From an uncultured Luminiphilus sp. (GTDB taxonomy: Bacteria > Pseudomonadota > Gammaproteobacteria > Pseudomonadales > Halieaceae): 64,000 bases of DNA. This document shows, piece by piece, positions 1 to 64,000 of the stretch. Numbering within the stretch: the stretch's first letter is position 1; each line of letters opens with the position of its first letter. The position numbers and the translations under genes were made by a program. The stretch spans positions 21,016-85,015 of the forward strand of contig CAJJBO010000004.1 in the NCBI GenBank assembly GCA_905182485.1, in the 5' to 3' direction. Under the pieces are notes generated by a model. It did not search any database, was not told the origin of the DNA, and saw only the letters and a program-made list of their open reading frames with translations.

Positions 1-1322
1 AAAGAGGCGTCACCCCAATCGCCCGGCGGTACCGTGCGATCCCGTGACCCTGTAATAGACATCACGGGCATTCCCCCCATCGCGGTGGGTGGTGACAAGT
101 AGCCGCGGTGGGGCAAGCCAATGAGCGATGCCATCGCGGCAAAAATACCTAGACTGCTTTCCTCACGCGCCAAATCCCAAACAAACATGCCGCCATTGGA
201 TCCCCCCAGCGCATAGATACGATCTGTATCAACACAGTAATGCTGCTGAATGTCGGCGACTAAATCCGCTGTAAACTGGAAGTCGTCAGTGGTGCACTGG
301 GTCCAAGAACAGCCATTTTCAGCGGTGCCTTGGCAAGAGGGATAACCGTAATCCGCCGTGACCGTATCGTCACAAATGGCGCTAGAGTCATTGGGCACCA
401 AGGCATTCAAGCCATCTCCGTCAAGGCCCGTCGTCGACCCGCTAAATGACCAAGATGCTAGAGGGTTGCCTGGCTCTTCTTGGCCCAAACCCAGTGGGGC
501 GACCACAATGTAACCACGTTGATCACTCTCTGATCGCACCACCGCATTATCCAAGAATTCTCCCGTATCACCGCCCCAGCCGTGAAAGGCAATGATCAGT
601 GGATACTCGGTCTCGGAGAGCGTAGCCTGTCGGTGTGTGAACGCGAAACGCCCGTGCCACACCCTGAGAATTCAGCGTGTATTCTCCCGCTGTCCGGCTC
701 GGACCAGAACAACCCACTCCGGCAGTGGGCGACTCCTGTGGCGTGATCTCAGTGAGCTCAAAGCCCTGAGTCGCCGTATCAAAACTCAGCGCAACATCGA
801 AAGCCTGTCCTTCGACTCGTAATCCTTTTAATTGCAACGCAGACTTTGTCAGTGTGACATCCGATACCGCACTGATATCGACCTCATCGGGTCAGCAATG
901 AAAGACGACACAAACCGGTCTACCGTAAACTGTACTTGCCGAATCGCCACTGCTCCGTCTTTTGACAGGGCACGAGCCGTCACCTGATGCGAGCCCACGG
1001 CCAAGGCTTTGTAATTAAAGGCCATAGAGAAACCGGACTGCGACGCATTGGGAAAATCCGGATAGGCAGACCCCACATCGCCTCGACTCCCGCCCATTGG
1101 TATGTCAAAAGCGTAAACGCCGTCGATATCCAGCTCGATCTTATCGATACCAGACTCGGCAATTGCCCATCCGCGAAGGTTAGAAATGCCCGTATAGGTG
1201 CCGCCCTCTTGCGGCTCTTCCAGCGTGAGCACCATGGAATCGGCCAGCGCCGGCACAGACACTGCGCAGATAACACTCATGGCAAAACGACGCAGCCGCT
1301 GTTTTTCTTTGTCCAAATTCAT
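1..1322 (-). CDS. Secreted esterase, PHB-depolymerase/LpqC-like, with N-terminal Ig-like domain (partial, frameshifted)
   Basis: The gene runs off the left edge of the window, so the C-terminus is missing. The start at 1322 gives a signal-peptide-like N-terminus (basic, then a hydrophobic stretch ending in PALADS). Residues about 28-140 form a beta-rich domain with the pattern LEEP..GTYTGI..LRGWA..IDKIELDIDG. An alpha/beta hydrolase domain follows, with AFHGWGGDTGEF (oxyanion region) and the nucleophile elbow GGSNGGM, as in feruloyl esterases and extracellular PHB depolymerases. It probably hydrolyses an ester outside the cytoplasm; the substrate cannot be told. The reading frame breaks twice: near 880 (after FIADP, where DEVDIS continues one base away) and near 620 (before YPLIIAFHGW). 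With both repaired the protein is continuous. It is divergent to the SDR at 1391. Confidence 0.75.
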
Positions 1323-1390
1323 GCCTGTGAAGCTACTTTCTCTGTCCAATATTTGCAACAATCAAACCACTGCCCCTATTAGGAATCCTT

Positions 1391-2150
1391 ATGCAACTAA
1401 CCGGTAAAGTCGCTATCGTCACGGGCGCCGCGCGCGGGCTGGGCCGCGCTTACAGTGAGGCGCTCGCCGCTGAAGGCGCCGCCGTCGTCGCGGCTGATTT
1501 ACACGACTGCAGCGCGACGGTCACTGCTATCGAAGCAGCAGGTGGGCAAGCCCTCAGCGCTGTCGTCGACGTTGCTAATGGAGAGCAGTTGTCAAGCCAT
1601 GGCGGATCTGACCATGGCAACCTATGGGCGGATCGACATTGTGATCAACAATGCCGCACTGTATGCCGGTCTTCAAGGCGCGCGCTTTGAAAAACTCGAC
1701 GAGGCACAGTGGGATCGCGTGATGCAGGTGAATATCAAGGGGACCTGGCTAACAAGCCGCGCGGTCGTTGAGTACATGAGAGCGAGCGGCGGCGGATCGA
1801 TTATTAATATCGCCTCGTTAGCCGCGGTCTTCGGTTTGCCTTATGGGCTTGATTACGTCGCCTCTAAGGCGGCTGTCATCGGAATGACACGCGGCATGGC
1901 GCGGGAGCTGGGGGCAGATCATATTCGCGTGAACGCGGTCGCGCCGTCTGCTGTTATGACCGAAGGCACGGAGGAATTTTTTGGCGAAAAGTTTGAGAAG
2001 GCAAAAGCCGTGATCGCCGCCAATCAATTGATCCCGCGCAATCTAGAATCAGAGGATCTCACGGGTACCATCATTTACCTCGCCTCCGATGCCAGTCAGT
2101 TTGTCACGGGGCAAACCCATATGGTGGATGGCGGCTCTTGGTTTTTGTGA
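1391..2150 (+). CDS. Short-chain dehydrogenase/reductase (one frameshift)
   Basis: NAD(P)-dependent oxidoreductase of the classical SDR family, about 253 residues once the frame is repaired. The cofactor motif TGAARGLG lies at residues 11-18, NNAA replaces the usual NNAG, the catalytic Ser sits in NIASLAAV, and YVASK carries the Tyr/Lys pair. The C-terminus MVDGGSWFL is typical. The frame changes near 1595: DVANGEQLS continues as [20 protein letters not shown] one frame over. The start ATG at 1391 is preceded by AGGAAT. The substrate is unknown. It is divergent from the secreted esterase on the left, sharing an intergenic gap of about 70 bases. Confidence 0.85.
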
Positions 2151-2256
2151 CAGCACTCAGCGGGACCCCTCTCGCCACTGCCTGATCGGTGTCGTTATAG
2201 GGACCACTGAGTTCATCAGCGGCAACCCCTGCACCTCGGAATCCCTCAGTGAACTC

Positions 2257-2308
2257 CCGTCTCGTAATACCGTCTCGTAATACCGATTCGCATTACCGAT
2301 TCGTGTCA
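2257..2308. repeat. Short tandem repeat, 13-bp period, four units
   Basis: Two exact copies of CCGTCTCGTAATA lie at 2257-2269 and 2270-2282, followed by the degenerate units CCGATTCGCATTA and CCGATTCGTGTCA in the same 13-base phase. The array lies between the convergent SDR and the zinc-ribbon gene. No coding role is seen. Confidence 0.8.
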
Positions 2309-2329
2309 CCGATCTTTTATTATGCACCA

Positions 2330-2794
2330 CTACTCTGACGCCGCTGGCGACGGCTCCACTGTCGCCGTGTCCGTATTGAAATCGAAGGGCAGTTGATCGG
2401 TATTGGCCTTCGCTGGCCGCGTCTTCACTTTGGCCGGCTTATCGGGTAGCCACGAATAGCGCACACCCGGCGCCAGTGTCTGATGTTGCATCTTGCGACG
2501 CAATTCCGCGGGGGAAAAAGGCGTTGCGCGAGACCATTCGATGGGACCTATCCCGGACATCGCCGCATCGGGTGTTGGCGCCACATGACGGTTACGAAAC
2601 AAACGAGACCGACAAGTGGCACTGCAAGTCTTCTGATCCGGTCGGCCCAAAAAGACTTTGCCGCACCCACCGCAAGTGACTTTGATTTTTTCGGCCACCA
2701 GCCGCCGCGCATTATGAAAAGCGATCCGGCACGCCACACTGCAAAATCGTTGCTTGGCCTGTTTTCGACAGCCGTAGTGCTGGCAATGTTTCAT
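2330..2794 (-). CDS. Small Cys-rich putative zinc-binding protein
   Basis: This is a 154-residue protein with two Cys clusters in its first 70 residues: CQHYGC...FCSVAC and CGGCGKVF...KTCSATC. The spacing suggests two treble-clef or zinc-ribbon knuckles. The second half is Pro/Lys-rich and looks unstructured. The high Lys/Arg/His content near the N-terminus would fit nucleic-acid binding, which is inference. I do not recognise a named family. The gene is convergent with the SDR at 1391. The start ATG at 2794 is taken because it lies directly before the first Cys cluster. Confidence 0.65.
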   Translation of the reverse strand: MKHCQHYGCRKQAKQRFCSVACRIAFHNARRLVAEKIKVTCGGCGKVFLGRPDQKTCSATCRSRLFRNRHVAPTPDAAMSGIGPIEWSRATPFSPAELRRKMQHQTLAPGVRYSWLPDKPAKVKTRPAKANTDQLPFDFNTDTATVEPSPAASE

Positions 2795-3270
2795 TTAATT
2801 TCTAGTCAGTTAAAATAAGTGTTTCCGTAAAAATATGTTAAATCTCGTTTTTATTCAATGCTTTATATTTAATTGCAACGCTTTATTGATATTTTTATTG
2901 CCGAGCTATTACGGTTTTACATGAGGTTTGGAATACCGCCAGGCACTGAGGGGGTCACACAGCACGGTAACCGTCGGTCAAGATTTTGCAAAAGCAGGGG
3001 CATGGCCGAGCGTCTGATCACCGATTTTTCTTGTCACTATTAGTCGAGTCCAAGCGACAACCTTTACGCGCCGCCCGGTGACGTCTTGACGCAGGAGACG
3101 TGGCGAGCCAACTTCCGAGGACCTATTACCGCCGACCAACCTGAGCGAATAAAAGGTCTACAGGGGGTGCTTTGGGCTCGACAGATAGTCGGTTGTCACG
3201 CACCCTTTGCTCTAAGCTATGCGTCAGGCTGGTATCACCTAACAAACTCACCATGACAAAGGAGAGGCCT
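2795..3270. other. Intergenic region, no gene recognised
   Basis: The first 130 bases (about 2815-2930) are clearly AT-rich and probably contain the promoter of the minus-strand zinc-ribbon gene. The remainder has ordinary composition and leads to the Shine-Dalgarno sequence AAGGAGAGG at 3258-3266 of the next gene. No RNA gene, repeat or conserved ORF was seen. Confidence 0.5.
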
Positions 3271-4080
3271 ATGAACCCCTTAAACACTACAGTGACATCT
3301 CGCCTCGGTGGGATACTGCTGGCGGTGATGGCATCAGGTTACTTACTGATCGGTCCTATCAGTGTTGCCGCTGAAACGACTGGCAACCGAGCAATCAACA
3401 ACCCACCCGCTACGATTTTAGTGACAGGCGCTAACCGCGGCATCGGCTTGGCATTAGCTCGTTATTTTCATCAACACGGGTTCTCGGTCATTGCGACAGC
3501 GCGTAAGCCCAATGAGGCGCTCCAACTGAAAGCCATCGGCGTTGAAACCCTGCAGCTAGATATCACCGATCCCGCCAGTATCGCAGCCTTAAAATCCGGG
3601 TTAACCGGTCGTCCAATCGACATTCTACTCAACAACGCGGGAATCAAAGGGCACAGCGCCACCGCATTAGACGATTTGGATATTGAACAGTTAAAGACAA
3701 CATTTGATGTCAACAGTTTAGGGGCACTTCGCGTCATTCAAGCATTGATGCCTAATCTGAGGATCGGCGCACAAAAAACCGTGGTCAACATGAGTAGTCG
3801 TATGGGAAGCATCGCAGATAACACTGGGGGCGCCGTCGGCTATCGTGCCAGCAAGGGTGCCTTAAATAACTTTAATAAGTCGCTATCGATTGAATTCTCA
3901 GAGCAGGGTTTTGTCTTTGTGGTGCTGCACCCCGGCTGGGTAAGAACTGACATGACCAGCGATCGAGCAACTTATTCAACGGATGACAGTGCCAAAGCAC
4001 TTTTTGAGCTAATCACCGAGCTGTCGCAAGGCGATAACGGACGCTTTTATGATTTACATGGTGAATCGATTGCTTGGTAG
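3271..4080 (+). CDS. SDR (C-factor/CsgA-like) with N-terminal signal or membrane segment
   Basis: The start at 3271 is chosen over an upstream in-frame ATG because AAGGAGAGG lies 5-13 bases before it and the resulting N-terminus (LGGILLAVMASGYLLIGPISVAA) is a signal-peptide or anchor-like hydrophobic segment. After it comes a standard SDR: VTGANRGIG cofactor motif, LLNNAGI, NMSSRMGS with the catalytic Ser, YRASK with Tyr/Lys, and HPGWVRTDM, typical of the sniffer/C-factor group. An exported or membrane-anchored SDR is unusual because NAD(P) is cytoplasmic; the segment may be a membrane anchor. About 269 residues. Substrate unknown. Confidence 0.8.
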   Translation: MNPLNTTVTSRLGGILLAVMASGYLLIGPISVAAETTGNRAINNPPATILVTGANRGIGLALARYFHQHGFSVIATARKPNEALQLKAIGVETLQLDITDPASIAALKSGLTGRPIDILLNNAGIKGHSATALDDLDIEQLKTTFDVNSLGALRVIQALMPNLRIGAQKTVVNMSSRMGSIADNTGGAVGYRASKGALNNFNKSLSIEFSEQGFVFVVLHPGWVRTDMTSDRATYSTDDSAKALFELITELSQGDNGRFYDLHGESIAW

Positions 4081-4611
4081 CGCTCATGAATAACTCCGCG
4101 CGAGGCAAACGAGCCTCTGTGGTGGCAAGTAAGTTGGCCAGACATTTTCCGCGTGACCCAGTGTCGCCATTCACACTGACTTGACCGTCTCCAATAGGAG
4201 GCTCCGCTTCGCCACCCACAGTCTTTAACCCCCCATCCCGATATCTACTATCTGTATGCGGTACTCCTCAGATCTTTTGGTAACGCCTAGCCTGTTGTTA
4301 CGAGGCACCCGACTCCTTGACGCGATACAGTGCGGCATAAAAGACCGGAACGACGCATAACGTTAACGCAGTGGATACCAGCAAGCCGCCCATGCTGGGC
4401 ACGTCTGAGAGACCCTTTCAGTGCTGCGAGCGTGTGCGGCATCGCCATTCCAACTGCGTTAACAAACAAGGGTAGGCCTGCGTCGTCAAACAGCGCAACC
4501 CTTACCGCTGTCAGGTCCCCTTATGGCCACCATCATAAACCACCATCGTGAGATACCATCGTCAGGTACTGTCGTGAGGTACCATGACGAATCGCGGAAT
4601 GGAGCATCACT
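4081..4611. other. Intergenic region with an efflux-pump remnant and short repeats
   Basis: The stretch holds a C-terminal RND fragment on the minus strand (separate entry, 4298-4409). Around 4545-4585, loosely repeated units of the form TACCATCGTCAGGTAC / TACTGTCGTGAGGTAC lie just upstream of doxX. No intact gene is visible. Confidence 0.5.
4298..4409 (-). pseudogene. C-terminal remnant of an RND efflux transporter
   Basis: Read on the minus strand, this stretch encodes MGGLLVSTALTLCVVPVFY followed by AALYRVKESGAS and a stop. That is the last transmembrane helix and tail of RND (CusA/AcrB-type) pumps, where the pattern is GG...STLLTL.VLPVLY. No start or other RND parts precede it in the same frame; the sequence just upstream (about 4410-4490) is open but does not resemble the family convincingly. 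It is read as the end of a deleted pump gene. Confidence 0.6.
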
Positions 4612-5013
4612 ATGAACATGAAAAACGCCACAGCTCATTCAGGGCGACTACTCTTAGCGCTGTATTTCTTCCTTCCTGGCATCATGAAATTTATGGATTG
4701 GGATAGACACGTCCAACTCATGGAAACCCACGGAATGGTGTTGGCACCTTACTTGTTAGGTCTCGCTGGCGTCATACAAGTCGTCACCAGCTTAAGTCTT
4801 TTCATCAACCGACACGTTGCGATCTGTGCGCTCACACTGGCTGTGATGACACTCGTCATTAACGTGAACCTCCACGACTTCTGGAATATTTATGAAGGTG
4901 TCGACGTGAAGCACGAAACTCAGAATTTCGTCAAAAATCTGGCCATTTTTGCCGGCTTACTGGTGCTCGCAGCCAATGCAATGGGAACGCCACCTCAAGA
5001 CAATGCGCATTGA
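4612..5013 (+). CDS. DoxX family membrane protein
   Basis: A 133-residue integral membrane protein with about four hydrophobic helices. The N-terminal RLLLALYFFLPGIMKFMDW is the recognisable DoxX signature (GR.LLALLFL..G..K). DoxX-like proteins sit in the inner membrane and are linked to thiosulfate/quinone chemistry or redox homeostasis; the exact activity here is unknown. A second ATG two codons in is an equally possible start. It is followed at 263 bases by a DsbA-like gene on the same strand. Confidence 0.8.
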   Translation: MNMKNATAHSGRLLLALYFFLPGIMKFMDWDRHVQLMETHGMVLAPYLLGLAGVIQVVTSLSLFINRHVAICALTLAVMTLVINVNLHDFWNIYEGVDVKHETQNFVKNLAIFAGLLVLAANAMGTPPQDNAH

Positions 5014-5275
5014 GCCAGCGCGCTGTGTCACAGTGAGGTGCAGGCGGTTAACCTGCAGGCCGAAGCAACAAACGGAGCGAGGACTAATAGCTTGGCGAAC
5101 ACTTTTTGGGTGGACACATTGGGCATACCTCAGGCTCACCGCCCGCAAAGATCGGTGAGCCACTGCGGTCAGCGCGATTGGACTCAAAGGGCACTCGGCG
5201 TCCTGAACGTTAACCACTGTTTACCCGATATAGGTGCTCCCTCATGAGTGATCCGACAGAGGAGCATGAAACACC

Positions 5276-5899
5276 ATGCAGTTAGACTTTTTTTATGATT
5301 TGTCGTCCCCCTGGACGTACCTTGCTTTTAATAATATTCAACCCATTATCAAAGAGACGGGCGCCGCTGTTCGCTGGCGGCCCTTTCTTGTAGGCGGCGT
5401 CTTTAATGCTGTGAATCCGGGGGTTTATGAGGCACGCGCGGTACCCACGGATCCGAAGGTCATTCATAACTTTCGATGGTTACACGAATGGGCGCGACTG
5501 GCAGATCTACCACTGGTATTTCCGACCGAACACCATCCTGTGAAATCCGTTCTAGCCATGCGCGTTTGTTGTGCACTGGAGCCGCAACAGCAGGCGTTGC
5601 AACTGTTTTCCGCGGCCGCCTTTGACGCGTATTTTGCTGAAGGCAACAATATCGACGACCCCGCAGTGTTGGGGCGGGTTGCGGACCGCTGCGGTCTAGA
5701 TGGCCACAGCCTCATTGAGCAGGCTTCTCAACAATCGATCAAGGATCAACTGCGCGCCAATACCGAGGCTGCGATTGCACTTGGCGCCTACGGATCACCC
5801 TCTGTGTTTGTCGCTGACAAGCTTTATTTCGGCAACGACCAGTTACCCCTTATCAGGGGAGTCTTATTACGTGGACAAAGTAACGAATCCTCGCTGTAG
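5276..5899 (+). CDS. DsbA-family 2-hydroxychromene-2-carboxylate isomerase-like protein
   Basis: A 207-residue thioredoxin-fold protein of the HCCA isomerase/kappa-GST group. The N-terminal FFYDLSSPWTYLA replaces the CxxC of true DsbA with SSPW, as in HCCA isomerases. GAYGSPSVFVADKLYFGNDQLPL near the C-terminus is the conserved cis-Pro and substrate loop. HCCA isomerases use glutathione in naphthalene-type catabolism, but many homologues in marine bacteria have unknown substrates. The Shine-Dalgarno GAGGAG lies about 12 bases before the ATG. It is followed on the same strand by an acyl-CoA synthetase. Confidence 0.85.
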   Translation: MQLDFFYDLSSPWTYLAFNNIQPIIKETGAAVRWRPFLVGGVFNAVNPGVYEARAVPTDPKVIHNFRWLHEWARLADLPLVFPTEHHPVKSVLAMRVCCALEPQQQALQLFSAAAFDAYFAEGNNIDDPAVLGRVADRCGLDGHSLIEQASQQSIKDQLRANTEAAIALGAYGSPSVFVADKLYFGNDQLPLIRGVLLRGQSNESSL

Positions 5900-6004
5900 A
5901 AAGCCCGGGAGCGATTTTCGGGCTGCTCTGAAGTACCTTCCCGCCAAAGATTTTTAATAGGTTACGCAGTAGACTCCCGAGCACCACCTACTGATGGGAG
6001 TCTT

Positions 6005-7477
6005 ATGCCTGCTGATTTGAAAACACCCGGTGAAATTTTGGATCGCATCAGCATCCAAAAGCCTGACGAGATTGTCATTACCACAATCATGCGCGACGGC
6101 TCTGACGACGCCATCACCCGCCAAGCACTCAAGCATCGATCTGACACCATGGGTCAAGCCTTGCGAGACGCCGATGTCAGCCCCGGCGATTTTGTCCCGA
6201 TTCATCTCCCCACGTGCACCGACTTTCTCGTTGCGACGATTGCGGTTTTCAAAGCTGGTGGCACGCCAATGCCCGTCAGTGACCGATTACCTGATAGTGA
6301 GCTGGCGCAGTTACTGGCACTGGCTGAGCCCAAGGTGATTATCAGTCGCACGCTCTCTGCACCGGTCGTGCTCAATCCGGCCGATTTTGAGGCAAACGCA
6401 TCGTGTCCATCAAACCTGCCCATTCTCATCAGCAACCCCATCAAAGCATTGGCGAGTGGTGGCTCCACAGGCAAACCCAAGCTGATCATCACCACGGGTG
6501 ATGCCCTGTTTCATGCAGACAAACCCATCATTCCCATGCTGATGCGATTTGAGCCCGACGACCTCAAGTACTCACCGGGCCCGCTATACCACAACGGGCC
6601 CTTTTGGTTTTCGGTGAACATGCTGCTCCGCGGCGGCCGCATTCTTTTAAACGAGCGTTTTAATGCGGCGCAGTGTCTGCATGACATTGAGGCTTATCGT
6701 CCCACCGTACTGAACCTTGTGCCAACTATGATGCAACGGCTGCTGCGCGAAGACCGGTGGGCAGAAGCCGACCTCTCTTCCGTCCGGGTTGCATGGCACC
6801 TCGCAGCACCTTGTCCAGCCTGGGCAAAAGAGGCCTTTATTGAAAAGCTGGGTGAAGACGTGGTCTTGGAACTCTGGGCTGCAACTGAGGGTAATGGCTT
6901 AACCATTATCGATGGTGCGCAATGGCGCTCACACCGTGGCAGTGTCGGCCGGCCCGTGGGCACTGATATCCTCATTCTAGATCAAGACCGGCACCCAATG
7001 CCCACTGGAGAGATTGGCGAAATCTATACCAGAATGGCACAAGCTGCTCCGCCCTGTGAGTATCGTGGCACCCAGAATCTCGAAGTCATACTCGATGGCT
7101 TCAGTAGTGTCGGCGATATGGGTTGGGTCGATAACGAAGGCTATCTCTACTTAGCGGATCGACGCACTGATCTCATTATTTCGGGAGGCGCCAACATCTT
7201 TCCCGCTGAGGTTGAGTCAGTGGTGACGCAGCACCCTAAGGTCAAAGATGTGGCCGTGGTCGGTTTAAAAGACGACGACCTAGGTCGTCGAGTGCACGCT
7301 ATTGTGGAGAGCTTCGACGAGGCGGACGCACCTACCATAGAAGAACTGACCAGTCTCTGTGCGGACCACTTGGTCAAATATAAAGCACCACGCTCCTTCG
7401 AATTGGTGCGGGCACTGCCTCGCAATGAAGCGGGCAAGATTCGACGTAGTCAACTCCGAGAAGAAAGAGGCGGATAA
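6005..7477 (+). CDS. AMP-dependent acyl-CoA synthetase (AMP-binding enzyme)
   Basis: Adenylate-forming ligase that would activate a carboxylic acid to its CoA thioester through an acyl-AMP. The phosphate-binding loop ASGGSTGKPK is at residues 150-159. The adenylate-binding region includes LWAATEGNG. The hinge is GDMGWVDNEGYLYLADRR around residues 377-394, and the catalytic lysine lies in NEAGKIRR near the C-terminus. At 490 residues it is of normal length. The motif set fits the bile-acid-CoA-ligase/medium-chain group rather than acetyl-CoA synthetase. The acid is not identifiable. It lies in a same-strand run with the HCCA isomerase-like gene and the luciferase-like oxidoreductase. Confidence 0.9.
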   Translation: MPADLKTPGEILDRISIQKPDEIVITTIMRDGSDDAITRQALKHRSDTMGQALRDADVSPGDFVPIHLPTCTDFLVATIAVFKAGGTPMPVSDRLPDSELAQLLALAEPKVIISRTLSAPVVLNPADFEANASCPSNLPILISNPIKALASGGSTGKPKLIITTGDALFHADKPIIPMLMRFEPDDLKYSPGPLYHNGPFWFSVNMLLRGGRILLNERFNAAQCLHDIEAYRPTVLNLVPTMMQRLLREDRWAEADLSSVRVAWHLAAPCPAWAKEAFIEKLGEDVVLELWAATEGNGLTIIDGAQWRSHRGSVGRPVGTDILILDQDRHPMPTGEIGEIYTRMAQAAPPCEYRGTQNLEVILDGFSSVGDMGWVDNEGYLYLADRRTDLIISGGANIFPAEVESVVTQHPKVKDVAVVGLKDDDLGRRVHAIVESFDEADAPTIEELTSLCADHLVKYKAPRSFELVRALPRNEAGKIRRSQLREERGG

Positions 7478-7584
7478 GCCATGTCCATCTGCCCAGCACA
7501 CCGCCATCCGATCAGCGGGCTGGGTCTTTGATACGACTTAGGCGATACTCTGAGCCCGCCTACCGAAACTAAAAAAGGCCCCTT

Positions 7585-8632
7585 ATGCAAGTGATGACGG
7601 TATTGCCACAGGAGGATCTGCGGGGCATCGAACAGTCGACGCAGGCGGCCGAGTTAGCGGGCTATGACCAAATTTCAAGCATGGAAAACCGCTATGACCC
7701 CCTGCTGCCTTTAGGCATCGCCGCCGTCGCCTCGAAAAAAATTAATATCGGCACCGCTGTTGCTATTGCCTTTCCTCGATCACCCATGGTGGTCGCCAAC
7801 AGCTGCTGGGACCTTCAAAAAGCGTCAGAGGGGCGCTTTATTTTAGGGCTGGGACCGCAAATCAAAGCACATAATCAGAGTCGCTTTTCAGTGCAATGGT
7901 CTGCACCCGTACCAAGAATGCGGGAGTACGTTGCGGCGTTACGCGCCATTTGGCGCAACTTGGCAACTGGGAGAACCGCTCGATTTTCGAGGCGAGCACT
8001 ACAAATTTACGTTGATGACTCCGAACTTTGTACCCGAGTCGACGAATCAACCCCCGGTCCCCATTACCATCGCCGCAGTCGGTCCCAATATGCTCAAGCT
8101 GGCCGGGGAAGCCTGCGACGGCGTGCATCTGCATCCTTTTTGTACCCGCGCCTATATCGAAGACGTCGTCACACCCAGAATTGAGTCAGGACTCACCGAG
8201 TCGGGCAAGTCACGCGAGCACTTCCAAGTGGCTGGCGGGGGATTCCTGGCGACTGGCGAGACGGATGAAGCAGTTGCCGAAACGGTTGAATGGGTGCGAT
8301 ACCGCATCGCCTTTTATGGCTCGACTCCTGCCTATTGGCCCGTGCTAGAACATCATGATCTGGGCGATCTCGGACGCAAACTCAACAGCATGACCAAAGC
8401 GGGTCAATGGGATCAACTCTCAGCAGAAATCGATGACGACGTGCTATCACTCTTCACTGCCATCGGTCGCTACGATGAAATCACAAACGCAGTGAGAGAA
8501 CGATTCGGCGGCGCAGTTGATATGCTCTATGCGAGCCTCTCTGCCGACAATATCCCCAACATTCCCCATGATGTGCTGCAAGACATTCAGGCGATTGAGG
8601 TGGCCTTCACCGGCTTTCAACGCAATTGGTGA
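7585..8632 (+). CDS. Luciferase-like (LLM class) oxidoreductase, TIGR03617-like, one frameshift
   Basis: A flavin- or F420-dependent TIM-barrel oxidoreductase. N-terminal half: AELAGYDQISSMENRYDPLLPL, then INIGTAVAIAFPRSPM and GRFILGLGPQIKAHNQSRF, typical of the LLM class. The second half is in another frame: GEPLDFRGEHYKFTLMTPNF, VPITIAAVGPNMLKLAGEACDG and a C-terminal helical region. The break is near 7968. The repaired protein is about 349 residues, normal for the family. TIGR03617-type proteins are common in actinobacteria and in marine gammaproteobacteria beside acyl-CoA genes; whether this one uses F420 or FMN cannot be told. It follows the acyl-CoA synthetase after about 107 bases. Confidence 0.85.
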
Positions 8633-8643
8633 AGGCCGACTGT

Positions 8644-9498
8644 CTAGTCTTCCGTTGCATCCTGTAGACGCTCTAAGCGATCTTGTTCTGCTTGCAGAGC
8701 GGCTTTAATTTCCAGCATCACGCTATCGGTATCTGCCGCAATCAGTTCTGTATCAAACACACCCGTGAGTTGTGTCTCGGGGTGAAGCGCTCCGTCTTCA
8801 TACAGCGCCCACACCTCTTCCGCATATTGACCCTCTAACAGTTCAGGCGCCGACTGACCGTAATACGCCGTAATGTTGTCGACATCGCGCGTCAGCATCG
8901 ACTTAGCGTGATTGTTGCCCGCCGCGTTGACTGCCTGCGGTAAATCAATAATCACGGGGCCGTAATCATCCACCAGCACATTGAATTCAGACAGGTCACC
9001 GTGCACTAACCCCAAGCACAGCATTTTGACCACGTAACTCATCACCGTGGCATGGTCTTCCAGCGCTTGTTCTCGGGTGAGCAAGACGTCGTTTAATCTG
9101 GGAGCAACATCACCGTCCTCAGTCGTCACTAACTCCATCAGCAGAACACCCTCAAAACAACCAAAGGGCTTAGGTACCCTAACCCCCGCCGCCTCGAGTT
9201 GATACAGCGCATTCACTTCGGCGTTGTGCCACTCTGCTTCTTGTTGTTTACGGCCGAATTTCGAGCCCTTGTCGATCGCTCGCTGTCGCCGGCTATTGCG
9301 CCCCTTGCGGCCCTCTTGATACTCCACTGCCTGCTTAAAACTACGCTTAGCGGCGTCTTTGTACACCTTGGCGCAACGGATTTCAGTGCCACATCGCACG
9401 ATATAAACGGTCGCCTCCTTGCCGCTCATCAGCTGCTGGAGCACTTCGTCGATGACGCCGTCTTCGATCAACGGCACGATGCGTTTGGGTGTTTTCAT
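8644..9498 (-). CDS. RIO1-family atypical serine kinase
   Basis: An atypical protein kinase of the RIO family. The nucleotide-binding segment is LMSGKEATVYIV with the lysine in CAKVYKD; the catalytic loop is HGDLSEFNVLV, and the metal-binding motif IIDLPQAV stands where ordinary kinases have DFG. The start at 9498 (MKTPKRIVPLI) is preferred over an ATG 33 bases upstream because homologues begin just before this segment. About 284 residues. In bacteria the role is unknown, though a link to ribosome or RNA metabolism is suspected from eukaryotic RIO1. Convergent with the LLM gene. Confidence 0.85.
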   Translation of the reverse strand: MKTPKRIVPLIEDGVIDEVLQQLMSGKEATVYIVRCGTEIRCAKVYKDAAKRSFKQAVEYQEGRKGRNSRRQRAIDKGSKFGRKQQEAEWHNAEVNALYQLEAAGVRVPKPFGCFEGVLLMELVTTEDGDVAPRLNDVLLTREQALEDHATVMSYVVKMLCLGLVHGDLSEFNVLVDDYGPVIIDLPQAVNAAGNNHAKSMLTRDVDNITAYYGQSAPELLEGQYAEEVWALYEDGALHPETQLTGVFDTELIAADTDSVMLEIKAALQAEQDRLERLQDATED

Positions 9499-9998
9499 AT
9501 TTTCATTATCTTCGCCGCAGGGCCTGAGCACACGGTAGGTTCACAACTGTCGAGGTGCCATGACCCCGTTCCAGACATAGTATGCGGCCAAGCGCTCGTG
9601 CTGCCAAATAAACGCCACCGTACCCTCTCAGTTCAACGAGCATATTGGCAACCGCGGGGGTGTGAGCGCAGTGCTGCGGCGGCTGTCGCTGCCGATGCTG
9701 CTGAACAGCCCGGGACTGCTTAGATTCAAACTCCACAGCCGCGCGCGAGTGAAACAAGAGCAAGCTAGACACCCTTTTTAACTGGCATGCGCACGATACA
9801 TGCGGGGTGTTTGCTTCGTGAGCACGCTTGGGTCCACTTCGATAAGTGAGGCGCAAGCAGCGTCGTCTGATTGACGCGATCTTTCCCCAACACACGCCTT
9901 GTACCCTATACTCCGCTCCGCACGATAACCCAGTAATGCGTCTGTGGCGATGCGATAACAGACCCCACGCGCCTGGCCACCAACAAGAGAGAATCCTA
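9499..9998. other. Intergenic region, no gene recognised
   Basis: Long open frames occur on both strands but their translations are Arg/Ser-rich and resemble no family, so they are taken as chance ORFs in GC-rich DNA. It should hold divergent promoters for the RIO kinase and the MDR dehydrogenase. The sequence AACAAGAGAGAATCCTA just before 9999 supplies a weak ribosome binding site. Confidence 0.45.
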
Positions 9999-11136
9999 AT
10001 GTCAGACACTAACGCCAGAGAACTCCGCTCCACCTTGACCGACGAGGGAGTGATAGAGCTGTCAATTGTGACGCAAGAGCGGCCTGTTCCCGGAGACGAC
10101 GAGGTGCTGCTTAAAGTAGAGGCATCGCCCATCAATCCCTCTGATTTGGCGTTACTGATTAGCTTCGCGGCGAACTTAGAGGCGCTGTCGACCGCGGGCT
10201 CAGGTGATCAGACCGTTACGTCCATACCCATACACCCCGGGATGATGGGCGCGTTAAAGCCTCGAATGGGGCAGTCCATGCCCGCAGGTAACGAGGGTGG
10301 TGGCGTCGTCATAGAGGCCGGCGTTAACGCCCAACACCTGATCGGCAGCACAGTGGGAGTCGCGGGTGGCGCCATGTACAGCGAGTACCGCTGCCTTCCT
10401 GCACAAAGCTGCCTCGTCATGAACGACGGAACCAGCTCGGAAGCAGCTGCATCGTCTTTTGTAAACCCGCTCACCGCCCTCGCCTTCGTTGAAACCATGC
10501 GATTGGAAAATCACAGCGCGCTGTTGAATACTGCTGCCGCCTCGAATCTGGGCCAAATGCTGGTCAAAATCTGTCAAGAAGACAGCGTGCCCCTGATTAA
10601 TGTCGTGAGGAAGCCCGAGCAGGTTGCGGTGCTTAAAAAACTCGGTGCTGACTATATTTGTGACACCAGTGCCGATAGCTTTATGAATGACTTGGTCGAC
10701 GCCCTTGTTGCGACCGGAGCCACTTTAGGCTTTGACGCCACCGGTGGCGGTAACGGCGGCAAACTGCCGGGCCAAATACTGGCGGCCATGGAAATAGCAG
10801 CGAATAAAAGCGCGACGGAATACAGCCGGTACGGTTCTGACATTTACAAGCAGGTGTATATCTATGGCGGGCTTGATATGTCAGCCCACTATTCTCAACC
10901 GCTCATTTGGCTTGCAGTGGGGCTTAGGTGGCTGGTTGCTCACGCCCATGATTGGCCGCATCGGCATGGAAAAATTTCAGCAAATGCGCGAGCGCGTAGC
11001 GCGCGATATTAATACCACCTTTGCCAGTCACTACACCCAAGCCATCTCACTCGAGGACATGTTGCAGCCAGAGATCATTAGGCAGTACGCAAAGCAGGCC
11101 ACCGGTGAAAAGTACTTGGTGAAGCCCCACCAATAA
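9999..11136 (+). CDS. Zinc-type alcohol dehydrogenase-like (MDR) oxidoreductase, one frameshift
   Basis: Member of the medium-chain dehydrogenase/reductase superfamily, close to quinone-oxidoreductase-like proteins without structural zinc. The GroES-like part has DEVLLKVEASPINPSD and AGNEGGGVVIEAG. The Rossmann region has LNTAAASNLGQMLVKIC and later DATGGG. The start at 9999 follows an AGAGAG sequence; longer upstream reading is improbable. The frame breaks near 10905 at a G run, and the remaining C-terminus, FGLQWGLGGWLLTPMIGRIG to KYLVKPHQ, is in the next frame. Total about 378 residues. Likely NAD(P)H-dependent reduction of an enone or quinone; substrate unknown. Confidence 0.8.
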
Positions 11137-11508
11137 GGCGTCACGCGATCAGGCTGAGGGGCCCTGCCGTTCAGCAATGAGCGTTGCATGCCGTGTCCTG
11201 ATTGACGTCTTTGTTGGCCCTTGATTGGGCAGTCCTTGATTGGGCAGTCCTTGATTGGGCAGCCCTTGTCTGAGCTCCCCCTCCACTGATCGGCCCCTTA
11301 TTAGAGAGTCCTTTACTAATGCGCCCTATACTCCGCGGCGCGTTACCGAAGGATCTCGAGATTAATAGCAGGCCCCCAATGTCGTGAAGCGCACCCTTTG
11401 TTCGATCCGGTTCGGTTCGGTTCGGCTTGATTTGGTGCGGCTTGTCCTGACAACTCGGCGGCTGTGCGTCAGTCACCACATCGTCAGACCAAGCGACTGG
11501 TAAACGAC
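11137..11508. other. Intergenic region with simple repeats
   Basis: Contains the 15-bp triplicate at 11221-11265 and a GGTTC-type pentanucleotide run at about 11408-11425. Apart from these and the end of the MAPEG gene I see no gene or RNA. Confidence 0.5.
11221..11265. repeat. Three tandem copies of a 15-bp unit
   Basis: TTGATTGGGCAGTCC occurs exactly at 11221-11235 and 11236-11250, and with one change (AGCCC) at 11251-11265. A pentanucleotide repeat (GGTTC, three units) lies 140 bases further on. There are no spacers, so it is not CRISPR. It is probably slippage-prone non-coding DNA. Confidence 0.85.
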
Positions 11509-11934
11509 TTAGCGTCCGAGCCATGTGATCACCTCAATGAGGATCATTGCCAAGAGCATCAGCGACGACAGCGCAAAAATCGCTGCCCGCCAAGACACGT
11601 TATTCACGCTAAGTTGCACGATCGAGTGCACCACTCGGCTGGCCACATAGGCCCAAGCTAACGACACGGTCAGTGCGGTCGCTGTTCCAACTAAATGGAT
11701 ATAAACCACCGTTGCATAGAAGAGCGTGGGCTGCTCGAGAAGGTGATTATAATTGTCAGTCACATACCGCATTCTCGCCGGCAGCTTAGGTCGCATTTCG
11801 TCAGAATGCATGGCCTGCTGAAGCTTCCCCCAGTATCTCAGCACCACAGGAATGCGCGTTGCCATGAGCATCGCCACCACACAGCCCGACCATGCAATCA
11901 TGGCCAACATTGGATTCAACACATCCACGAGCAC
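11509..11934 (-). CDS. MAPEG family membrane protein
   Basis: A 141-residue protein with four predicted membrane helices. Residues about 57-75 (DNYNHLLEQPTLFYATVVY) and AWAYVASRVVHSIVQ carry the MAPEG signature (N..E....F......R..H...). MAPEG proteins act in glutathione-dependent conjugation or peroxide reduction in the membrane; bacterial members are mostly uncharacterised. Transcribed away from the peroxiredoxin region on the same strand, about 85 bases downstream of the peroxiredoxin stop, so co-transcription is possible. Confidence 0.85.
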   Translation of the reverse strand: MLVDVLNPMLAMIAWSGCVVAMLMATRIPVVLRYWGKLQQAMHSDEMRPKLPARMRYVTDNYNHLLEQPTLFYATVVYIHLVGTATALTVSLAWAYVASRVVHSIVQLSVNNVSWRAAIFALSSLMLLAMILIEVITWLGR

Positions 11935-12019
11935 CCTCCTCTCACGTCACGCCGGCAGAGATACCCAACTGCCACATCGATTTAACTCGACCCTACTGGG
12001 TGACCGCAACTGCAAAGTA

Positions 12020-12640
12020 TCACAGCGATGCAGCATGATTTGAGAGGTAATCAGCAACCCCTTCAGCCGTATTGACCATACCCGCATCGCCTTTCTGCCA
12101 ACCAGCGGGGCAAACCTGCCCGTGCTCCTCAAAAAATTGCAGCGCCTCCACGACCCTGACCACCTCATCGACACTGCGCCCTAGCGGCTCATCATTCACC
12201 ACTTGGTGTCTCACGATACCTTTTTGGTCCATGATAAAGGTGGCTCTCATGGCAACACCAGCCGGATAAAAAGAGTCACTGTCATCAGCCAGGATGCCAT
12301 AGGCAGACGAAATATCTCGGGTCATGTCGGAGACCAGCGGGAACGGAACGGGGCCAATGCCGCCTTGCTCCACGGGGGTATTGCGCCACGCAAAATGGGT
12401 GTGATGCGAATCCGTACTCACTGCGACTACTTCACAGTTAAGGGCTTTCAGTGCAGGCGTTCTATTGGCAAAGGCGATAATTTCTGAGGGACAGACAAAC
12501 GTGAAATCCAACGGATAAAAAAATAATGCCGCATATTTGCCCGAAATGGCCTGCCCGAGATAAAAATCGTCGACGATTTCTCCATTGGCAAGAACTGCCT
12601 GTGATTGAAACAACGGGGCCTTCTTTCCCACTAAAACGCT
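12020..12640 (-). CDS. 2-Cys peroxiredoxin, AhpC/Prx1 type
   Basis: Thiol peroxidase reducing H2O2 and organic hydroperoxides in the cytoplasm. The peroxidatic Cys is at residue 51 in DFTFVCPSE, and the resolving Cys is in GQVCPAGW near residue 176. The AVSTDSHHTHFAWRN segment is typical of the Prx1/AhpC group. The start at 12640 (MSVLVGKK, preceded by AGGAAAAATC) is preferred to an in-frame ATG 42 bases upstream. Length 206, normal. A Fur-like box lies about 80 bases upstream between this gene and the divergent small ORF, suggesting iron control. Confidence 0.92.
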   Translation of the reverse strand, partial: SVLVGKKAPLFQSQAVLANGEIVDDFYLGQAISGKYAALFFYPLDFTFVCPSEIIAFANRTPALKALNCEVVAVSTDSHHTHFAWRNTPVEQGGIGPVPFPLVSDMTRDISSAYGILADDSDSFYPAGVAMRATFIMDQKGIVRHQVVNDEPLGRSVDEVVRVVEALQFFEEHGQVCPAGWQKGDAGMVNTAEGVADYLSNHAASL

Positions 12641-12718
12641 CATGATTTTTCCTTTAGTTTGTTGACCGGAGAATTGATACAACCAAGCCTCAATGCAGGT
12701 TGACTGCCCGCATACTAT

Positions 12719-12741
12719 TGCGAATGGGAATGATTATCAAT
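12719..12741. promoter_or_regulatory. Putative Fur box between peroxiredoxin and a small ORF
   Basis: TTGCGAATGGGAATGATTATCAA contains two overlapping Fur-type hexamers (GAATGA / GATTATC). The same leader TTGCGAATGA/G recurs before the rhodopsin (25323) and the heme receptor (26891). It sits between divergent genes and could act on either. Confidence 0.55.
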
Positions 12742-12776
12742 ACTATATGGGGCTCCAGCCGAAGTGAGGTGTCAGC

Positions 12777-13022
12777 GTGCTGAGCCCTACCAAGCTCATC
12801 GAGAAGATTTATACCGCAGCGGGCCGAGTCACCGCTGAAGATCTGTTGAGCCGATCGGACTATCAGGAACTCAGGCAAGACCTGTTGAGACTCGTGTTAC
12901 AGCATAAGCGCAAACGCAGAGTGCGGCTCGACGACAATTTATCCATCGTGTTCGAAAACAGACTAACCGCTTGGTTACAGGCGCAGGAGGAACTCAGATG
13001 GCTTAGCCCGACCCGAGCCTGA
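12777..13022 (+). CDS. Small hypothetical protein
   Basis: An 81-residue basic, helical protein (start GTG at 12777). It has a KHKRKRR-like basic patch in the middle and no membrane segment. I do not recognise the family. It begins 36 bases after the Fur-like box and is divergent from the peroxiredoxin, so it may be iron regulated. The composition looks protein-like (balanced Leu/Glu/Arg), which is the main reason to accept it. Confidence 0.5.
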   Translation: MLSPTKLIEKIYTAAGRVTAEDLLSRSDYQELRQDLLRLVLQHKRKRRVRLDDNLSIVFENRLTAWLQAQEELRWLSPTRA

Positions 13023-13031
13023 GGGATATCG

Positions 13032-13397
13032 ATGACATCTTGCAGACGGGCGAACCAGTTGGTGGCTGAGCCGGGTCATCTCGCCGCAACGATTTTTGTC
13101 GACGGCGCACATCGCCCCGCCGTCAGCGGTTATGTCGCTGCCATCGCCTCTCACGAGTTTGATCTCGGGGTTCATTTTGACGGCCACATTATGGAGGGAC
13201 AGTTCGTGGAGGCACCACACGAAGGATGGAACACCGTTCATCCTCTCCGGTTCAGCCCCACCGTCAGGGAGGCCGAGCAACCGGCAATCGTTTGGGGCAA
13301 TGGCACCACCCAAGCCATACCGCTTCCAAACTATGTTCAAACGGCGCTCGGTATGGATCTTAATCGATCGCCCACCCCCTACTTCTTGTTTGCGTGA
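13032..13397 (+). CDS. Possible hypothetical protein; coding frame unresolved
   Basis: This stretch is open in three frames: plus 13032-13397, plus 13096-13512 and minus 12975-13478. The 13032 frame reads most like a soluble protein (HLAATIFVDGAHRPAVSGYV, FDLGVHFDGHIMEGQFVEAP), but no family is recognised and the true frame cannot be decided by eye. If the minus frame is real, the strong Fur box at 13514 would be its promoter operator. Confidence 0.3.
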   Translation: MTSCRRANQLVAEPGHLAATIFVDGAHRPAVSGYVAAIASHEFDLGVHFDGHIMEGQFVEAPHEGWNTVHPLRFSPTVREAEQPAIVWGNGTTQAIPLPNYVQTALGMDLNRSPTPYFLFA

Positions 13398-13513
13398 GCG
13401 GTTGGCATCTCTGTTCCGACGCAGGTCACTGTGTATCTGCGCCTCGCCGACGCCGTCTAGGACACCCTGTCGCAACACTCCGTTTCTTTCGAGAGCGACT
13501 TGCTATCATTAAT

Positions 13514-13532
13514 GATAATGACTATCATTATC
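13514..13532. promoter_or_regulatory. Strong Fur box
   Basis: GATAATGACTATCATTATC matches the 19-bp Fur consensus GATAATGATAATCATTATC at 17 of 19 positions, the best match in the window. No recognisable iron gene flanks it. A minus-strand open frame starts about 36 bases away and the plus-strand lipoprotein is 400 bases downstream. Confidence 0.8.
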
Positions 13533-13934
13533 GTTGCCGGGATGGCTGTGCGGTCAAGCAAGCAATCGACATGCGTGTGTTACTTGGTCAAACGTCACCG
13601 CCATACCAGCGTGGCTCCGCTCAGTCCTCAAACCCCTGAGCGACGCCTCTCGCCCCATTCAGGTCCTCTCAGCCTGACTGGGGCGATCCTTGTCAGCACT
13701 GGGCTATGCGGCTGTCACGACTGATTCAAAAGCCACCGCGACTGGTTGTCATTGGCGGCGGCTGTCAGCAGCCACCACATCGCCCCAGCTTGGTCTAGAA
13801 ATCTCTCTGCGCCCGCGCTCTAGCAACCCCATCAGAAACCTTGCGCTCGCCGCTGCCTTACCTTGTGGCAAGTCACCGTGAGAATCTTTGCTAGTATCGA
13901 GCGGCTCTCTCATAATAAAAACGGAAAATCGACG
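13533..13934. other. Region without a recognised gene
   Basis: Downstream of the Fur box, short open frames (for example 13500-13724 plus) give Ser/Thr/Pro-rich translations with no family resemblance. It may carry the leader of the pectinacetylesterase-like gene or a degraded gene. Confidence 0.4.
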
Positions 13935-15062
13935 ATGGCATGGCCAATAAGAGCAGGTATTTTTACCCTAGTATTAACGGTAACGCTGTCGGCGTGTTCA
14001 GGGTCGAGTGGTCGGGGTCAGCGCCAGAGAGCACCCCACCAGCCCCCCCACCCAGTGTGGAAGCGATCCCTTTTGAAACTCCTATACGAACAGGGCGTTG
14101 ACCAGTACCTGGGCGATTTCACACCGATGCTGTCTGAGGCTGCGAACGACATTGTTCAGCATACTTTCGGAACGGGAGAAGGCCCTCGGTGTTTACTCGG
14201 TGGCGACTACACCATGGCAACTCGCGAGGGATCGAGTAGCGAGCTAATGATATTTCTCGAGGGCGGTGGTGCCTGCAACAGCCTCCTGTGCCAAGCCACG
14301 CCCGTGGCATCCCCCGGCATGCCACGCTTCGGCATACTCAATCCAGAAGCCAGCAGTAATCCCGCTCGCAATTTCAATGTGGCTTACTTACCTTACTGTG
14401 ATGGCTCGGTGTTCTCCGGTGATACAGCAATTGACACCGACGACGATGGCGTCGTGGATCGCTATCATCATGGCCTGAAAAATCTTTCTGCATCGATAGA
14501 TGTCATTGCCTCAACGTTTCCCGCACCGGACCGCATACTGCTCACGGGCAATAGCGCAGGGGGTTTTGGCACCGATTACATGCTGCCATTGGTGCGAAAA
14601 TTATATCCGGATACACCAATCGATCTGATCAATGACTCAGGCGTGGGTATCTCACGTCCGGGTTACGTCGACTTTGTCAGTAACGAGTGGAATGCCACTC
14701 GCTTTTTTCCAGACGATTGTAATGACTGCGTGAGTGAGGCGGGACACACAACGGGGTACCATATTTACCAGCTCAATGAGGACCCTAATCTTCGCATGGG
14801 GTTCATGAGCACCAAACAAGACTCCGTCATCGCTGATGTGTTCGTTGGTATTGGCGGCGAAGCGTTTGAAGCGGCGTTGCTGCCAGAAATGGAAGCCCTC
14901 GCAGCGGCGCATCCGGAGCGCTTCAAAAGTTTTATTGCCGATGGCACGAGCCACACCTTTCTACAAGCTCAGTTTTCTCGCGAAGTCGAGGGTATTCCGG
15001 CTTACCAATGGGTGGCCGACATGTTGAGTGGTTCAGCAGACTGGCGAAGCCTGTCTGATTAA
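13935..15062 (+). CDS. Pectinacetylesterase (Notum)-like lipoprotein
   Basis: Secreted serine esterase anchored as a lipoprotein. The start at 13935 gives MAWPIRAGIFTLVLTVTLSAC, with lipobox LSAC as the signal peptidase II site. Family motifs: MIFLEGGGACNS (oxyanion, residues about 110), LLTGNSAGGFG (nucleophile Ser) and ADGTSHTFL (catalytic His). Probably deacetylates a polysaccharide or related ester in the envelope. Between about 14020 and 14095 the annotated frame reads oddly, while the neighbouring frame gives a sensible Pro-rich linker (SAPESTPPAPPPSVEAIPF). Two compensating one-base indels are therefore likely, the first at GGGG. Length about 375 residues. Confidence 0.85.
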   Translation: MAWPIRAGIFTLVLTVTLSACSGSSGRGQRQRAPHQPPHPVWKRSLLKLLYEQGVDQYLGDFTPMLSEAANDIVQHTFGTGEGPRCLLGGDYTMATREGSSSELMIFLEGGGACNSLLCQATPVASPGMPRFGILNPEASSNPARNFNVAYLPYCDGSVFSGDTAIDTDDDGVVDRYHHGLKNLSASIDVIASTFPAPDRILLTGNSAGGFGTDYMLPLVRKLYPDTPIDLINDSGVGISRPGYVDFVSNEWNATRFFPDDCNDCVSEAGHTTGYHIYQLNEDPNLRMGFMSTKQDSVIADVFVGIGGEAFEAALLPEMEALAAAHPERFKSFIADGTSHTFLQAQFSREVEGIPAYQWVADMLSGSADWRSLSD

Positions 15063-15170
15063 CAGGAGCCTCAGTGAGACTGAGGCGGTATCCACGCGCA
15101 CCCTACCTGTGCTGATCGGCTGCACAGCATGGTTTATTTGCCGCTTAGGTTCCCGACGTCGCGAGCTTCA

Positions 15171-16133
15171 TTACTGTGCTAGCCACTGAGTCACCACCGC
15201 GCGCAGCGCGCTCACAAAGGCAATCGGCTCGTCTAGCATCAAGTGATGACGGGCGCCGGGAATGCCTATGGTGGGTATGTCGGTCCCCCCACACTCTCGC
15301 AGATAATCGGCAGAATCATCATCAAACAAGACACTGTCCTGGCCGTACACGATGGCTTTACGCCCCGGTGTTTCGGCAATGACATGACCGAGCCGCAGCA
15401 TACCCTCTTGCTGACCGAACTCGCCTTGAAACACGCCCGCATCAAACTTCCAGCTCCAACCACCCTCAGCCCGCTTGAGCGAGTGATAGGCCATGTAATC
15501 GAATAGAGCGGGAACCGTCACGGGTTGCGGAGGTGTCAGCACGAAGCGGCCCCGGGCCGTCTCATAGTCAGGATAGATGCGATTGGGGCGAGGCTCTCCC
15601 CCACGGAGCGGCTTCTCCGCTTCAAAGAAAGCCTTTACACGCTCGGGACGAAGCAACATTAAATCGCAAATAATGACTCCACCAAACAGTGCATGCTGGT
15701 CCTGCATCGCCGTTATCGCCACATGACCGCCATAAGAATGCGCAATGACGATAGGCTTTATCGCGTGGTCAAACAAACCCGTCGCGCGGGCCACATCTTC
15801 CACCTCGGCGGCACGAACGGCATCGGTATAGTGGTCACGTGGATCCGAATCGCCCATGCCAGAAAAATCAAACGCCACAACGTGATAATGCTCGGCTAAA
15901 AAGGGTGCAATAAAGGCAAAGCAGCGAGAATGCGCTAAGAACCCATGCATCAGTAGTAGCCCTGGATTCTCTGGATTACCCCAACGAAAGTAATGAATAT
16001 TGGCGCCGCCCGACGCGACCCAGCCCTCCTCGCGGGGCACTTGCAAGGCGTCTTTTAGCCACTCAGGCGCGTCGGCCGTATCGGCCGGTAGCTCGCGCTC
16101 GAGATCGGGTATTGCTGTTACGACTGTCTTCAC
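15171..16133 (-). CDS. Alpha/beta hydrolase
   Basis: Cytoplasmic alpha/beta-hydrolase of about 320 residues. LLLMHGFLAHSRCF carries the oxyanion HG, VIAHSYGGH the nucleophile Ser, VVAFDFSGMGDSD the typical strand-4 loop, and GARHHLMLDEP the catalytic His. The fold fits haloalkane dehalogenase/epoxide hydrolase/esterase relatives; a specific reaction is not evident. Convergent with the lipoprotein gene. Confidence 0.85.
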   Translation of the reverse strand: MKTVVTAIPDLERELPADTADAPEWLKDALQVPREEGWVASGGANIHYFRWGNPENPGLLLMHGFLAHSRCFAFIAPFLAEHYHVVAFDFSGMGDSDPRDHYTDAVRAAEVEDVARATGLFDHAIKPIVIAHSYGGHVAITAMQDQHALFGGVIICDLMLLRPERVKAFFEAEKPLRGGEPRPNRIYPDYETARGRFVLTPPQPVTVPALFDYMAYHSLKRAEGGWSWKFDAGVFQGEFGQQEGMLRLGHVIAETPGRKAIVYGQDSVLFDDDSADYLRECGGTDIPTIGIPGARHHLMLDEPIAFVSALRAVVTQWLAQ

Positions 16134-16435
16134 ACGTGTCCTTTATCGGCCGCTGAGGCGAATCAAAAAAGTGCTGGGTACCACGGCGTCGATGCAGACA
16201 CTGCGCATCAGGGCAGTTTACAAGAGGAGGACGTGCGGAGCCACACAGGATCCGATATCGCTTGCCCCACACCCTCACGCGTCATCCAGCGGCATGACTC
16301 GCCTAACAGCCCGGCGCCTCACTCACCTAGGCTAGACAAGGGCGCCCGCGCAACCGCGATTGCAACACAATAGTCTTGGCCTCGTGCATTATGCGGACTC
16401 ATCTCGAAGGGCAATAGTCCGGCATACGGTCGATA

Positions 16436-17091
16436 TTAAAACGTCATTTCGGGTATCTCACCCTCAACGACAAGCGCTCCCTCGGTGAGGGCTATGATTT
16501 CTTCCACCGTGACACCTGGCGCCCGCTCTCGCAAAATAAAGTGCCCGTTATCAACATCTAACAAAGCTAGATCTGTCAGCACGCGCTTAATGCAACCCTT
16601 ACCGGTAAGCGGCAACGTGCATTCTGATAACAGTTTTGATTGCCCTGATTTAGACGCGTGCGTCATGGTCACGATGATCCTCTCAGCACCAGCAACCAGG
16701 TCCATCGCACCACCCATTCCTTTGACGAGTTTCCCTGGGATCATGTACGACGCAATGTTACCCATGCAGTCCACCTCAAAGGCGCCCAGTACCGTCAGGT
16801 CAACATGGCCGCCCCGAATCATTGCAAAGGACTCAGCGGAACAAAATAACGACGCGCCTGTCACCATGGTCACCGTCTGTTTACCCGCATTAATCAGATC
16901 TGGGTCGACTTCTTCTTCTAACGGAAACTGCCCCATGCCTAGAAGCCCATTCTCAGACTGCAGCATCACCTGCATACCGTGCGGAATATAGTTGGCGGCC
17001 AGGGTAGGAATACCAATGCCGAGATTGATGTAATAGCCGTCGTGAATTCTTGCGCAACGCGTTGCGCAAGCTGTTCACGCGTCAATGCCAT
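16436..17091 (-). CDS. scoB: 3-oxoacid CoA-transferase subunit B (one frameshift)
   Basis: Beta subunit of succinyl-CoA:3-ketoacid CoA-transferase (SCOT), which swaps CoA between succinyl-CoA and acetoacetate or related 3-oxoacids. The catalytic Glu is in QSENGLLGMG. GGHVDLTVLGAFEVD and GAMDLVAGAERIIV are typical of the family. The N-terminus MALTREQLAQRVAQE starts at 17091 and then continues one frame away as DGYYINLGIGIPTLAANYIP; the break is near 17043. Length about 218, normal. It directly follows the A-subunit gene with a 13-base gap, forming an operon. Confidence 0.88.
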
Positions 17092-17104
17092 TATTAGACC
17101 CCTC

Positions 17105-17807
17105 TCATGCGTCACGCACTGTGCGTTGCTCGATGCGCTTCTCAAACGTGCCTTGTATCAGGCGATTGACATAAATGCCGGGCAAATGTATCTCGTCTGG
17201 ATCGAGCTGCCCCACCTCTACGATCTCTTCAACTTCTACCACCGCAATCTTGCCGGCGGTGATGGCCAACGGATTAAAGTTGCGCGCGGTTTTTCGAAAC
17301 ATCAAATTACCGTAACGATCGGCTTTCCACGCCTTAGCGATGGAAAAATCGCCCCGCAGGGCTTCTTCGAGAATATAGTGGCGGCCATTGAATGATCTGA
17401 CCTCTTTGCCCTCACCAACCGGAGTGCCGTATCCGGTGGCCGTATAAAAAGCGGGAATGCCTGCACCACCCGCTCGCATTTTTTCAGCCAAGGTTCCCTG
17501 AGGAGTGAGTTCAACTTCTAACTCGCCATTCAGTAATTGCTGCTCAAATAATGCGTTTTCTCCCACGTAAGAGGCAATCATTTTTTTGATCTGCTTGGTC
17601 TTCCAGCAGCAAGCCCAAACCAGCACCGTCGACGCCAGCGTTGTTGCTCGCAATAGTGAGTCCCTTAGTGCCGCGGCGCTTGATTTCTTTAATGAGGTTC
17701 TCAGGGATACCACAAAGACCGAAACCGCCAGCGATGATGGTCATATTATCATCGAGGCCAGCCAAAGCCTCTTCATAGCTGCTGACCGTCTTATCCAACC
17801 CAGGCAT
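17105..17807 (-). CDS. scoA: 3-oxoacid CoA-transferase subunit A (one frameshift)
   Basis: Alpha subunit of SCOT. The N-terminal part ([51 protein letters not shown]) is read from 17807. The C-terminal part ([55 protein letters not shown]) is one frame away. The break falls at a run of seven A (minus strand) near 17580-17586, a typical homopolymer indel. Repaired length about 234 residues, normal. Works with ScoB in ketone-body or 3-oxoacid utilisation. Confidence 0.88.
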
Positions 17808-18128
17808 GCTGCACTCCCCTCAATGTTGCACCGGCGTGATGATCAAGCGTGCAAGAGCCAGTGATAGTAATAGAGTTGCTATTTTTATACATTCATAAGT
17901 TGGCGATATTTCAGCGCCGCCCTTGTGGTCGCTATCCCGCACATCGCATGCTCCTCTCCCTCGCATTGGACTCACTCGAGGTTGATGACGCAAACCCTCA
18001 TCAATGGTAAGGCGGGAAACTTGCCTGTGCTGGGAGCGCTGTTATTGCAAGCGGATGCCACTCGGCTTTCACAAAAAAGGCGCACCGGAGTGCGCCTTTT
18101 ACGTAAGCTGCATGATCGCGGTCAGCGC
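17808..18128. other. Intergenic region, promoter side of scoAB
   Basis: Contains the presumed promoter of scoAB (minus strand) and, at 18073-18100, the terminator of the gene to its right. Nothing else recognised. Confidence 0.45.
18073..18100 (-). terminator. Rho-independent terminator
   Basis: On the minus strand GGCGCAC-TCCG-GTGCGCC forms a perfect 7-bp stem with a 4-base loop followed by six T. It ends transcription of the minus-strand gene at 18129-18565, and on the plus strand the trailing TTTT could make it bidirectional. Confidence 0.85.
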
Positions 18129-18565
18129 TCACTTCACAATATAGACATCGTGAGTCAGTTCACGAGTGAACGCATTAAATACAATCTTGTCTAGGTTCTG
18201 AGTGCCATCATTAATCCTGAACAATACGTGCATCGTGAACGTTGTGCCATCACGAGTGTAAGCGCCCGATGCCAGCACCCGAAGCAAAAGAACCGTCTTG
18301 CAATGCGCCTCTGCCCTCTCCCTATACCGTACCGGACAGGCCATTTGCATCAGCTGTCAAGCGCGTAAGTCAGATAAACCCGTCCATACTCGCCCATTTG
18401 TCCCTCAGCAGTGATCGTGCCACCGCCTTGAGTCAAATTGACCGACGTCACCGTCATCTCCGTACTATCTTGCCGCTGCTCAAAAGAGAGCATATTGCCG
18501 TGACCATCAGCGAACGCCGAGACAGCCGAACCCTAAACGAGGATGGCTAAAAAAAAGTGCTTCAT
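18129..18565 (-). pseudogene. Small secreted protein gene with several disruptions
   Basis: From ATG 18565 (Shine-Dalgarno AAGGAG 7 bases before it) the frame reads a signal peptide, MKHFFLAILV, then an in-frame TAG, then GSAVSAFADGHGNMLSFEQR and VNLTQGGGTITAEGQMGEYG. The frame then shifts at TYAL to TADANGLSGTV, and the last part, DGTTFTMHVLFRINDGTQN to ELTHDVYIVK, is in a third frame and ends at TGA 18129, just before a strong terminator. Together this is a roughly 145-residue exported protein of unknown function. Start, signal peptide, RBS and terminator are all present. A run of eight T at codon 4 and the other breaks fit indels, but a true pseudogene is possible. Confidence 0.55.
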
Positions 18566-18687
18566 TTTGAACTCCTTTTCTGTTTTACGCATTGTAAAAA
18601 CCGAGTCACCTCTGCTGGCCAGTTAAGCTCACAACAGGCAACCCGCTCATTCTCGATCGTGACTTAGCTCAGTGGCGCAATGACCCT

Positions 18688-19725
18688 TTACTGCCATCCT
18701 GCGCGGTCAAACACCATGATCGCGGTCGACTGATGAACGCCCAACTCAGTTGCGCTGAGCCCATCCTCTTTAAACTCTCCCAGTGCCGCCACCTTGGAGG
18801 AGGCACCCACACTGGGCACCGCCGGATATTCGTTGTTGCCATCGGCAAATAACGATTGTGCTCGATCACTCGTCAAATACTCAAGAAATCGAATCGCGTT
18901 GTCTCGGTTTGGCGAGGTACTGACCACGCCAGCGCCACTGATATTCACATGCGTCCCGTTGCCTTGCTGACCGGGGAACACAATGCCAACCGCTGCGGCG
19001 ACCGCTAAATCGGCTGGGTCGTCAGACGCGGCTAAGCGAGCGAGGTAGTACGTATTCACCACCGCAATCTGACATTCGCCGCTGGCGACGGCGCGGATCT
19101 GTCCCGTGTCGTTGCTTTGAGGCGTTCGAGCAAAATTGCGGACAACGCCCTCCGCCCATGACTCCGCCGCCGCTTCACCCAGATGCGCCACGATGCTGGC
19201 CATCAGTGACACGTTGTAGATGTTGCTGGAAGATCGAATACACACCTTGCCTGCATGGGTGGGATCTGCGAGATCAGTGTAGTCAGCGAGCGGCGTCGGT
19301 AACCCCGCCTCACGGTTATAAACAATCACTCGGGCCCGCTTAGATAAACCAATCCACAGACCCTCGGGGTGTCTCATATTGTCCGGTAATCGCTCAGTCA
19401 AAACCGCAGAGTCCACAGCTTGAAAGATCCCCGCCTGCTCAGCCCGCCACAACCGGCCCGCGTCGACGGTGATCAAAAGATCGGCAGGGCTGGACTCGCC
19501 CTCACTTTGAATACGCGCAATCAACTCATCGGCCCCCGCCTCAATCCGATTGACCTGAATCCCCGTGTCTCGGGTAAAGTCATCGTAGAGGGCGAGATCC
19601 GTGTCGTAATGCCGAGAGGAATACAAATTCACCTCGCCCGCAGTGTCTTGCGATTCCCTGTTGTCGCAGGCAGTGAGTGACAACAACGCCATCCAGCAGG
19701 CGACGATCTTCGATAATGTGCGCAT
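18688..19725 (-). CDS. fbpA: Fe(3+) ABC transporter, substrate-binding lipoprotein
   Basis: Periplasmic ferric-iron-binding protein of the FbpA/FutA family. The start at 19725 gives a lipoprotein signal MRTLSKIVACWMALLSLTAC. Family features: VNLYSSRHYDTDLALYDDF at the mature N-terminus, PADLLITVDAGRLWRAEQAG, and VVNTYYLARL carrying the paired Tyr residues of the iron site. About 345 residues, normal. A Fur box lies 48 bases upstream (19773-19791). The ATP-binding subunit is immediately upstream on the same strand; the permease is divergent. Confidence 0.9.
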   Translation of the reverse strand: MRTLSKIVACWMALLSLTACDNRESQDTAGEVNLYSSRHYDTDLALYDDFTRDTGIQVNRIEAGADELIARIQSEGESSPADLLITVDAGRLWRAEQAGIFQAVDSAVLTERLPDNMRHPEGLWIGLSKRARVIVYNREAGLPTPLADYTDLADPTHAGKVCIRSSSNIYNVSLMASIVAHLGEAAAESWAEGVVRNFARTPQSNDTGQIRAVASGECQIAVVNTYYLARLAASDDPADLAVAAAVGIVFPGQQGNGTHVNISGAGVVSTSPNRDNAIRFLEYLTSDRAQSLFADGNNEYPAVPSVGASSKVAALGEFKEDGLSATELGVHQSTAIMVFDRAGWQ

Positions 19726-19772
19726 AGAGTGAGCCTTCAGGGTGCCAAGCACGATTGTATGAAGCGATTAAT

Positions 19773-19791
19773 GGTAATGAGAATCATTCTA
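19773..19791. promoter_or_regulatory. Fur box upstream of fbpA
   Basis: GGTAATGAGAATCATTCTA matches the 19-bp Fur consensus at 15 positions. It lies between the fbpA start and the end of fbpC, giving fbpA its own iron-repressed promoter. Confidence 0.75.
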
Positions 19792-19795
19792 CTTA

Positions 19796-20836
19796 TCAAC
19801 CAATGGATGCGGGACTCGCAAAGACCTTACCGGTTATAGGTGTCACACGAACCCGCATGCCTGCCGACAGCGTTCTGCCCTCCACTCTCAAACAATCCAG
19901 AAAGGTAATGGCATCCCCCTCCCTCGACTTGAGATAGAGACGATCGAGTCTGCCCACCGCCCTGATCTCGTCGATCAAAAGCCCCTGTGGATCGGGGTCA
20001 ATCAACAGATGATCTGCATCCACGACTAGCTTGAGGGCATCGCTCGAAATCGTCGGATCGATCAACGTGGAACGATCCCAATCCCCCACCGCCGTCGTGA
20101 TCACTTGATCATGCATTGTGGCGTCAAAAACCTGTGGCTCACCAAACAGCTCCGCGCCGTAAGTCGATCTCGGTGCGTCGAATAACCCTTGAGGCGCACC
20201 CACGTCGACAATGCCACCGTTATCCAGCACCACCACGTGATCTGCCACCGTCAACACCTCGTCGGGATCATGGGTCACCAATAAACCAATCGAGTCTGTT
20301 TGACGGATAATCTGCCGAGCATCCTCGCGCAGTGCTCGACGAAACGGCACATCTAAATTGGCGTAGGGCTCATCAAATAACAGCACCCGCGGCTCTGGTG
20401 CCAAAGCGCGCGCTAACGCCACACGCTGACGCTGCCCCCCCGATAAACTCTCGGGGTAACGATTAGCAAATCAGGCAGGCCAACCCGACCAAGCCATTGC
20501 AAGGCGATCTCATAGGCGCCTTTTTTTGGCAGACCAAATGCAATGTTGTCGGCAACCGTCATGTGAGGAAACAGCGCACCCTCTTGAAACACCATGCCCA
20601 CGGAGCGCTGCTCTGGGGGCAACCTCAGTGAAGCACTGGCCAGCGACTCGCCATCAAGCGTGATCTGCCCAGACTGTAGCGTTAACAAACCTGCCACCAA
20701 GTCGGAGCAAAGTGGTCTTACCACAACCCGACGGCCCGATGAGGCAGGTGATCTTGCCACTATCGCACTGAAGCGAAATATCGTTGAGCACCGCGTTGTC
20801 GTTAAATCGGTGCGATACTTTGTCAATTACGAGCAT
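19796..20836 (-). CDS. fbpC: Fe(3+) ABC transporter, ATP-binding protein (two frameshifts)
   Basis: ATPase subunit of a ferric-iron importer. The N-terminal frame ([20 protein letters not shown]) holds Walker [10 protein letters not shown]. The second frame begins at [17 protein letters not shown] (break near 20702) and has the Q-loop in [15 protein letters not shown]. The third frame begins within the signature, [19 protein letters not shown] (break near 20455), and has Walker [13 protein letters not shown], and the H-loop in [11 protein letters not shown]-terminal TOBE-like domain follows. Repaired length about 347 residues. Each motif is intact, so indel errors are more likely than decay. 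Confidence 0.88.
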
Positions 20837-20876
20837 CTGGATACACTACCACTTGAAAGACAGCACGCGACAGTCT

Positions 20877-22497
20877 ATGCGGAATCCCTTACTGCGATCT
20901 AGCGCTCTTTGGGCATTACCCGCTTGGTGTGATGGCCGGCTTGGTGGCGGTGCCCATTCTGGTCACACTGCTGTCCATCACCGGCTCGCCGACGCCGGTA
21001 TGGAGCCACCTCAAGGCGACGGTGCTCAGCGACTACGTCTTGCAAATTCGCTGATTATTAATGGGGCTCACTGCCACGTTCTCGCTCATCCTGGGCGTCT
21101 CCACTGGCTGGCTGATTGGCGCTTGCTCATTTCGAGGGCAGCGCACTTTATCTTGGCTATTGATGCTTCCGTTGTCGGCACCTGCCTACATTGTGGCTTA
21201 TGTGTACACCGACCTGCTCGAAGTGTCCGGCCCCGTGCAGAGTGCGCTACGGTCATGGCTTGCGTTGGGAATCGGCGAGCTGCAACTGCCGTCGATCCGC
21301 ACCTTACCGGGTGCCGCACTATTACTGTCGCTGGTGCTCTACCCCTATATTTACCTGCTCGCACGCAATAGCTTTGCAGGGCGCTCGGGCACTCAATTTG
21401 ACGCCGCCAGGGTACTAGGGCACGGCCCCTACAGCGCGTTTTTTCGTATCGCACTCCCCGCTGCTCGCCCCGCTATTATCGGCGGCCTCGCGCTCGTTTT
21501 AATGGAGACACTCGCGGACTTTGGAGTGGTCAGTTACTTCTCAGTGCCGACCTTCTCGACGGGGATTTATCGAACGTGGCTTGGTTTCGGCGACAGTGGT
21601 GCAGCGCTCAAGCTCGCGTCGCTCATGCTGTTATTTGTCATTGCACTCATCGGGCTCGAGGAGAGCAGCCGCCGCAGCGCGGTCGACCGCAGCGATGTCT
21701 CTCGTGCCACCCCCATCTCACTCACTGGTGCACGCGCCCTCCTCGCCGTGACAATCTGCAGCGTCCCGGTCTTGTTGGGATTCGTAGTGCCCGTTTGCAC
21801 ACTCGCGATATACGCGGTTGAGCACTGGCACCTGTCATCGAACAGGCACTTTGGCACCCTGGTGTTTAACAGCACCTCGCTGGCCATTGCGACCGGCATC
21901 ATGGCCACGATGATTGCGTGGGGATTAGCGTACCTAAAACGCCTGAACCCCAGCCCGCTTAATTATGGTCTGATCCGCCTATCCACCCTAGGTTACGCAC
22001 TGCCCGGTATCTTGCTGGCACTCGCCATACTAGACGCATCAGGCACATTGGCTCAGTGGTGGCCCGCCAGCGCTCGCTTCATGCTCTCTGGCGGCATTGC
22101 GCTGCTGTTGTATGCTTATGTTTGTCGCTTTCTGACAGTTGCCTATCAGTCGGTGGACGCTGGCTTCTCCAGCATTTCCCCTGACATCGATGCCGCCGCT
22201 CGAACCTTGGGTGCCGCACCGAGTCAGGTACTGTGGCGCATTCATTTACCACTGCTGCGACCCAGCATCCTCGCTGCCAGTCTCCTCGTGTTCGTTGATG
22301 TCATGCGCGAGCTACCCGCGACACTGATCTTACGGCCCTTCAACTTTGACACCCTCGCCACGCGAGTTTATCGATTGGCAAGCGATGAGCGCTTGGCCGA
22401 TGCCTCGCTACCCGCGATCGTGATCGTATTGGTGGGCGTCATCCCGGTGCTGTTGTTACAGCGTTCCAGCGCTACTCGAGAGCCGATCGAGACCTGA
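20877..22497 (+). CDS. fbpB: Fe(3+) ABC transporter, permease (several indels near the 5' end)
   Basis: Two-module inner-membrane permease of the FbpB/SfuB/thiamine-type group, with about twelve helices. The EAA loops are RVLGHGPYSAFFRIALPAARP and RTLGAAPSQVLWRIHLPLLRP. The start at 20877 (MRNPLLRSSALWALPA) leads to LGVMAGLVAVPILVTLLSI after a frame change near 20928. An in-frame TGA at 21052 disappears if one A is added at 21044-21046 (CAAAATTC) and one removed at 21058-21059, which restores YVLQNSLIIMGLTATFSLIL. From 21061 the frame is clean to 22497. Divergent from fbpC by only 40 bases. Confidence 0.88.
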
Positions 22498-22707
22498 TCC
22501 TTACCTATCTCGATCGCCGAGCTTGACGCACCATGGCAGACCCCCATCCGCTAGTTGATTAAGGAGCCTACGCCGCGCTGATCGCGCCGTCAGCGACGCC
22601 GAATATTTGGCTCAAGCACGCCAACGACGGCTGATAATAAACATTCATTAGTTCGTTAACGCACTAACGGTGTCGGCTCACGCTTGTCATTATTCGCTGC
22701 GAATTTT

Positions 22708-23553
22708 TTATTCACCTGCGGTTTTTTTGACGGGCAGCAAAGCATCGTATTCAGGCTTTTCGCCTTGAGCCTGCGCCATATAAGAAGTGCGAATAGCCTC
22801 ACCATCGAGCATGGCTGCATTCCAGGTGGCAATGTAATCGAGACCGTCTGCCGTGGTGTGATCACGAGCATAATTGACCATGCGCTTAGCACCCGACACG
22901 GCGAGGGGCGCATGTGCGGCTATCTGTCTAGCAATATTCATGACCGCCTCGAGCATGTCCTCTGCCGTGTCGTACACTTCGTTCACAAGACCAATATCGC
23001 GCGCCTTGTCAGCACTGACGCGCTCAGCGGTGTAAGACATTTGACGCGCCCACCCCTCAGGAATCAGCTTTACCAAGCGCGGGTAAGTGCCTACATCTGC
23101 CGTCATACCAATAGCGGTCTCATGAACCGAGAAAAAAGCATCTTTCGTGGCGTAACGGCAGTCACAGGCAGTAATCAGGTCCATGGCGCCGCCCACTGCT
23201 GCCCCTTGAATAGCCACCAGCACAGGCATCCGTGCTTCTTCTAGGCAACTAAAAGCATCTTGGAGTGCCATACAGTGATGACGAAACGCTTCTGCGCGAA
23301 CAAAACGGCTGTCACTGTCGGGGCCCTCTAAGCCTCCGTCTGTGAAAACAGCAATATCCATTCCGGAGGAGAAGTGCCGACCCTCAGCCGAGAGCACAAT
23401 GACCCGCGCTTCGGCCTCTCTGGAGAGCGCATTCACCGCGTCAGGCAACTCTGTCCAGAAAGAGGGGATCATGGAGTTCGCCTTATCGGGACGATTAAAA
23501 CGAATATGCGCGATGCCCTCGGCAACAGTGAGATCAAAACATTCGTAACCCAT
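22708..23553 (-). CDS. Enoyl-CoA hydratase/isomerase, dienoyl-CoA isomerase-like
   Basis: Crotonase-fold protein of about 281 residues. The start at 23553 (MGYECFDLTVAEGIAHIRF, preceded by GAGG) is preferred over an in-frame ATG far upstream. The oxyanion-hole segments are SAEGRHFSSGMDIAVF and AIQGAAVGGAMDLITACD. The segment SVHETAIGMTADVGTYPRL matches delta3,5-delta2,4-dienoyl-CoA isomerase (ECH1), in which an Asp and a Glu move the double bonds, rather than a simple hydratase. It would act in beta-oxidation of unsaturated acyl-CoAs with odd-numbered double bonds. It stands alone, downstream of no obvious operon partner. Confidence 0.85.
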   Translation of the reverse strand: MGYECFDLTVAEGIAHIRFNRPDKANSMIPSFWTELPDAVNALSREAEARVIVLSAEGRHFSSGMDIAVFTDGGLEGPDSDSRFVRAEAFRHHCMALQDAFSCLEEARMPVLVAIQGAAVGGAMDLITACDCRYATKDAFFSVHETAIGMTADVGTYPRLVKLIPEGWARQMSYTAERVSADKARDIGLVNEVYDTAEDMLEAVMNIARQIAAHAPLAVSGAKRMVNYARDHTTADGLDYIATWNAAMLDGEAIRTSYMAQAQGEKPEYDALLPVKKTAGE

Positions 23554-24106
23554 ATTTTTTTTCCTCAGTGTGGTTCGCATCATTAGCCAAAGCGGCACCG
23601 GCCCGTCAGCTATTATAGCGGCTACGATGCCAAGCTCCGTTATGGGAAGCAGGTTACAACAGCCCACCGTGAGCGTCATCAGTATCGGGCCGCTCCGGCA
23701 TCTTCTTCGGCGCAACTAGTGAAATCGAGGGCGTAATCAACGTTAAAACTCTCGACCTCGCAACATTACCCAAGCACTGCTCGCTAACGGTATTGCAGCT
23801 GGGAATCGTGTTGGCATCCCCGTAGCGAATCGTTCTGAGCGCCCACCTCTCCTCTTACCCGACTCGATCAACTGAGCTATCGCACTATTGCTTCGCAATC
23901 ACCGCAATAGCAATATGGCGGTCCTGAGCTAACGCTCTGGCTGGCCACCTTGACGCGACCCGTTCGAGTCTTTCATCGAAAGAGCAAAAAGGTGTGCCGA
24001 GGTGAGTGGATTTAGTCCTGGGCGTTAACGACGATGCTGAGCTTTAGCGACAACTCACCCGCCAGCGCTAGTGAAGGGAAGAGGACATCAGCCCTCATGC
24101 CAAACG
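23554..24106. other. Intergenic region, no intact gene
   Basis: No convincing ORF. At about 23862-23885 the minus strand reads GCGATAGCTCAGTTGATCGAG, which resembles a tRNA D-arm, but no anticodon or T-arm follows. It is noted as a possible tRNA scar only. Confidence 0.4.
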
Positions 24107-24895
24107 TTAAGAATGTAAAAACCCGCCGTCAATCACCGAAGACTCCCCCGTGATCATGGACGCCTCGTCTGACCCCAGAAAAGCTAACAGTGCCGCTACT
24201 TCCGTTGGCCTAACGTAACGGCCCAGAGGAGCCCTCTGATTATAGCTATTTTTAAATTCATCAGCGCTCACTACGACGCCGATCGAGACAGATTGATCTT
24301 CAATTTTTCTGATCATCGAGGTCTCGACTATGCCAGGACAAATGCAGTTAACGCGTATATTCAGGTGGGCCATTTCGACAGCGGCTGTTTTAGTCATCCC
24401 GACCACTGCATGCTTGCTCGCGCCATAACCAAATAACGTTGGCGTAGCCGTTAATCCTGCTGCCGAGGCCGTATTGATGATAGCGCCGCCACCGCGAGCC
24501 TCCATGGCAGACTTAACACAACGCATTCCTAACCAAACACTCTTTATATTGATTCGAAACAGATCATCAAAAACGTGTTCATCTAACTCCTCTAGTGGCG
24601 CCACTTGACCCATGATGCCTGCGTTATTAAAAAGAAGATCTATGCCGCCAAAGCTCGCCACTGCCTCATCAACATACTGCTGCACCTGAGACGAGTCGCC
24701 TACGTCTGCGATGACACTATGCACAGCAGCTCCGGCTCCAAAAACAAGTTCAGCTGTTTCAGAAAGGGCTGTCTCATCTAAATCAACCGCGACTATCGAG
24801 GCACCTTCGCTAGCCAGTCGCAAGCAGGCGGCTCGACCTATTCCGCCACCGGCGCCGGTGATAACCGCCACTTTGTTAGCGTACCGTGACTGCAA
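24107..24895 (-). CDS. Short-chain dehydrogenase/reductase
   Basis: Classical SDR of 262 residues, intact. VITGAGGGIGRAA is the cofactor loop (about residues 11-23); LFNNAGIM, NTASAAGL with the catalytic Ser, YGASKHAVVGMTKTAAVE with Tyr/Lys, and VNCICPGIVETSM follow, then the C-terminal VIDGGFLHS. Asp in VAVDLDE after strand 2 suggests NAD(H) preference. It closely resembles the SDR at 44000-44779 in motif layout (CPGIVET). Substrate unknown. Confidence 0.9.
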   Translation of the reverse strand: MQSRYANKVAVITGAGGGIGRAACLRLASEGASIVAVDLDETALSETAELVFGAGAAVHSVIADVGDSSQVQQYVDEAVASFGGIDLLFNNAGIMGQVAPLEELDEHVFDDLFRINIKSVWLGMRCVKSAMEARGGGAIINTASAAGLTATPTLFGYGASKHAVVGMTKTAAVEMAHLNIRVNCICPGIVETSMIRKIEDQSVSIGVVVSADEFKNSYNQRAPLGRYVRPTEVAALLAFLGSDEASMITGESSVIDGGFLHS

Positions 24896-25324
24896 GTGGG
24901 TTCATCGTTTTCTCCTGCTTCGCTTCGCTGACAGTGGTGCTCAGGCAGCGTGCTTTTTAAGTTGAAGCGTCAACATTGCTGTCGGTTTTAAACACTATTT
25001 CGACAGATCCGTCTCGCTACGTTGAGGACGGGTAAGCATACCTAAAAGTAAGGTCATTTCCTGCAAGTGATTATTAGAGTTCACGGCGCTGCCAATGCTG
25101 AATCCGATAGCCTCTCGTTCATGCTGGAGAGCGGATGTGGCACTTCTTATGGAATGTTCAATGCTCGCACACACGCCGTTAGCGGCTCAGCACGGGTCTG
25201 TGAACGAGCAGATCCGAGGAGAAAGCCAACCGCCAATATTTTCATACAAATGCTTATAAACAATGGCTTAGCGGTTTTAGCCCGAATTTACCGCCTCTCC
25301 TACATGGACTCTGCCAGTTTTATT
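24896..25324. other. Intergenic region upstream of proteorhodopsin
   Basis: Probably contains the promoter of the minus-strand SDR and of the rhodopsin. An open frame at 25067-25378 plus is not protein-like enough to call. Base composition becomes AT-rich from about 25240. Confidence 0.4.
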
Positions 25325-25343
25325 GCGAATGATTATCATTTAC
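25325..25343. promoter_or_regulatory. Putative Fur box before proteorhodopsin
   Basis: GCGAATGATTATCATTTAC matches the Fur consensus at 14 of 19 positions and shares the TTGCGAATGA leader of the other boxes here. It lies 53 bases before the rhodopsin ATG, in promoter position. Confidence 0.55.
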
Positions 25344-25395
25344 ATATATACTCCCCAAGATACCCAAATATGGGTTAACTGAAGAGGTTATAAAA

Positions 25396-26121
25396 ATGAG
25401 TAACGTGATGGCACTTGACCCAACTGACTATGTTGGGGTTTCTTTTTGGGTGATCTCAGCTGCAATGCTCGCTGCTACGTATTTCTTTTCTGGGTAGAGC
25501 GAGACAGGGCTATTGGTAAGTGGAAGACCTCGCTGACCGTAGCTGCCATGGTTACTGGTATTGCAGCCTTACATTATTTTTACATGCGTGAAGTTTGGGT
25601 TCATACAGGCGAGATCACCAACCGTATTTAGCTACGTAGATTGGTTGTTAACAGTTCCACTTCAGATTGTTGAGTTTTATTTGATACTTGCTGCTATCGC
25701 AGTTGTCGCAGTATCAGTATTTTGGCGACTACTTATTGCTTCAGTAGTAATGCTAGTGGCAGGTTATCTTGGTGAAGTTGGTTCAGTTGGAGTTTGGACT
25801 GGATTCACAGTAGGTATGATAGCTTGGTTATATATTATTTATGAAGTATTCGCTGGAGAAGCTAGTAAAATTAGTGCTAGCGAAGGTACCGCTCGCATGT
25901 CACGAAAGGCATTTAATGCGCTGCGAATCATCGTCACCTTTGGCTGGTCAATATACCCGCTGGGTTATTTGTGGGGATACTCCGTCGATGGCAGTCCTGC
26001 GACATTAAACTTGGTTTACAACCTTGCAGACTTCGTCAATAAAATAGCGTTTGGGGTTGTTATATGGTCAGCCGCAACGGCCTCCTCTGAGCTTCCCAAC
26101 GAATCAAATGCCGCAGGGTAA
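25396..26121 (+). CDS. Proteorhodopsin, blue-absorbing type (two compensating frameshifts)
   Basis: Light-driven proton pump with seven membrane helices binding retinal. Helix A is DYVGVSFWVISAAMLAATYF. Near 25485, at a T run, the frame drops one base and continues FWVERDRAIGKWKTSLTVAA. Near 25612 one extra base restores the first frame at SPTVFSYVDWLLTVPLQIVE. Functional residues are present: His in ALHYFYMR, the proton-acceptor Asp in YVDWLL, the donor Glu in IVEFYLI, and the Schiff-base Lys in DFVNKIAFG. Gln replaces Leu at the tuning position (VPLQIVE), which marks blue absorption. ATG 25396 is preceded by GAAGAGG. No retinal or carotenoid genes are seen nearby. The middle of the gene is more AT-rich than its neighbours, suggesting transfer. 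A strong terminator follows. Confidence 0.93.
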
Positions 26122-26177
26122 GGTAAGTCAGTTTAGTGGCTGTAACAGTCGTTCAAGTTTCGCCTGAGCTGACAAAT

Positions 26178-26211
26178 ACACAGGTGCCCTCCCCGGCACC
26201 TGTGTTTCTTT
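26178..26211 (+). terminator. Rho-independent terminator after proteorhodopsin
   Basis: ACACAGGTGCC-CTCCCC-GGCACCTGTGT forms a perfect 11-bp stem with a 6-base loop, followed by TTCTTT. It lies 57 bases after the rhodopsin stop. Confidence 0.9.
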
Positions 26212-26891
26212 AGCGCACCGAATGCTGCCGAATAGCTTGAGATGACTTTTGAAGTTTTGTTGTCGTTATGATTGGGCTAGGCGAGATCGAAACGTCACAC
26301 TCACCAATGCCAGTATTCCACAGAGCTCTGTCGCGCAACGCTTTCAGGGCACTGGATTCCATCCAATGACTCCGAAACCGCGATTGATGGATAGCCGTTG
26401 GCACACAGTAAGAGGCGATGCCTCCTGCACAGAGTGAACACCTGTTACAGGGCCCTTCTGGTGGCCTGAAGTTTACGACTCGCGGTGAAGTCTTCTAGAT
26501 GGAACCGATAGTATCAGAAGTGGAGCAGATTGCGGTCAGCTTGCCCCCCGGCTGCCGATCGCCGACGAACTGCACTACTTTCTAATACTAACCTCCTACT
26601 GGGAGCGGGTCATTTTATCTCAGTCTGCACCGTAAACCCGCCTTGGATCGTCGCTTAACCCTCGTACAAGGTGAGTACACAAATTAGCAGCAATAAAACG
26701 GGAACTAAGCTGTTACCGATCTGGGCCAGCCGGGTTTACGGCTCTGAATCCACTGCGCTTCTATCTCCTACAGGTCCTCTCGTCTGACCGAGTGCGACCA
26801 CAAGTGAGTCTAGGCAAGAATATAAATCCTGAATTGCGAGACGCGGGATGTTGGGGCCTGATCACAAGGTTTGCCTTTCGACCTCATTGTT
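26212..26891. other. Intergenic region, no gene recognised
   Basis: About 680 bases between the rhodopsin terminator and the heme-uptake promoter. Short open frames on both strands have no family resemblance. No repeat or RNA gene was seen. Confidence 0.45.
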
Positions 26892-26910
26892 GCGAATGAG
26901 AATGATTCGT
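26892..26910. promoter_or_regulatory. Putative Fur box of the heme uptake operon
   Basis: GCGAATGAGAATGATTCGT, with the TTGCGAATGAGAATGATT leader common to gammaproteobacterial Fur sites, lies 41 bases before the TonB receptor start and is followed by an AT-rich stretch (TATTATTATTAAA). It matches the strict 19-mer only at 12 positions, so it rests partly on context. Confidence 0.6.
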
Positions 26911-26950
26911 ATTATTATTAAATACTTATGCTGATAGGATAAAACAGACC

Positions 26951-29170
26951 ATGAGACTAATAGGACTACTCACCGCAGCTGCAACAGCTTTTGCGACTGT
27001 GCCACCCCTGTTGATGGCCGCTGATCTTGAGACCATTACCGTCATTGGATCTCGCACCGAGAGACCATTGAAGGAAATAGCCGCCACCATCGATATCATC
27101 GATACACAACAGATAGAAAAAGAGCTCGCGCGGGATATCGCAGATCTGGTTCGCTTCGAGCCAGGTGTCACTGTGTCCGGAACAGGTAGCCGGTATGGAC
27201 TTTCAGGCTTCAATATCAGAGGTGTCGGCGGAAACAGAGTGCTAACGCTAGTCGATGGGGTAAGAGTTGCTGAAGAATTCTCATTTGGCCCATTTTTGTC
27301 TGCGCGGCGTGACTTCGTGGACATTGATAGTCTCGCCACCGCTGAGATAGCTCGAGGTCCGATATCGTCTTTATGGGGGAGCGATGCCTTAGGCGGTGTT
27401 GTCGCGTTTAACACACTGTCGCCAAGAGATTTGCTCCGCGAGAAACGTTTCTACTCGGGCTATAAGCTCGGCTACTCCAGCGCTGACCACTCAAGCGTGG
27501 GCACCGTCACAATAGCGGGTGACGCGGGGCAAGTCTCTTCCATGGTGTTACTCACACTGAGAAACGGACAGGAAACTGAAAATAATGCCAACGGGGGCCC
27601 AGAGTATGGAGCCGAACGCACCAGCCCTGATCAGCAGGATACAAAAGCTCGCAACGTAACGGCCAAATTAGACTGGAATATCGCGGACAATCAGTCGCTC
27701 ATCGTCACTCTGGAGAGCTTCAAGAATGAAATGGACACGAAGATATTGTCAGACTACGGCATCTATTCCCGAGGGACGCTGATTAATTCGAGAGAGGCCG
27801 CGGACGAAAGGGACCGTTCCAGAGCCACTCTCAGATATCAGCTTAACCAAGTTTTTCCATGGCTTGAGAGCGCAGCGCTCACCGCCTATTGGCAGGAATC
27901 AGAGAGTTACCAGTCGCTGATAGAGTCACGTAGCCCTCCTCCTTATCTGTTTAATCAATCGCGAGATCGGATTTCATCCTTTGAACAGACCGTGGTGGGT
28001 GCAAACGCACAACTTTCCAGCGTCTTTTTATCATCCAATACCACCCACACCATTACTTACGGACTCGACTATTACGAGACCTCAAACGAATCTGTCAGAG
28101 ATGGCGGAACGGTCGACGCGGCAGGAAACCCGGTGCGCGAATTTACCCCGTTACCTACCAGGGACTTTCCGAAAACTGACGTGGAAAACATTGCCTTTTT
28201 CATACAAGACGAGATTGAACTGCTTGATGGAAGGCTGCTGCTATCGCCCGGTGCACGTTACGACAGGAATAAAGCGACAACCGCACCTGATTCCCTCTAC
28301 TTTAGGGGAAACCCTGGCGTCGCAACTCCTATTGATTTTGATGAATCCGAAGTGTCACTGAAATTTGGTGCCGTCTACCAGCTCAACTCGGCTCTATCAA
28401 TCGTTGGACGTTATAGCGAAGGATTCAGAGCGCCCCCATTTGATGATGTCAACCTAGGCTTCACTAATGTATTGGGTGGTTACAAAACCATTTCGGCGCC
28501 AAACCTCACCTCTGAAACTAGCGAGAGTTTCGAGCTGGGGCTCAGATTCAGTGGATCAAACGTCGAAGCGTCACTGGCAGTCTTCACGAATGATTATGAT
28601 GATTTCATCGCATCCGCAGGCAGTGGTCATTGCCCAACCAGCTATCAACAGTTTGGTTGCATTGATCCCGAGGACGGCTTTTTGGTCTTTCAGTCGGAAA
28701 ACATTTCTCAAGTCACTATCGATGGCGCAGAGCTCAGATTCTCGATGAAACTTGACTCAATTGGGGTCCCTACTCTCTCAGTCAGGGGCGCCATCGCCTA
28801 TGCAAAGGGTGAAGACAAGGATACCGACGAGCCCATCAATACTGTACAGCCGCTTACTGGCGTAATTGGATTGTCTTACCGCTCAAACAATGATGTGTGG
28901 GGTGGCGATCTCATCTGGACAGGAGTTCAGGCAAAAGATGCGTCTGATATTTCGGGTAGTGCTTTATATGCAACCAGTGGCTATGGAATCTTGGATTTAA
29001 TGGGTGAGTTCAGCTTTAACCAGGCCCTCAGCATTAACTTCGGCGTCTTCAACCTGACCGATAAAAGCTATATCCGCTGGGCAGATTCGCCCGGTATTGG
29101 ACGGGACGCTGCGCAACGGTTTACGCAGCCTGGGGTGAACTATAGTGTTGGCATCAAATACGAGCTATAA
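26951..29170 (+). CDS. TonB-dependent heme/hemoglobin receptor
   Basis: Outer-membrane receptor of 739 residues, intact. The signal peptide ends near LLMAA. The TonB box region is LETITVIGSR. The plug domain includes DLVRFEPGVTVSGTGSRYGL, IRGVGGNRVLTLVDGVR and ARGPISSLWGSDALGGVVAF. The barrel ends with FNLTDKSYIRWADSPGIG and terminal YSVGIKYEL. This follows the TonB-hemoglobin/transferrin receptor family. Next to hmuTUV and a heme monooxygenase, heme is the probable ligand. It is the first gene of a five-gene plus-strand operon behind a Fur-like box; the next gene starts one base after its stop. Confidence 0.9.
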   Translation: MRLIGLLTAAATAFATVPPLLMAADLETITVIGSRTERPLKEIAATIDIIDTQQIEKELARDIADLVRFEPGVTVSGTGSRYGLSGFNIRGVGGNRVLTLVDGVRVAEEFSFGPFLSARRDFVDIDSLATAEIARGPISSLWGSDALGGVVAFNTLSPRDLLREKRFYSGYKLGYSSADHSSVGTVTIAGDAGQVSSMVLLTLRNGQETENNANGGPEYGAERTSPDQQDTKARNVTAKLDWNIADNQSLIVTLESFKNEMDTKILSDYGIYSRGTLINSREAADERDRSRATLRYQLNQVFPWLESAALTAYWQESESYQSLIESRSPPPYLFNQSRDRISSFEQTVVGANAQLSSVFLSSNTTHTITYGLDYYETSNESVRDGGTVDAAGNPVREFTPLPTRDFPKTDVENIAFFIQDEIELLDGRLLLSPGARYDRNKATTAPDSLYFRGNPGVATPIDFDESEVSLKFGAVYQLNSALSIVGRYSEGFRAPPFDDVNLGFTNVLGGYKTISAPNLTSETSESFELGLRFSGSNVEASLAVFTNDYDDFIASAGSGHCPTSYQQFGCIDPEDGFLVFQSENISQVTIDGAELRFSMKLDSIGVPTLSVRGAIAYAKGEDKDTDEPINTVQPLTGVIGLSYRSNNDVWGGDLIWTGVQAKDASDISGSALYATSGYGILDLMGEFSFNQALSINFGVFNLTDKSYIRWADSPGIGRDAAQRFTQPGVNYSVGIKYEL

Positions 29171-29171
29171 A

Positions 29172-30035
29172 ATGGCCAATCTGATAGTAAGGCTGTTGCT
29201 ACTCGTTTTAGCCCCCATCGGTCACGCCGGAGAGGACGATAGCTGTTCAAAAGCCGGCGACACGTCTCGAGTCGTCGCCGCAGGGGGATCCATTGCCGAA
29301 ATGTTCTTCGCCCTCGAGGCGGAGCATCTGCTCGTAGCGGTGGATAGCACCGCAAGCTATTTGCCTAGGGCAGCAGCACTACCTTCGATAGGTTACGTCA
29401 GAAACCTATCTGCCGAGGGTATTCTCACACTAGCGCCAACGGTGATTATTGGTGAGCATGATATGGGTCCGAGCGCTGTCATTGATCAACTATCAATGGT
29501 TGACGTTGAAATAAGACGCGTGATCGAGACACACAGTGCCCAAGGCATAGTCGACAAATTTCTGTGTATCGCCAAAATCATAGATCGTTTTGAAACTGCT
29601 GAGGCGGTCTTATCAGATCGCTTCTATGAAACGATTCAGCAGTTGACTGAAGGACCACGAGCTACCCGACCTGCGCAAGATCACGCAATGCTGATCCTTA
29701 ATTTTGTTGATAATCAGCCGATCGTTGCAGGCGCCAATACCTCAGGAGATGGGATCCTGCGGATGGCGGGCGCTCGTAATATTTTCAGCGATATAGATGG
29801 TTGGAAACCGATTTCTCGCGAGTTGCTTAGCATTTCTAAACCCGATCACATTGTTCTTACCCAGCGCGCTCTGGAGTCGATCGGAGGCATTAGCAGCATG
29901 CAAGCAGATCCGCTTCTTTCGTCCACAAACGCCTTAAAGAATGAGAACGTACATGTCTTTCAAGGAATGAGCTTATTGGGATTTGGGCTGCAAACGCTTG
30001 ACGTCGCACTGCAATTGAAAGATGCAATTGAGTAA
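29172..30035 (+). CDS. hmuT: Heme ABC transporter, periplasmic binding protein
   Basis: Periplasmic heme-binding protein of the HmuT/PhuT (BtuF-like) family. The start at 29172 (ATG one base after the receptor stop) gives a signal peptide, MANLIVRLLLLVLAPIGHAG. Family segments: RVVAAGGSIAEMFFALEAEH, the loop with DSTASYLPRAAALPSIGYVR in which Tyr is the usual heme ligand region, and LTLAPTVIIGEHDMGP. About 287 residues. It delivers heme to HmuUV. Confidence 0.88.
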   Translation: MANLIVRLLLLVLAPIGHAGEDDSCSKAGDTSRVVAAGGSIAEMFFALEAEHLLVAVDSTASYLPRAAALPSIGYVRNLSAEGILTLAPTVIIGEHDMGPSAVIDQLSMVDVEIRRVIETHSAQGIVDKFLCIAKIIDRFETAEAVLSDRFYETIQQLTEGPRATRPAQDHAMLILNFVDNQPIVAGANTSGDGILRMAGARNIFSDIDGWKPISRELLSISKPDHIVLTQRALESIGGISSMQADPLLSSTNALKNENVHVFQGMSLLGFGLQTLDVALQLKDAIE

Positions 30036-30041
30036 TTGAAG

Positions 30042-31076
30042 ATGCAAGGCAAGCTCGCCCGACTGAGCCTAAATCTTACGGCCATAGACAGCAAATGGTC
30101 ATCGGTCGGACTGGCAGCGCTGTTCCTTCTTGTACTCACACTGGGACTGTCGGTAGGTGCTGTTCCACTTCCCATCTGGGATATTGTCACAGGTTCAGCA
30201 GATTCGCTCGAAAGTACGATATTTACTCAAATTAGAGCCCCTCGGGTACTTCTTGCTGCAGCTGTGGGAGCTTCACTAGCGTGCGCGGGCGCCGTCCTTC
30301 AAGGGCTTTTTAGAAACCCTCTCGCAGACCCCGGTCTTATCGGTGTCTCGGGTGGCGCGGCTCTCGGGGCAGTGGCAGTAATCGTTTTCGGTTCGTGGCT
30401 CGATATCCCGCCTGAACTAGCCGGTTACACCATGCCAGTCGCAGCCGTTTTCGGGGCGCTAGTAGTTACAGGTATCCTCTACCTTTTTGCAAGCCGCTTT
30501 GGACAATTTAAAATTGTGACCGTGCTACTGGTCGGCATTGCCATTAATGCGTTGTCCAGTGTCGGCATTGGTCTTTTCCAATACTTAAGCGATGACACGC
30601 AATTGCGGACGCTAATCTTTTGGATGATGGGTAGCTTCGGGCGAGCACAATGGAGCACTGCGTTGCCCTGTATCGCCATGATGGCCCTCGCTACTTTTGC
30701 TCTGATAGGGAGATCAGGGCCACTCGATAAACTTCAGCTTGGAGAGTTTGAGGCCTTCCACCTGGGTATCGATGTCATATCCGTGAAACGCCAGGTGGTG
30801 CTTCTCTCCGCCGTCTGCGTCGGTGCGGGCGTCGCCGTTGCAGGAATCATTGGTTTCGTCGGTCTGGTTGTACCTCACATCGTGAGATTCACTCTAGGGG
30901 TTGCACATCGGCCTCTGATCTTGGGGTCGGGGTTTTTGGGTGCAACACTCATGGTCTCCGCCGATCTGGTTGCAAGAACAGCCGTACTGCCTGCCGAGAT
31001 ACCAGTAGGTCTAGTAACCAGTGCTCTGGGAGCGCCTTTCTTCTTGTGGTTAATCACGAAGGTAGCTCCACGGTGA
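30042..31076 (+). CDS. hmuU: Heme ABC transporter, permease
   Basis: FecCD-family inner-membrane permease with about ten helices. Signatures: IRAPRVLLAAAVGASLACAG, LFRNPLADPGLIGVSGGAAL and GIIGFVGLVVPHIVRFTLG (the loop contacting the ATPase). The ATG at 30042 is chosen; a TTG six bases upstream is a possible alternative. It overlaps hmuV by about 30 bases, which implies translational coupling. Confidence 0.9.
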   Translation: MQGKLARLSLNLTAIDSKWSSVGLAALFLLVLTLGLSVGAVPLPIWDIVTGSADSLESTIFTQIRAPRVLLAAAVGASLACAGAVLQGLFRNPLADPGLIGVSGGAALGAVAVIVFGSWLDIPPELAGYTMPVAAVFGALVVTGILYLFASRFGQFKIVTVLLVGIAINALSSVGIGLFQYLSDDTQLRTLIFWMMGSFGRAQWSTALPCIAMMALATFALIGRSGPLDKLQLGEFEAFHLGIDVISVKRQVVLLSAVCVGAGVAVAGIIGFVGLVVPHIVRFTLGVAHRPLILGSGFLGATLMVSADLVARTAVLPAEIPVGLVTSALGAPFFLWLITKVAPR

Positions 31077-31855
31077 CACTTGCCGTTCGAGACTTGTCTG
31101 TGAAATTCGGTACGAGAGTCATTCTCAAGTCAATTATTGCGAAAATAGAACCTGGCCGCATTACCGTTCTCATCGGCCCAAATGGAGCCGGTAAATCAAC
31201 GCTCTTGTCGGGTTTCGCAGGGCACTTGGCCGATTACTCAGGGCTAATCACTATCGACGAAACCCCTATTGACAACTTCACACCCAAACAATTGGCTGCG
31301 CTCAGAGCGGTCATGATGCAATCGGACAACCTTGTCTTCGAGTTTTCAGTTAGCGATGTTATTCGCATGGGACTGTTACCACACGTCACCTGCAATGCGA
31401 CCGCACAAACAGAAGTCATCGAGGATCTGGCTGATCGATGCGGGATCCGACACTTGCTGCATCAATCGATACTCAGGTTGTCGGGTGGAGAGAAGCAAAG
31501 GGTGCATTTTTGTAGGTGTCTCATACAGATTTGGTGCAATACAGGCTCATATCCAGACTCAGCGCAATATTTGATCCTAGACGAGCCCACATCAAGCCAA
31601 GATATCGCTGGAGAACTGCGCATTCTCAATCTAGTGAAAGAGAAGAGCTCCGAGGGTGTCGGAGTCCTGCTGGTCCTACATGACCTGAATATTGCCGCTC
31701 ACTTCGGCGATTCGTTTTATCTTCTGAAAAATGGGAGCGTATTCGCTCACGGGGAGGCAGACGAAGTGCTTACAGAATCAACGCTTTCGAACGTTTACGA
31801 GACCCCGGTCAAAATCGAAACGAGAGAAAACAAAATCCAAATCAATACCTTCTAG
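31046..31855 (+). CDS. hmuV: Heme ABC transporter, ATP-binding protein
   Basis: ATPase subunit of the heme importer, intact, up to 269 residues. Walker A GPNGAGKST, Q-loop MMQSDNLVF, signature LSGGEKQRV, Walker B YLILDEPTSSQD and H-loop LVLHDLN are all present. About eight extra residues (IWCNTGSYPDSAQ) lie between signature and Walker B compared with the usual ARVLAQLW-type spacing. Starts: GTG 31046 overlaps hmuU; GTG 31070 would also leave a full domain. Confidence 0.9.
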   Translation: MVNHEGSSTVTLAVRDLSVKFGTRVILKSIIAKIEPGRITVLIGPNGAGKSTLLSGFAGHLADYSGLITIDETPIDNFTPKQLAALRAVMMQSDNLVFEFSVSDVIRMGLLPHVTCNATAQTEVIEDLADRCGIRHLLHQSILRLSGGEKQRVHFCRCLIQIWCNTGSYPDSAQYLILDEPTSSQDIAGELRILNLVKEKSSEGVGVLLVLHDLNIAAHFGDSFYLLKNGSVFAHGEADEVLTESTLSNVYETPVKIETRENKIQINTF

Positions 31856-31864
31856 AGACTCAAT

Positions 31865-32173
31865 ATGTTCATAGCAATGAATCGTTTCAAAATTAACCTC
31901 AATCATGATGAAGACTTTGAACAAGTTTGGCGCGAGAGAGAGACATTCCTGTCTGAGGTTCCGGGATTTCTGAAATTCGCGCTACTGCGTGGTCCCCAAT
32001 ATGACAGCCATATACTTTATGTTTCTCATTCAACCTGGGAGACCGAGGAAGCATTTCATGCTTGGACGAAATCCGAGGCGTTCAAAAATGCTCACAGGCA
32101 GTCTAGTGCACCCAAAGGGACCTATCTCGCACATCCTGACTTAGAGATGTTTAATGCAGTCTTGGAAGAATGA
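31865..32173 (+). CDS. Heme-degrading monooxygenase, IsdG/HmoA-like
   Basis: A 102-residue ferredoxin-like alpha+beta barrel (ABM) protein. The pattern NRFKINLNHDEDFEQVWRER, then PGFLKFALLRG and FHAWTKSEAFKNAHR, where the last His is the expected axial heme ligand, matches HmoA/HmoB/IsdG enzymes that open heme and release iron. It closes the heme operon ten bases after hmuV, completing uptake to iron release. Confidence 0.82.
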   Translation: MFIAMNRFKINLNHDEDFEQVWRERETFLSEVPGFLKFALLRGPQYDSHILYVSHSTWETEEAFHAWTKSEAFKNAHRQSSAPKGTYLAHPDLEMFNAVLEE

Positions 32174-32210
32174 GCGATAAAAGTGATGCGGCTACCTTAC
32201 GAAGGGGCCT

Positions 32211-33503
32211 CTATAGAAGAACTTGCCTATCCTGACTGAAGCGACGCCCAGCAAAGAAAAACAATGGGATTGCCGAAAACGAAATCAATGTAAACGACAC
32301 CAAGGTGATTGTGTAAGGGTTTGCAATCGCATTTACCGTTAGCCAGTCCAACAAAAGACCGCTAGATGTCACTCCCAAACCAAGACCGACTACATTAATC
32401 ATCAGCAACGCAACTGCAGTAACTGTCCCCCGTAAATACGTCGGGACTAACTCCTGAATCGTTCCAAAAACTGGCCCATATAAGCAGCCCAATTGAAAAA
32501 ATGCTAGGAACATACAAACCATAAAGAAAAATGAAGTGGGATCAATAAATCGATACGCAAGCATGATGGGCATGATGAATAGGGTGATCCAAAACATAAA
32601 CATCGGACGACCAATGCCCGTTTTCTTCAGAAAGTAGTCACTGCCCAACCCACCAAATAAATTACCGCTGATACCCCCTACTAGTGCCATCCAACCGGTG
32701 AGCTCAGCAATGCTATTTCGGTCAAATCCACGCTCCTCAACAAACCAAATTTGCTCGAAAACAGCGGCACCCAAAAAGACATGAAACATTACTGCCCCAG
32801 AAATGGTTAACAACAGTGCCGGACACCGAAGCAAACACTCTCGGATGAGTATTATCGTGCCTTTCAATGGCAGCAAACCAGGCTTTCTGGACGAACGCAT
32901 CGCCGAGTCATCTGCACGGGGGCGTGGCGTCTCTCTGAGGAACAAGAGCACTAAGCTCAACAAAACACCGATGCCACCAAGCGCATAGAAACAACCGCGC
33001 CAGCCCAGTAAAGGCTCAAGGTATCCTGCAATCAATAAGCTCACAGAGATACCAATTGGTGCCGCCATGTAATAAAAGGACGTTGCGAAACCCAAGCGCT
33101 TTGCTGGGAAACGATCTGAGAGTATCGACATTGACGCGGGCGTCATGATCGATTCACCAATGCCTATAAACAACCGCGGAATCGCGAGGCTAACGAACCC
33201 CCTCGCCGCACCTGAAATAACTGTCAGCGCACTCCAGCTAGCCAAACCAAATGCGATAAAACGGGTTCGGTTAATACGATCCGCCAGAATCCCCATGAAC
33301 ACACCGGCGACCCCGTAGAAAACAATAAAAATGAGCCCCGTCAAAAGGCCAAACTGGGTATTGGTCAGATTGAGGTCTGGTTTTATCCAGTTCGCCATAC
33401 TGGCTATCAGTTGCCGATCAACTACGCATAACACATTGATAAGCGTTAAGAATGATAACAATCCGTAATCATTCGCCGAGGGCTCACTGACTTTGTTGAT
33501 CAA
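32211..33503 (-). CDS. MFS transporter
   Basis: Twelve-helix major facilitator of 430 residues, intact. The loop 2-3 motif is GILADRINRTRFIAFG, and RLFIGIGESIMTPASMSILSDRFP resembles the spinster-like/sugar-phosphate-antiporter-related MFS of hydroxylated or aromatic acid clusters. It is the last gene of the minus-strand catabolic block that starts near 47.6 kb, convergent with the heme operon. Probable role: import of an organic acid or export of a product; inference from context. Confidence 0.85.
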   Translation of the reverse strand: MINKVSEPSANDYGLLSFLTLINVLCVVDRQLIASMANWIKPDLNLTNTQFGLLTGLIFIVFYGVAGVFMGILADRINRTRFIAFGLASWSALTVISGAARGFVSLAIPRLFIGIGESIMTPASMSILSDRFPAKRLGFATSFYYMAAPIGISVSLLIAGYLEPLLGWRGCFYALGGIGVLLSLVLLFLRETPRPRADDSAMRSSRKPGLLPLKGTIILIRECLLRCPALLLTISGAVMFHVFLGAAVFEQIWFVEERGFDRNSIAELTGWMALVGGISGNLFGGLGSDYFLKKTGIGRPMFMFWITLFIMPIMLAYRFIDPTSFFFMVCMFLAFFQLGCLYGPVFGTIQELVPTYLRGTVTAVALLMINVVGLGLGVTSSGLLLDWLTVNAIANPYTITLVSFTLISFSAIPLFFFAGRRFSQDRQVLL

Positions 33504-33561
33504 GTTTTCGGCTCCTTGAATGTCTCAGTTCGCCTTTGCAGCAAAAAGAAAAACCTCGGTG

Positions 33562-34539
33562 CTATGCGGCTCTGGTGGGAAGCAACGCCTTGCGGATAGC
33601 GGCATAATGTTTATTTCTTGCATCCTCAGCGATTGTGGCCGCCGGAACCAGGAATTCGAATCCATGAAACCCACCGACAAAAATCTCTAGCTGAACGTCT
33701 ACGTGATGCGAGGCTAGCCGATTAGCATAGTCGCGGTTTTCATCGATGAAGCCGTCAGCGGTCCCCACTGAAATGTACGCGGGCGGGAGATTGCCAAGAT
33801 CCGTTGCACGACTCGCGGCGGCATAGATCGGGGTATTTTCTGCTGCTTTCCCGTCTGCATTCTTTTCTCGACCTAAATAATATTTCCACCCCATCTGGTT
33901 TGAATCTCGGTTCCAGAGTCTGGCATCGTTAGCTTGATACATTGATGGTGTAACGCTGCGATCGTCAATCATTGGGCAAAGCAAAAACTGAAAAGCGAGC
34001 TTGATATCCGAATGATCTCGTACATAAAGCGCCAACGACGCTGCTAGGCCTGCGCCGGCGCTCACACCACCGACAGCAATTCTATGTCGATCTATTGCAA
34101 GCTCTTCACTCTGGTCAGCGATCCATGACAGGACTGCGTAGCAATCATTCAAAGCGAAAGGATAAGGAAATTCGGGTGCGAGTCGATAGTCTACCGAGAC
34201 CATGATGCAGCCAGTCTCTTTAACGAACTGGCGAACGATGTTGTCATCATTTTCCATCGCCCCCAGACAATAGCCTCCCCCATGCATCCAGAGTAATGCG
34301 GGCAACGGGACTATCTGGCTATCTGGGCGATAAACGCGGAAAACCAAATCATGGGTATCGTCCTGCGGCAGCACATAGTCAGCATGTTGAACACCTTCCA
34401 CCGGCAGTGTTTGGCCGATTATTTTCTGACGCATTTTTTTCCCGAGGCTCCGCGTCTTCTCCAGATCGGTCCAAATGTCCAGTTCAGGGAATGAGTCAAG
34501 CGCAAGCAAAAGCTCTTCATCTATCTTGCTGAAGTTCAT
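33562..34539 (-). CDS. HSL-family alpha/beta hydrolase (esterase)
   Basis: Hormone-sensitive-lipase family carboxylesterase, 325 residues, intact. Oxyanion motif LLWMHGGGYCLG, nucleophile elbow GVSAGAGLAAS, acid in VGTADGFIDENRDYA and catalytic His in FVGGFHGFE. It lies between selC and the MFS gene on the same strand, so it may be the last enzymatic step or first ester cleavage of the pathway. Confidence 0.88.
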   Translation of the reverse strand: MNFSKIDEELLLALDSFPELDIWTDLEKTRSLGKKMRQKIIGQTLPVEGVQHADYVLPQDDTHDLVFRVYRPDSQIVPLPALLWMHGGGYCLGAMENDDNIVRQFVKETGCIMVSVDYRLAPEFPYPFALNDCYAVLSWIADQSEELAIDRHRIAVGGVSAGAGLAASLALYVRDHSDIKLAFQFLLCPMIDDRSVTPSMYQANDARLWNRDSNQMGWKYYLGREKNADGKAAENTPIYAAASRATDLGNLPPAYISVGTADGFIDENRDYANRLASHHVDVQLEIFVGGFHGFEFLVPAATIAEDARNKHYAAIRKALLPTRAA

Positions 34540-34606
34540 AGTGACTTAAAGCCTCCTCCCAATATTTATCGCTTTTTGCCGTGACTTGCCAAAAAGCACA
34601 CTTACT

Positions 34607-34700
34607 TGGCGGAAGAGGTAGGAGTCGAACCCACCAGGCACTGCTTAAGCGCCTCACTGGTTTTGAAGACCAGGCACCCCACCGGGAGCGTCACTCTTCC
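34607..34700 (-). tRNA. selC: tRNA-Sec (anticodon TCA)
   Basis: Read on the minus strand from 34700: acceptor 5' strand GGAAGAG pairs with CTCTTCC, followed by G and an encoded CCA at 34609-34607. The anticodon arm is CTGGT-CTTCAAA-ACCAG with anticodon TCA, which reads UGA. A long variable arm (GAGGCGCTTAAGCAGTGCC region) and a T-arm GTGGG-TTCGACT-CCTAC complete it. The length of 94 and the extended acceptor/variable arms are those of selenocysteine tRNA, not of a serine or suppressor tRNA. It starts 17 bases after the selB stop on the same strand. Confidence 0.96.
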
Positions 34701-34717
34701 AAAAACAATTTGATCAT

Positions 34718-36665
34718 TCATGCCCTATCTAGGAGTCGCCCCGTAAGGACAACGCGCTTATCACCATCTCGTCGGGTGACGCCAACTTGGTCAAAATACT
34801 CAAGTAAATCGACGCATGAATTACGTCCCAACCCTAGATGATCTCTCGCATCCGCTACCGAGAACATCCCTTGAGTCTCAAACAGCGTGGTCAAACTTTG
34901 AGCGAAATGATTGAGTCGATCGGACAGCAGAAAGCGCGTAGTGCTGATCTTGTGAACTCGACCATCTTTGACGGCCTCCATCAGAGCAGACTGAAGCGCT
35001 TCTCGACTAAGCTGGAGCGACTCGAGTAAATCTGACAGAGTCGGTATTTGGGCCTGATACTGACTCAGTATTGTGCTTATCAACTCCCAGTCCCTAGCTT
35101 CTTGGGCCGTCACTACCGGCTCGACGCCGGGCAAACGGACCCGACCACTAACCCGTTTTAAAAGCGAGCTATTTACCAAATCCGCTAAGGCGGCCTCCAG
35201 GAGCGACTCTTTATCCCTCCCCTGAAGTTGAGCGAGGCATTTAACTCGCAGGTGGTCAGTGGGCACTCCATCCGTATTTTGACTATCCCGATAACAGCAT
35301 TCCACCAGCTCGACTATCGTTTTTTGGCTACTAGCCCAGACATCATCAAGCACGCAAAAATCTTGCCCATTCATTCTGAAGTGATGGATACGCGTGGCTA
35401 ATTTAGCGCTGTGCAGTGCCGCCTCAAAATCCTGCGGCAGCGCATTACAAATCGACATGAAATGCGCTGTGTTTAACGCCTCTCGCCGATTAACGAGCAA
35501 CTCCGTAAGCATCTGACCGAAGGTGGGTAACCCCATGGCCTGAAGATACCCTAGCGCTTCTTTATTCTTTGCTCGTGCCGGCTCCGCTCTGGGCTCCAGC
35601 ACGATGCCTCCCGCTATGGTTGTGGACTCGCTGCTATCCCGAAGCAGAAAACGATCGCCCCAACAGCAATCTATGTCAGTTTCGACAATCACCTGTACAA
35701 GTACTGTTGCGTCTCTCACTAGCCCGGTAGCGCGAGCGGATTCCTCCAAGAGGTACAGCTTTGCAGCTTGTCGCTTAGCGCCGATATAAATTTTAACCTT
35801 TGACAAATGTTTCACAGTGAATGGCAAGCTTTCAGACACAATCAGTCTGGCGTTGAAGCGATGAGAGGCCAGAACACCACTGCCCCCGTTAAGCCAGTCG
35901 CCACGCTTAAGGTCTGACTTTTTGATACCCGTCAATTGAAGCGCGCAGCGCTGTCCAGCTCTGCCGTATTGCGTCTTGGCGTTCTGAGAGTGTATCGAGC
36001 GAACTCTTACCTTCTTATTTTCAGGTAACAGCGTCAAATGATCCCCTACCGACACGCCACCTGAGATCGAGGTGCCCGTGACGATTAATCCGCTGCCCTG
36101 TAGGTGAAAGACCCGATCAATCGATAACCGAAAATAGCCCCTCTCCGGTTTATCTTGCAAATTCTTTGCCGTTTTAACGAGAAATTGTTTAAGCTCGGTA
36201 ATCCCCGCCCCATCCGCATTGCTCACCACAAAACTCGGGGCGCTTGCCATCGGGATATGTGTTTGGATGGAAGCGAGCAGTGCTTCGGCAACGCCTGACC
36301 GCTCTGAAACGTCGATTTTGTCGATATGCGTTATCACAATGACATATTGATCCACACCCAACAAACGCAGCACTTCTAAGATGCTCAATGGTTTGAGGCA
36401 TCGGCCCCTCGTTTGCCGCAACCACGACTAACGCAAGGTCTACGCTGCACACACCGGAAATCATCGTATTGATGAAACGGTGATGACCGGGCACGTCAAT
36501 AAAGCCGATATTGAAACCCGCTTCTGCCTGCAAAAAAGCGTATCCGAGTTCTATCGATAACCCACGTTGTTTTTCCTCTTCGAGCCTATCGGTATCAACC
36601 CCAGACAACTGTTTCACCAGGGAGGTCTTGCCATGGTCGACGTGGCCTGCGGTCGCGATGATCAA
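34718..36665 (-). CDS. selB: Selenocysteine-specific elongation factor SelB (one frameshift)
   Basis: GTPase that carries Sec-tRNA to UGA codons marked by a SECIS hairpin. G1 is [10 protein letters not shown] at the N-terminus, switch region [17 protein letters not shown]3 DVPGHHRFI, and G4-like THIDKID. Domain II follows ([20 protein letters not shown]). The C-terminal winged-helix repeats that bind SECIS RNA make up the rest, to [11 protein letters not shown]. The frame changes near 36380: MPQTIEHL continues as [20 protein letters not shown]. Repaired length about 648 residues, as for other SelB. It overlaps selA by 4 bases. Confidence 0.94.
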
Positions 36666-38079
36666 AGTAACAGAGGCTCTAAATGACGTGCCTGTTCGAT
36701 AAATTTCTCGTCATCGTCAAGGCATCGTAAATCGAGCAATAGTTTACCTTCGTGCAGACGTCCAAGGACAGGACACGGTAGTCGCCTCATCGCTTCAGAC
36801 AGCCGACGTAGATCAGCATCGGTGATCGCAGTAATGGCTAACGCGTAGCTCGGAATATTTTGAACGGGCATGGCGCCACTGCCAATCTGACTGAGGCATG
36901 GCTGTGGCTCCACGGTAAAACCGTCTGGCAAGCAGCCTGCCAATTGAGGCGCCAAAAAGTACTGCTTGTTCAACGATCGTAGACTTTGTTCCTTCGTCAA
37001 GTACTGCAACGTCGGCAATTCACGCGCGAGTGTCTCCGGCTTACGATAAATTTTGAGCACCTCGGACAAAGCCGCTAGGGTCAGTTTATCTGATCGTAAA
37101 GCCCGTCGAAGCGGGTTACTTCTTATTCGATCGATAAGGTCTCGCCGTCCAGCAATAATCCCACTCTGCGGCCCACCCAATAGCTTGTCACCGCTAAACG
37201 TCACTATGTCAGCACCATTGCGAATGGCACTGGTAATCACAGGTTCTTCGGGAAGCCCGTAACATGAGAAGTCAATTAAATTGCCACTGCCCAAGTCTAC
37301 GACGAGTGGAAGATTGTGCTCATGTGCCAGCGTAGCAAGATCCGGCTCACCGACCGCTGAAGTGAAACCCTCTATCGAGTAATTACTCGTGTGGACCTTT
37401 AAAATGAGAGCGGTGCTATTTTTTACGGCGTTTAAGTAGTCTTTTAAATGCGTACGATTCGTGGTGCCCACCTCAACGAGTTTACAGCCAGACTTTTCCA
37501 TAATATCGGGAATACGAAAGGATCCACCGATCTCTACCAACTCACCTCTGGAAACCGGAATCTCTAACCCCTGCGCCAGGGTATTTAATACAAGCAATAA
37601 TGCGGCGGCATTATTATTAACCACCGTCGCCGCCTCCGTCCCCAGTAGCTCGCAAATGAGCTGCTCTGCGTGGTCGTCTCGCTCACCGCGAGTCCCACTC
37701 TGCAGATCATATTCCAAGTTGGTTGGCATAGACGCTACTTGGTTCATCGCATTAATGGCTCGGCGAGGTTAAGCTATTAGCCAAGATTGGTATGCAAAAT
37801 GGCGCACAATTGCAGCTGAAATGTACACTGAAATGATGACTGAATCCAAATAGATAACCGTAAGCTGCGGGACGATTTCCTTTTTGCTGATATCGCAGGG
37901 TAATCTCTTGTCCTAAGCGTGATTCTCTAGTGAGCAAGCTCGGATTTAACCACCAGCACAACACGGGTTCTCCCCCAGGTCGCTTCGAGGTCACCGCAAG
38001 ATTTCAGCACGGTGTCAACGGATGGCAGATCCCTGCGGATGTCTGCGCCGTTTCTATCATGCTGTTCACTCTTTCTCAT
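36662..38079 (-). CDS. selA: L-seryl-tRNA(Sec) selenium transferase SelA (5' part disrupted)
   Basis: PLP enzyme converting Ser-tRNA-Sec to Sec-tRNA-Sec. The intact frame 36662-37747 holds the core: [52 protein letters not shown], and the PLP lysine in [13 protein letters not shown]. That frame alone (361 residues) lacks the N-terminal domain. Reading upstream recovers it: from ATG 38079, [14 protein letters not shown] and WGRTRVV match the SelA N-terminus, and ILHTNLG at about 37780-37800 matches the conserved LHTNLG before the core. Between them are an in-frame TAG near 37925 and frame changes near 37755-37790. So the gene spans about 472 codons, the usual length, but is broken in this sequence. 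Confidence 0.88.
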
Positions 38080-38150
38080 ATGGTCTCCATGAGACACGCC
38101 TAGCACTGTAAGCCAATCAAATACTCACAATACAACCTCACCACATTCGC

Positions 38151-41100
38151 TTACCAGGTATCGATATAGGCATGCTTTTTTTCGACGCGAGGTGGCCGTG
38201 GTGGCAGGCGCTTCAGCCCCTCGGCAATCCAAGAGCGCGTCTCGGCGGGATCAATCACATCATCAATACCACCCCCCGACGCCGCATTTACCGCCTTGGC
38301 CAGCTCGTACTGCTCCTCTACTTTTTCTTTAAATAGCTGCTGTCTTGCTTCCGCTGATTCTATCGCCTCTAGCTCTTTTCTAAAGCCCAGCTTTACGCTG
38401 CCCTCTATATTCATCGCCGCAAATTCTGCCGTTGGCCATGCGATTGTCAGTAACCCCATGAGTGAACTGCCGCCGCACATTGCCTGAATGCCTAATCCAT
38501 ACGCTTTACGCACAACGACTCCAAACAGTGGCGTCGTTATATTTGCACCTGCATTGAACATCCGTGCCGAGTGCCTAACCAGGCCTGTTGCCTCAACTTG
38601 AGGCCCAACCATTAAGCCGGGGCAGTCCATCAAACTCAAAATGGGTATGTCGAAGGCATCGCATAACTTCATAAATCGAGCGCCTTTGTCGGCGCCTGCA
38701 GAATCGATTGCACCACTCAGATGATGAGGGTTATTGGCAATAACGCCCATCGGCTTGCCCTCTATGCGAATGAATGCAGTAATAACTCCAGCACCAAATG
38801 ATTTTCTTATCTCAAGCACGGAGTCGATGTCAGCTATCGTTTTTATAATTTCACGCATGTCATAGAGTCTCACCCGATTCTCTGGAACCACATGTCGTAA
38901 ACTAATCTGGTCCGCACACTCCCACTGCTCAATTTCTCCCTGAAAGTAAGACAGGTATTTTTTAGCCACCGCGACCGCTTCTTGCTCATCCTTCACCAGT
39001 ATGTCCACTACTCCATTTGGGACTTGGGTCGACATGGGTCCCACTTCTTCCGGTGAATAAACGCCCAAACCACCGCCCTCAATCATTGCGGGTCCGCCCA
39101 TACCAATGGTTGAATTCTCAGTCGCGATAATCACATCACAACAAGCCAGTAGGACAGTATTGCCAGCAAAGCATCGCCCATGATTCACACCAATCAGTGG
39201 GACCGCTCCTGAAAGTTTTGCAAACTGAGTAAACGTCTGAACATCAAAAGAAACTGCGGGCCCCAGTGAATCATCCCCAGGTCGCCCACCACCGCCTTCA
39301 CTGAAAAGCACAAGGGGCAACCGAAATCTAAGGGCCAGCTCAAATAATCGATCTTGCTTGTAATGACCTCGGCCACCCTGCGTACCGGCAAGGACCGTGT
39401 AGTCATAATGTACCAACATGGCTGAGGAAGCTTTTTCACCAAACAGAGACGCATTAATCGTACCGGTACCACCGATCACGCCGTCGGCGGGGCTGCGTTT
39501 GCGAAGCGATTCTGAATCATGGCGTTGATGCTGACGAGCCACTACTAGAGGCCAATATTCCTTGAAAGAACCTTCATCCATCAACTCACGGATATTTTCG
39601 CGTGGCATACGCCCACCGCGTGATCTCCGTTTAGCAACCGCTTCTTGTCGATTCTCATCGAGCGTGTAAGCGTGTCGGTCGAAGCTCTCCTGTAAATCCG
39701 GCCTTATGTGGTTTACGTCCATTTGCACTTCTGGGGCTTTGTCTAGCTTGTCAAACTGAGCCTCTTCAAGATACAGGATGGACTGATTCTCAGTGACAAT
39801 ACTGCCCACGGTGAGATCGATCTGGCGAACAATCCCGTCGCAGGTTGCCCTTATCTCATGCTCCATTTTCATCGCATCGAGCACCAAAACTAACTCACCA
39901 GAGCGGACTTCCTGGCCGAGATCACAATTAAGATCGATAATGGTTCCTTGTATAGGTGACGTGATAGCAACGAGCCCTTCGTGAAGGCTTGCCACATCAA
40001 CCGGTGATTTCATACCCTCCATTGACGTCGGCGAAGACCGATGAGAGAACAGCGCCAAAGGATCATTCCCGTTTGAATCCGCCGGCAATCCAGCCCCGGC
40101 ATTTTTTGCCTGCGTTAAGTTTGATACGAAGCGATCAGGCCCTTCCCACTCTGAGGTGAGCGCTTCTATGTTTTCATCTATCCAGCGCGTGTGGATTTTC
40201 CCCTGAGCGAAGTCAGGGTGGCTGATGATATTTTTTATGAAGGACAAGTTGGTCCTAATGCCCTCCAATCGGAACTCCGACACAGCTCTGATCGACTTTC
40301 TCGCCGCATCTGCAAATTGAGCTGACTTCTCGTGAACAATGACCTTTGCGATCAGGGAATCAAAGGCAGTATTGACCTCGTAGCCCACGTAGCCATATCC
40401 GTCTGTCCGCACGCCTGGACCATTTGGCGCTTCGTATCCGGTTAAAACACCAGAGCCGGGCAAAATGGTGCCGTCAGAATTGATCGTCTCCAAGTTCACT
40501 CGCGCCTGTATGGAGAAACCGTTATTCAACGTTGCATGAGGCTCCCTCAGGCCCACGTCGGCCAAGCTAGAACCCAGTGCGATCTGTATCTGCCCTCGTA
40601 CCAAGTCGAAGCCAGTGATCTCTTCTGTGACCGTGTGCTCCACTTGCAGCCGAGCATTAGCCTCAATAAACACAAATCGCTCGTCGGGCGAATTAACATC
40701 AATGAGAAACTCGAAGGTACCGAGACTAAGATAGTGATGTTGCCGAGCAAATATCAGTGCTGCGTCAGTAATCTTTTCCCTCAAACTCGCTGATAAACCT
40801 GGTGCCGGCGCGACCTCCACAATTTTTTGGTTGCGCCGCTGCACAGAACACTCTCTATCGCCTAGGTGACTGATGTCACCCATCAGATCCCCAATGATCT
40901 GAATTTCTATATGCTTGGCCCGACTTCAAAAACTCTTCGACGTATACCTGGTCATTACCGAATGCGGCTTGAGCCTCAGATTGACATCGAGTAAAGGCTT
41001 CCTCTAGTTCAGACTCATCGTAAACAACGCGGGTCCCTCTTCCCCCGCCTCCCATAACCGCTTTTAAAATGATCGGTCCACTGGTCGCGTTGAAGAAGAC

Positions 41101-41562
41101 CCTTGCCTCATCGATCGTCACCGATCGATCACTGCCCGCTAGCACGGGCACACCTGCATCAATTGCGGCTTTTCTTGCCGCTACTTTGTCGCCAAAGAGC
41201 TCAAGATGCTCTGGTTTTGGACCAATGAACACAATATTGGCCTCTCTGCACCGCAGTGCAAAATCTGCACGCTCCGATAAAAATCCGTAGCCCGGATGAA
41301 TCGCATTGCAACCAGATTCCTTTGCCGCATGAATAATCTCGTCAATGTCCAGATAAGCTCGCGGTCCGGCACCCGGTATTAAAATCGCCTCATCCGCTAT
41401 GTTGGTGTGCAAACTAGTGCGGTCATCGGACGAAAATATACTGACCGAGCGAATACCACTATCCGCAGCCGCTCTGGCAATGCGAACGGCTATTTCCCCT
41501 CGATTGGCAATTAAAATGCCTCCCAAAGTGGCGTTAACTTCTGACTCTATCACTCTGCCCAC
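38151..41562 (-). CDS. Single-chain biotin-dependent acyl-CoA carboxylase (one frameshift)
   Basis: All carboxylase parts are in one polypeptide of about 1137 residues. Biotin carboxylase comes first (ILIANRGEIAVRIARAA, NAIHPGYGFLSE, LKAVMGGGGRGTRVV, FIEANARLQVEHTVTEEITG). The biotinyl domain is next, with the biotin Lys in LVLDAMKMEHEI near residue 570. The carboxyltransferase follows (GGRGHYKQDRLFELALRFRL, EGGGGRPGDD, CGGSSLMGLLTIAWPTAEFA). This layout is that of long-chain acyl-CoA carboxylases. The frame changes near 40918, within EEFLK..AKHIEIQIIGD. It would carboxylate an acyl-CoA made by the neighbouring CoA-transferases; the substrate is unknown. It overlaps the next upstream gene by one base. 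Confidence 0.92.
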
Positions 41563-42884
41563 TATGCCAACCTCGGTTTATTTCCAATAATCCCGTCGCT
41601 AGATAGCGACGCTATTTGGCCATTCGACAGACCTAGCATGCCGCCTAATATATCTTGGTTATGCTGACCCAGAGTGGGCGCTGAGCTACTGATTCTGATT
41701 GGGCCGTCCCCTAACCTCCATGGAGCGCTGGGATGGGGCTGCTCCCCTACAAACGCTCGGCTTAGGAATTGCATATAGCCGCGACTCACTAGATGTGGAT
41801 CCTCCATCAAATCGGCTACGTCATTCAGGATCGCTGCAGGGACACGAACCGCCTGAAGTGCTGCCATCAAGTCCTTCGCGCTCCGAGTACTCGTCCACTC
41901 GCCAATAGCGGCCTCAATTTCCATAAATTTAGCGCGCCGCTCCATAGGCTCTAAACAAGAAAAAGGCGTAAGGGCCGGCATCATATCCATTACCGACTCC
42001 CACTCCGCTTCCGATTTAATCTGGATAAGGATCCACTGATCTCGGCCTTTACAAGGGAATACTTGGTGAACAAAATAATCCGAAGCATGGTTGCCCTGAC
42101 GCGCCGGGGCATGACCGTTAACCGACTGGCAAAGTATTCCGTGTACCGCATGTGGCAGCATGCATTCAGCTTGGCTCAGATCGACAAACTGGCCGATACC
42201 CGTTTTTTGCCTGTGTCTTAAGGCAGTTAACAGCGCCGCGGTGCCATAAAGACCAGAAATCGCATCACCGAAAGCAACATGCAGCATCGTGGGCGGATCT
42301 GCTTCATCTCCTTGCAAATGAGGTAGCCCTGCAGCCTGCTCAACAGTGGATCCATAAGCCCGAAATTTTGCCCAAGGCCCCGTTCTCCCAAAGGCCGGCA
42401 TCGACAGCATGACGAGGTCCGGTTTTACTTTCTTCATGACGTGATAATCAAGATTAAGCTTTTCCAAGACACCGGTGGGATAGTTGTCGACTACTGCATC
42501 GGCACCCTTCACCAGCTTTAGCAGAAGGTCTCGCCCAGACTTAGACTCAAAGTCGATCGTTACGCCAAGTTTCTGGCGATTTACGTAAATAAAATTATGT
42601 GCTTTCTCAGCGCCGTTATTATCAATCCATTCTTGACTGGCCTCCCAGCTTCGGAACCAATCGAATCTGGTACAACTTTCAACCTTTATGACCTTGGCAC
42701 CTAGATCCGCTAGATTTCGGGTGGCGAGCGGCCCTGCCCACCCCATCGATAAATCGACAATGGTCACACCTTCAAGTGGTGCAGGTGGTGGTGATGCCTT
42801 ATCAATGCTCGAAGAGAAACCCGATTTATTCGGCCCAAGATCTTGCGAGGTGCCTTTGATCCCAGAGTGCATTATCTGCCCCAA
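41562..42884 (-). CDS. Family III CoA-transferase (CaiB/BaiF)
   Basis: CoA-transferase of 440 residues, intact. N-terminal EGVTIVDLSMGWAGPLATRN, DLGAKVIKVES and VVDNYPTGVLEKLNLDY are family signatures; the catalytic Asp is in GIGQFVDLSQAE. These enzymes move CoA from a donor thioester to a free acid. It overlaps a second CaiB gene (42826-43962) by 59 bases, so the two may form a heteromer, as known for benzylsuccinate CoA-transferase (BbsEF). Next downstream is the acyl-CoA carboxylase. Confidence 0.9.
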   Translation of the reverse strand: MGQIMHSGIKGTSQDLGPNKSGFSSSIDKASPPPAPLEGVTIVDLSMGWAGPLATRNLADLGAKVIKVESCTRFDWFRSWEASQEWIDNNGAEKAHNFIYVNRQKLGVTIDFESKSGRDLLLKLVKGADAVVDNYPTGVLEKLNLDYHVMKKVKPDLVMLSMPAFGRTGPWAKFRAYGSTVEQAAGLPHLQGDEADPPTMLHVAFGDAISGLYGTAALLTALRHRQKTGIGQFVDLSQAECMLPHAVHGILCQSVNGHAPARQGNHASDYFVHQVFPCKGRDQWILIQIKSEAEWESVMDMMPALTPFSCLEPMERRAKFMEIEAAIGEWTSTRSAKDLMAALQAVRVPAAILNDVADLMEDPHLVSRGYMQFLSRAFVGEQPHPSAPWRLGDGPIRISSSAPTLGQHNQDILGGMLGLSNGQIASLSSDGIIGNKPRLA

Positions 42885-43962
42885 GCCTAGACACCTCTCC
42901 GCCCATCTTAGGCGGCGTTTCCATTAATCTGAACGGACAGCTCGGCCCCTCAAATTGAATCCCCTCCGATGTAAATTCGCTAAAAACTTGGCGTTCTCTA
43001 TATTGATCGACAGAAAACAATTCAGCCATCGTAGGCACTCTCGCCAGTGGAATACGCTTATCCTGGCCTTGATAAAATAAATCTTCGGCACTTTTATTCG
43101 AGAGGGCCTCTAAAATTCTTGGCTCGATAATATGCGCCGCATTTAGCCTAGCCATGCTGCTCTGGTATTCAGGATTAAGGGCTAAATCAGGCAGGCCAAG
43201 CAATTCACAAAACGCCAGCCACTGGCCAGGATTCAGTACAGTAACCCCAAGCCAACCATCTTTGCATGGCCAGATACCGAGCGGATAAGTCGGGGCAAAT
43301 CGGTTGATGCCCATTCTTTGAGGCAAGGGCATGTCATTGAAACTGGCAATCGCTCCCAGTTCAGTAAGACACAGGTTTGCCTCCAGAATAGACGCATCGA
43401 GGAGAAATGCACTCGTCTTATCGTGCTGCCCAAAGAGATATCCTAGGGATCCATTGAAAGCGCTCACCCCACCTAAAATTTGCGCGTGATAACCCGTCTG
43501 AATGATCGGGGGCTCCCCCGGCTTCCCTACGCCCTGCATGAGTCCAATGAGGGCATAAATCGCTTGGTCTGTGGCCTGGTACTGGGCGTATGGACCGTTC
43601 AAGCCAAACCAGCTTATGGCGCAAACGTTGGTATTAAAATCCTCTACTGACAACGGAGATGGCAACGTATTAGGATCAAGCAATACCAAATCGGCGGCAG
43701 CGATTGCGGGATGATCTAACAACGAATTGGCCTCAACAACATGCTCTTTGTTCGCATGAAGATATCCGTGTAGAGCGCTGTCTCCGTTAGCGAGAAAGGG
43801 GCCAACTTGCCTCGTCGCAAACCCATTCTCAGGCTCAACATTCACGACCCTGGCACCATAATCGGCGTAAAGCTTTGCCGCATAACCAGTGGCAATCGTC
43901 CCCCCTATATCCACAACCAGCAGATCGTCGAAGGGCGCATTTTGGCTGGCATTCTTTTTCAT
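42826..43962 (-). CDS. Family III CoA-transferase (CaiB/BaiF), second subunit
   Basis: A 378-residue relative of the neighbouring CaiB protein, intact. LLVVDIGGTIATGYAAKLYADYGARVVNVEP is the N-terminal Rossmann-like segment; SWFGLNGPYAQYQATDQAIYALIGLMQGVG is the substrate-side region; the catalytic Asp is in AFLLDASILEANL. It is shorter than typical (about 400) and starts with a reduced N-terminus. Coupled to its partner by gene overlap. Confidence 0.88.
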   Translation of the reverse strand: MKKNASQNAPFDDLLVVDIGGTIATGYAAKLYADYGARVVNVEPENGFATRQVGPFLANGDSALHGYLHANKEHVVEANSLLDHPAIAAADLVLLDPNTLPSPLSVEDFNTNVCAISWFGLNGPYAQYQATDQAIYALIGLMQGVGKPGEPPIIQTGYHAQILGGVSAFNGSLGYLFGQHDKTSAFLLDASILEANLCLTELGAIASFNDMPLPQRMGINRFAPTYPLGIWPCKDGWLGVTVLNPGQWLAFCELLGLPDLALNPEYQSSMARLNAAHIIEPRILEALSNKSAEDLFYQGQDKRIPLARVPTMAELFSVDQYRERQVFSEFTSEGIQFEGPSCPFRLMETPPKMGGEVSRLGADNALWDQRHLARSWAE

Positions 43963-43999
43963 CAGCTAAAACTCGGTGTAACTTCTCAGGGGGCCAGTG

Positions 44000-44779
44000 C
44001 TAGATGGCGACGGCTTGTCCATTCATTCCATTAGATTCGTCACTCGCTAGGTAAACTGCGAGATTTGCAATTTCCTGTGGCTGCAGAACTCTTCCATTAG
44101 GGATTTGCGCAACGATGCGCTCTCGAAACTCCTCTCTGGGCATGCCGCTTGCCACCATTTGGTCCTCGACCCCCCGCACTAGGTCTGTTTCGACAATCCC
44201 GGGGCAAATCGCGTTGACATTAATTCCCAGCTTCGCATTTTCGAGCGCCATGCATCTTGTGAGGCCAACAACTGCGTGCTTGGATGTATTGTATGCAGCC
44301 GAATTCATACTGCCTTGCAAACCAGCAATCGAGGCAACGTTGATCACCTTCCCTCGGCCCAGAGCCTGCATATGCCTGATCGCATATTGCGAGAGCTGAA
44401 AAACGGAACGAACGTTGACCCTCATCAAGTGCTCGAACTCCTCCAGAGAATGATCGATAAAGGGCTTGGCAATGTGCATGCCTGCGTTATTCACCAAAAC
44501 ATCCAGTTGGGAATGACGATCGACAGCAAAAGAAAAGAGATCCTCTATCTCAGAGGAAGCGCTGAGATCGGCAGCAAAAAACGACACATCCACTGCATAT
44601 TGATTAAGACGCGCCGCTGTCTCTTTAAGCGCCTTAAGGTTAGACGCACTCAGAACGATATTCGCCCCGTGTTCTGCAAACCGCTCTGCAGTTGCTAAGC
44701 CGATGCCCCTTGTGGCGCCCGTTATTAGTGCCGATCTTCCTGCAAGCCGATTGCTAACAGTGCTATTTGACGAAGGCAC
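44000..44779 (-). CDS. Short-chain dehydrogenase/reductase of the selenoprotein operon
   Basis: Classical SDR, 259 residues. SALITGATRGIGLATAERFA is the cofactor loop; VLVNNAGMHI, NVASIAGLQG with the Ser, YNTSKHAVVGLTRCMALE with Tyr/Lys, and VNAICPGIVETDLVRG follow. The C-terminus stops at NGMNGQAVAI, without the usual VDGG tail, so it is slightly short. It overlaps the GST-like gene by one base. Presumably oxidises or reduces a pathway alcohol/ketone. Confidence 0.9.
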   Translation of the reverse strand: MPSSNSTVSNRLAGRSALITGATRGIGLATAERFAEHGANIVLSASNLKALKETAARLNQYAVDVSFFAADLSASSEIEDLFSFAVDRHSQLDVLVNNAGMHIAKPFIDHSLEEFEHLMRVNVRSVFQLSQYAIRHMQALGRGKVINVASIAGLQGSMNSAAYNTSKHAVVGLTRCMALENAKLGINVNAICPGIVETDLVRGVEDQMVASGMPREEFRERIVAQIPNGRVLQPQEIANLAVYLASDESNGMNGQAVAI

Positions 44780-45892
44780 TAGAGCCAGACCTCTAAATTA
44801 TTTTTTCTACCGATATCGCGGGAGATTTTTAACTGCAACAGGATTTCCATGTCGCAGGCCTGCAGCAATTCGAACACGGATCGCTGGGCTGCTGCATCGA
44901 GGCTTTGGTATTCGTCCTGAACCCGTTTTAGTAAGTAAAAACGAAAAGGTTGCGCAGCAGCATTCATCTCCAGCCCCTGCACACTGAAGTCGCAAAACCC
45001 AAGATGGCGCTCTACCTCAGTGCCCGAGGGTACGTCAGGGTTTTCAGCCAGCCACTGGTTAATACAATCACAGGCGGCTTGAGTCTCGGGAACAAAATCG
45101 GTCGCAAAATGCTGCAATATCTCGATCAGCGTTTGAGGCACTAAGTCATCCGATAAGTATTCGGTGCTCTTATCAGCAAACTCCCCAATATCGGGCTCCG
45201 CTCGATTCATTCTCTCTACCCATCTAAACAGCCTTACTGCATGTCTTTGCATCAACGATAACGGCGTTGGATCTCTACCAAGGTGCCCATATAAGGGCGC
45301 CATCATTCCAAAATCACCGATACAAGGCTTGCCGCCAAGAAAGTACGGATAGAGAGAAAAATGTGCGTTGAGCTTTTCTAAGGTCTCGAGGTGAGTTAGC
45401 CTCAATATAGTGAGCGTTCTCGGGCGTGACTCCCCAACCCGGTAAGACATTACTTCTTATAAATTCCATGCGGTCTTTCGCCGCCTCCCGATCACCGAGG
45501 TAAATAGAGGCGAACTGAAAAGGCAAAAAATCACTGTCTTCTTCATCATGATTAAAACGGTAATGCATGCATGGTCGCAACATGCCCTCTGCGCCAATAA
45601 CGTCTAGCAAAAGACTCACTATGCGCTGCCTTGGCGAGACCGGTGCGTGGCTAGATCCGTTTAAACTTTCGAAATGATCGATGATCGCTACCCCGTCCCG
45701 GATAACGTCACCATTGGCGAATTCGACCGTTGGAACCCCGCGTCTCCCGCCAGCCTTGGGCAAGACTATGTTGTAATAATGCTCAGAGGCATGCGGCTCC
45801 TCGCGATAGTCAATGCGTGACTTAATCAGGTAGCTGCGAGCGCGGCCCGTATAGAGAGAAAATGCTCCGCCATAAAGCGTAATTGGCTTCAT
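44779..45892 (-). CDS. Glutathione S-transferase-like protein (one frameshift)
   Basis: Thioredoxin-fold N-domain (ITLYGGAFSLYTGRARSYLI, GVPTVEFANGDVIRDGVAII), where the cis-Pro is in RGVPTVE, and an all-helical C-domain (YPYFLGGKPCIGDFGMMAPL). The frame changes near 45400: HYIEA then LTHLETLEKLNAHFS. Repaired length about 370, longer than a canonical GST (about 200-230), like the related protein at 51856-52896. It may conjugate or transfer a substrate to glutathione; the catalytic residue is not certain. 58 bases after the UGSC partner gene. Confidence 0.82.
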
Positions 45893-45950
45893 TTCTGATT
45901 CCCTGATTAGGCAGCTTTGACACTAAAGCGAAATAATTGTTGTCGCAAAA

Positions 45951-47042
45951 TCACAGTTCACCACGCTGACTTAATCCTGGGATAGCGCAAAAAAAATCGC
46001 TTTCCACTTTGACACTGACAGCGCGATTCTGGTGACCCGCACCTCCCCAGTTTGGCATCACCATAGAGTAAAGACCCACTCCACCAGCGACCATGACAAG
46101 AATGTTTTGGGGACTTTTAAACGCGTTGTAAGTACCGTCAGGGTCGTCCTTGAAAGCCTTACCAAATTCACCTGCGTAGCGTATGTGCTGCGCATTCGGA
46201 AACTGGGTGAGCTCCCATAACCTTTGCTGAATGCTCTCTCTTGTAAAATTTGATCGAGCCAAAACCGACGCATGTTTTGGCCCTAAACAAACAAGTGCCA
46301 TACCCGACGCGAAAATTGCGTTATTGGTAGCAAGATTAGCGAGGCCGACTGATAGGACATACAACAATTTCTCCGCGTCTTCAGGGTCATCTGCATTATC
46401 GCTGTAGAGCACAGAGTGCGGTGCTTCGCAGCCCAATAACGTCACCACACTATCTGATTCGTCGTAACCCAAGCTGACGTGCAGTGGCGGAAAAGGTGAT
46501 TGCTCTTCTGCCTCGGCTAGGCAATACGTGAATTTGCCAGGATGGCCATGAATCGCCATATCAGAAATCCCGGGCCTGCCGCCTCCAATATTGATTAAGC
46601 ACAGACGTAACGCCCTGCCGATACTGGCATTAGCTCTATGCCCAGGCCCTAAAGCGCCATACCCAGAGGCCACAGGGCCACAGGTTTCTCGTGCGGGACC
46701 ATTAACGATGATCAGCGGTGCTGTACAGTGAGTCGTAGCTTGGAGCTCGGAAAGGTCAAACTCGGGTGAGGCTGCCGCTTTTACAGCGGCGACTACCAAA
46801 GGCATATAATCCGACTTACAACCCGCCATAACAGCTGCTGTAGCCACCTTCTCGACCGTCGCATTGCCCATAGCTGGCCCTAATTCACCGAGCAGCATAT
46901 CCCCGTCCATACCGCTTGCCAGAACACACTGATTCACCCGTTCAGGAGTAGGGATGACGACCGGCAGTCCATCAGTGCAACCCAGTTCGTGCAGTTGCTC
47001 TAGCGCTTGCTCCTCATTTTCTGCTTCCAACAAATCACTCAT
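45951..47042 (-). CDS. UGSC-partner protein, unknown function
   Basis: About 363 residues, intact. Characteristic segments are CTDGLPVVIPTPERVN, GNATVEKVATAAVMAGCKSD, LQATTHCTAPLIIVNGPA and NASIGRALRLCLINIGGGRPG. I recognise this set as the family usually encoded beside UGSC-motif proteins; no reaction is established to my knowledge. Several Cys are present (ATTHCTAP, MAGCKSD). The ATG at 47042 is chosen: it overlaps the end of the selenoprotein gene by 8 bases, indicating coupled translation and probably a two-protein complex. No signal peptide. Confidence 0.8.
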   Translation of the reverse strand: MSDLLEAENEEQALEQLHELGCTDGLPVVIPTPERVNQCVLASGMDGDMLLGELGPAMGNATVEKVATAAVMAGCKSDYMPLVVAAVKAAASPEFDLSELQATTHCTAPLIIVNGPARETCGPVASGYGALGPGHRANASIGRALRLCLINIGGGRPGISDMAIHGHPGKFTYCLAEAEEQSPFPPLHVSLGYDESDSVVTLLGCEAPHSVLYSDNADDPEDAEKLLYVLSVGLANLATNNAIFASGMALVCLGPKHASVLARSNFTRESIQQRLWELTQFPNAQHIRYAGEFGKAFKDDPDGTYNAFKSPQNILVMVAGGVGLYSMVMPNWGGAGHQNRAVSVKVESDFFCAIPGLSQRGEL

Positions 47043-47568
47043 TAACAAAACTGTCTAATATTCCCTCGATAACATCATCGGCGATCAATTTGATTTTCGC
47101 TTCACCCAACCCTGCTACCGGATGCGGCAACATCACCCGCGGTAGCTCCGGCATGCCAAGCGAGTTGGCCACGAATTGCCCTTGATCCCAAAAGTCCTCG
47201 GTAATCAGCGCTACCACTGGCATGTTTCGTTTTGCAATGTTGTATCCGTCACGCACGGTGCCGGTAGTACAACTCCCTCAATGCCCATAGGCGGCGATCG
47301 CGACATCACCTGCAGCCACCATTTCGTCTAGCATCTCGTCGCTCGCGGCGACTCCCGCATTGTGCTTGTTCCACAGTCGCGTCTGAATATCAGGTAGTCG
47401 CGCTTTTAGCGCGGCAGCTACTTTTTCGAGAAACAACTGCGAATCGGGGAAACCATTCGCCAGTAGAGATACAGAAATACCTGCGCCGTCGTTGAGACGA
47501 ATGTCAGCTGACAAATCATACTTTTCTTGTGGCTGAGAAGACGCACCCCGAGGATCCAAAAATTTCAT
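47035..47568 (-). CDS. UGSC-motif selenoprotein (in-frame TGA = selenocysteine)
   Basis: One gene of 177 codons that ordinary ORF callers split in two. The first part ends GDVAIAAYGH, then TGA at 47280-47278, then GSCTTGTVRDGYNIAKRNMP without a frame change. Sec97-Gly-Ser-Cys is the redox motif that names the UGSC family, known from marine bacteria and from Cys-containing homologues. The downstream part, VVALITEDFWDQGQ, GMPELPRVMLPHPVAGLG, is the conserved UGSC domain. Start ATG 47568 has GGGAG 9 bases upstream. It is first in an operon that ends with selA, selB and selC. The Sec/Cys pair suggests a thiol-selenol redox or reductive role; the reaction is unknown. Confidence 0.94.
47239..47280 (-). 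promoter_or_regulatory. Sec codon and SECIS-like hairpin
   Basis: TGA is at 47280-47278. Starting five bases after it, GTTGTA (47273-47268) pairs perfectly with TACAAC (47244-47239). Inside, CCG (47264-47262) pairs with CGG (47248-47246), leaving a G/U-containing apical loop about 20 bases after the UGA. Position and size fit a bacterial SECIS recognised by SelB. Confidence 0.8.
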
Positions 47569-47614
47569 TATTTCAACTCCCTCATGTGCCCTTGAGAAAG
47601 CGAGCGCTTCGTGT

Positions 47615-47638
47615 TATAGTTAAATATAGCTTACTATA
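47615..47638. promoter_or_regulatory. Imperfect palindrome upstream of the selenoprotein operon
   Basis: A 24-base site beginning TATAGTTAAATA and ending in ACTATA, with 9 of 12 half-site positions symmetrical. It lies 47 bases upstream of the UGSC start codon. Nineteen of 24 bases are identical to the site at 51289-51312 before the TonB receptor, so a shared regulator (possibly the TetR at 53035) is likely. Confidence 0.6.
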
Positions 47639-47720
47639 TTTATATTTCGAGGATCTGTAAAGGTAAATCGAGGGGCTATCTCGGTGCCGAGCTACCGAAG
47701 TGCGTCACCCGTAAACCACG

Positions 47721-48830
47721 TTAGCGCGCACAGTGATAGGCAAACGCAGCGATCGACGAGAGTGTGTCGCGCGTCAACTCCGGTATGGCATCGGGCATCG
47801 CTATCTCTGGAACATGATGGGCGCCGTTGACTATTTGGGAGGTCGCCTCGACGCCAGCGGCACGCAACCTCTGTGCAAACACCACACCCTCGTCGCGAAT
47901 CAGGTCCAACTCATAATTGCGAATAATATGAGGGGGCAACCCATTAAGCAGGTCACTTGGCGCGAATAGCGGGTTACACAAGGGATTATCTTTAAATGCT
48001 TGCTCCGGATCATAGACCAGCCTCATCGCCCTCACCGTTGCATGATCACCCATCAGTCCGAGGTTCTCATGCCAAGACAATAAACCCTCAGGCGGCGCGT
48101 CGTAGAAGCCATACAACATCGGCGCCATTGCGTAGACGCCGTCAACCGCGTCCCCCCAACCCTCAGAGCTAGCTTTCAACGCCGTACTGATGGCAAGATT
48201 GCCACCTCCAGATTCGCCAATGACAATTATCGAAGATATCTGGAGCTCGTCTCTGTTCTCATGCACCCATCGTACTGCCGCTGCGCAATCATCCAATCCC
48301 GCAGGAAACGGCTGGTGTCCCTCAGATAAGCCCTCATTCCGAAACTCCACCCCAATCACCACCGCATTCAGTTCGGCCAGCGATTTCCGCCAACGCACAT
48401 TAGAGGCATTCCTTGCTGTATCGAATATCATCCCCCCTCCATGCAAATGCACAATGCAAGGCATCCGAAAATGCGCATCCTTAGGTCGGTCGATCAGCAA
48501 GTCGATTTTATGGCTGCCGTGGCCACGAATAGGTAGCTCGTAAGATTCAATGCTCTCGAAATCAGGCATGGTCCTCTCTATGACCTCGCTCATCGAGGCC
48601 ATTAAGGAATGCATGTACATCGTAAAGTCGACGGCGTCCTCGTAGGTCATGTTGCCGTGCACATTCGGTTGCTGTGCAGGGAATGTCATAGACGCCTCAA
48701 TCAGCGCAGTAGCGATCCTAGGGTCCAGCCTTGGATCGTCTAACAGCGTGACTTCAGGATTCCCGAGCTTGCCAGAAAGTGTTATCCCCAGCGCTTCTAG
48801 ACTCGTCTTATTAATCTCATCGCTCGGCAT
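47721..48830 (-). CDS. Alpha/beta hydrolase (HSL-like esterase)
   Basis: Carboxylesterase of 369 residues, intact. Oxyanion motif CIVHLHGGGMIFD, nucleophile in VIGESGGGNLAIS, and a late His in VNGAHHVPEIA. No signal peptide, so cytoplasmic. It is the second HSL-type esterase of the block (the other is at 33562). It lies directly upstream of the selenoprotein operon with a 150-base promoter gap between. Confidence 0.88.
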   Translation of the reverse strand: MPSDEINKTSLEALGITLSGKLGNPEVTLLDDPRLDPRIATALIEASMTFPAQQPNVHGNMTYEDAVDFTMYMHSLMASMSEVIERTMPDFESIESYELPIRGHGSHKIDLLIDRPKDAHFRMPCIVHLHGGGMIFDTARNASNVRWRKSLAELNAVVIGVEFRNEGLSEGHQPFPAGLDDCAAAVRWVHENRDELQISSIIVIGESGGGNLAISTALKASSEGWGDAVDGVYAMAPMLYGFYDAPPEGLLSWHENLGLMGDHATVRAMRLVYDPEQAFKDNPLCNPLFAPSDLLNGLPPHIIRNYELDLIRDEGVVFAQRLRAAGVEATSQIVNGAHHVPEIAMPDAIPELTRDTLSSIAAFAYHCAR

Positions 48831-49007
48831 TTCATATCCCTAATACTCTGAAACTCGCACCAACCGTTTTTAGTCGGGCCAGCCAGTCGCTCGTCTGCAT
48901 CGCAACGAGCGCTCTAATCAAAGCATAACCAAGCTGAAGCCCACAGTCTCGGACCAAGAGATATGCATAGAGCCAGTCGCACTCAATATCTTGCTCACGC
49001 AGCTTGT

Positions 49008-51231
49008 CTACCGAGAACCAAAGAATCGGGTCAGCTCAAAACCGACTTGCCGGGGCATGGCCCAAAATCCCTGCCGCCCATAGGTCGTTTGCAACCCTTG
49101 CATACCCGTAATGTGCTCTTCATCAGTCAGGTTGGTGACGTAAAACCGAGCCGCCCACTGCCGCTCTGCACTTTCCCAGTTAGCATTGAAATTCACTATG
49201 GTATAAGCCTCTTGGGAATCTTCTTTCAAACCGAACTCTCTAAAATACACTCTTGAGCGATATGAGGCGTCCAAGCTCAGCTTCACCCCGCCACCTGAGC
49301 TGAGAGGAATGTCATAAGCCGCCCCCAGTATCAGACTCGTTTCAGGGGCGTTATTAAGTGGGTTGCCTTCGTTCTGATAGGGCTCGCCGGGACGCAATCC
49401 GTCGCTGTTTAAAAACGAACCATATTCAGAATCTAACAACGTTACAGCCGCATTAATTAACCATCGATCCGAAATGGCGGTGTTAATTTCTAGCTCGGCA
49501 CCCATAATCTCAGCATCGCCAGCATTCGTAATCGGTACTACATGATTTAACACTTGCAGCACCTGAAAATCGGAATAATCGTAGTTGAAGATCGCGGCTC
49601 TTAGTGTCGTCTGACCATTCCCAAAAGCAGCTTTGTAGCCGATCTCTGTCGCTTCTATTGTCTCGGGTTCCCATGGGGGGTTACAGTCGCCACTGTTAGT
49701 GCCGCCGGACTTAAATCCCTCAGAGTAAGAAACGTAGGTCATGCCGCTTTCGCCCACGTCGTACTCTACTGATGCTCGAACCGTGTTGGAGGAATCCTCC
49801 CACTCCTGCACATATAGATCAGGCCAATCTGGGGCGCAATTGGTGATGAACGGGATGAACCCCGCAGCATCCGAATTAACGCCAAACCCGCCCACATGCT
49901 CACTTCGCTTCTCCTCTTTGGTATGACGCATGCCAAAGCCTATTCGCAGGTCTTCTGACACTGAGTAGGTCACATCCGCAAAAACACCGGTCGTCTCATT
50001 ATCATAAGTCGGTCTCTGATTTTCAACGTAAGGGGTGTAAGGAAACGGCAATGGGAAAGGCAAAGCCTGAACTGCAAAATCGATAATAAAATTATCGCTT
50101 CTCTCATCATCCATATAAAAGCCACCGACAAGCCAATCTAAATTCCCTGCCGTGCCCGAAATGTTAATCTCCTGAGAGAAGGACTTGTTTTCACCTACGG
50201 TAGATCTCTGGAGGATCCCAAGGCTTGATGAGTCGGCCGCAAAGTCCTCTGCGTTTTTCCACTCTTGCTGAGCAGTAATCGACTTGATCGAAAAATTGTC
50301 GGAGTGCCAGTTTAGTGTCAGGCTGTATAAGTCGAGCTCACGATCAGTATTGACCGGCCCTGGCATATAGACCTTGTGCGGCTCCTCGGTATATAAAATC
50401 GGTACTCCAGCCGGGTCATTAGAATAATCTAATGCAGGCAACCCCGTCATGACACCATAGTCAAAGTGCTCATCGGTCATGGCCCAATGGGTCCATCGGC
50501 CACTCTGCTCACTATGAGCGAGCATTATTTCCGCATCAAACTTATCAGACAACTCCGCCGTCACGATGACACGAGCATTCGATTTTTCGCCCAGCATCAG
50601 GTCATTGTCCCCCGGCTCAAGGTTTTCAACCCAACCCTCATTGGCATCTAAATGACTCGCTGCAATTCTAAAACCAATGCGGTCAGTAATTGGGCCGCTG
50701 ACGACAATCTCAGCTGTCGTCTGCTCATACTCCGCAAAACCTACCTTCAAATATCCGTACAACTCATCAGTGGGTGCAGCAGCAATAAAATTAACCACAC
50801 CGCCATTTGCATTGCGACCATAGAGCGTCCCCTGCGGGCCTCTGAGGACTTCGACGCGAGCCAGGTCCAACAAGCTAACTTGTGAGCTTGCGTCGCTGGG
50901 TTGTACGACACCATTGATGCTCGTGAGCACACCGGGCTGCTCAAGAAACGAACCCACACCTCTAATCGAGATATTACGATTGCCATAATTCTCACCAAAA
51001 TGCAGGCTTGGCACTGCATATTGAATCTGATTCATGTCTGCTGAGCCCCCTCGCTGAGAGGTCCTCTGCGCTCAGCGTCGTAATGGCGCTTGGGGTCTCC
51101 ATAACGGTCGATTCACGCTTGAGGCCAGTCACAACGATCTCCTCGAGAGCCGCTCCTAACGCAACCTGCATGAAGGACAGGCTGGCTCCGCCAACAAGAA
51201 TGTTGCACAAGTTAGTCTTAACGCTTCTCAT
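49008..51231 (-). CDS. TonB-dependent receptor (one frameshift)
   Basis: Outer-membrane receptor of about 740 residues. The N-terminus (start 51231) has a signal peptide (NLCNILVGGASLSFMQVALG), the TonB box EEIVVTG, and SAITTLSAEDLSARG. At a run of five G near 51048-51052 the frame changes to SADMNQIQYAVPSLHFG. The plug continues with ISIRGVGSF, DLARVEVLRGPQGTLYGRNA, and the barrel ends in PRQVGFELTRFFGSR. This is the subgroup common in sphingomonads and marine gammaproteobacteria for xenobiotics, plant compounds or steroids, not siderophore-specific. Its promoter shares an operator-like motif with the selenoprotein operon, so it may import the pathway substrate. Confidence 0.9.
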
Positions 51232-51288
51232 GTTATTACCCTCTAATAGCACACTGACACTCTAGTTATCGTTATTTAGCTACATATA

Positions 51289-51312
51289 TATAGTTGAATA
51301 TCACTAAGTATA
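51289..51312. promoter_or_regulatory. Operator-like motif upstream of the TonB receptor
   Basis: A 24-base site starting TATAGTTGAATAT and ending in GTATA, 58 bases upstream of the receptor start; 19 of 24 positions agree with the site at 47615-47638. It sits in an AT-rich promoter. Confidence 0.55.
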
Positions 51313-51855
51313 GGTAGTTGATCAAACGAATTGCAAGGGCTAAATCACGGGACGGGTTATTGATGCGTTTCAGCGGAAAGTGAATCCAGTCTAGACGCTC
51401 ACTATGGGGCCTACCTGCAACCAGTGATCATCGCTTGCGGTCAGGATACTGCTCGCCGTCCGCATTTTGTTTATCGCTGAGTAATCCATAGCAGGAAGGG
51501 ATAAAGTCGAGGATATTGCCCGTCAACTAGACCGTAGGCTCTGGCTCACAATTAGCCTAGTGACGGCCGCCCTCGGGTTTTGCATCGCTTCCAGAGACAC
51601 ACAACGCCGCACCTCGGTAAAACCCTTTGCCGTCGAGAGCAACGACTGCTGCCTAAGCAAATGCGTTTGCTGGAACCGGCAAGTCGCCCTTGCTATCGCT
51701 TAGCAAAACACAATGATGAGCTCAAAGATGACATCTGCAGGCAAAAACGCTCCTGCCTTGCTTTTGGTTCGTAACCGCAGCAGTGATTTTGTCGCGCATG
51801 CAGTAATGAGGATAGACAGCTACTGCATCACTCTCGGAGGAGCGCTCTGCCTATC
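51313..51855. other. Intergenic region, no gene recognised
   Basis: Between the receptor promoter and the end of the GST-like gene. An open frame at 51580-51774 plus gives a Cys/Arg-rich translation without a recognised family. It may be a fragment of a lost gene. Confidence 0.4.
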
Positions 51856-52896
51856 TCAAACGAGCATAGGCTCCGCCATATAAAAATCGGTTACGCCACT
51901 CTCGCCCAATACAGACTTGTTCGACTCTGCCCTCAAAAGTTCATCTTGAACATGCAGACGCACTTTCTCTAGTCTTCTCATGGATCTTGCAACGAATGGC
52001 CCATCCCCCAGGTCCAAGCTAAAGGTTTTTTCGCCGCGAGCCGACGCGCTGATACTTTCAAACGCAAATACCTGATAATGGTCACGGGAATAATCAAATA
52101 ATGGGTAAAGGGTATCGGGAAGTGCATCGTTGTTAAGCCACGTCGCATCTGGCTTCACACCTGCATACACTCTATTGACATAGGCCTCCATGGCCGACTT
52201 GTGGCCACCCAACCAATCTAAGGGCTCAGGATCCAATAAAAAGTGGGCTTTAAAAGGACCGACTAAAGCAAAGTCTGCTAGGCAAGCGCGATTACCCAGC
52301 AAAAAGTCATGACTCTTAAAGTGATCGACTAACAGCTCAAGTACCCGGTTGAAGTCGGCTCTAATCGCCTTGCTCTGTTCCGGCCCTGCGCCCTGAACCT
52401 CGCAAGCCGCCGAACCAAATTGACTGAACATGACTTGTCCAAAACTGTCTATTTGGTCGCGCTCCTCATCAGTTATCACCGCATCAATAAACTTGCCCAA
52501 CACAATATTCATGCCGAATCGCTCTCCCGTAATTTCCAAATTCCGGGGGTAGCACCACCTAGAATGGAGCGCATGTCGCGGATACCAGTGATTAAAAAAG
52601 TCCTCTAATACAAAACAGGCGCCTCGTTGAGCGGGTCCCTCAGGCAAAGCGGGGACATCATTGAAGCGAGCGTGGAGCATGGGACCGACACTAATCGTAT
52701 CGTTAATCATCCAGCCATCGGGTGTCACTAAAATCGGGATAAAGTGGGTTCCAGCGCGGCCATTTATGCCCGCCTCATTGTTACGGCTTTTAAGCTGCCA
52801 CTCAAAAGGAATGCCTTGGTAGCGTAATTGGGACTCAAGCTTGCGCGTAAACATACTCAATTCTTGTCCGATTAATGTATATCGTCCTCGATACAT
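51856..52896 (-). CDS. Glutathione S-transferase-like protein, long form
   Basis: A 346-residue intact protein. N-terminal thioredoxin-fold half: YTLIGQELSMFTRKLESQLR with the usual S..TRK helix start, and FIPILVTPDGWMINDTISVG with the cis-Pro. A helical C-domain follows (FLLGNRACLADFALVGPF, the N-capping motif region). An extra 80-residue C-terminal part ends in DFYMAEPMLV. Similar in layout to the GST at 44779. Start 52896 has GGGAG nine bases upstream. The start codon lies inside a 24-base palindrome. Confidence 0.82.
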   Translation of the reverse strand: MYRGRYTLIGQELSMFTRKLESQLRYQGIPFEWQLKSRNNEAGINGRAGTHFIPILVTPDGWMINDTISVGPMLHARFNDVPALPEGPAQRGACFVLEDFFNHWYPRHALHSRWCYPRNLEITGERFGMNIVLGKFIDAVITDEERDQIDSFGQVMFSQFGSAACEVQGAGPEQSKAIRADFNRVLELLVDHFKSHDFLLGNRACLADFALVGPFKAHFLLDPEPLDWLGGHKSAMEAYVNRVYAGVKPDATWLNNDALPDTLYPLFDYSRDHYQVFAFESISASARGEKTFSLDLGDGPFVARSMRRLEKVRLHVQDELLRAESNKSVLGESGVTDFYMAEPMLV

Positions 52897-52897
52897 T
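52874..52897. promoter_or_regulatory. Palindrome overlapping a GST start codon
   Basis: AATGTAT and ATACATT form perfect 7-base arms around a 10-base centre (ATCGTCCTCG). The TetR gene is the next gene upstream. It could be a repressor site or an RNA hairpin over the start codon; chance is possible. Confidence 0.35.
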
Positions 52898-53034
52898 TAG
52901 CGTTCTCCCAACCTGTGACTTCATCGAAATTCCGGGTGCTTGCTCAGCAGTTACTGACACATTCGCTTAGCATCAGTCCGCTTAGCCAGCCTTAACGATC
53001 AGATAACTCGCATACCTCTGCCAGTCATCGACGC

Positions 53035-53676
53035 TTATGGCCTGGATGTCTTTACATGCCCTGAAAATGCTTTTTCAACCTCCGCAATCACTTTCAAACT
53101 CTCATCCAACACAACCTTATTGGATCCCAACACATCTTTTTCAGTATCCAGTCCTGCACAGCGTTTCATCGCAGCCTCGTTACCACTCCACAACATACAA
53201 GCAACTAGTCTAGGCAAAGGGTTTTTCTCGGGGTTCAAATCAAAATCTTTTGCGAGATATTCGGTCAGGATATCCTCATACCCCGAATAAATAATAAGGA
53301 GAAAATTGTCATTCATGAGTGAAGAGGATGATCTCAATTGTTGACGCTTGTGGTCACCTAAACCCAGCGATGTCAGTAAAGACACAGAATCGTTGATCCA
53401 TTCTCGCCAAATTTGAAAAGTCGAAAGCGTCGGGAATTCCCGCTCAAATCTCGCTCGGCAGTCTCTGATCGTGATCTCCGCAGCTGCGATCGCTAACTCG
53501 TCCTTCGTTTTGAAATGGCGATATAACGTTTGCACGTGCAACCCCGCCTCCGCTGCCACCTGATCTAAAGTCGAATCTGTATAGCCATTGCGCGAGAACA
53601 GAATGGTCGCTGCCATCAACAACTTTTCTCTATTGAGATTTTTCTTTTTTGTCCGGATTGGGTACTGAACTGACAT
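53035..53676 (-). CDS. TetR-family transcriptional regulator
   Basis: Start 53676 (MSVQYPIRTKKKNLNREKLL) gives 213 residues; the open frame extends upstream but that part is not protein-like. The DNA-binding helix-turn-helix is AATILFSRNGYTDSTLDQVAAEAGLHVQTLYRHFKTKDEL (written as read, residues about 22-61). The ligand-binding C-domain is not conserved. By position it is the best candidate regulator of the GSTs, the TonB receptor and the selenoprotein operon. Confidence 0.88.
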   Translation of the reverse strand: MSVQYPIRTKKKNLNREKLLMAATILFSRNGYTDSTLDQVAAEAGLHVQTLYRHFKTKDELAIAAAEITIRDCRARFEREFPTLSTFQIWREWINDSVSLLTSLGLGDHKRQQLRSSSSLMNDNFLLIIYSGYEDILTEYLAKDFDLNPEKNPLPRLVACMLWSGNEAAMKRCAGLDTEKDVLGSNKVVLDESLKVIAEVEKAFSGHVKTSRP

Positions 53677-53917
53677 AGCAACTCTCTGAGTATGAACAAT
53701 ACAAAATATCGCTGAAAAAAACTGCGGCACAGGACTGCAACGAAGCCCCGTGACCAAACTGTTGACTCGTTTGACCCTCTCTAAAAAACTAGCACTCAAA
53801 TAAGAATGATGCGTCTGGGGCAGTGAGCACCGAGAAGTCTTATCTGACAATCCTCCTGCAGTGAAGGTTGCTTAATAACATACCTCTGGTCACTCAGACC
53901 AGACGGAGCGGCTCAGG

Positions 53918-54712
53918 CTAAATGGGATCGCCACCTAAAACCGCCGGGGTTTCGCAATGAGTCTGCAAGACGTGCCGCTGATGCGCTTCAATCCGAGGTG
54001 ACAGCACCTCGGCGATGATCGGAATTTTTGAATTGGCTGCAAAGAACTTCAACATACCTTGGTTTTGCTCTGTCACCGGCATAATCTCTGGCGGCACGGC
54101 GGTAATACACATACTCATCGTCGCCCAGTAGATGTCAGCGGCTGTCAGCGTTTCACCGACGAGGTACCGCGAGCCATGCTCGGCTTGTTTTTGCAGACGT
54201 CGGTCGATTAACCCAATGACCTCGGCGATCTTGGCTGGAGCGGTCGAACTCGCCGCATCGGTGTAGCCATATTTTCGGCCCAAAGGGCCATCATTCATAA
54301 TACGCATATTCCAAACGAGGCCGTCCTCACCCAGAACCACCGAGCACAACCCAAACATTTCCGCGCGCTGCTCGAAGTCTGCTGGAATCAACGCCGGACT
54401 GTTAGCACTGCCAATCTTCTCCGCTAACGCGAGTTGCTCAATCCAAACATTTCTTGGCCTCTCGTCTTTAAAGAACATGGTCGGCAAGCTGGTTTGGCTA
54501 GTCAGCTCATAAAGCCGCTTTTGTCGGTCCTCTCCTGTCTTCTTGTCGACACCCATCAGCGGGTGCAGGGCTCTGATAACAGGAATCTCTTTAACGAAAC
54601 AGATATTTTTAAGCGCCTCAGCATAAAGCGCTTGTATGCCCGGAATGAAGGTTATTCGTACCCCCTCTGTCATCGCCGCGGCTTCGTCTAACGTTATAAA
54701 AGATACCGCCAT
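53918..54712 (-). CDS. Glutathione S-transferase-like protein
   Basis: A 264-residue intact protein. N-domain: VRITFIPGIQALYAEALKNI, later SQTSLPTMFFKDERPRNVW with the SLP cis-Pro. C-domain: GSRYLVGETLTAADIYWATM, the N-capping box and hydrophobic staple motif of GSTs. It is the first gene of the minus-strand block. Possible roles are glutathione conjugation or ether/thioether cleavage; not determinable by eye. Confidence 0.82.
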   Translation of the reverse strand: MAVSFITLDEAAAMTEGVRITFIPGIQALYAEALKNICFVKEIPVIRALHPLMGVDKKTGEDRQKRLYELTSQTSLPTMFFKDERPRNVWIEQLALAEKIGSANSPALIPADFEQRAEMFGLCSVVLGEDGLVWNMRIMNDGPLGRKYGYTDAASSTAPAKIAEVIGLIDRRLQKQAEHGSRYLVGETLTAADIYWATMSMCITAVPPEIMPVTEQNQGMLKFFAANSKIPIIAEVLSPRIEAHQRHVLQTHCETPAVLGGDPI

Positions 54713-55084
54713 CCTATTCCCTCTCAGTGTTATCTCAGTGCGTTTCTAGAACGTAATCTTACGAGTCATAACTCATCATGCTAGTGCGGTCAATCATAGG
54801 TGCACACATTATTCTCTAACAAGTAGTCCTCGATAACCACGAGCGTGAAACAGCAACAAGAACAACCGCCCTCTAGAGCACTCGCCAGACCGCAGATACA
54901 CCAACTACCTCAGTGGAAAGTACCTCATAACTTGGCATTGAAATTCTCCTGCGCTTGTTCGCCAATTTGCTCGTTCTTCACTCCGCCATCGCCCACCCAG
55001 CTAAACGCTCGCTGTACTCCCCTTTTCTCGAGTTTTCTCGTTGCGGCACCAACTTGAGATGCCACCATCCCGAGCCATATTAAT
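54713..55084. other. Intergenic region between the catabolic block and the efflux operon
   Basis: Holds the promoter of the GST gene on the left. An open frame at 54845-55057 plus is Gln/Pro/Ser-rich and not called. The right end leads into the Fur-like box at 55085. Confidence 0.4.
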
Positions 55085-55103
55085 GAGAATCGTTATCATT
55101 ATA
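55085..55103. promoter_or_regulatory. Putative Fur box upstream of the RND operon
   Basis: GAGAATCGTTATCATTATA matches the Fur consensus at 14 of 19 positions, and TAATGA/TCATTA arms flank it symmetrically (55081-55101). It is 216 bases before the adaptor gene, a long leader. Confidence 0.55.
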
Positions 55104-55318
55104 TAATGGGCGCGCTCAGCGGTAGCGCAACAAAACCGCAACACGGTGATGTTGCATAGGGCACAGGTGCTTGCCTCTCGTTCCTAGTAGAATCGAAGCG
55201 GAAAGCCAGCATCACTGCGGTGTAAACCCAGAGTTTGCATTCCGCTTCGTTGTTAATCTGCATAATATGTCGGTGGTCTGACTTGCATCGGCGCTAAAGC
55301 CTGAGTGTTACGGGAATT

Positions 55319-56413
55319 ATGAAAAAGAATCTGAAAGTCGCTTCAATCTTTGCTCTGCTCGTTCTGTTTTGGCTTGCCTCGGGCCTTTTCACAAGCCCCA
55401 AAACCCCAACGCCCAATTTATTAGACGCGCTACAGGCAGTTTCAGATTCATCTTTGCCTTCTGTTGTGGTTGAGCAGATACGTTCTGAACCCAGAAACCA
55501 GAGCCGCATATTGCGGGGTAAAACGGTGAGTCAACAGACTGCGAGTATTAGCACTGAAATTTCGGGCCGGGTGACTTCAAGACCAGTAGCAAGGGGGGCT
55601 CGCGTCGCAACAGGACAAATACTGTGTGAGATTGCAACCGACGATAGAGCCGCACTGGTCGCCGAGGCACGCGCAGCAGTCACTCAGGCAGAGATCGAGT
55701 ACAACGGCGCGTTGGTCCTGCGAAGTGATAACTTGCTCGCTGAAGCTCAGGCTGCACAGCTCTCCACACGGCTCGAAGCCGCAAAGGCGAATCTGCTCCG
55801 CCGAGAACTGGATTTGAGTCGCACAAAAGTAACGGCGCCGTTTTCTGGCGTAGTTGACACGCAACCCATGGTGGTAGGTGATCTCGCAAGAGTGGGCGAT
55901 GTGTGTGCCACCTTGATCAATTTAGATCCGATCTTAGTGGAGGTATCGGTCCCTGAGCGGGATATCGGTGCGCTGCGCTTGGGTGAGGCGGTGAGCGCGC
56001 GAACCAGCATCGGTAATTACCTTGAAGGCTCGATAACCTTTATAGGTAGTCAAGCTGACGATGTGACTCGCACCTACCCGATTGAAGTAACAGTCCCTAA
56101 TGCGGACTATCAAATTCGAGCCGGGCTCACGGCGGCGGTACATTTGACCGGAGAAGCCGTGAACGCTCATCGTGTATCCCCCTCGCTGTTCACCCTAAAT
56201 GATGACGGGGCACTGGGTCTCAGAACGATCGACCACGAGAATCGAGTTGAGTTCTATCCCGTCGTCATTATTGAAGATTCTCCGGATGGAGCATGGGTAA
56301 CAGGACTACCAGAAAATGCCCGCCTGATTACGCTTGGTCACGAATTTGTAGCGGAAGGCCAGATCGTGGAGGTACGAGCAACCACGGGTGAAGTATTAGG
56401 AGTCTCTCACTAA
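55319..56413 (+). CDS. RND efflux periplasmic adaptor (membrane fusion protein)
   Basis: A 364-residue intact adaptor with an N-terminal membrane anchor (VASIFALLVLFWLASGLF). The lipoyl half-motifs are ISTEISGRVTSRPVARGARV and LSRTKVTAPFSGVVDTQPMVV, flanking a helical hairpin (LVAEARAAVTQAEIEYNGAL to LSTRLEAAKANLLRRE). The beta-barrel domain follows (LDPILVEVSVPERDIGALRL). It links the RND pump to an outer-membrane channel. Its stop overlaps the pump start (TAATG). Confidence 0.9.
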   Translation: MKKNLKVASIFALLVLFWLASGLFTSPKTPTPNLLDALQAVSDSSLPSVVVEQIRSEPRNQSRILRGKTVSQQTASISTEISGRVTSRPVARGARVATGQILCEIATDDRAALVAEARAAVTQAEIEYNGALVLRSDNLLAEAQAAQLSTRLEAAKANLLRRELDLSRTKVTAPFSGVVDTQPMVVGDLARVGDVCATLINLDPILVEVSVPERDIGALRLGEAVSARTSIGNYLEGSITFIGSQADDVTRTYPIEVTVPNADYQIRAGLTAAVHLTGEAVNAHRVSPSLFTLNDDGALGLRTIDHENRVEFYPVVIIEDSPDGAWVTGLPENARLITLGHEFVAEGQIVEVRATTGEVLGVSH

Positions 56414-59400
56414 TGATGGGATTCATTGACGCAGCGATCAGTCGTTCGCGTACCACGCTGATGATGATGTCGATGGTGGTCTTGTGCGGGCTGCTGGCGC
56501 GTGCAGCGTTGCCGATAGCCAACGAGCCTCACATTGTGCTCCCTTACTTCTTAATTGGCGTCATGCACGAAGGTATCTCTCCTGAGGATGGTGAGCGCCT
56601 ACTGATTCAACCGGTAGAGGTGGAATTACGCAAAGTTGAGGGCATCAAGGAAATTTCAGCGACAGCGAATGAAGGCTTTGTTTCTCTGGGCGTGGAATTC
56701 GAGCCTGAGATTGACTTGAAGGTGGCTCTGCTCGATACCCGCGAAGCTGTTAATCGCGCCAAATCGGAGATGCCTACCACCGCAGAAGAGCCCTTTGTTG
56801 AACAGCTTAATGTTGACGATTTCCCATTGCTGCAGATTAACCTGCTATCCGAAGGTGCCAGTGAGAGACAAATGTATGAGGCAATCCTCTCCCTCCGCGA
56901 TGCCATTGAGACCGTGCCCTCTGTCCTCAGTGCAGACATGCGAGGCTCCCGCGAGGAAGTTTTGGAGGTTCTTATTGACCCCGAAGCGCTTGAGGCATAT
57001 CGGATTTCGAGTGAGGCGCTTGCTGACACCTTACGCCGAAATAATCGACTGATTGCGGCCGGCAGCCTCGAGACAGGTGGCGGCAGGTTCGCGGTCAAAT
57101 TGCCTTCAGTAGTTGAGACCGCCGCTGACATTATGACGCTGCCCGTGCGGGTAAACGGCGACATAGTGGTGACCTTGGCCGATGTCGCTGAAGTCCGCCG
57201 AACCTTTAAGGACCGCACAAGCTATGCGCGATTCAATGGTCAGAAGGCGATGTACATTGAGGTCAAGAAGCGGCCCGATGCGAATGTCATTACAGCCTCT
57301 GATGCGGTGCTGGACATTGTCGAGAAAATGTCACCGCAGCTCCCGCCCAGCATCCGGGTGCAACCTTCACTGATCACATCTGAATTCGCCGAGGTGCAGG
57401 TCACAGAACTGCAGGGCAACATCATGACGGCATTGGCGCTCGTCATGGTCATCGTCGTGGCGGCAATGGGCTTTCGAAGTGGCGTGATCGTCGGACTCGG
57501 CATCCCCGTTTCTTTATTATTCTCAGTGATCATCATTTACTTACTCGGCTACACCTTCAACTTCATGGTGATGTTCGGCATGTTGTTAGGGTTGGGCATG
57601 CTAATCGATGGTGCAATTGTGGTAACCGAGTACGCAGACCGCAGGATGAGTGAAGGCGCTGATCACAAGGCGGCCTACGCAGAGGCGGTCAAGCGAATGT
57701 TTTGGCCAGTCACTGCGTCTACAGCCACAACACTGGCTGCCTTTTTACCACTGATGTTTTGGCCGGGGATTCCCGGTCAATTTATGAGTTACTTACCCGT
57801 TACTGTATTTACAGTCTTGAGTGGCTCGCTGCTGTACGCACTGTTATTCGGTCCTGTGTTAGGCACGATATTTGGTCAGCCTACGGTTCATGCAACGGCG
57901 CTTGCGGAGACCCTTGATCAGTTAGAGCATGGCGATCCAACCCGCTTAAGTGGTTTTACCGGTGCGTATGCGCGTGCAATGACGCGTGTTTGTGCGCGGC
58001 CTGTGTCAGTACTGGGCGCTATCGCCCTTTTATTGATCACTATTTTTTGGGCATATGGTCAATACGGAAAGGGCACCATCTTCTTCAATGATACTGACCC
58101 ACAGTTTCTGACTGTTTCCGTCAGTGGGCGCGGGAATTTCTCCGCCTCCGAAGTCGATAAGCTGGTGCGGCGCGTTGAGCAGCGCATGTTCAGCGTTCCT
58201 GGTATCCGGTCTATGAACACCCAAACATTGCTGCCCGGCTCGAGTGGCGGAGGACCCGACGCCGTAGCTGACAGAATTGGTGTCGTGTTTATTGAGCTGA
58301 CGCCCGAGTCTGATCGCAGCCAGTCAGGTTTCGATGTCATTCGCATTATCCGAGAGAGAACGCTAGACCTGCCCGGTTTACGTGTCGAGGTCCAGCCAGT
58401 AGAGCAAGGCCCGAGCATTGGAAAGCCGATTCAAATTGAGCTTCGATCAAGATATCGAGAACTACTGAAGCCTGCGATGGCTGCAATTAGAGATTATCTG
58501 GATACCTTGCCTGAACTCATTGATATTGACGATACTCGGGCCCTACCCTCGATTGAGTGGCGAATGGAGGTAGACCGCGCTCAAGCGGCGATCTATGGGG
58601 CAGATGTCACGACCTCAGGCGTTGCATTGCAACTGGTTACCAGTGGGGTGAAAGTCGCTGAATACCGGCCATCTGGTGCGGATGATGCGGTGGACATCCG
58701 TGCCCGGTATCCGCGCGAATACCGCGGCATAAAGGCGATGGAATCGATGCAAGTTAGTACCAGTAAGGGCCTGGTTCCATTGAGTAATTTCGTCTCGGTA
58801 GAGCCGGCCCAGGGCGTCGATACGTTGCGCAGAATTGACGGCTTCCCGACAGAGCGCATCAGAGCGCAAGTGGTAGAAGGCGTAATACCCGATAATGTCG
58901 TTGCTCACTTGAAGGTTTGGCTGAGTGAGCAAGATTTTGATCCGCGCATTGAGATTCAGTTCAGGGGCGCGAACGAAGAGCAGGCGGAGAGCATCGCTTT
59001 TGTGTCAGTCGCGTTCTTGCTATCGCTGCTGCTCATGTTTGTGTTGTTGGTGACTCAATTCAATAGTTTTTATCAAAGTCTGCTGATTTTATTAGCGGTC
59101 ATTATGTCAACTGCCGGAGTGCTCGTCGGGCTATTGCTCACCGACAGCGCTTTTAGTGCGATTTTGACGGGTATTGGCATTGTTTCTCTCGCGGGTATCG
59201 TTGTTAATAATAATATCGTGCTCATTGATACCTTTAATTACGTGCGGCAGCGGCACCCTGAGTTGCCACTGAACAGTATCATCGTCCGTGCTACCGCCCA
59301 ACGTCTGCGTCCCGTGCTGCTCACAACAGCGACGACAGTTTTTGGGCTGTTGCCTTTGGCGCTCAGCATGTCGGTGGATCTTATCAATCGTAATATCAAG

Positions 59401-59580
59401 GCTGGTGGTCAGATGGCGGTGTTCTGGGAACCTTTATCGCAGGCTATTGTGTTTGGCTTATCCTTTGCAGCGCTTTTGACCCTCGTCGCCACGCCCGCGC
59501 TGCTTGCTTTGCCATCGTATATTCGTGCTCGATGGCAGGGGGCGAATGATCCAAACCGTGCTCAAGTTGACCTGGGTTAA
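56413..59580 (+). CDS. RND (HAE1-type) efflux pump, inner-membrane subunit
   Basis: Proton-driven exporter of 1055 residues, intact, with twelve helices. Helix 4 carries GMLLGLGMLIDGAIVVTEYAD, where one Asp is kept but the second of the AcrB DD pair is Gly. Porter segments include VEVELRKVEGIKEISATANE and the repeat-half segment GIVVNNNIVLIDTFNYVRQR. TM12 ends in FGLSFAALLTLVATPALLAL. Substrate unknown; the Fur-like box suggests iron control, as for siderophore or heme-detoxifying pumps. No outer-membrane TolC gene is adjacent. Confidence 0.92.
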   Translation: MMGFIDAAISRSRTTLMMMSMVVLCGLLARAALPIANEPHIVLPYFLIGVMHEGISPEDGERLLIQPVEVELRKVEGIKEISATANEGFVSLGVEFEPEIDLKVALLDTREAVNRAKSEMPTTAEEPFVEQLNVDDFPLLQINLLSEGASERQMYEAILSLRDAIETVPSVLSADMRGSREEVLEVLIDPEALEAYRISSEALADTLRRNNRLIAAGSLETGGGRFAVKLPSVVETAADIMTLPVRVNGDIVVTLADVAEVRRTFKDRTSYARFNGQKAMYIEVKKRPDANVITASDAVLDIVEKMSPQLPPSIRVQPSLITSEFAEVQVTELQGNIMTALALVMVIVVAAMGFRSGVIVGLGIPVSLLFSVIIIYLLGYTFNFMVMFGMLLGLGMLIDGAIVVTEYADRRMSEGADHKAAYAEAVKRMFWPVTASTATTLAAFLPLMFWPGIPGQFMSYLPVTVFTVLSGSLLYALLFGPVLGTIFGQPTVHATALAETLDQLEHGDPTRLSGFTGAYARAMTRVCARPVSVLGAIALLLITIFWAYGQYGKGTIFFNDTDPQFLTVSVSGRGNFSASEVDKLVRRVEQRMFSVPGIRSMNTQTLLPGSSGGGPDAVADRIGVVFIELTPESDRSQSGFDVIRIIRERTLDLPGLRVEVQPVEQGPSIGKPIQIELRSRYRELLKPAMAAIRDYLDTLPELIDIDDTRALPSIEWRMEVDRAQAAIYGADVTTSGVALQLVTSGVKVAEYRPSGADDAVDIRARYPREYRGIKAMESMQVSTSKGLVPLSNFVSVEPAQGVDTLRRIDGFPTERIRAQVVEGVIPDNVVAHLKVWLSEQDFDPRIEIQFRGANEEQAESIAFVSVAFLLSLLLMFVLLVTQFNSFYQSLLILLAVIMSTAGVLVGLLLTDSAFSAILTGIGIVSLAGIVVNNNIVLIDTFNYVRQRHPELPLNSIIVRATAQRLRPVLLTTATTVFGLLPLALSMSVDLINRNIKAGGQMAVFWEPLSQAIVFGLSFAALLTLVATPALLALPSYIRARWQGANDPNRAQVDLG

Positions 59581-59756
59581 CACCCGTATTCAGGTGGCAT
59601 CTGGATGATCGCGATGTCCGAGCGGCTGATGATCAATACCTCGTACTCAGATCTGAGTGGGCAACTCTCTCGCATACGTTTAGTCCAGATTGATTGCTGA
59701 TCTGTGGTCCAGAGTCATATCGCACTCAAGCGACGGGCTAAATGCTGACGCCCAAG

Positions 59757-59778
59757 GCGCCTGAACAGGCGCACTTTT
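59757..59778 (+). terminator. Rho-independent terminator
   Basis: GCGCCT-GAAC-AGGCGC forms a 6-bp stem with a 4-base loop, followed by ACTTTT. It is 177 bases after the RND pump stop. Confidence 0.7.
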
Positions 59779-59808
59779 CACGCAAGATATTGAATTTAAT
59801 ATCGATGG

Positions 59809-59858
59809 TGGTGGAGCCAGACGGGATCGAACCGACGACCTCAACACTGCCAGTGTTC
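59809..59858 (-). other. 3' fragment of tRNA-Ala(GGC), attachment-site-like
   Basis: On the minus strand the sequence carries the anticodon loop CTGGCAG (anticodon GGC), a variable loop GAGGTC, the T-arm GTCGGTTCGATCCCG and acceptor end TGGCTCCACCA. The anticodon stem is imperfect (GAACA/TGTTG). The D-arm and 5' acceptor strand are absent: the bases beyond 59858 do not continue a tRNA. Such 3' halves are left where integrative elements use a tRNA as attachment site; a P4-type primase lies 1.5 kb away. Confidence 0.65.
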
Positions 59859-60030
59859 GGCACTCAGCACTAAAAAGTATTGGCGCTAGGGCGTATTTCA
59901 CAGGCCATTTGGTTCCGCCCGATTAGGTTCCAAAACCTAGCAGTTTTAGAGCAGAGTCGATCAGCGAGGCCACTCCAAACCCCGCCACGCTTATCACGAT
60001 GATGCTACCGATTAGCTATTCACATATAGA

Positions 60031-60048
60031 GGCTAAAGCCCGACTTTC
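60031..60048. repeat. 18-bp direct repeat, left copy
   Basis: GGCTAAAGCCCGACTTTC, identical to 60530-60547. The copies flank the small membrane protein gene, and the bases after them are also loosely similar (CAnA.CAG, then G.GTG.AATC). Confidence 0.85.
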
Positions 60049-60118
60049 TCAAACAGGCCTCCAAGGGTGTGTAGAATCAAGTCACTGTCTAGTAAAGAAC
60101 CTCGGAGGATTCTGCCCG

Positions 60119-60523
60119 ATGTTTGATAAGTTCAAACGAGAAGTGCGAGCACGGCAATACTTCACCACTGCCGAGGAGGCTCGGTTCTTTGAGCACGCGG
60201 CCAAGGAGGTCGCAGAGGGGGACATTCACCCCGGCCTCCACGCAATGGCCCTCAGTAAATGCGAGGGTGACGAGGTAAAAGCCAACGCCATGTATCTTCA
60301 GTTACGCGTGGACGTTTTTAAGCAGGAAGCAGCCGTGGGAGAGAAGATTCTCGAGGCGGTAGAGCGTGAAGCTGAGGCGGAAGAACGTGAAGCCGAGGCG
60401 GCACAGCGTAAGGCCGAGATGGGATGGGGTGAGGTCGAGACGGGATGGACTCCGGTGCTGATATTTATGTGCATCGCGCTACTGGCGCTCCCATTTATGC
60501 TTATTCTGGCTTTTAATTCCTGA
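60119..60523 (+). CDS. Small coiled-coil membrane protein, unknown function
   Basis: Start 60119 is chosen because GGAGG lies about 12 bases upstream; an in-frame ATG at 59999 would add 40 residues that look non-coding. The 134-residue product begins MFDKFKREVRARQYFTTAEEA, continues with a Glu/Arg-rich repeat region (EAVEREAEAEEREAEAAQRK) that should form a coiled coil, and ends in one membrane helix (TPVLIFMCIALLALPFMLIL) with a short tail. C-tail-anchored topology is likely. It lies between two 18-bp direct repeats in the integrative-element remnant. Function unknown. Confidence 0.7.
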   Translation: MFDKFKREVRARQYFTTAEEARFFEHAAKEVAEGDIHPGLHAMALSKCEGDEVKANAMYLQLRVDVFKQEAAVGEKILEAVEREAEAEEREAEAAQRKAEMGWGEVETGWTPVLIFMCIALLALPFMLILAFNS

Positions 60524-60529
60524 AAACTA

Positions 60530-60547
60530 GGCTAAAGCCCGACTTTC
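60530..60547. repeat. 18-bp direct repeat, right copy
   Basis: GGCTAAAGCCCGACTTTC, exact copy of 60031-60048, seven bases after the stop of the small membrane protein gene. Confidence 0.85.
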
Positions 60548-61369
60548 ACAGATCAGTTGGGCGCGTGGAATCCCAACACTGTGGGCGCTAGTTTACTGGG
60601 TACTACCCTCTGCTGCGCGGTGCGCGACAAGACTCTTCGACACCTTCTGCGAGGTCGAAAAGCAATGAGCGCCGCCTGAAATGGACCCTTATAAGACTAC
60701 TACTAGGCACCATATCCCCAAATTGTGGGGCCCCGGGCGACTTGGCCCGTCAGATTCGCAACTTCGAGAAACGTGCAAGAAGCAGTCTGGTATAGCTATG
60801 AGTCCAATTGCCACCCTCGCCTCGACACAGTTATGCGGGCTGCAGCGATGCTGACTTCCTGTAATAAGCCTTTAGTGTAGTTAGAAAAACGGGCCACATT
60901 GCCTTACCTATTGACCTGTAGGCCGATTTAGCCGAAATTAAATGCGAATTGTGGTGGCTTTGTATCGCGGTACCGTGGAACATTTGGCAGGTACTCAATG
61001 GGGCTAAATGTCGCGATCTCCCGAAAACGTGTCGGTCAGGGTGGAAATCAGATGAATGCCAGATTGTTCCCACTTTATATTGGGACTGTTACTGCCAATA
61101 CATTGTGATACGGCCACCCAGCGCCTATTACTTTCCGTTTATTCAGGGCCTCAGAGCTGACACACATCCGACAGATCGACGCCTCATATCTCCATGTACT
61201 GACTATTCTTGCCGGGCCTAAGCTATCGCACGGCCCTACGTTTCGATCCTCGTTATGGGTGGACAAGGTGTACAGGGGCACTCCTATGTCGACCCATGTT
61301 CATACCGTTACGGTAACCAACCGTATCCTACCGGGGGTTAACATAGCACCAGCCCTGTCCACCCTGTCC
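60548..61369. other. Region without a recognised gene inside the element remnant
   Basis: Lower-GC stretch with short open frames (60949-61221 plus, 61075-61281 minus) that are Cys/Trp-rich and not recognisable. A perfect short hairpin CCCCA-AATTG-TGGGG occurs at about 60715-60730. Probably decayed element DNA. Confidence 0.45.
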
Positions 61370-62614
61370 CTACCGAAGCAGTGTGCTGTCTTTGAGTCTG
61401 ATTCCAAGAAAAACGGTGATCTTCTGTTTACCTTTCCTCGTCTTCTCGAGCCCGAACTTGTCCATGAACTCAGGTGCCCATTGTGACTGCGCCATCGGGC
61501 GCTCACCGCGGTTCTCTTTCCAGACCCTGAATATTCGATACAGATCATCAGTAGACACCCATGACCCTTCCAGCCACTCACACTGATCGTCAAAAAATGC
61601 CTGCAGATCGTCATTCTGCATAACGTAGTCATCGGTTGCGGCCTGTATCACTTCGGGCTGATCTAAGCCCTCAGATCTTAAACGGACTAATCTTTGGATG
61701 AGCTTGTCCAGTATCGCGCCACCCTCGGCCTGCCACGATCTTTGATCGGAGGTTAACGTCCCGCTGCTCCTTGGGCACCACCGCCTTGAAGGGCAACATA
61801 ACCATTCGCCTGACCATTCCCCCGTCCGTGCCATTAAATCGAGGCTTATGGTTTCCTGCGATGATGAGGGTGGCCTGATTGACCGCCTCTTTCGGGGTGC
61901 CATAGATCTGCCTGATGGGAATCGTTGAGTCTCCAGTCAGCGACTTAACGAGTGGCTCATCCCAGCGATCTGTCCTACCAAGCTCGGAGGCGACCGCCAT
62001 TCGCACGCCGTCCAGGCGGGCGATCTCATAGTCCTTCCCACTCTGATTCCCTGACATGAGTGCAGACGTCTTGAGGGTTATCCCGTAGTCGCCAAGTAAA
62101 TCGCGCATGATGTCGAGCAAGACCGACTTGCCGTTTGCGCCGGCTCCCCAGAGGAAAAAGAACTGTTGCACCAGTTGCTCGCCTGTTATGGCGAGCGAGA
62201 GCACACCGAGGACGTAGTCAATCACGGCCTCCTGCTCATTACCCCAGTGCTTGGCGGGGAAAGTCTCTCGCAGAAATTGATCGAATAGGGGAGTGCAGCC
62301 TTTTGTTGGTGACACGCCCGCTACCTTGGTGACGAAATCGTTCTCCTCGAGTCTCCTGAGCTTACCCGTCCTTAGATCCACGATCCCAGCAGGAGTATTT
62401 AATATGGCTTGATCACTGTCCCACTCGGATACGGGTACGCGAAGGCCCTGACACCCCTCCAACGCGGTGATGACACTCCGCATACGCTGGGAGCTGTAGT
62501 GTTTAGTTCTCGTCGGTCAGCGCCCTGATCGCGGATCTTAACGTTTGCATAGATCTGCTTGTCGGCGTCCCGCTTCCAGCCGTGTTCGCAGGCTGATGTA
62601 CCAGTGATTTCCAC
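61370..62614 (-). pseudogene. P4-family phage/plasmid primase-helicase, broken
   Basis: The middle part (61671-62483) is a clear SF3/D5-type helicase: LNTPAGIVDLRTG, the Walker A FLWGAGANGKSVLLDIMRDLLG, MAVASELGRTDRWDEPLVKSLT, and sensor region IIAGNHKPRFNGTDGGMVRRMVMLPF (given in pieces of the order read). The C-terminal part, EGGAILDKLIQRLVRLRSEG to IRLKDSTLLR, is one frame away (break near 61735). Upstream, RSAIRALTDEN and MRSVITALEG are in different frames around 62480-62540, and the N-terminal primase domain is missing. These proteins replicate satellite phages and integrative plasmids. The absence of an integrase and the truncation suggest a dead element. Confidence 0.78.
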
Positions 62615-63026
62615 TGACTACGCATCAAACCCGATAGGCCGTGCCTCGATGATGTCGGCCAGCCCGAAATCGGATACCTCGATCGGCTCTCGTGATCACT
62701 GAAACTTCGCCTTCAATCCGCGGGCTCAACTTCCGCAGGAAGTCCAACTTCTTCCTGTTCTTCCCGACTGCCCTGTGCTTTCCGACGCCCTCTACAGATC
62801 AGCAGACCTCCTCTGATGTTTATTGTCGTCCATCATCTTTCTCCTGATCTGAGAGTGGTGCCATCCATGGTTCAGTAGTTCGTCCCTGATGGACACATCA
62901 TCGGAGAAGAGCGGATGTAATTGATTGACCGAGTGCGCCAAGACGCTTGGCTGAAGCTGTCACCTATTGCGATTCCACTTCGAGGCAAAAACAGCCAAGG
63001 TATGCAGTCAACTAAAGGTGGCCACT
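62615..63026. other. Intergenic region, probably decayed primase 5' part
   Basis: No protein-like frame. The first 200 bases may be a scrambled continuation of the primase gene. The right end supplies AAAGGTGG as Shine-Dalgarno for the next gene. Confidence 0.4.
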
Positions 63027-63908
63027 ATGAAACTAATAACTACAGCTCTTCTTCTTATCCTTTCGGCAAATGTTTTCGCACAAACTAAGGGTGCTTTAGA
63101 AAACCCATCACAAGACTCGTACACCAGCGGCATCTATATGTTCTCTGGTTGGGCATGTGACGCAGATCTCATTGAGATAGTGATCGACGGTAGCAGCGGA
63201 CTGAAGGCCGCCTACGGAACAGACCGCGGGGATACGAGAGGCATCTGCGGCGATTCTGATAATGGCTTCGGATTGCTCTTCAATATGAGCAATCTGGGTA
63301 CTGGAGAACATACCGCCGTAGCTTTTGCTGATGGGCTCGAAATTGGAAGAAGCACCTTTAATGTCCAGCGGCTTTCTACGGGAGAGTTCTTAAGAGATAA
63401 ACAAGCACTCTCGATAGAACCAAATTTTCCGACAGTAGGCAGAGAGGTGTGGCTCGAATGGGTTCAATCAGCCCAGAATTTCTTGATTAGAGCCGAGCTA
63501 GATACCCCTGATCCACTCGACGTTAGCGGAGGTTGGTACAGCGACGCTGTTGATGCTGGAGCGGTCATCTCGACAGATAGATTCTATGTCGAAAGAGAAG
63601 ACATGTTGATAATGGTGGCGTATGACGGCGGGTGGGAGCTTTATTCGGGCTTCCTTCAGGGAACTCGAGCCGAGGTGCAAACTCTCGACACCTTCGGCCC
63701 AAATGTGAGAGCCACTATTGATTTTTCTGACACCACAACTGGCGTGATTACCATTAATTCTTGCACCTCAGCTAACGGTTATATCTGCGCATTCTCGTCA
63801 GGCGCAAAGATTGCGATTCGAAAAATCGCGGGCAACAATACCGGCGCCAGCACGATGCAGGATGAGGTATCGAACCTAACGCCTATCGGTAATCTGGTAG
63901 CGGAGTAA
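63027..63908 (+). CDS. Secreted protein with N-terminal Ig-like domain, unknown function
   Basis: Start 63027 (AAAGGTGG six bases upstream) gives the signal peptide MKLITTALLLILSANVFAQ; an ATG 60 bases upstream would spoil it. About 293 residues. Residues 20-115 (LENPSQDSYTSGI, MFSGWACDADLIEIVIDG, RGDTRGICGD, NGFGLLFNMSNLGTGEHT) resemble the N-terminal domain of the secreted esterase at the left window edge. The second half is beta-rich (VGREVWLEWVQSAQNFLIRA, VRATIDFSDTTTGVITINSC) and has no recognised catalytic motif. Probably an exported binding or surface protein. Confidence 0.75.
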   Translation: MKLITTALLLILSANVFAQTKGALENPSQDSYTSGIYMFSGWACDADLIEIVIDGSSGLKAAYGTDRGDTRGICGDSDNGFGLLFNMSNLGTGEHTAVAFADGLEIGRSTFNVQRLSTGEFLRDKQALSIEPNFPTVGREVWLEWVQSAQNFLIRAELDTPDPLDVSGGWYSDAVDAGAVISTDRFYVEREDMLIMVAYDGGWELYSGFLQGTRAEVQTLDTFGPNVRATIDFSDTTTGVITINSCTSANGYICAFSSGAKIAIRKIAGNNTGASTMQDEVSNLTPIGNLVAE

Positions 63909-64000
63909 AACGCCCCGTTAGCGCACCGTGGGGCAAGGCGGTCACTTAGGCCAAGGACAGCCCCGCGCCCAATTATCGTATGCCCATTCCCACAGACACA

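What the first reader, a model, noticed from the sequence alone, without database searches (positions are those of the whole stretch)
47035..47568. Unannotatable-by-default selenoprotein: UGSC motif with in-frame TGA
Two separate open frames (47281-47568 and 47035-47277) are one gene joined by TGA in the context GH-U-GSC-TTGTVRDG. U-G-S-C is the defining motif of the UGSC selenoprotein family, reported from marine bacterial metagenomes, with no established reaction. The flanking sequence is conserved on both sides, the frame is unbroken and a SECIS-like hairpin follows. Standard gene callers would list two hypotheticals.
Basis: partly seen in the sequence, partly recalled or inferred. Interest (0 to 1): 0.93.

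Follow-up and report, generated by a model that had tools for sequence, protein, structure and literature searches.

The report
UGSC selenoenzyme beside its decoding genes
A bacterial gene that standard gene finders cut in two is one frame of the known but uncharacterised UGSC family, whose inner UGA codon is predicted to be read as selenocysteine; it lies in the same gene row as selenocysteine-decoding genes and beside a constant partner gene, with which it likely forms a distant cousin of glycine reductase.

Summary
In detail: one 177-residue frame (47568-47035, minus strand) is interrupted only by TGA at codon 97 and matches Pfam's UGSC family across it (141 bits, cut-off 25). All 80 kept relatives have TGA there; five database homologues have Cys. 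selA, selB and tRNA-Sec lie 9-13 kb downstream on the same strand, selD elsewhere. selB is in 45 of 48 UGSC genomes searched but in 13 of 363 genomes of the window's class without UGSC.
The hairpin is not unusually stable (z -0.10), yet is the strongest evidence: of 35 conserved degenerate codons only 103-107, 16-30 nt after the UGA, are frozen to one codon in 73 dereplicated genes. In sister subfamilies its pairing is kept in 34 of 35 Sec genes and 1 of 4 Cys genes.
Beyond the finding: a partner gene follows UGSC in 79 of 79 loci or is fused to it. UGSC aligns, Sec on Sec, with the Sec domain of glycine reductase GrdB (hhalign 95.6%), suggesting, untested, C-X bond cleavage. The family is known; the GrdB kinship and frozen SECIS appear new.

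The parts
47035..47568 (-). UGSC-family (seleno)protein gene, 177 residues, TGA at codon 97
47278..47280 (-). in-frame TGA, predicted selenocysteine codon
47246..47264 (-). hairpin CCG-g-CAC-cgugc-GUG-a-CGG starting 13 nt after the TGA, predicted apical SECIS; codons 103-107 frozen in 73 of 73 dereplicated relatives
45951..47042 (-). partner gene, 363 residues, start overlaps the UGSC stop by 8 nt; no Pfam or NCBIfam family; homologue downstream of UGSC in 79 of 79 loci
44779..45892 (-). glutathione S-transferase-like gene, in two frames here, one ORF in relatives
44000..44779 (-). short-chain dehydrogenase
42826..43962 (-). family III CoA-transferase (CaiB type)
41562..42884 (-). family III CoA-transferase (CaiB type)
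38151..41562 (-). acyl-CoA carboxylase (biotin carboxylase, biotinyl and carboxyl-transferase domains), in two frames here
36662..37747 (-). selA (479 bits to TIGR00474; first about 100 residues not in this ORF)
34718..36665 (-). selB, in two overlapping frames (155 and 235 bits to TIGR00475)
34608..34701 (-). selC, tRNA-Sec, anticodon TCA (71.6 bits to RF01852)
47721..48830 (-). alpha/beta hydrolase (hormone-sensitive-lipase type) upstream, kept near UGSC in 12 of the 80 loci
49008..51035 (-). TonB-dependent receptor, kept near UGSC in 12 of the 80 loci

Best explanation
This is one gene of the UGSC family whose in-frame UGA is predicted to encode selenocysteine, and with the gene behind it it likely makes a two-part enzyme whose selenocysteine would attack a carbon-heteroatom bond much as glycine reductase does. 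How it would work, step by step. (1) SelA, SelB, tRNA-Sec (same gene row) and SelD (elsewhere in the genome) decode UGA97; SelB would recognise the hairpin that starts 13 nt downstream [genes shown; decoding predicted, about 0.96]. (2) The UGSC protein folds as an alternating beta-alpha (Rossmann-like) domain with Sec97 just before a helix and Cys100 three residues on [AlphaFold model, Sec modelled as Cys]. (3) UGSC and the partner act as one enzyme: neighbours in nearly every locus, often translationally overlapping, fused in some genomes [inferred, about 0.85]. (4) The UGSC domain is homologous to the Sec domain of GrdB [profile comparison, about 0.8]. (5) Hence Sec97 would act as a nucleophile on a substrate held by the partner, and Cys100 would resolve it as a selenenyl-sulphide that is re-reduced by thiols [inferred, about 0.5]. 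(6) In this bacterium it would serve the breakdown of an imported hydrophobic ester or acid: TonB receptor, esterase, UGSC-partner, GST, dehydrogenase, CoA-transferases, carboxylase [context only; substrate unknown, about 0.35].
For: Sec: profile through the TGA; TGA in 80 of 80 kept relatives and in 14 of 15 family matches in 369 genomes of the window's class; Cys at the site in five homologues and in 22 of the 30 fetched uninterrupted Acidimicrobiia-class genes (8 not resolved). Machinery: tRNA-Sec, selA, selB in the window, selD on another contig; selB in 45 of 48 UGSC genomes, and in one draw in 5 of 6 UGSC genomes vs 13 of 363 others. SECIS: codons 103-107 are the only 5 of 35 conserved degenerate positions frozen to one codon (73 dereplicated relatives, among them records titled Actinomycetota, Acidimicrobiia, Myxococcota and Syntrophales); in the SVHD subfamilies codon-103 and codon-105 third bases pair in 34 of 35 Sec genes (C-G 20, G-C 11, G-U 3) but 1 of 4 Cys genes (35 of 39 Sec and 4 of 12 Cys genes read fit the pattern). 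Partner: 79 of 79, 43 of 44, fused. GrdB: hhalign score 65.1, 95.6%, 1.1e-8, Sec on Sec; best of 60 column-shuffles 21.4, with UGSCT masked still 43.1; best of 30 unrelated families 24.9. Chemistry of GrdB and PrdB: Se-C bond cleavage (PMC10298544, passages); a GrdB-like protein proposed to cleave C-F (PMC10838667, passages).
Against: No experiment. The hairpin is not energetically unusual. Kinship with PrdB, which should also hold, is near noise (score 25.4, 7.9%). The partner is not recognisably GrdE, GrdB or PrdB (0.2-0.5%). Structure searches with the UGSC model give only generic alpha/beta matches, and no GrdB chain is in the PDB by sequence. Three of 48 UGSC genomes show no selB (they are small, 1.4-1.8 Mb) and G135 has a Sec-type UGSC without selB. 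One of 35 Sec genes breaks the hairpin pair and one of 4 Cys genes keeps it. Gene context differs between lineages, so the substrate guess is weak. The genome is a 69.6%-complete draft with several split genes.
Confidence: 0.6

Rival explanations
1. UGSC is a true selenoprotein but an ordinary thiol-disulphide or peroxide-reducing enzyme: UxxC is a redox pair, and the partner or a nearby GST or thioredoxin system feeds it electrons.
For: UxxC motif, with Sec-or-Cys 97 and Cys100 invariant in 45 aligned sequences; [quoted passage not shown] GST gene in the cluster; a gene that by sequence looks like thioredoxin reductase near UGSC in 15 loci (named by eye).
Against: The confident model (pLDDT 94.9) has strictly alternating strands and helices, not a thioredoxin pattern; profile kinship is with GrdB; gene company in the window is catabolic and one genome has nine copies, unlike a housekeeping antioxidant enzyme.
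Confidence: 0.25
2. The gene is decoded with Sec, but UGSC is a non-redox transferase or lyase: the selenolate forms a covalent adduct that the partner hands on without net reduction (for example to CoA or glutathione).
For: In glycine reductase a selenoether-bound intermediate is handed on within the complex (PMC10298544, passages); CoA-transferases and a GST lie in the cluster.
Against: Cys100 is invariant, which fits a resolving thiol; no transferase signature in UGSC or partner.
Confidence: 0.12
3. The TGA is a stop or a sequencing error and the gene is a pseudogene in this draft genome.
For: Several neighbours (GST, selB, carboxylase) are split by frame changes in this draft.
Against: 80 of 80 kept relatives share the TGA; frame open on both sides; synonymous freezing downstream; Sec machinery present.
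Confidence: 0.02
4. The TGA is recoded as another amino acid (Trp or similar), as in code 4.
For: One database protein reads W here (P0002).
Against: UGSC's own frame ends at a TGA inside the start of the partner gene; tRNA-Sec with TCA anticodon is present; Cys, not Trp, is the substitute residue in uninterrupted relatives read.
Confidence: 0.01

Closest known systems
UGSC family (Pfam PF24696; UGSC-containing selenoproteins of the Global Ocean Sampling survey)
   Same: profile match through the Sec codon at 141 bits; UGSC motif; Cys forms exist; fusion to a second domain is reported in print (PMC2398784, passages)
   Different: below NCBI's equivalog cut-off for NF041046 (100 vs 125); here a separate partner gene and selA-selB-selC in the same gene row
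GrdB, glycine/sarcosine/betaine reductase selenoprotein B (PF07355)
   Same: Sec domain aligns over 140 columns, Sec on Sec, UxxC motif; a second protein is encoded next door (GrdE there, PF09338 in 5 of 5 tested; the partner here)
   Different: UGSC lacks GrdB's first 200-odd residues; partner is not recognisable as GrdE; PF07355 does not appear for any of 45 UGSC members at E up to 1
PrdB, D-proline reductase selenoprotein
   Same: small UxxC selenoprotein; the PrdB-like genes found here are clearly related to GrdB (99%)
   Different: direct profile link to UGSC near noise (7.9%); the PrdB-like genes are all below the TIGR04483 cut-off
FarB/FarE fluoroacetate reductase (GrdB-like, C-F cleavage proposed)
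   Same: shows that the GrdB kind is thought to act on bonds other than C-N (PMC10838667, passages)
   Different: anaerobe; sequences not compared here

Membership tests
UGSC family (PF24696) | profile score above the curated cut-off | tested here: met
   141.4 bits, cut-off 25
UGSC family (PF24696) | UGSC or CGSC motif at the active site | tested here: met
   GH-U-GSC; Sec or Cys at 97 and Cys at 100 invariant in 45 sequences
NCBIfam NF041046 UGSC_fam (equivalog) | score above NCBI's cut-off | tested here: not met
   100.1 bits, cut-off 125; so not filed under this equivalog
Bacterial selenoprotein | in-frame TGA with Sec or Cys in homologues | tested here: met
Bacterial selenoprotein | selA, selB, selC and selD in the genome | tested here: met
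   selB and selD are split by frame changes in this draft
Bacterial selenoprotein | SECIS hairpin just downstream of the UGA | tested here: met
   frozen codons 103-107 and Sec-dependent pairing in sister subfamilies; folding energy alone inconclusive
Bacterial selenoprotein | Sec present in the protein | not testable with these tools
   needs 75Se labelling or mass spectrometry
GrdB (PF07355) | match to the GRDB profile | tested here: not met
   no PF07355 match listed at E up to 1 among 45 UGSC members; the profile has 347 positions and GrdB's Sec lies at 345-358
GrdB (PF07355) | homologous Sec domain with Sec in register | tested here: met
   hhalign 95.6%, controls far lower
GrdB (PF07355) | GrdE-type partner | tested here: not met
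   partner vs GrdE 0.2%
Thioredoxin-fold oxidoreductase | thioredoxin fold | tested here: inconclusive
   model shows alternating beta-alpha order and no thioredoxin chain is in the rows listed, but lists cannot exclude a family

The most novel reading that the evidence does not exclude
UGSC and its partner are a new branch of the glycine/proline reductase kind of selenoenzyme, working in free-living bacteria such as SAR92, K189A, OM182 and Acidimicrobiia: the stripped-down GrdB Sec domain, paired with an unrelated substrate-binding protein, reductively breaks carbon-heteroatom bonds in hydrophobic organic matter. In SAR92-like bacteria the trait, enzyme plus selABC decoding genes, is carried in one gene row.
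Probability: 0.4. Interest if true: 0.87.

Novelty: new member of a known kind. Interest (0 to 1): 0.62.

Why it matters
UGSC was among the major selenoprotein families of the ocean survey (255 sequences; PMC2398784, passages), yet no reaction is assigned in the passages I read. Placing it beside GrdB gives a chemical hypothesis, the constant partner gives the second subunit to express, and natural fusions give a single construct. The frozen hairpin gives a clean way to tell Sec from Cys forms in genomes, where gene callers now cut the protein in two, and a natural test of what SelB reads. A gene row holding a selenoenzyme and its decoding genes bears on how the Sec trait could spread.

Full report
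What is there. On the minus strand, window 47568-47035 reads as one frame of 177 residues broken only by TGA at codon 97, in the context AYGH-U-GSC-TTGTVRDG. A normal ORF list gives two pieces. Pfam's UGSC profile matches residues 3-173, straight across the TGA, at 141 bits (cut-off 25); NCBI's UGSC equivalog matches at 100 bits, under its cut-off of 125. The genome (2.17 Mb, 42 contigs, 69.6% complete) shows one UGSC match.

The TGA is conserved. A scan of one genome for each of 84,980 species found 189 relatives, of which the best 80 were kept. The query had X at the Sec site and the only pattern used was LANGFPDS, so TGA was not selected for. All 80 have TGA at the homologous codon (79 read, L058). 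In 369 genomes of the window's class, 6 have the family, with 15 matches: 14 with one TGA, one with none. In 247 genomes of the class of L110 (an Acidimicrobiia record), 89 have it; of 150 listed matches 119 have one TGA and 31 none (more matches were not listed). Of those 31, 30 were fetched: 22 show Cys at the site (12, 9, L210), 8 were not resolved. Among 42 database homologues, 34 cover only the first 53-54% of the query, and five that cross the site have Cys.

The host can decode it. The window holds tRNA-Sec (34608-34701), selB (34718-36665, in two overlapping frames) and selA (36662-37747), all on the strand of UGSC. selD is on contig C23; its reading there is broken by frame changes, with a GAGCGC stretch that I take for a Cys-type active site, followed by what looks like selU (names by eye). 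Between UGSC and selA lie the partner, GST, SDR, two CoA-transferases and an acyl-CoA carboxylase, with small or no gaps except about 0.4 kb before the selA ORF. A like order is found in SAR92 and Porticoccaceae loci, five of which reach selA before the locus ends (L055, L056, L057, L066, L067). Two further loci (L117, titled OM182, and L124) have a selB piece at their edge, up to 10 kb upstream; genome G332 has selB 0.25 kb from a UGSC gene and G314 about 8 kb. I submitted 50 of the 80 loci; 48 genomes could be searched (one locus not held, two in one genome): 45 have selB at E 1e-60 or better. In the class draw selB is in 18 of 369, that is 5 of 6 with UGSC and 13 of 363 without; one of the five, G337, has only a Cys form of UGSC.

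The SECIS. Folding energy says nothing (z -0.10). Comparison says a great deal. After dropping near-copies, 73 of 81 sequences remained. Of 35 codon positions with a conserved, degenerate amino acid in the stretch compared, exactly five use one codon in all: 103-107, GGC ACC GTG CGT GAC; the next most biased is at 85%. They are contiguous and lie within the hairpin CCG-g-CAC-cgugc-GUG-a-CGG that starts 13 nt after the UGA; the window has the same letters. The 73 include records titled Actinomycetota, Acidimicrobiia, Myxococcota and Syntrophales beside gammaproteobacteria. Other UGSC subfamilies have other hairpins at the same place. In the SVHD subfamilies codon 103 is TGC or TGG: with TGC the valine codon 105 is GTG (20 of 20), with TGG it is GTC or GTT (14 of 15), so the stem pair is kept in 34 of 35 Sec genes, but in 1 of 4 Cys genes. 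The Cys group is small and genes are related, but the valine change is synonymous and is hard to explain at the protein level.

The partner. The next gene (363 residues) overlaps the UGSC stop by 8 nt. A homologue lies within 1.5 kb downstream on the same strand in 79 of 79 loci with room to tell (of 80). Of 44 further loci from genome searches, 43 hold a homologue near UGSC, behind it, ahead of it or in the same chain (L169 is the miss). Fusions keep the order UGSC-partner. The GOS authors reported a UGSC/Unknown_1 fusion; I did not see their sequence and cannot say that it is the same domain. The partner has 7,954 homologues among 8,000 scored candidates but no Pfam or NCBIfam name.

Kinship with glycine reductase. 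AlphaFold gives UGSC at mean pLDDT 94.9 as strictly alternating strands and helices, with residue 97 just before a helix. Structure searches return many generic alpha/beta folds. GrdB genes from 9 of 247 genomes read, for example, ILTSTUGTCTRCGA with PVVH and IP(H/Y)PLG after the Sec. A profile comparison of 45 UGSC with 12 GrdB sequences aligns 140 columns, Sec on Sec, at score 65.1, probability 95.6%. Controls: 60 column-shuffled GrdB alignments reach at most 21.4; with the UGSCT motif masked on both sides the score is 43.1, 75%; 30 unrelated families from the neighbourhoods reach at most 24.9. PrdB-like against GrdB, a known kinship, scores 129. Against this, UGSC with PrdB-like proteins scores only 25.4, and the partner shows no link to GrdE, GrdB or PrdB (GrdE confirmed by PF09338 in 5 of the 7 sequences used, the 5 tested). 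Pfam's GRDB profile ends about where the Sec lies (347 positions; Sec at 345-358), which may be why profile searches have not shown this (inference).

In print. I read passages, not whole texts. UGSC is one of the major ocean selenoprotein families, said to have a likely Trx-like fold (PMC2398784); a 2026 review lists it beside Trx-like-fold proteins whose functions remain largely uncharacterised, and describes GrdB and PrdB apart (PMC13188914). A library search for UGSC names with GrdB or glycine reductase gave 40 papers with two or more terms, 12 listed; three of those listed hold a UGSC name with both others (PMC13188914, PMC2398784, PMC9312934), and PMC5029168 has both names in one table. 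In the UGSC passages I read no kinship is stated. Subscription papers were mostly not searchable, so the kinship may be in print elsewhere.

Verdict. A real, predicted selenoprotein gene, a member of a known family. The new parts, as far as I could search, are the Sec-dependent frozen hairpin, the constant partner in separate and fused forms, selABC in the same gene row, and the likely common origin with the GrdB Sec domain. The reaction and substrate remain inferred.

Noticed in passing
window 44779-45892, 34718-36665, 38151-41562, 49008-51252; L010: GST, selB, carboxylase, probably the TonB receptor, and selD are each split by a frame change in this draft genome, while relatives have single ORFs for the GST and carboxylase and mostly for selB: probably sequence or assembly errors, not tested.
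   Followed up: partly
G332 (L033-L040): One genome of the window's class has nine UGSC matches, all with TGA, all in frames of 546-649 residues fused to a partner domain, with hairpins other than the window's in those folded.
   Followed up: partly
G000:C41:3052-3135 (L002): A second Rfam tRNA-Sec match just over the cut-off (48.7 bits against 47), not looked at further.
   Followed up: no
L077, L079, L080, L088, L090 and others: In 18 loci a gene that looks like class I fumarase (about 506 aa) lies behind the partner, and 15 loci have a thioredoxin-reductase-like gene on the other strand (names by eye).
   Followed up: no
L136-L147: The Pfam GRDB profile stops about at the Sec codon, so the rest of the Sec domain lies outside the model.
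   Followed up: partly
L157-L164: PrdB-like genes in 7 of 369 genomes of the window's class occur in both Sec (4) and Cys (4) forms, all below the TIGR04483 cut-off; two genomes (G091, G314) have them together with UGSC.
   Followed up: no
P0002: A database protein reads W at the Sec site, probably TGA translated with another code.
   Followed up: no
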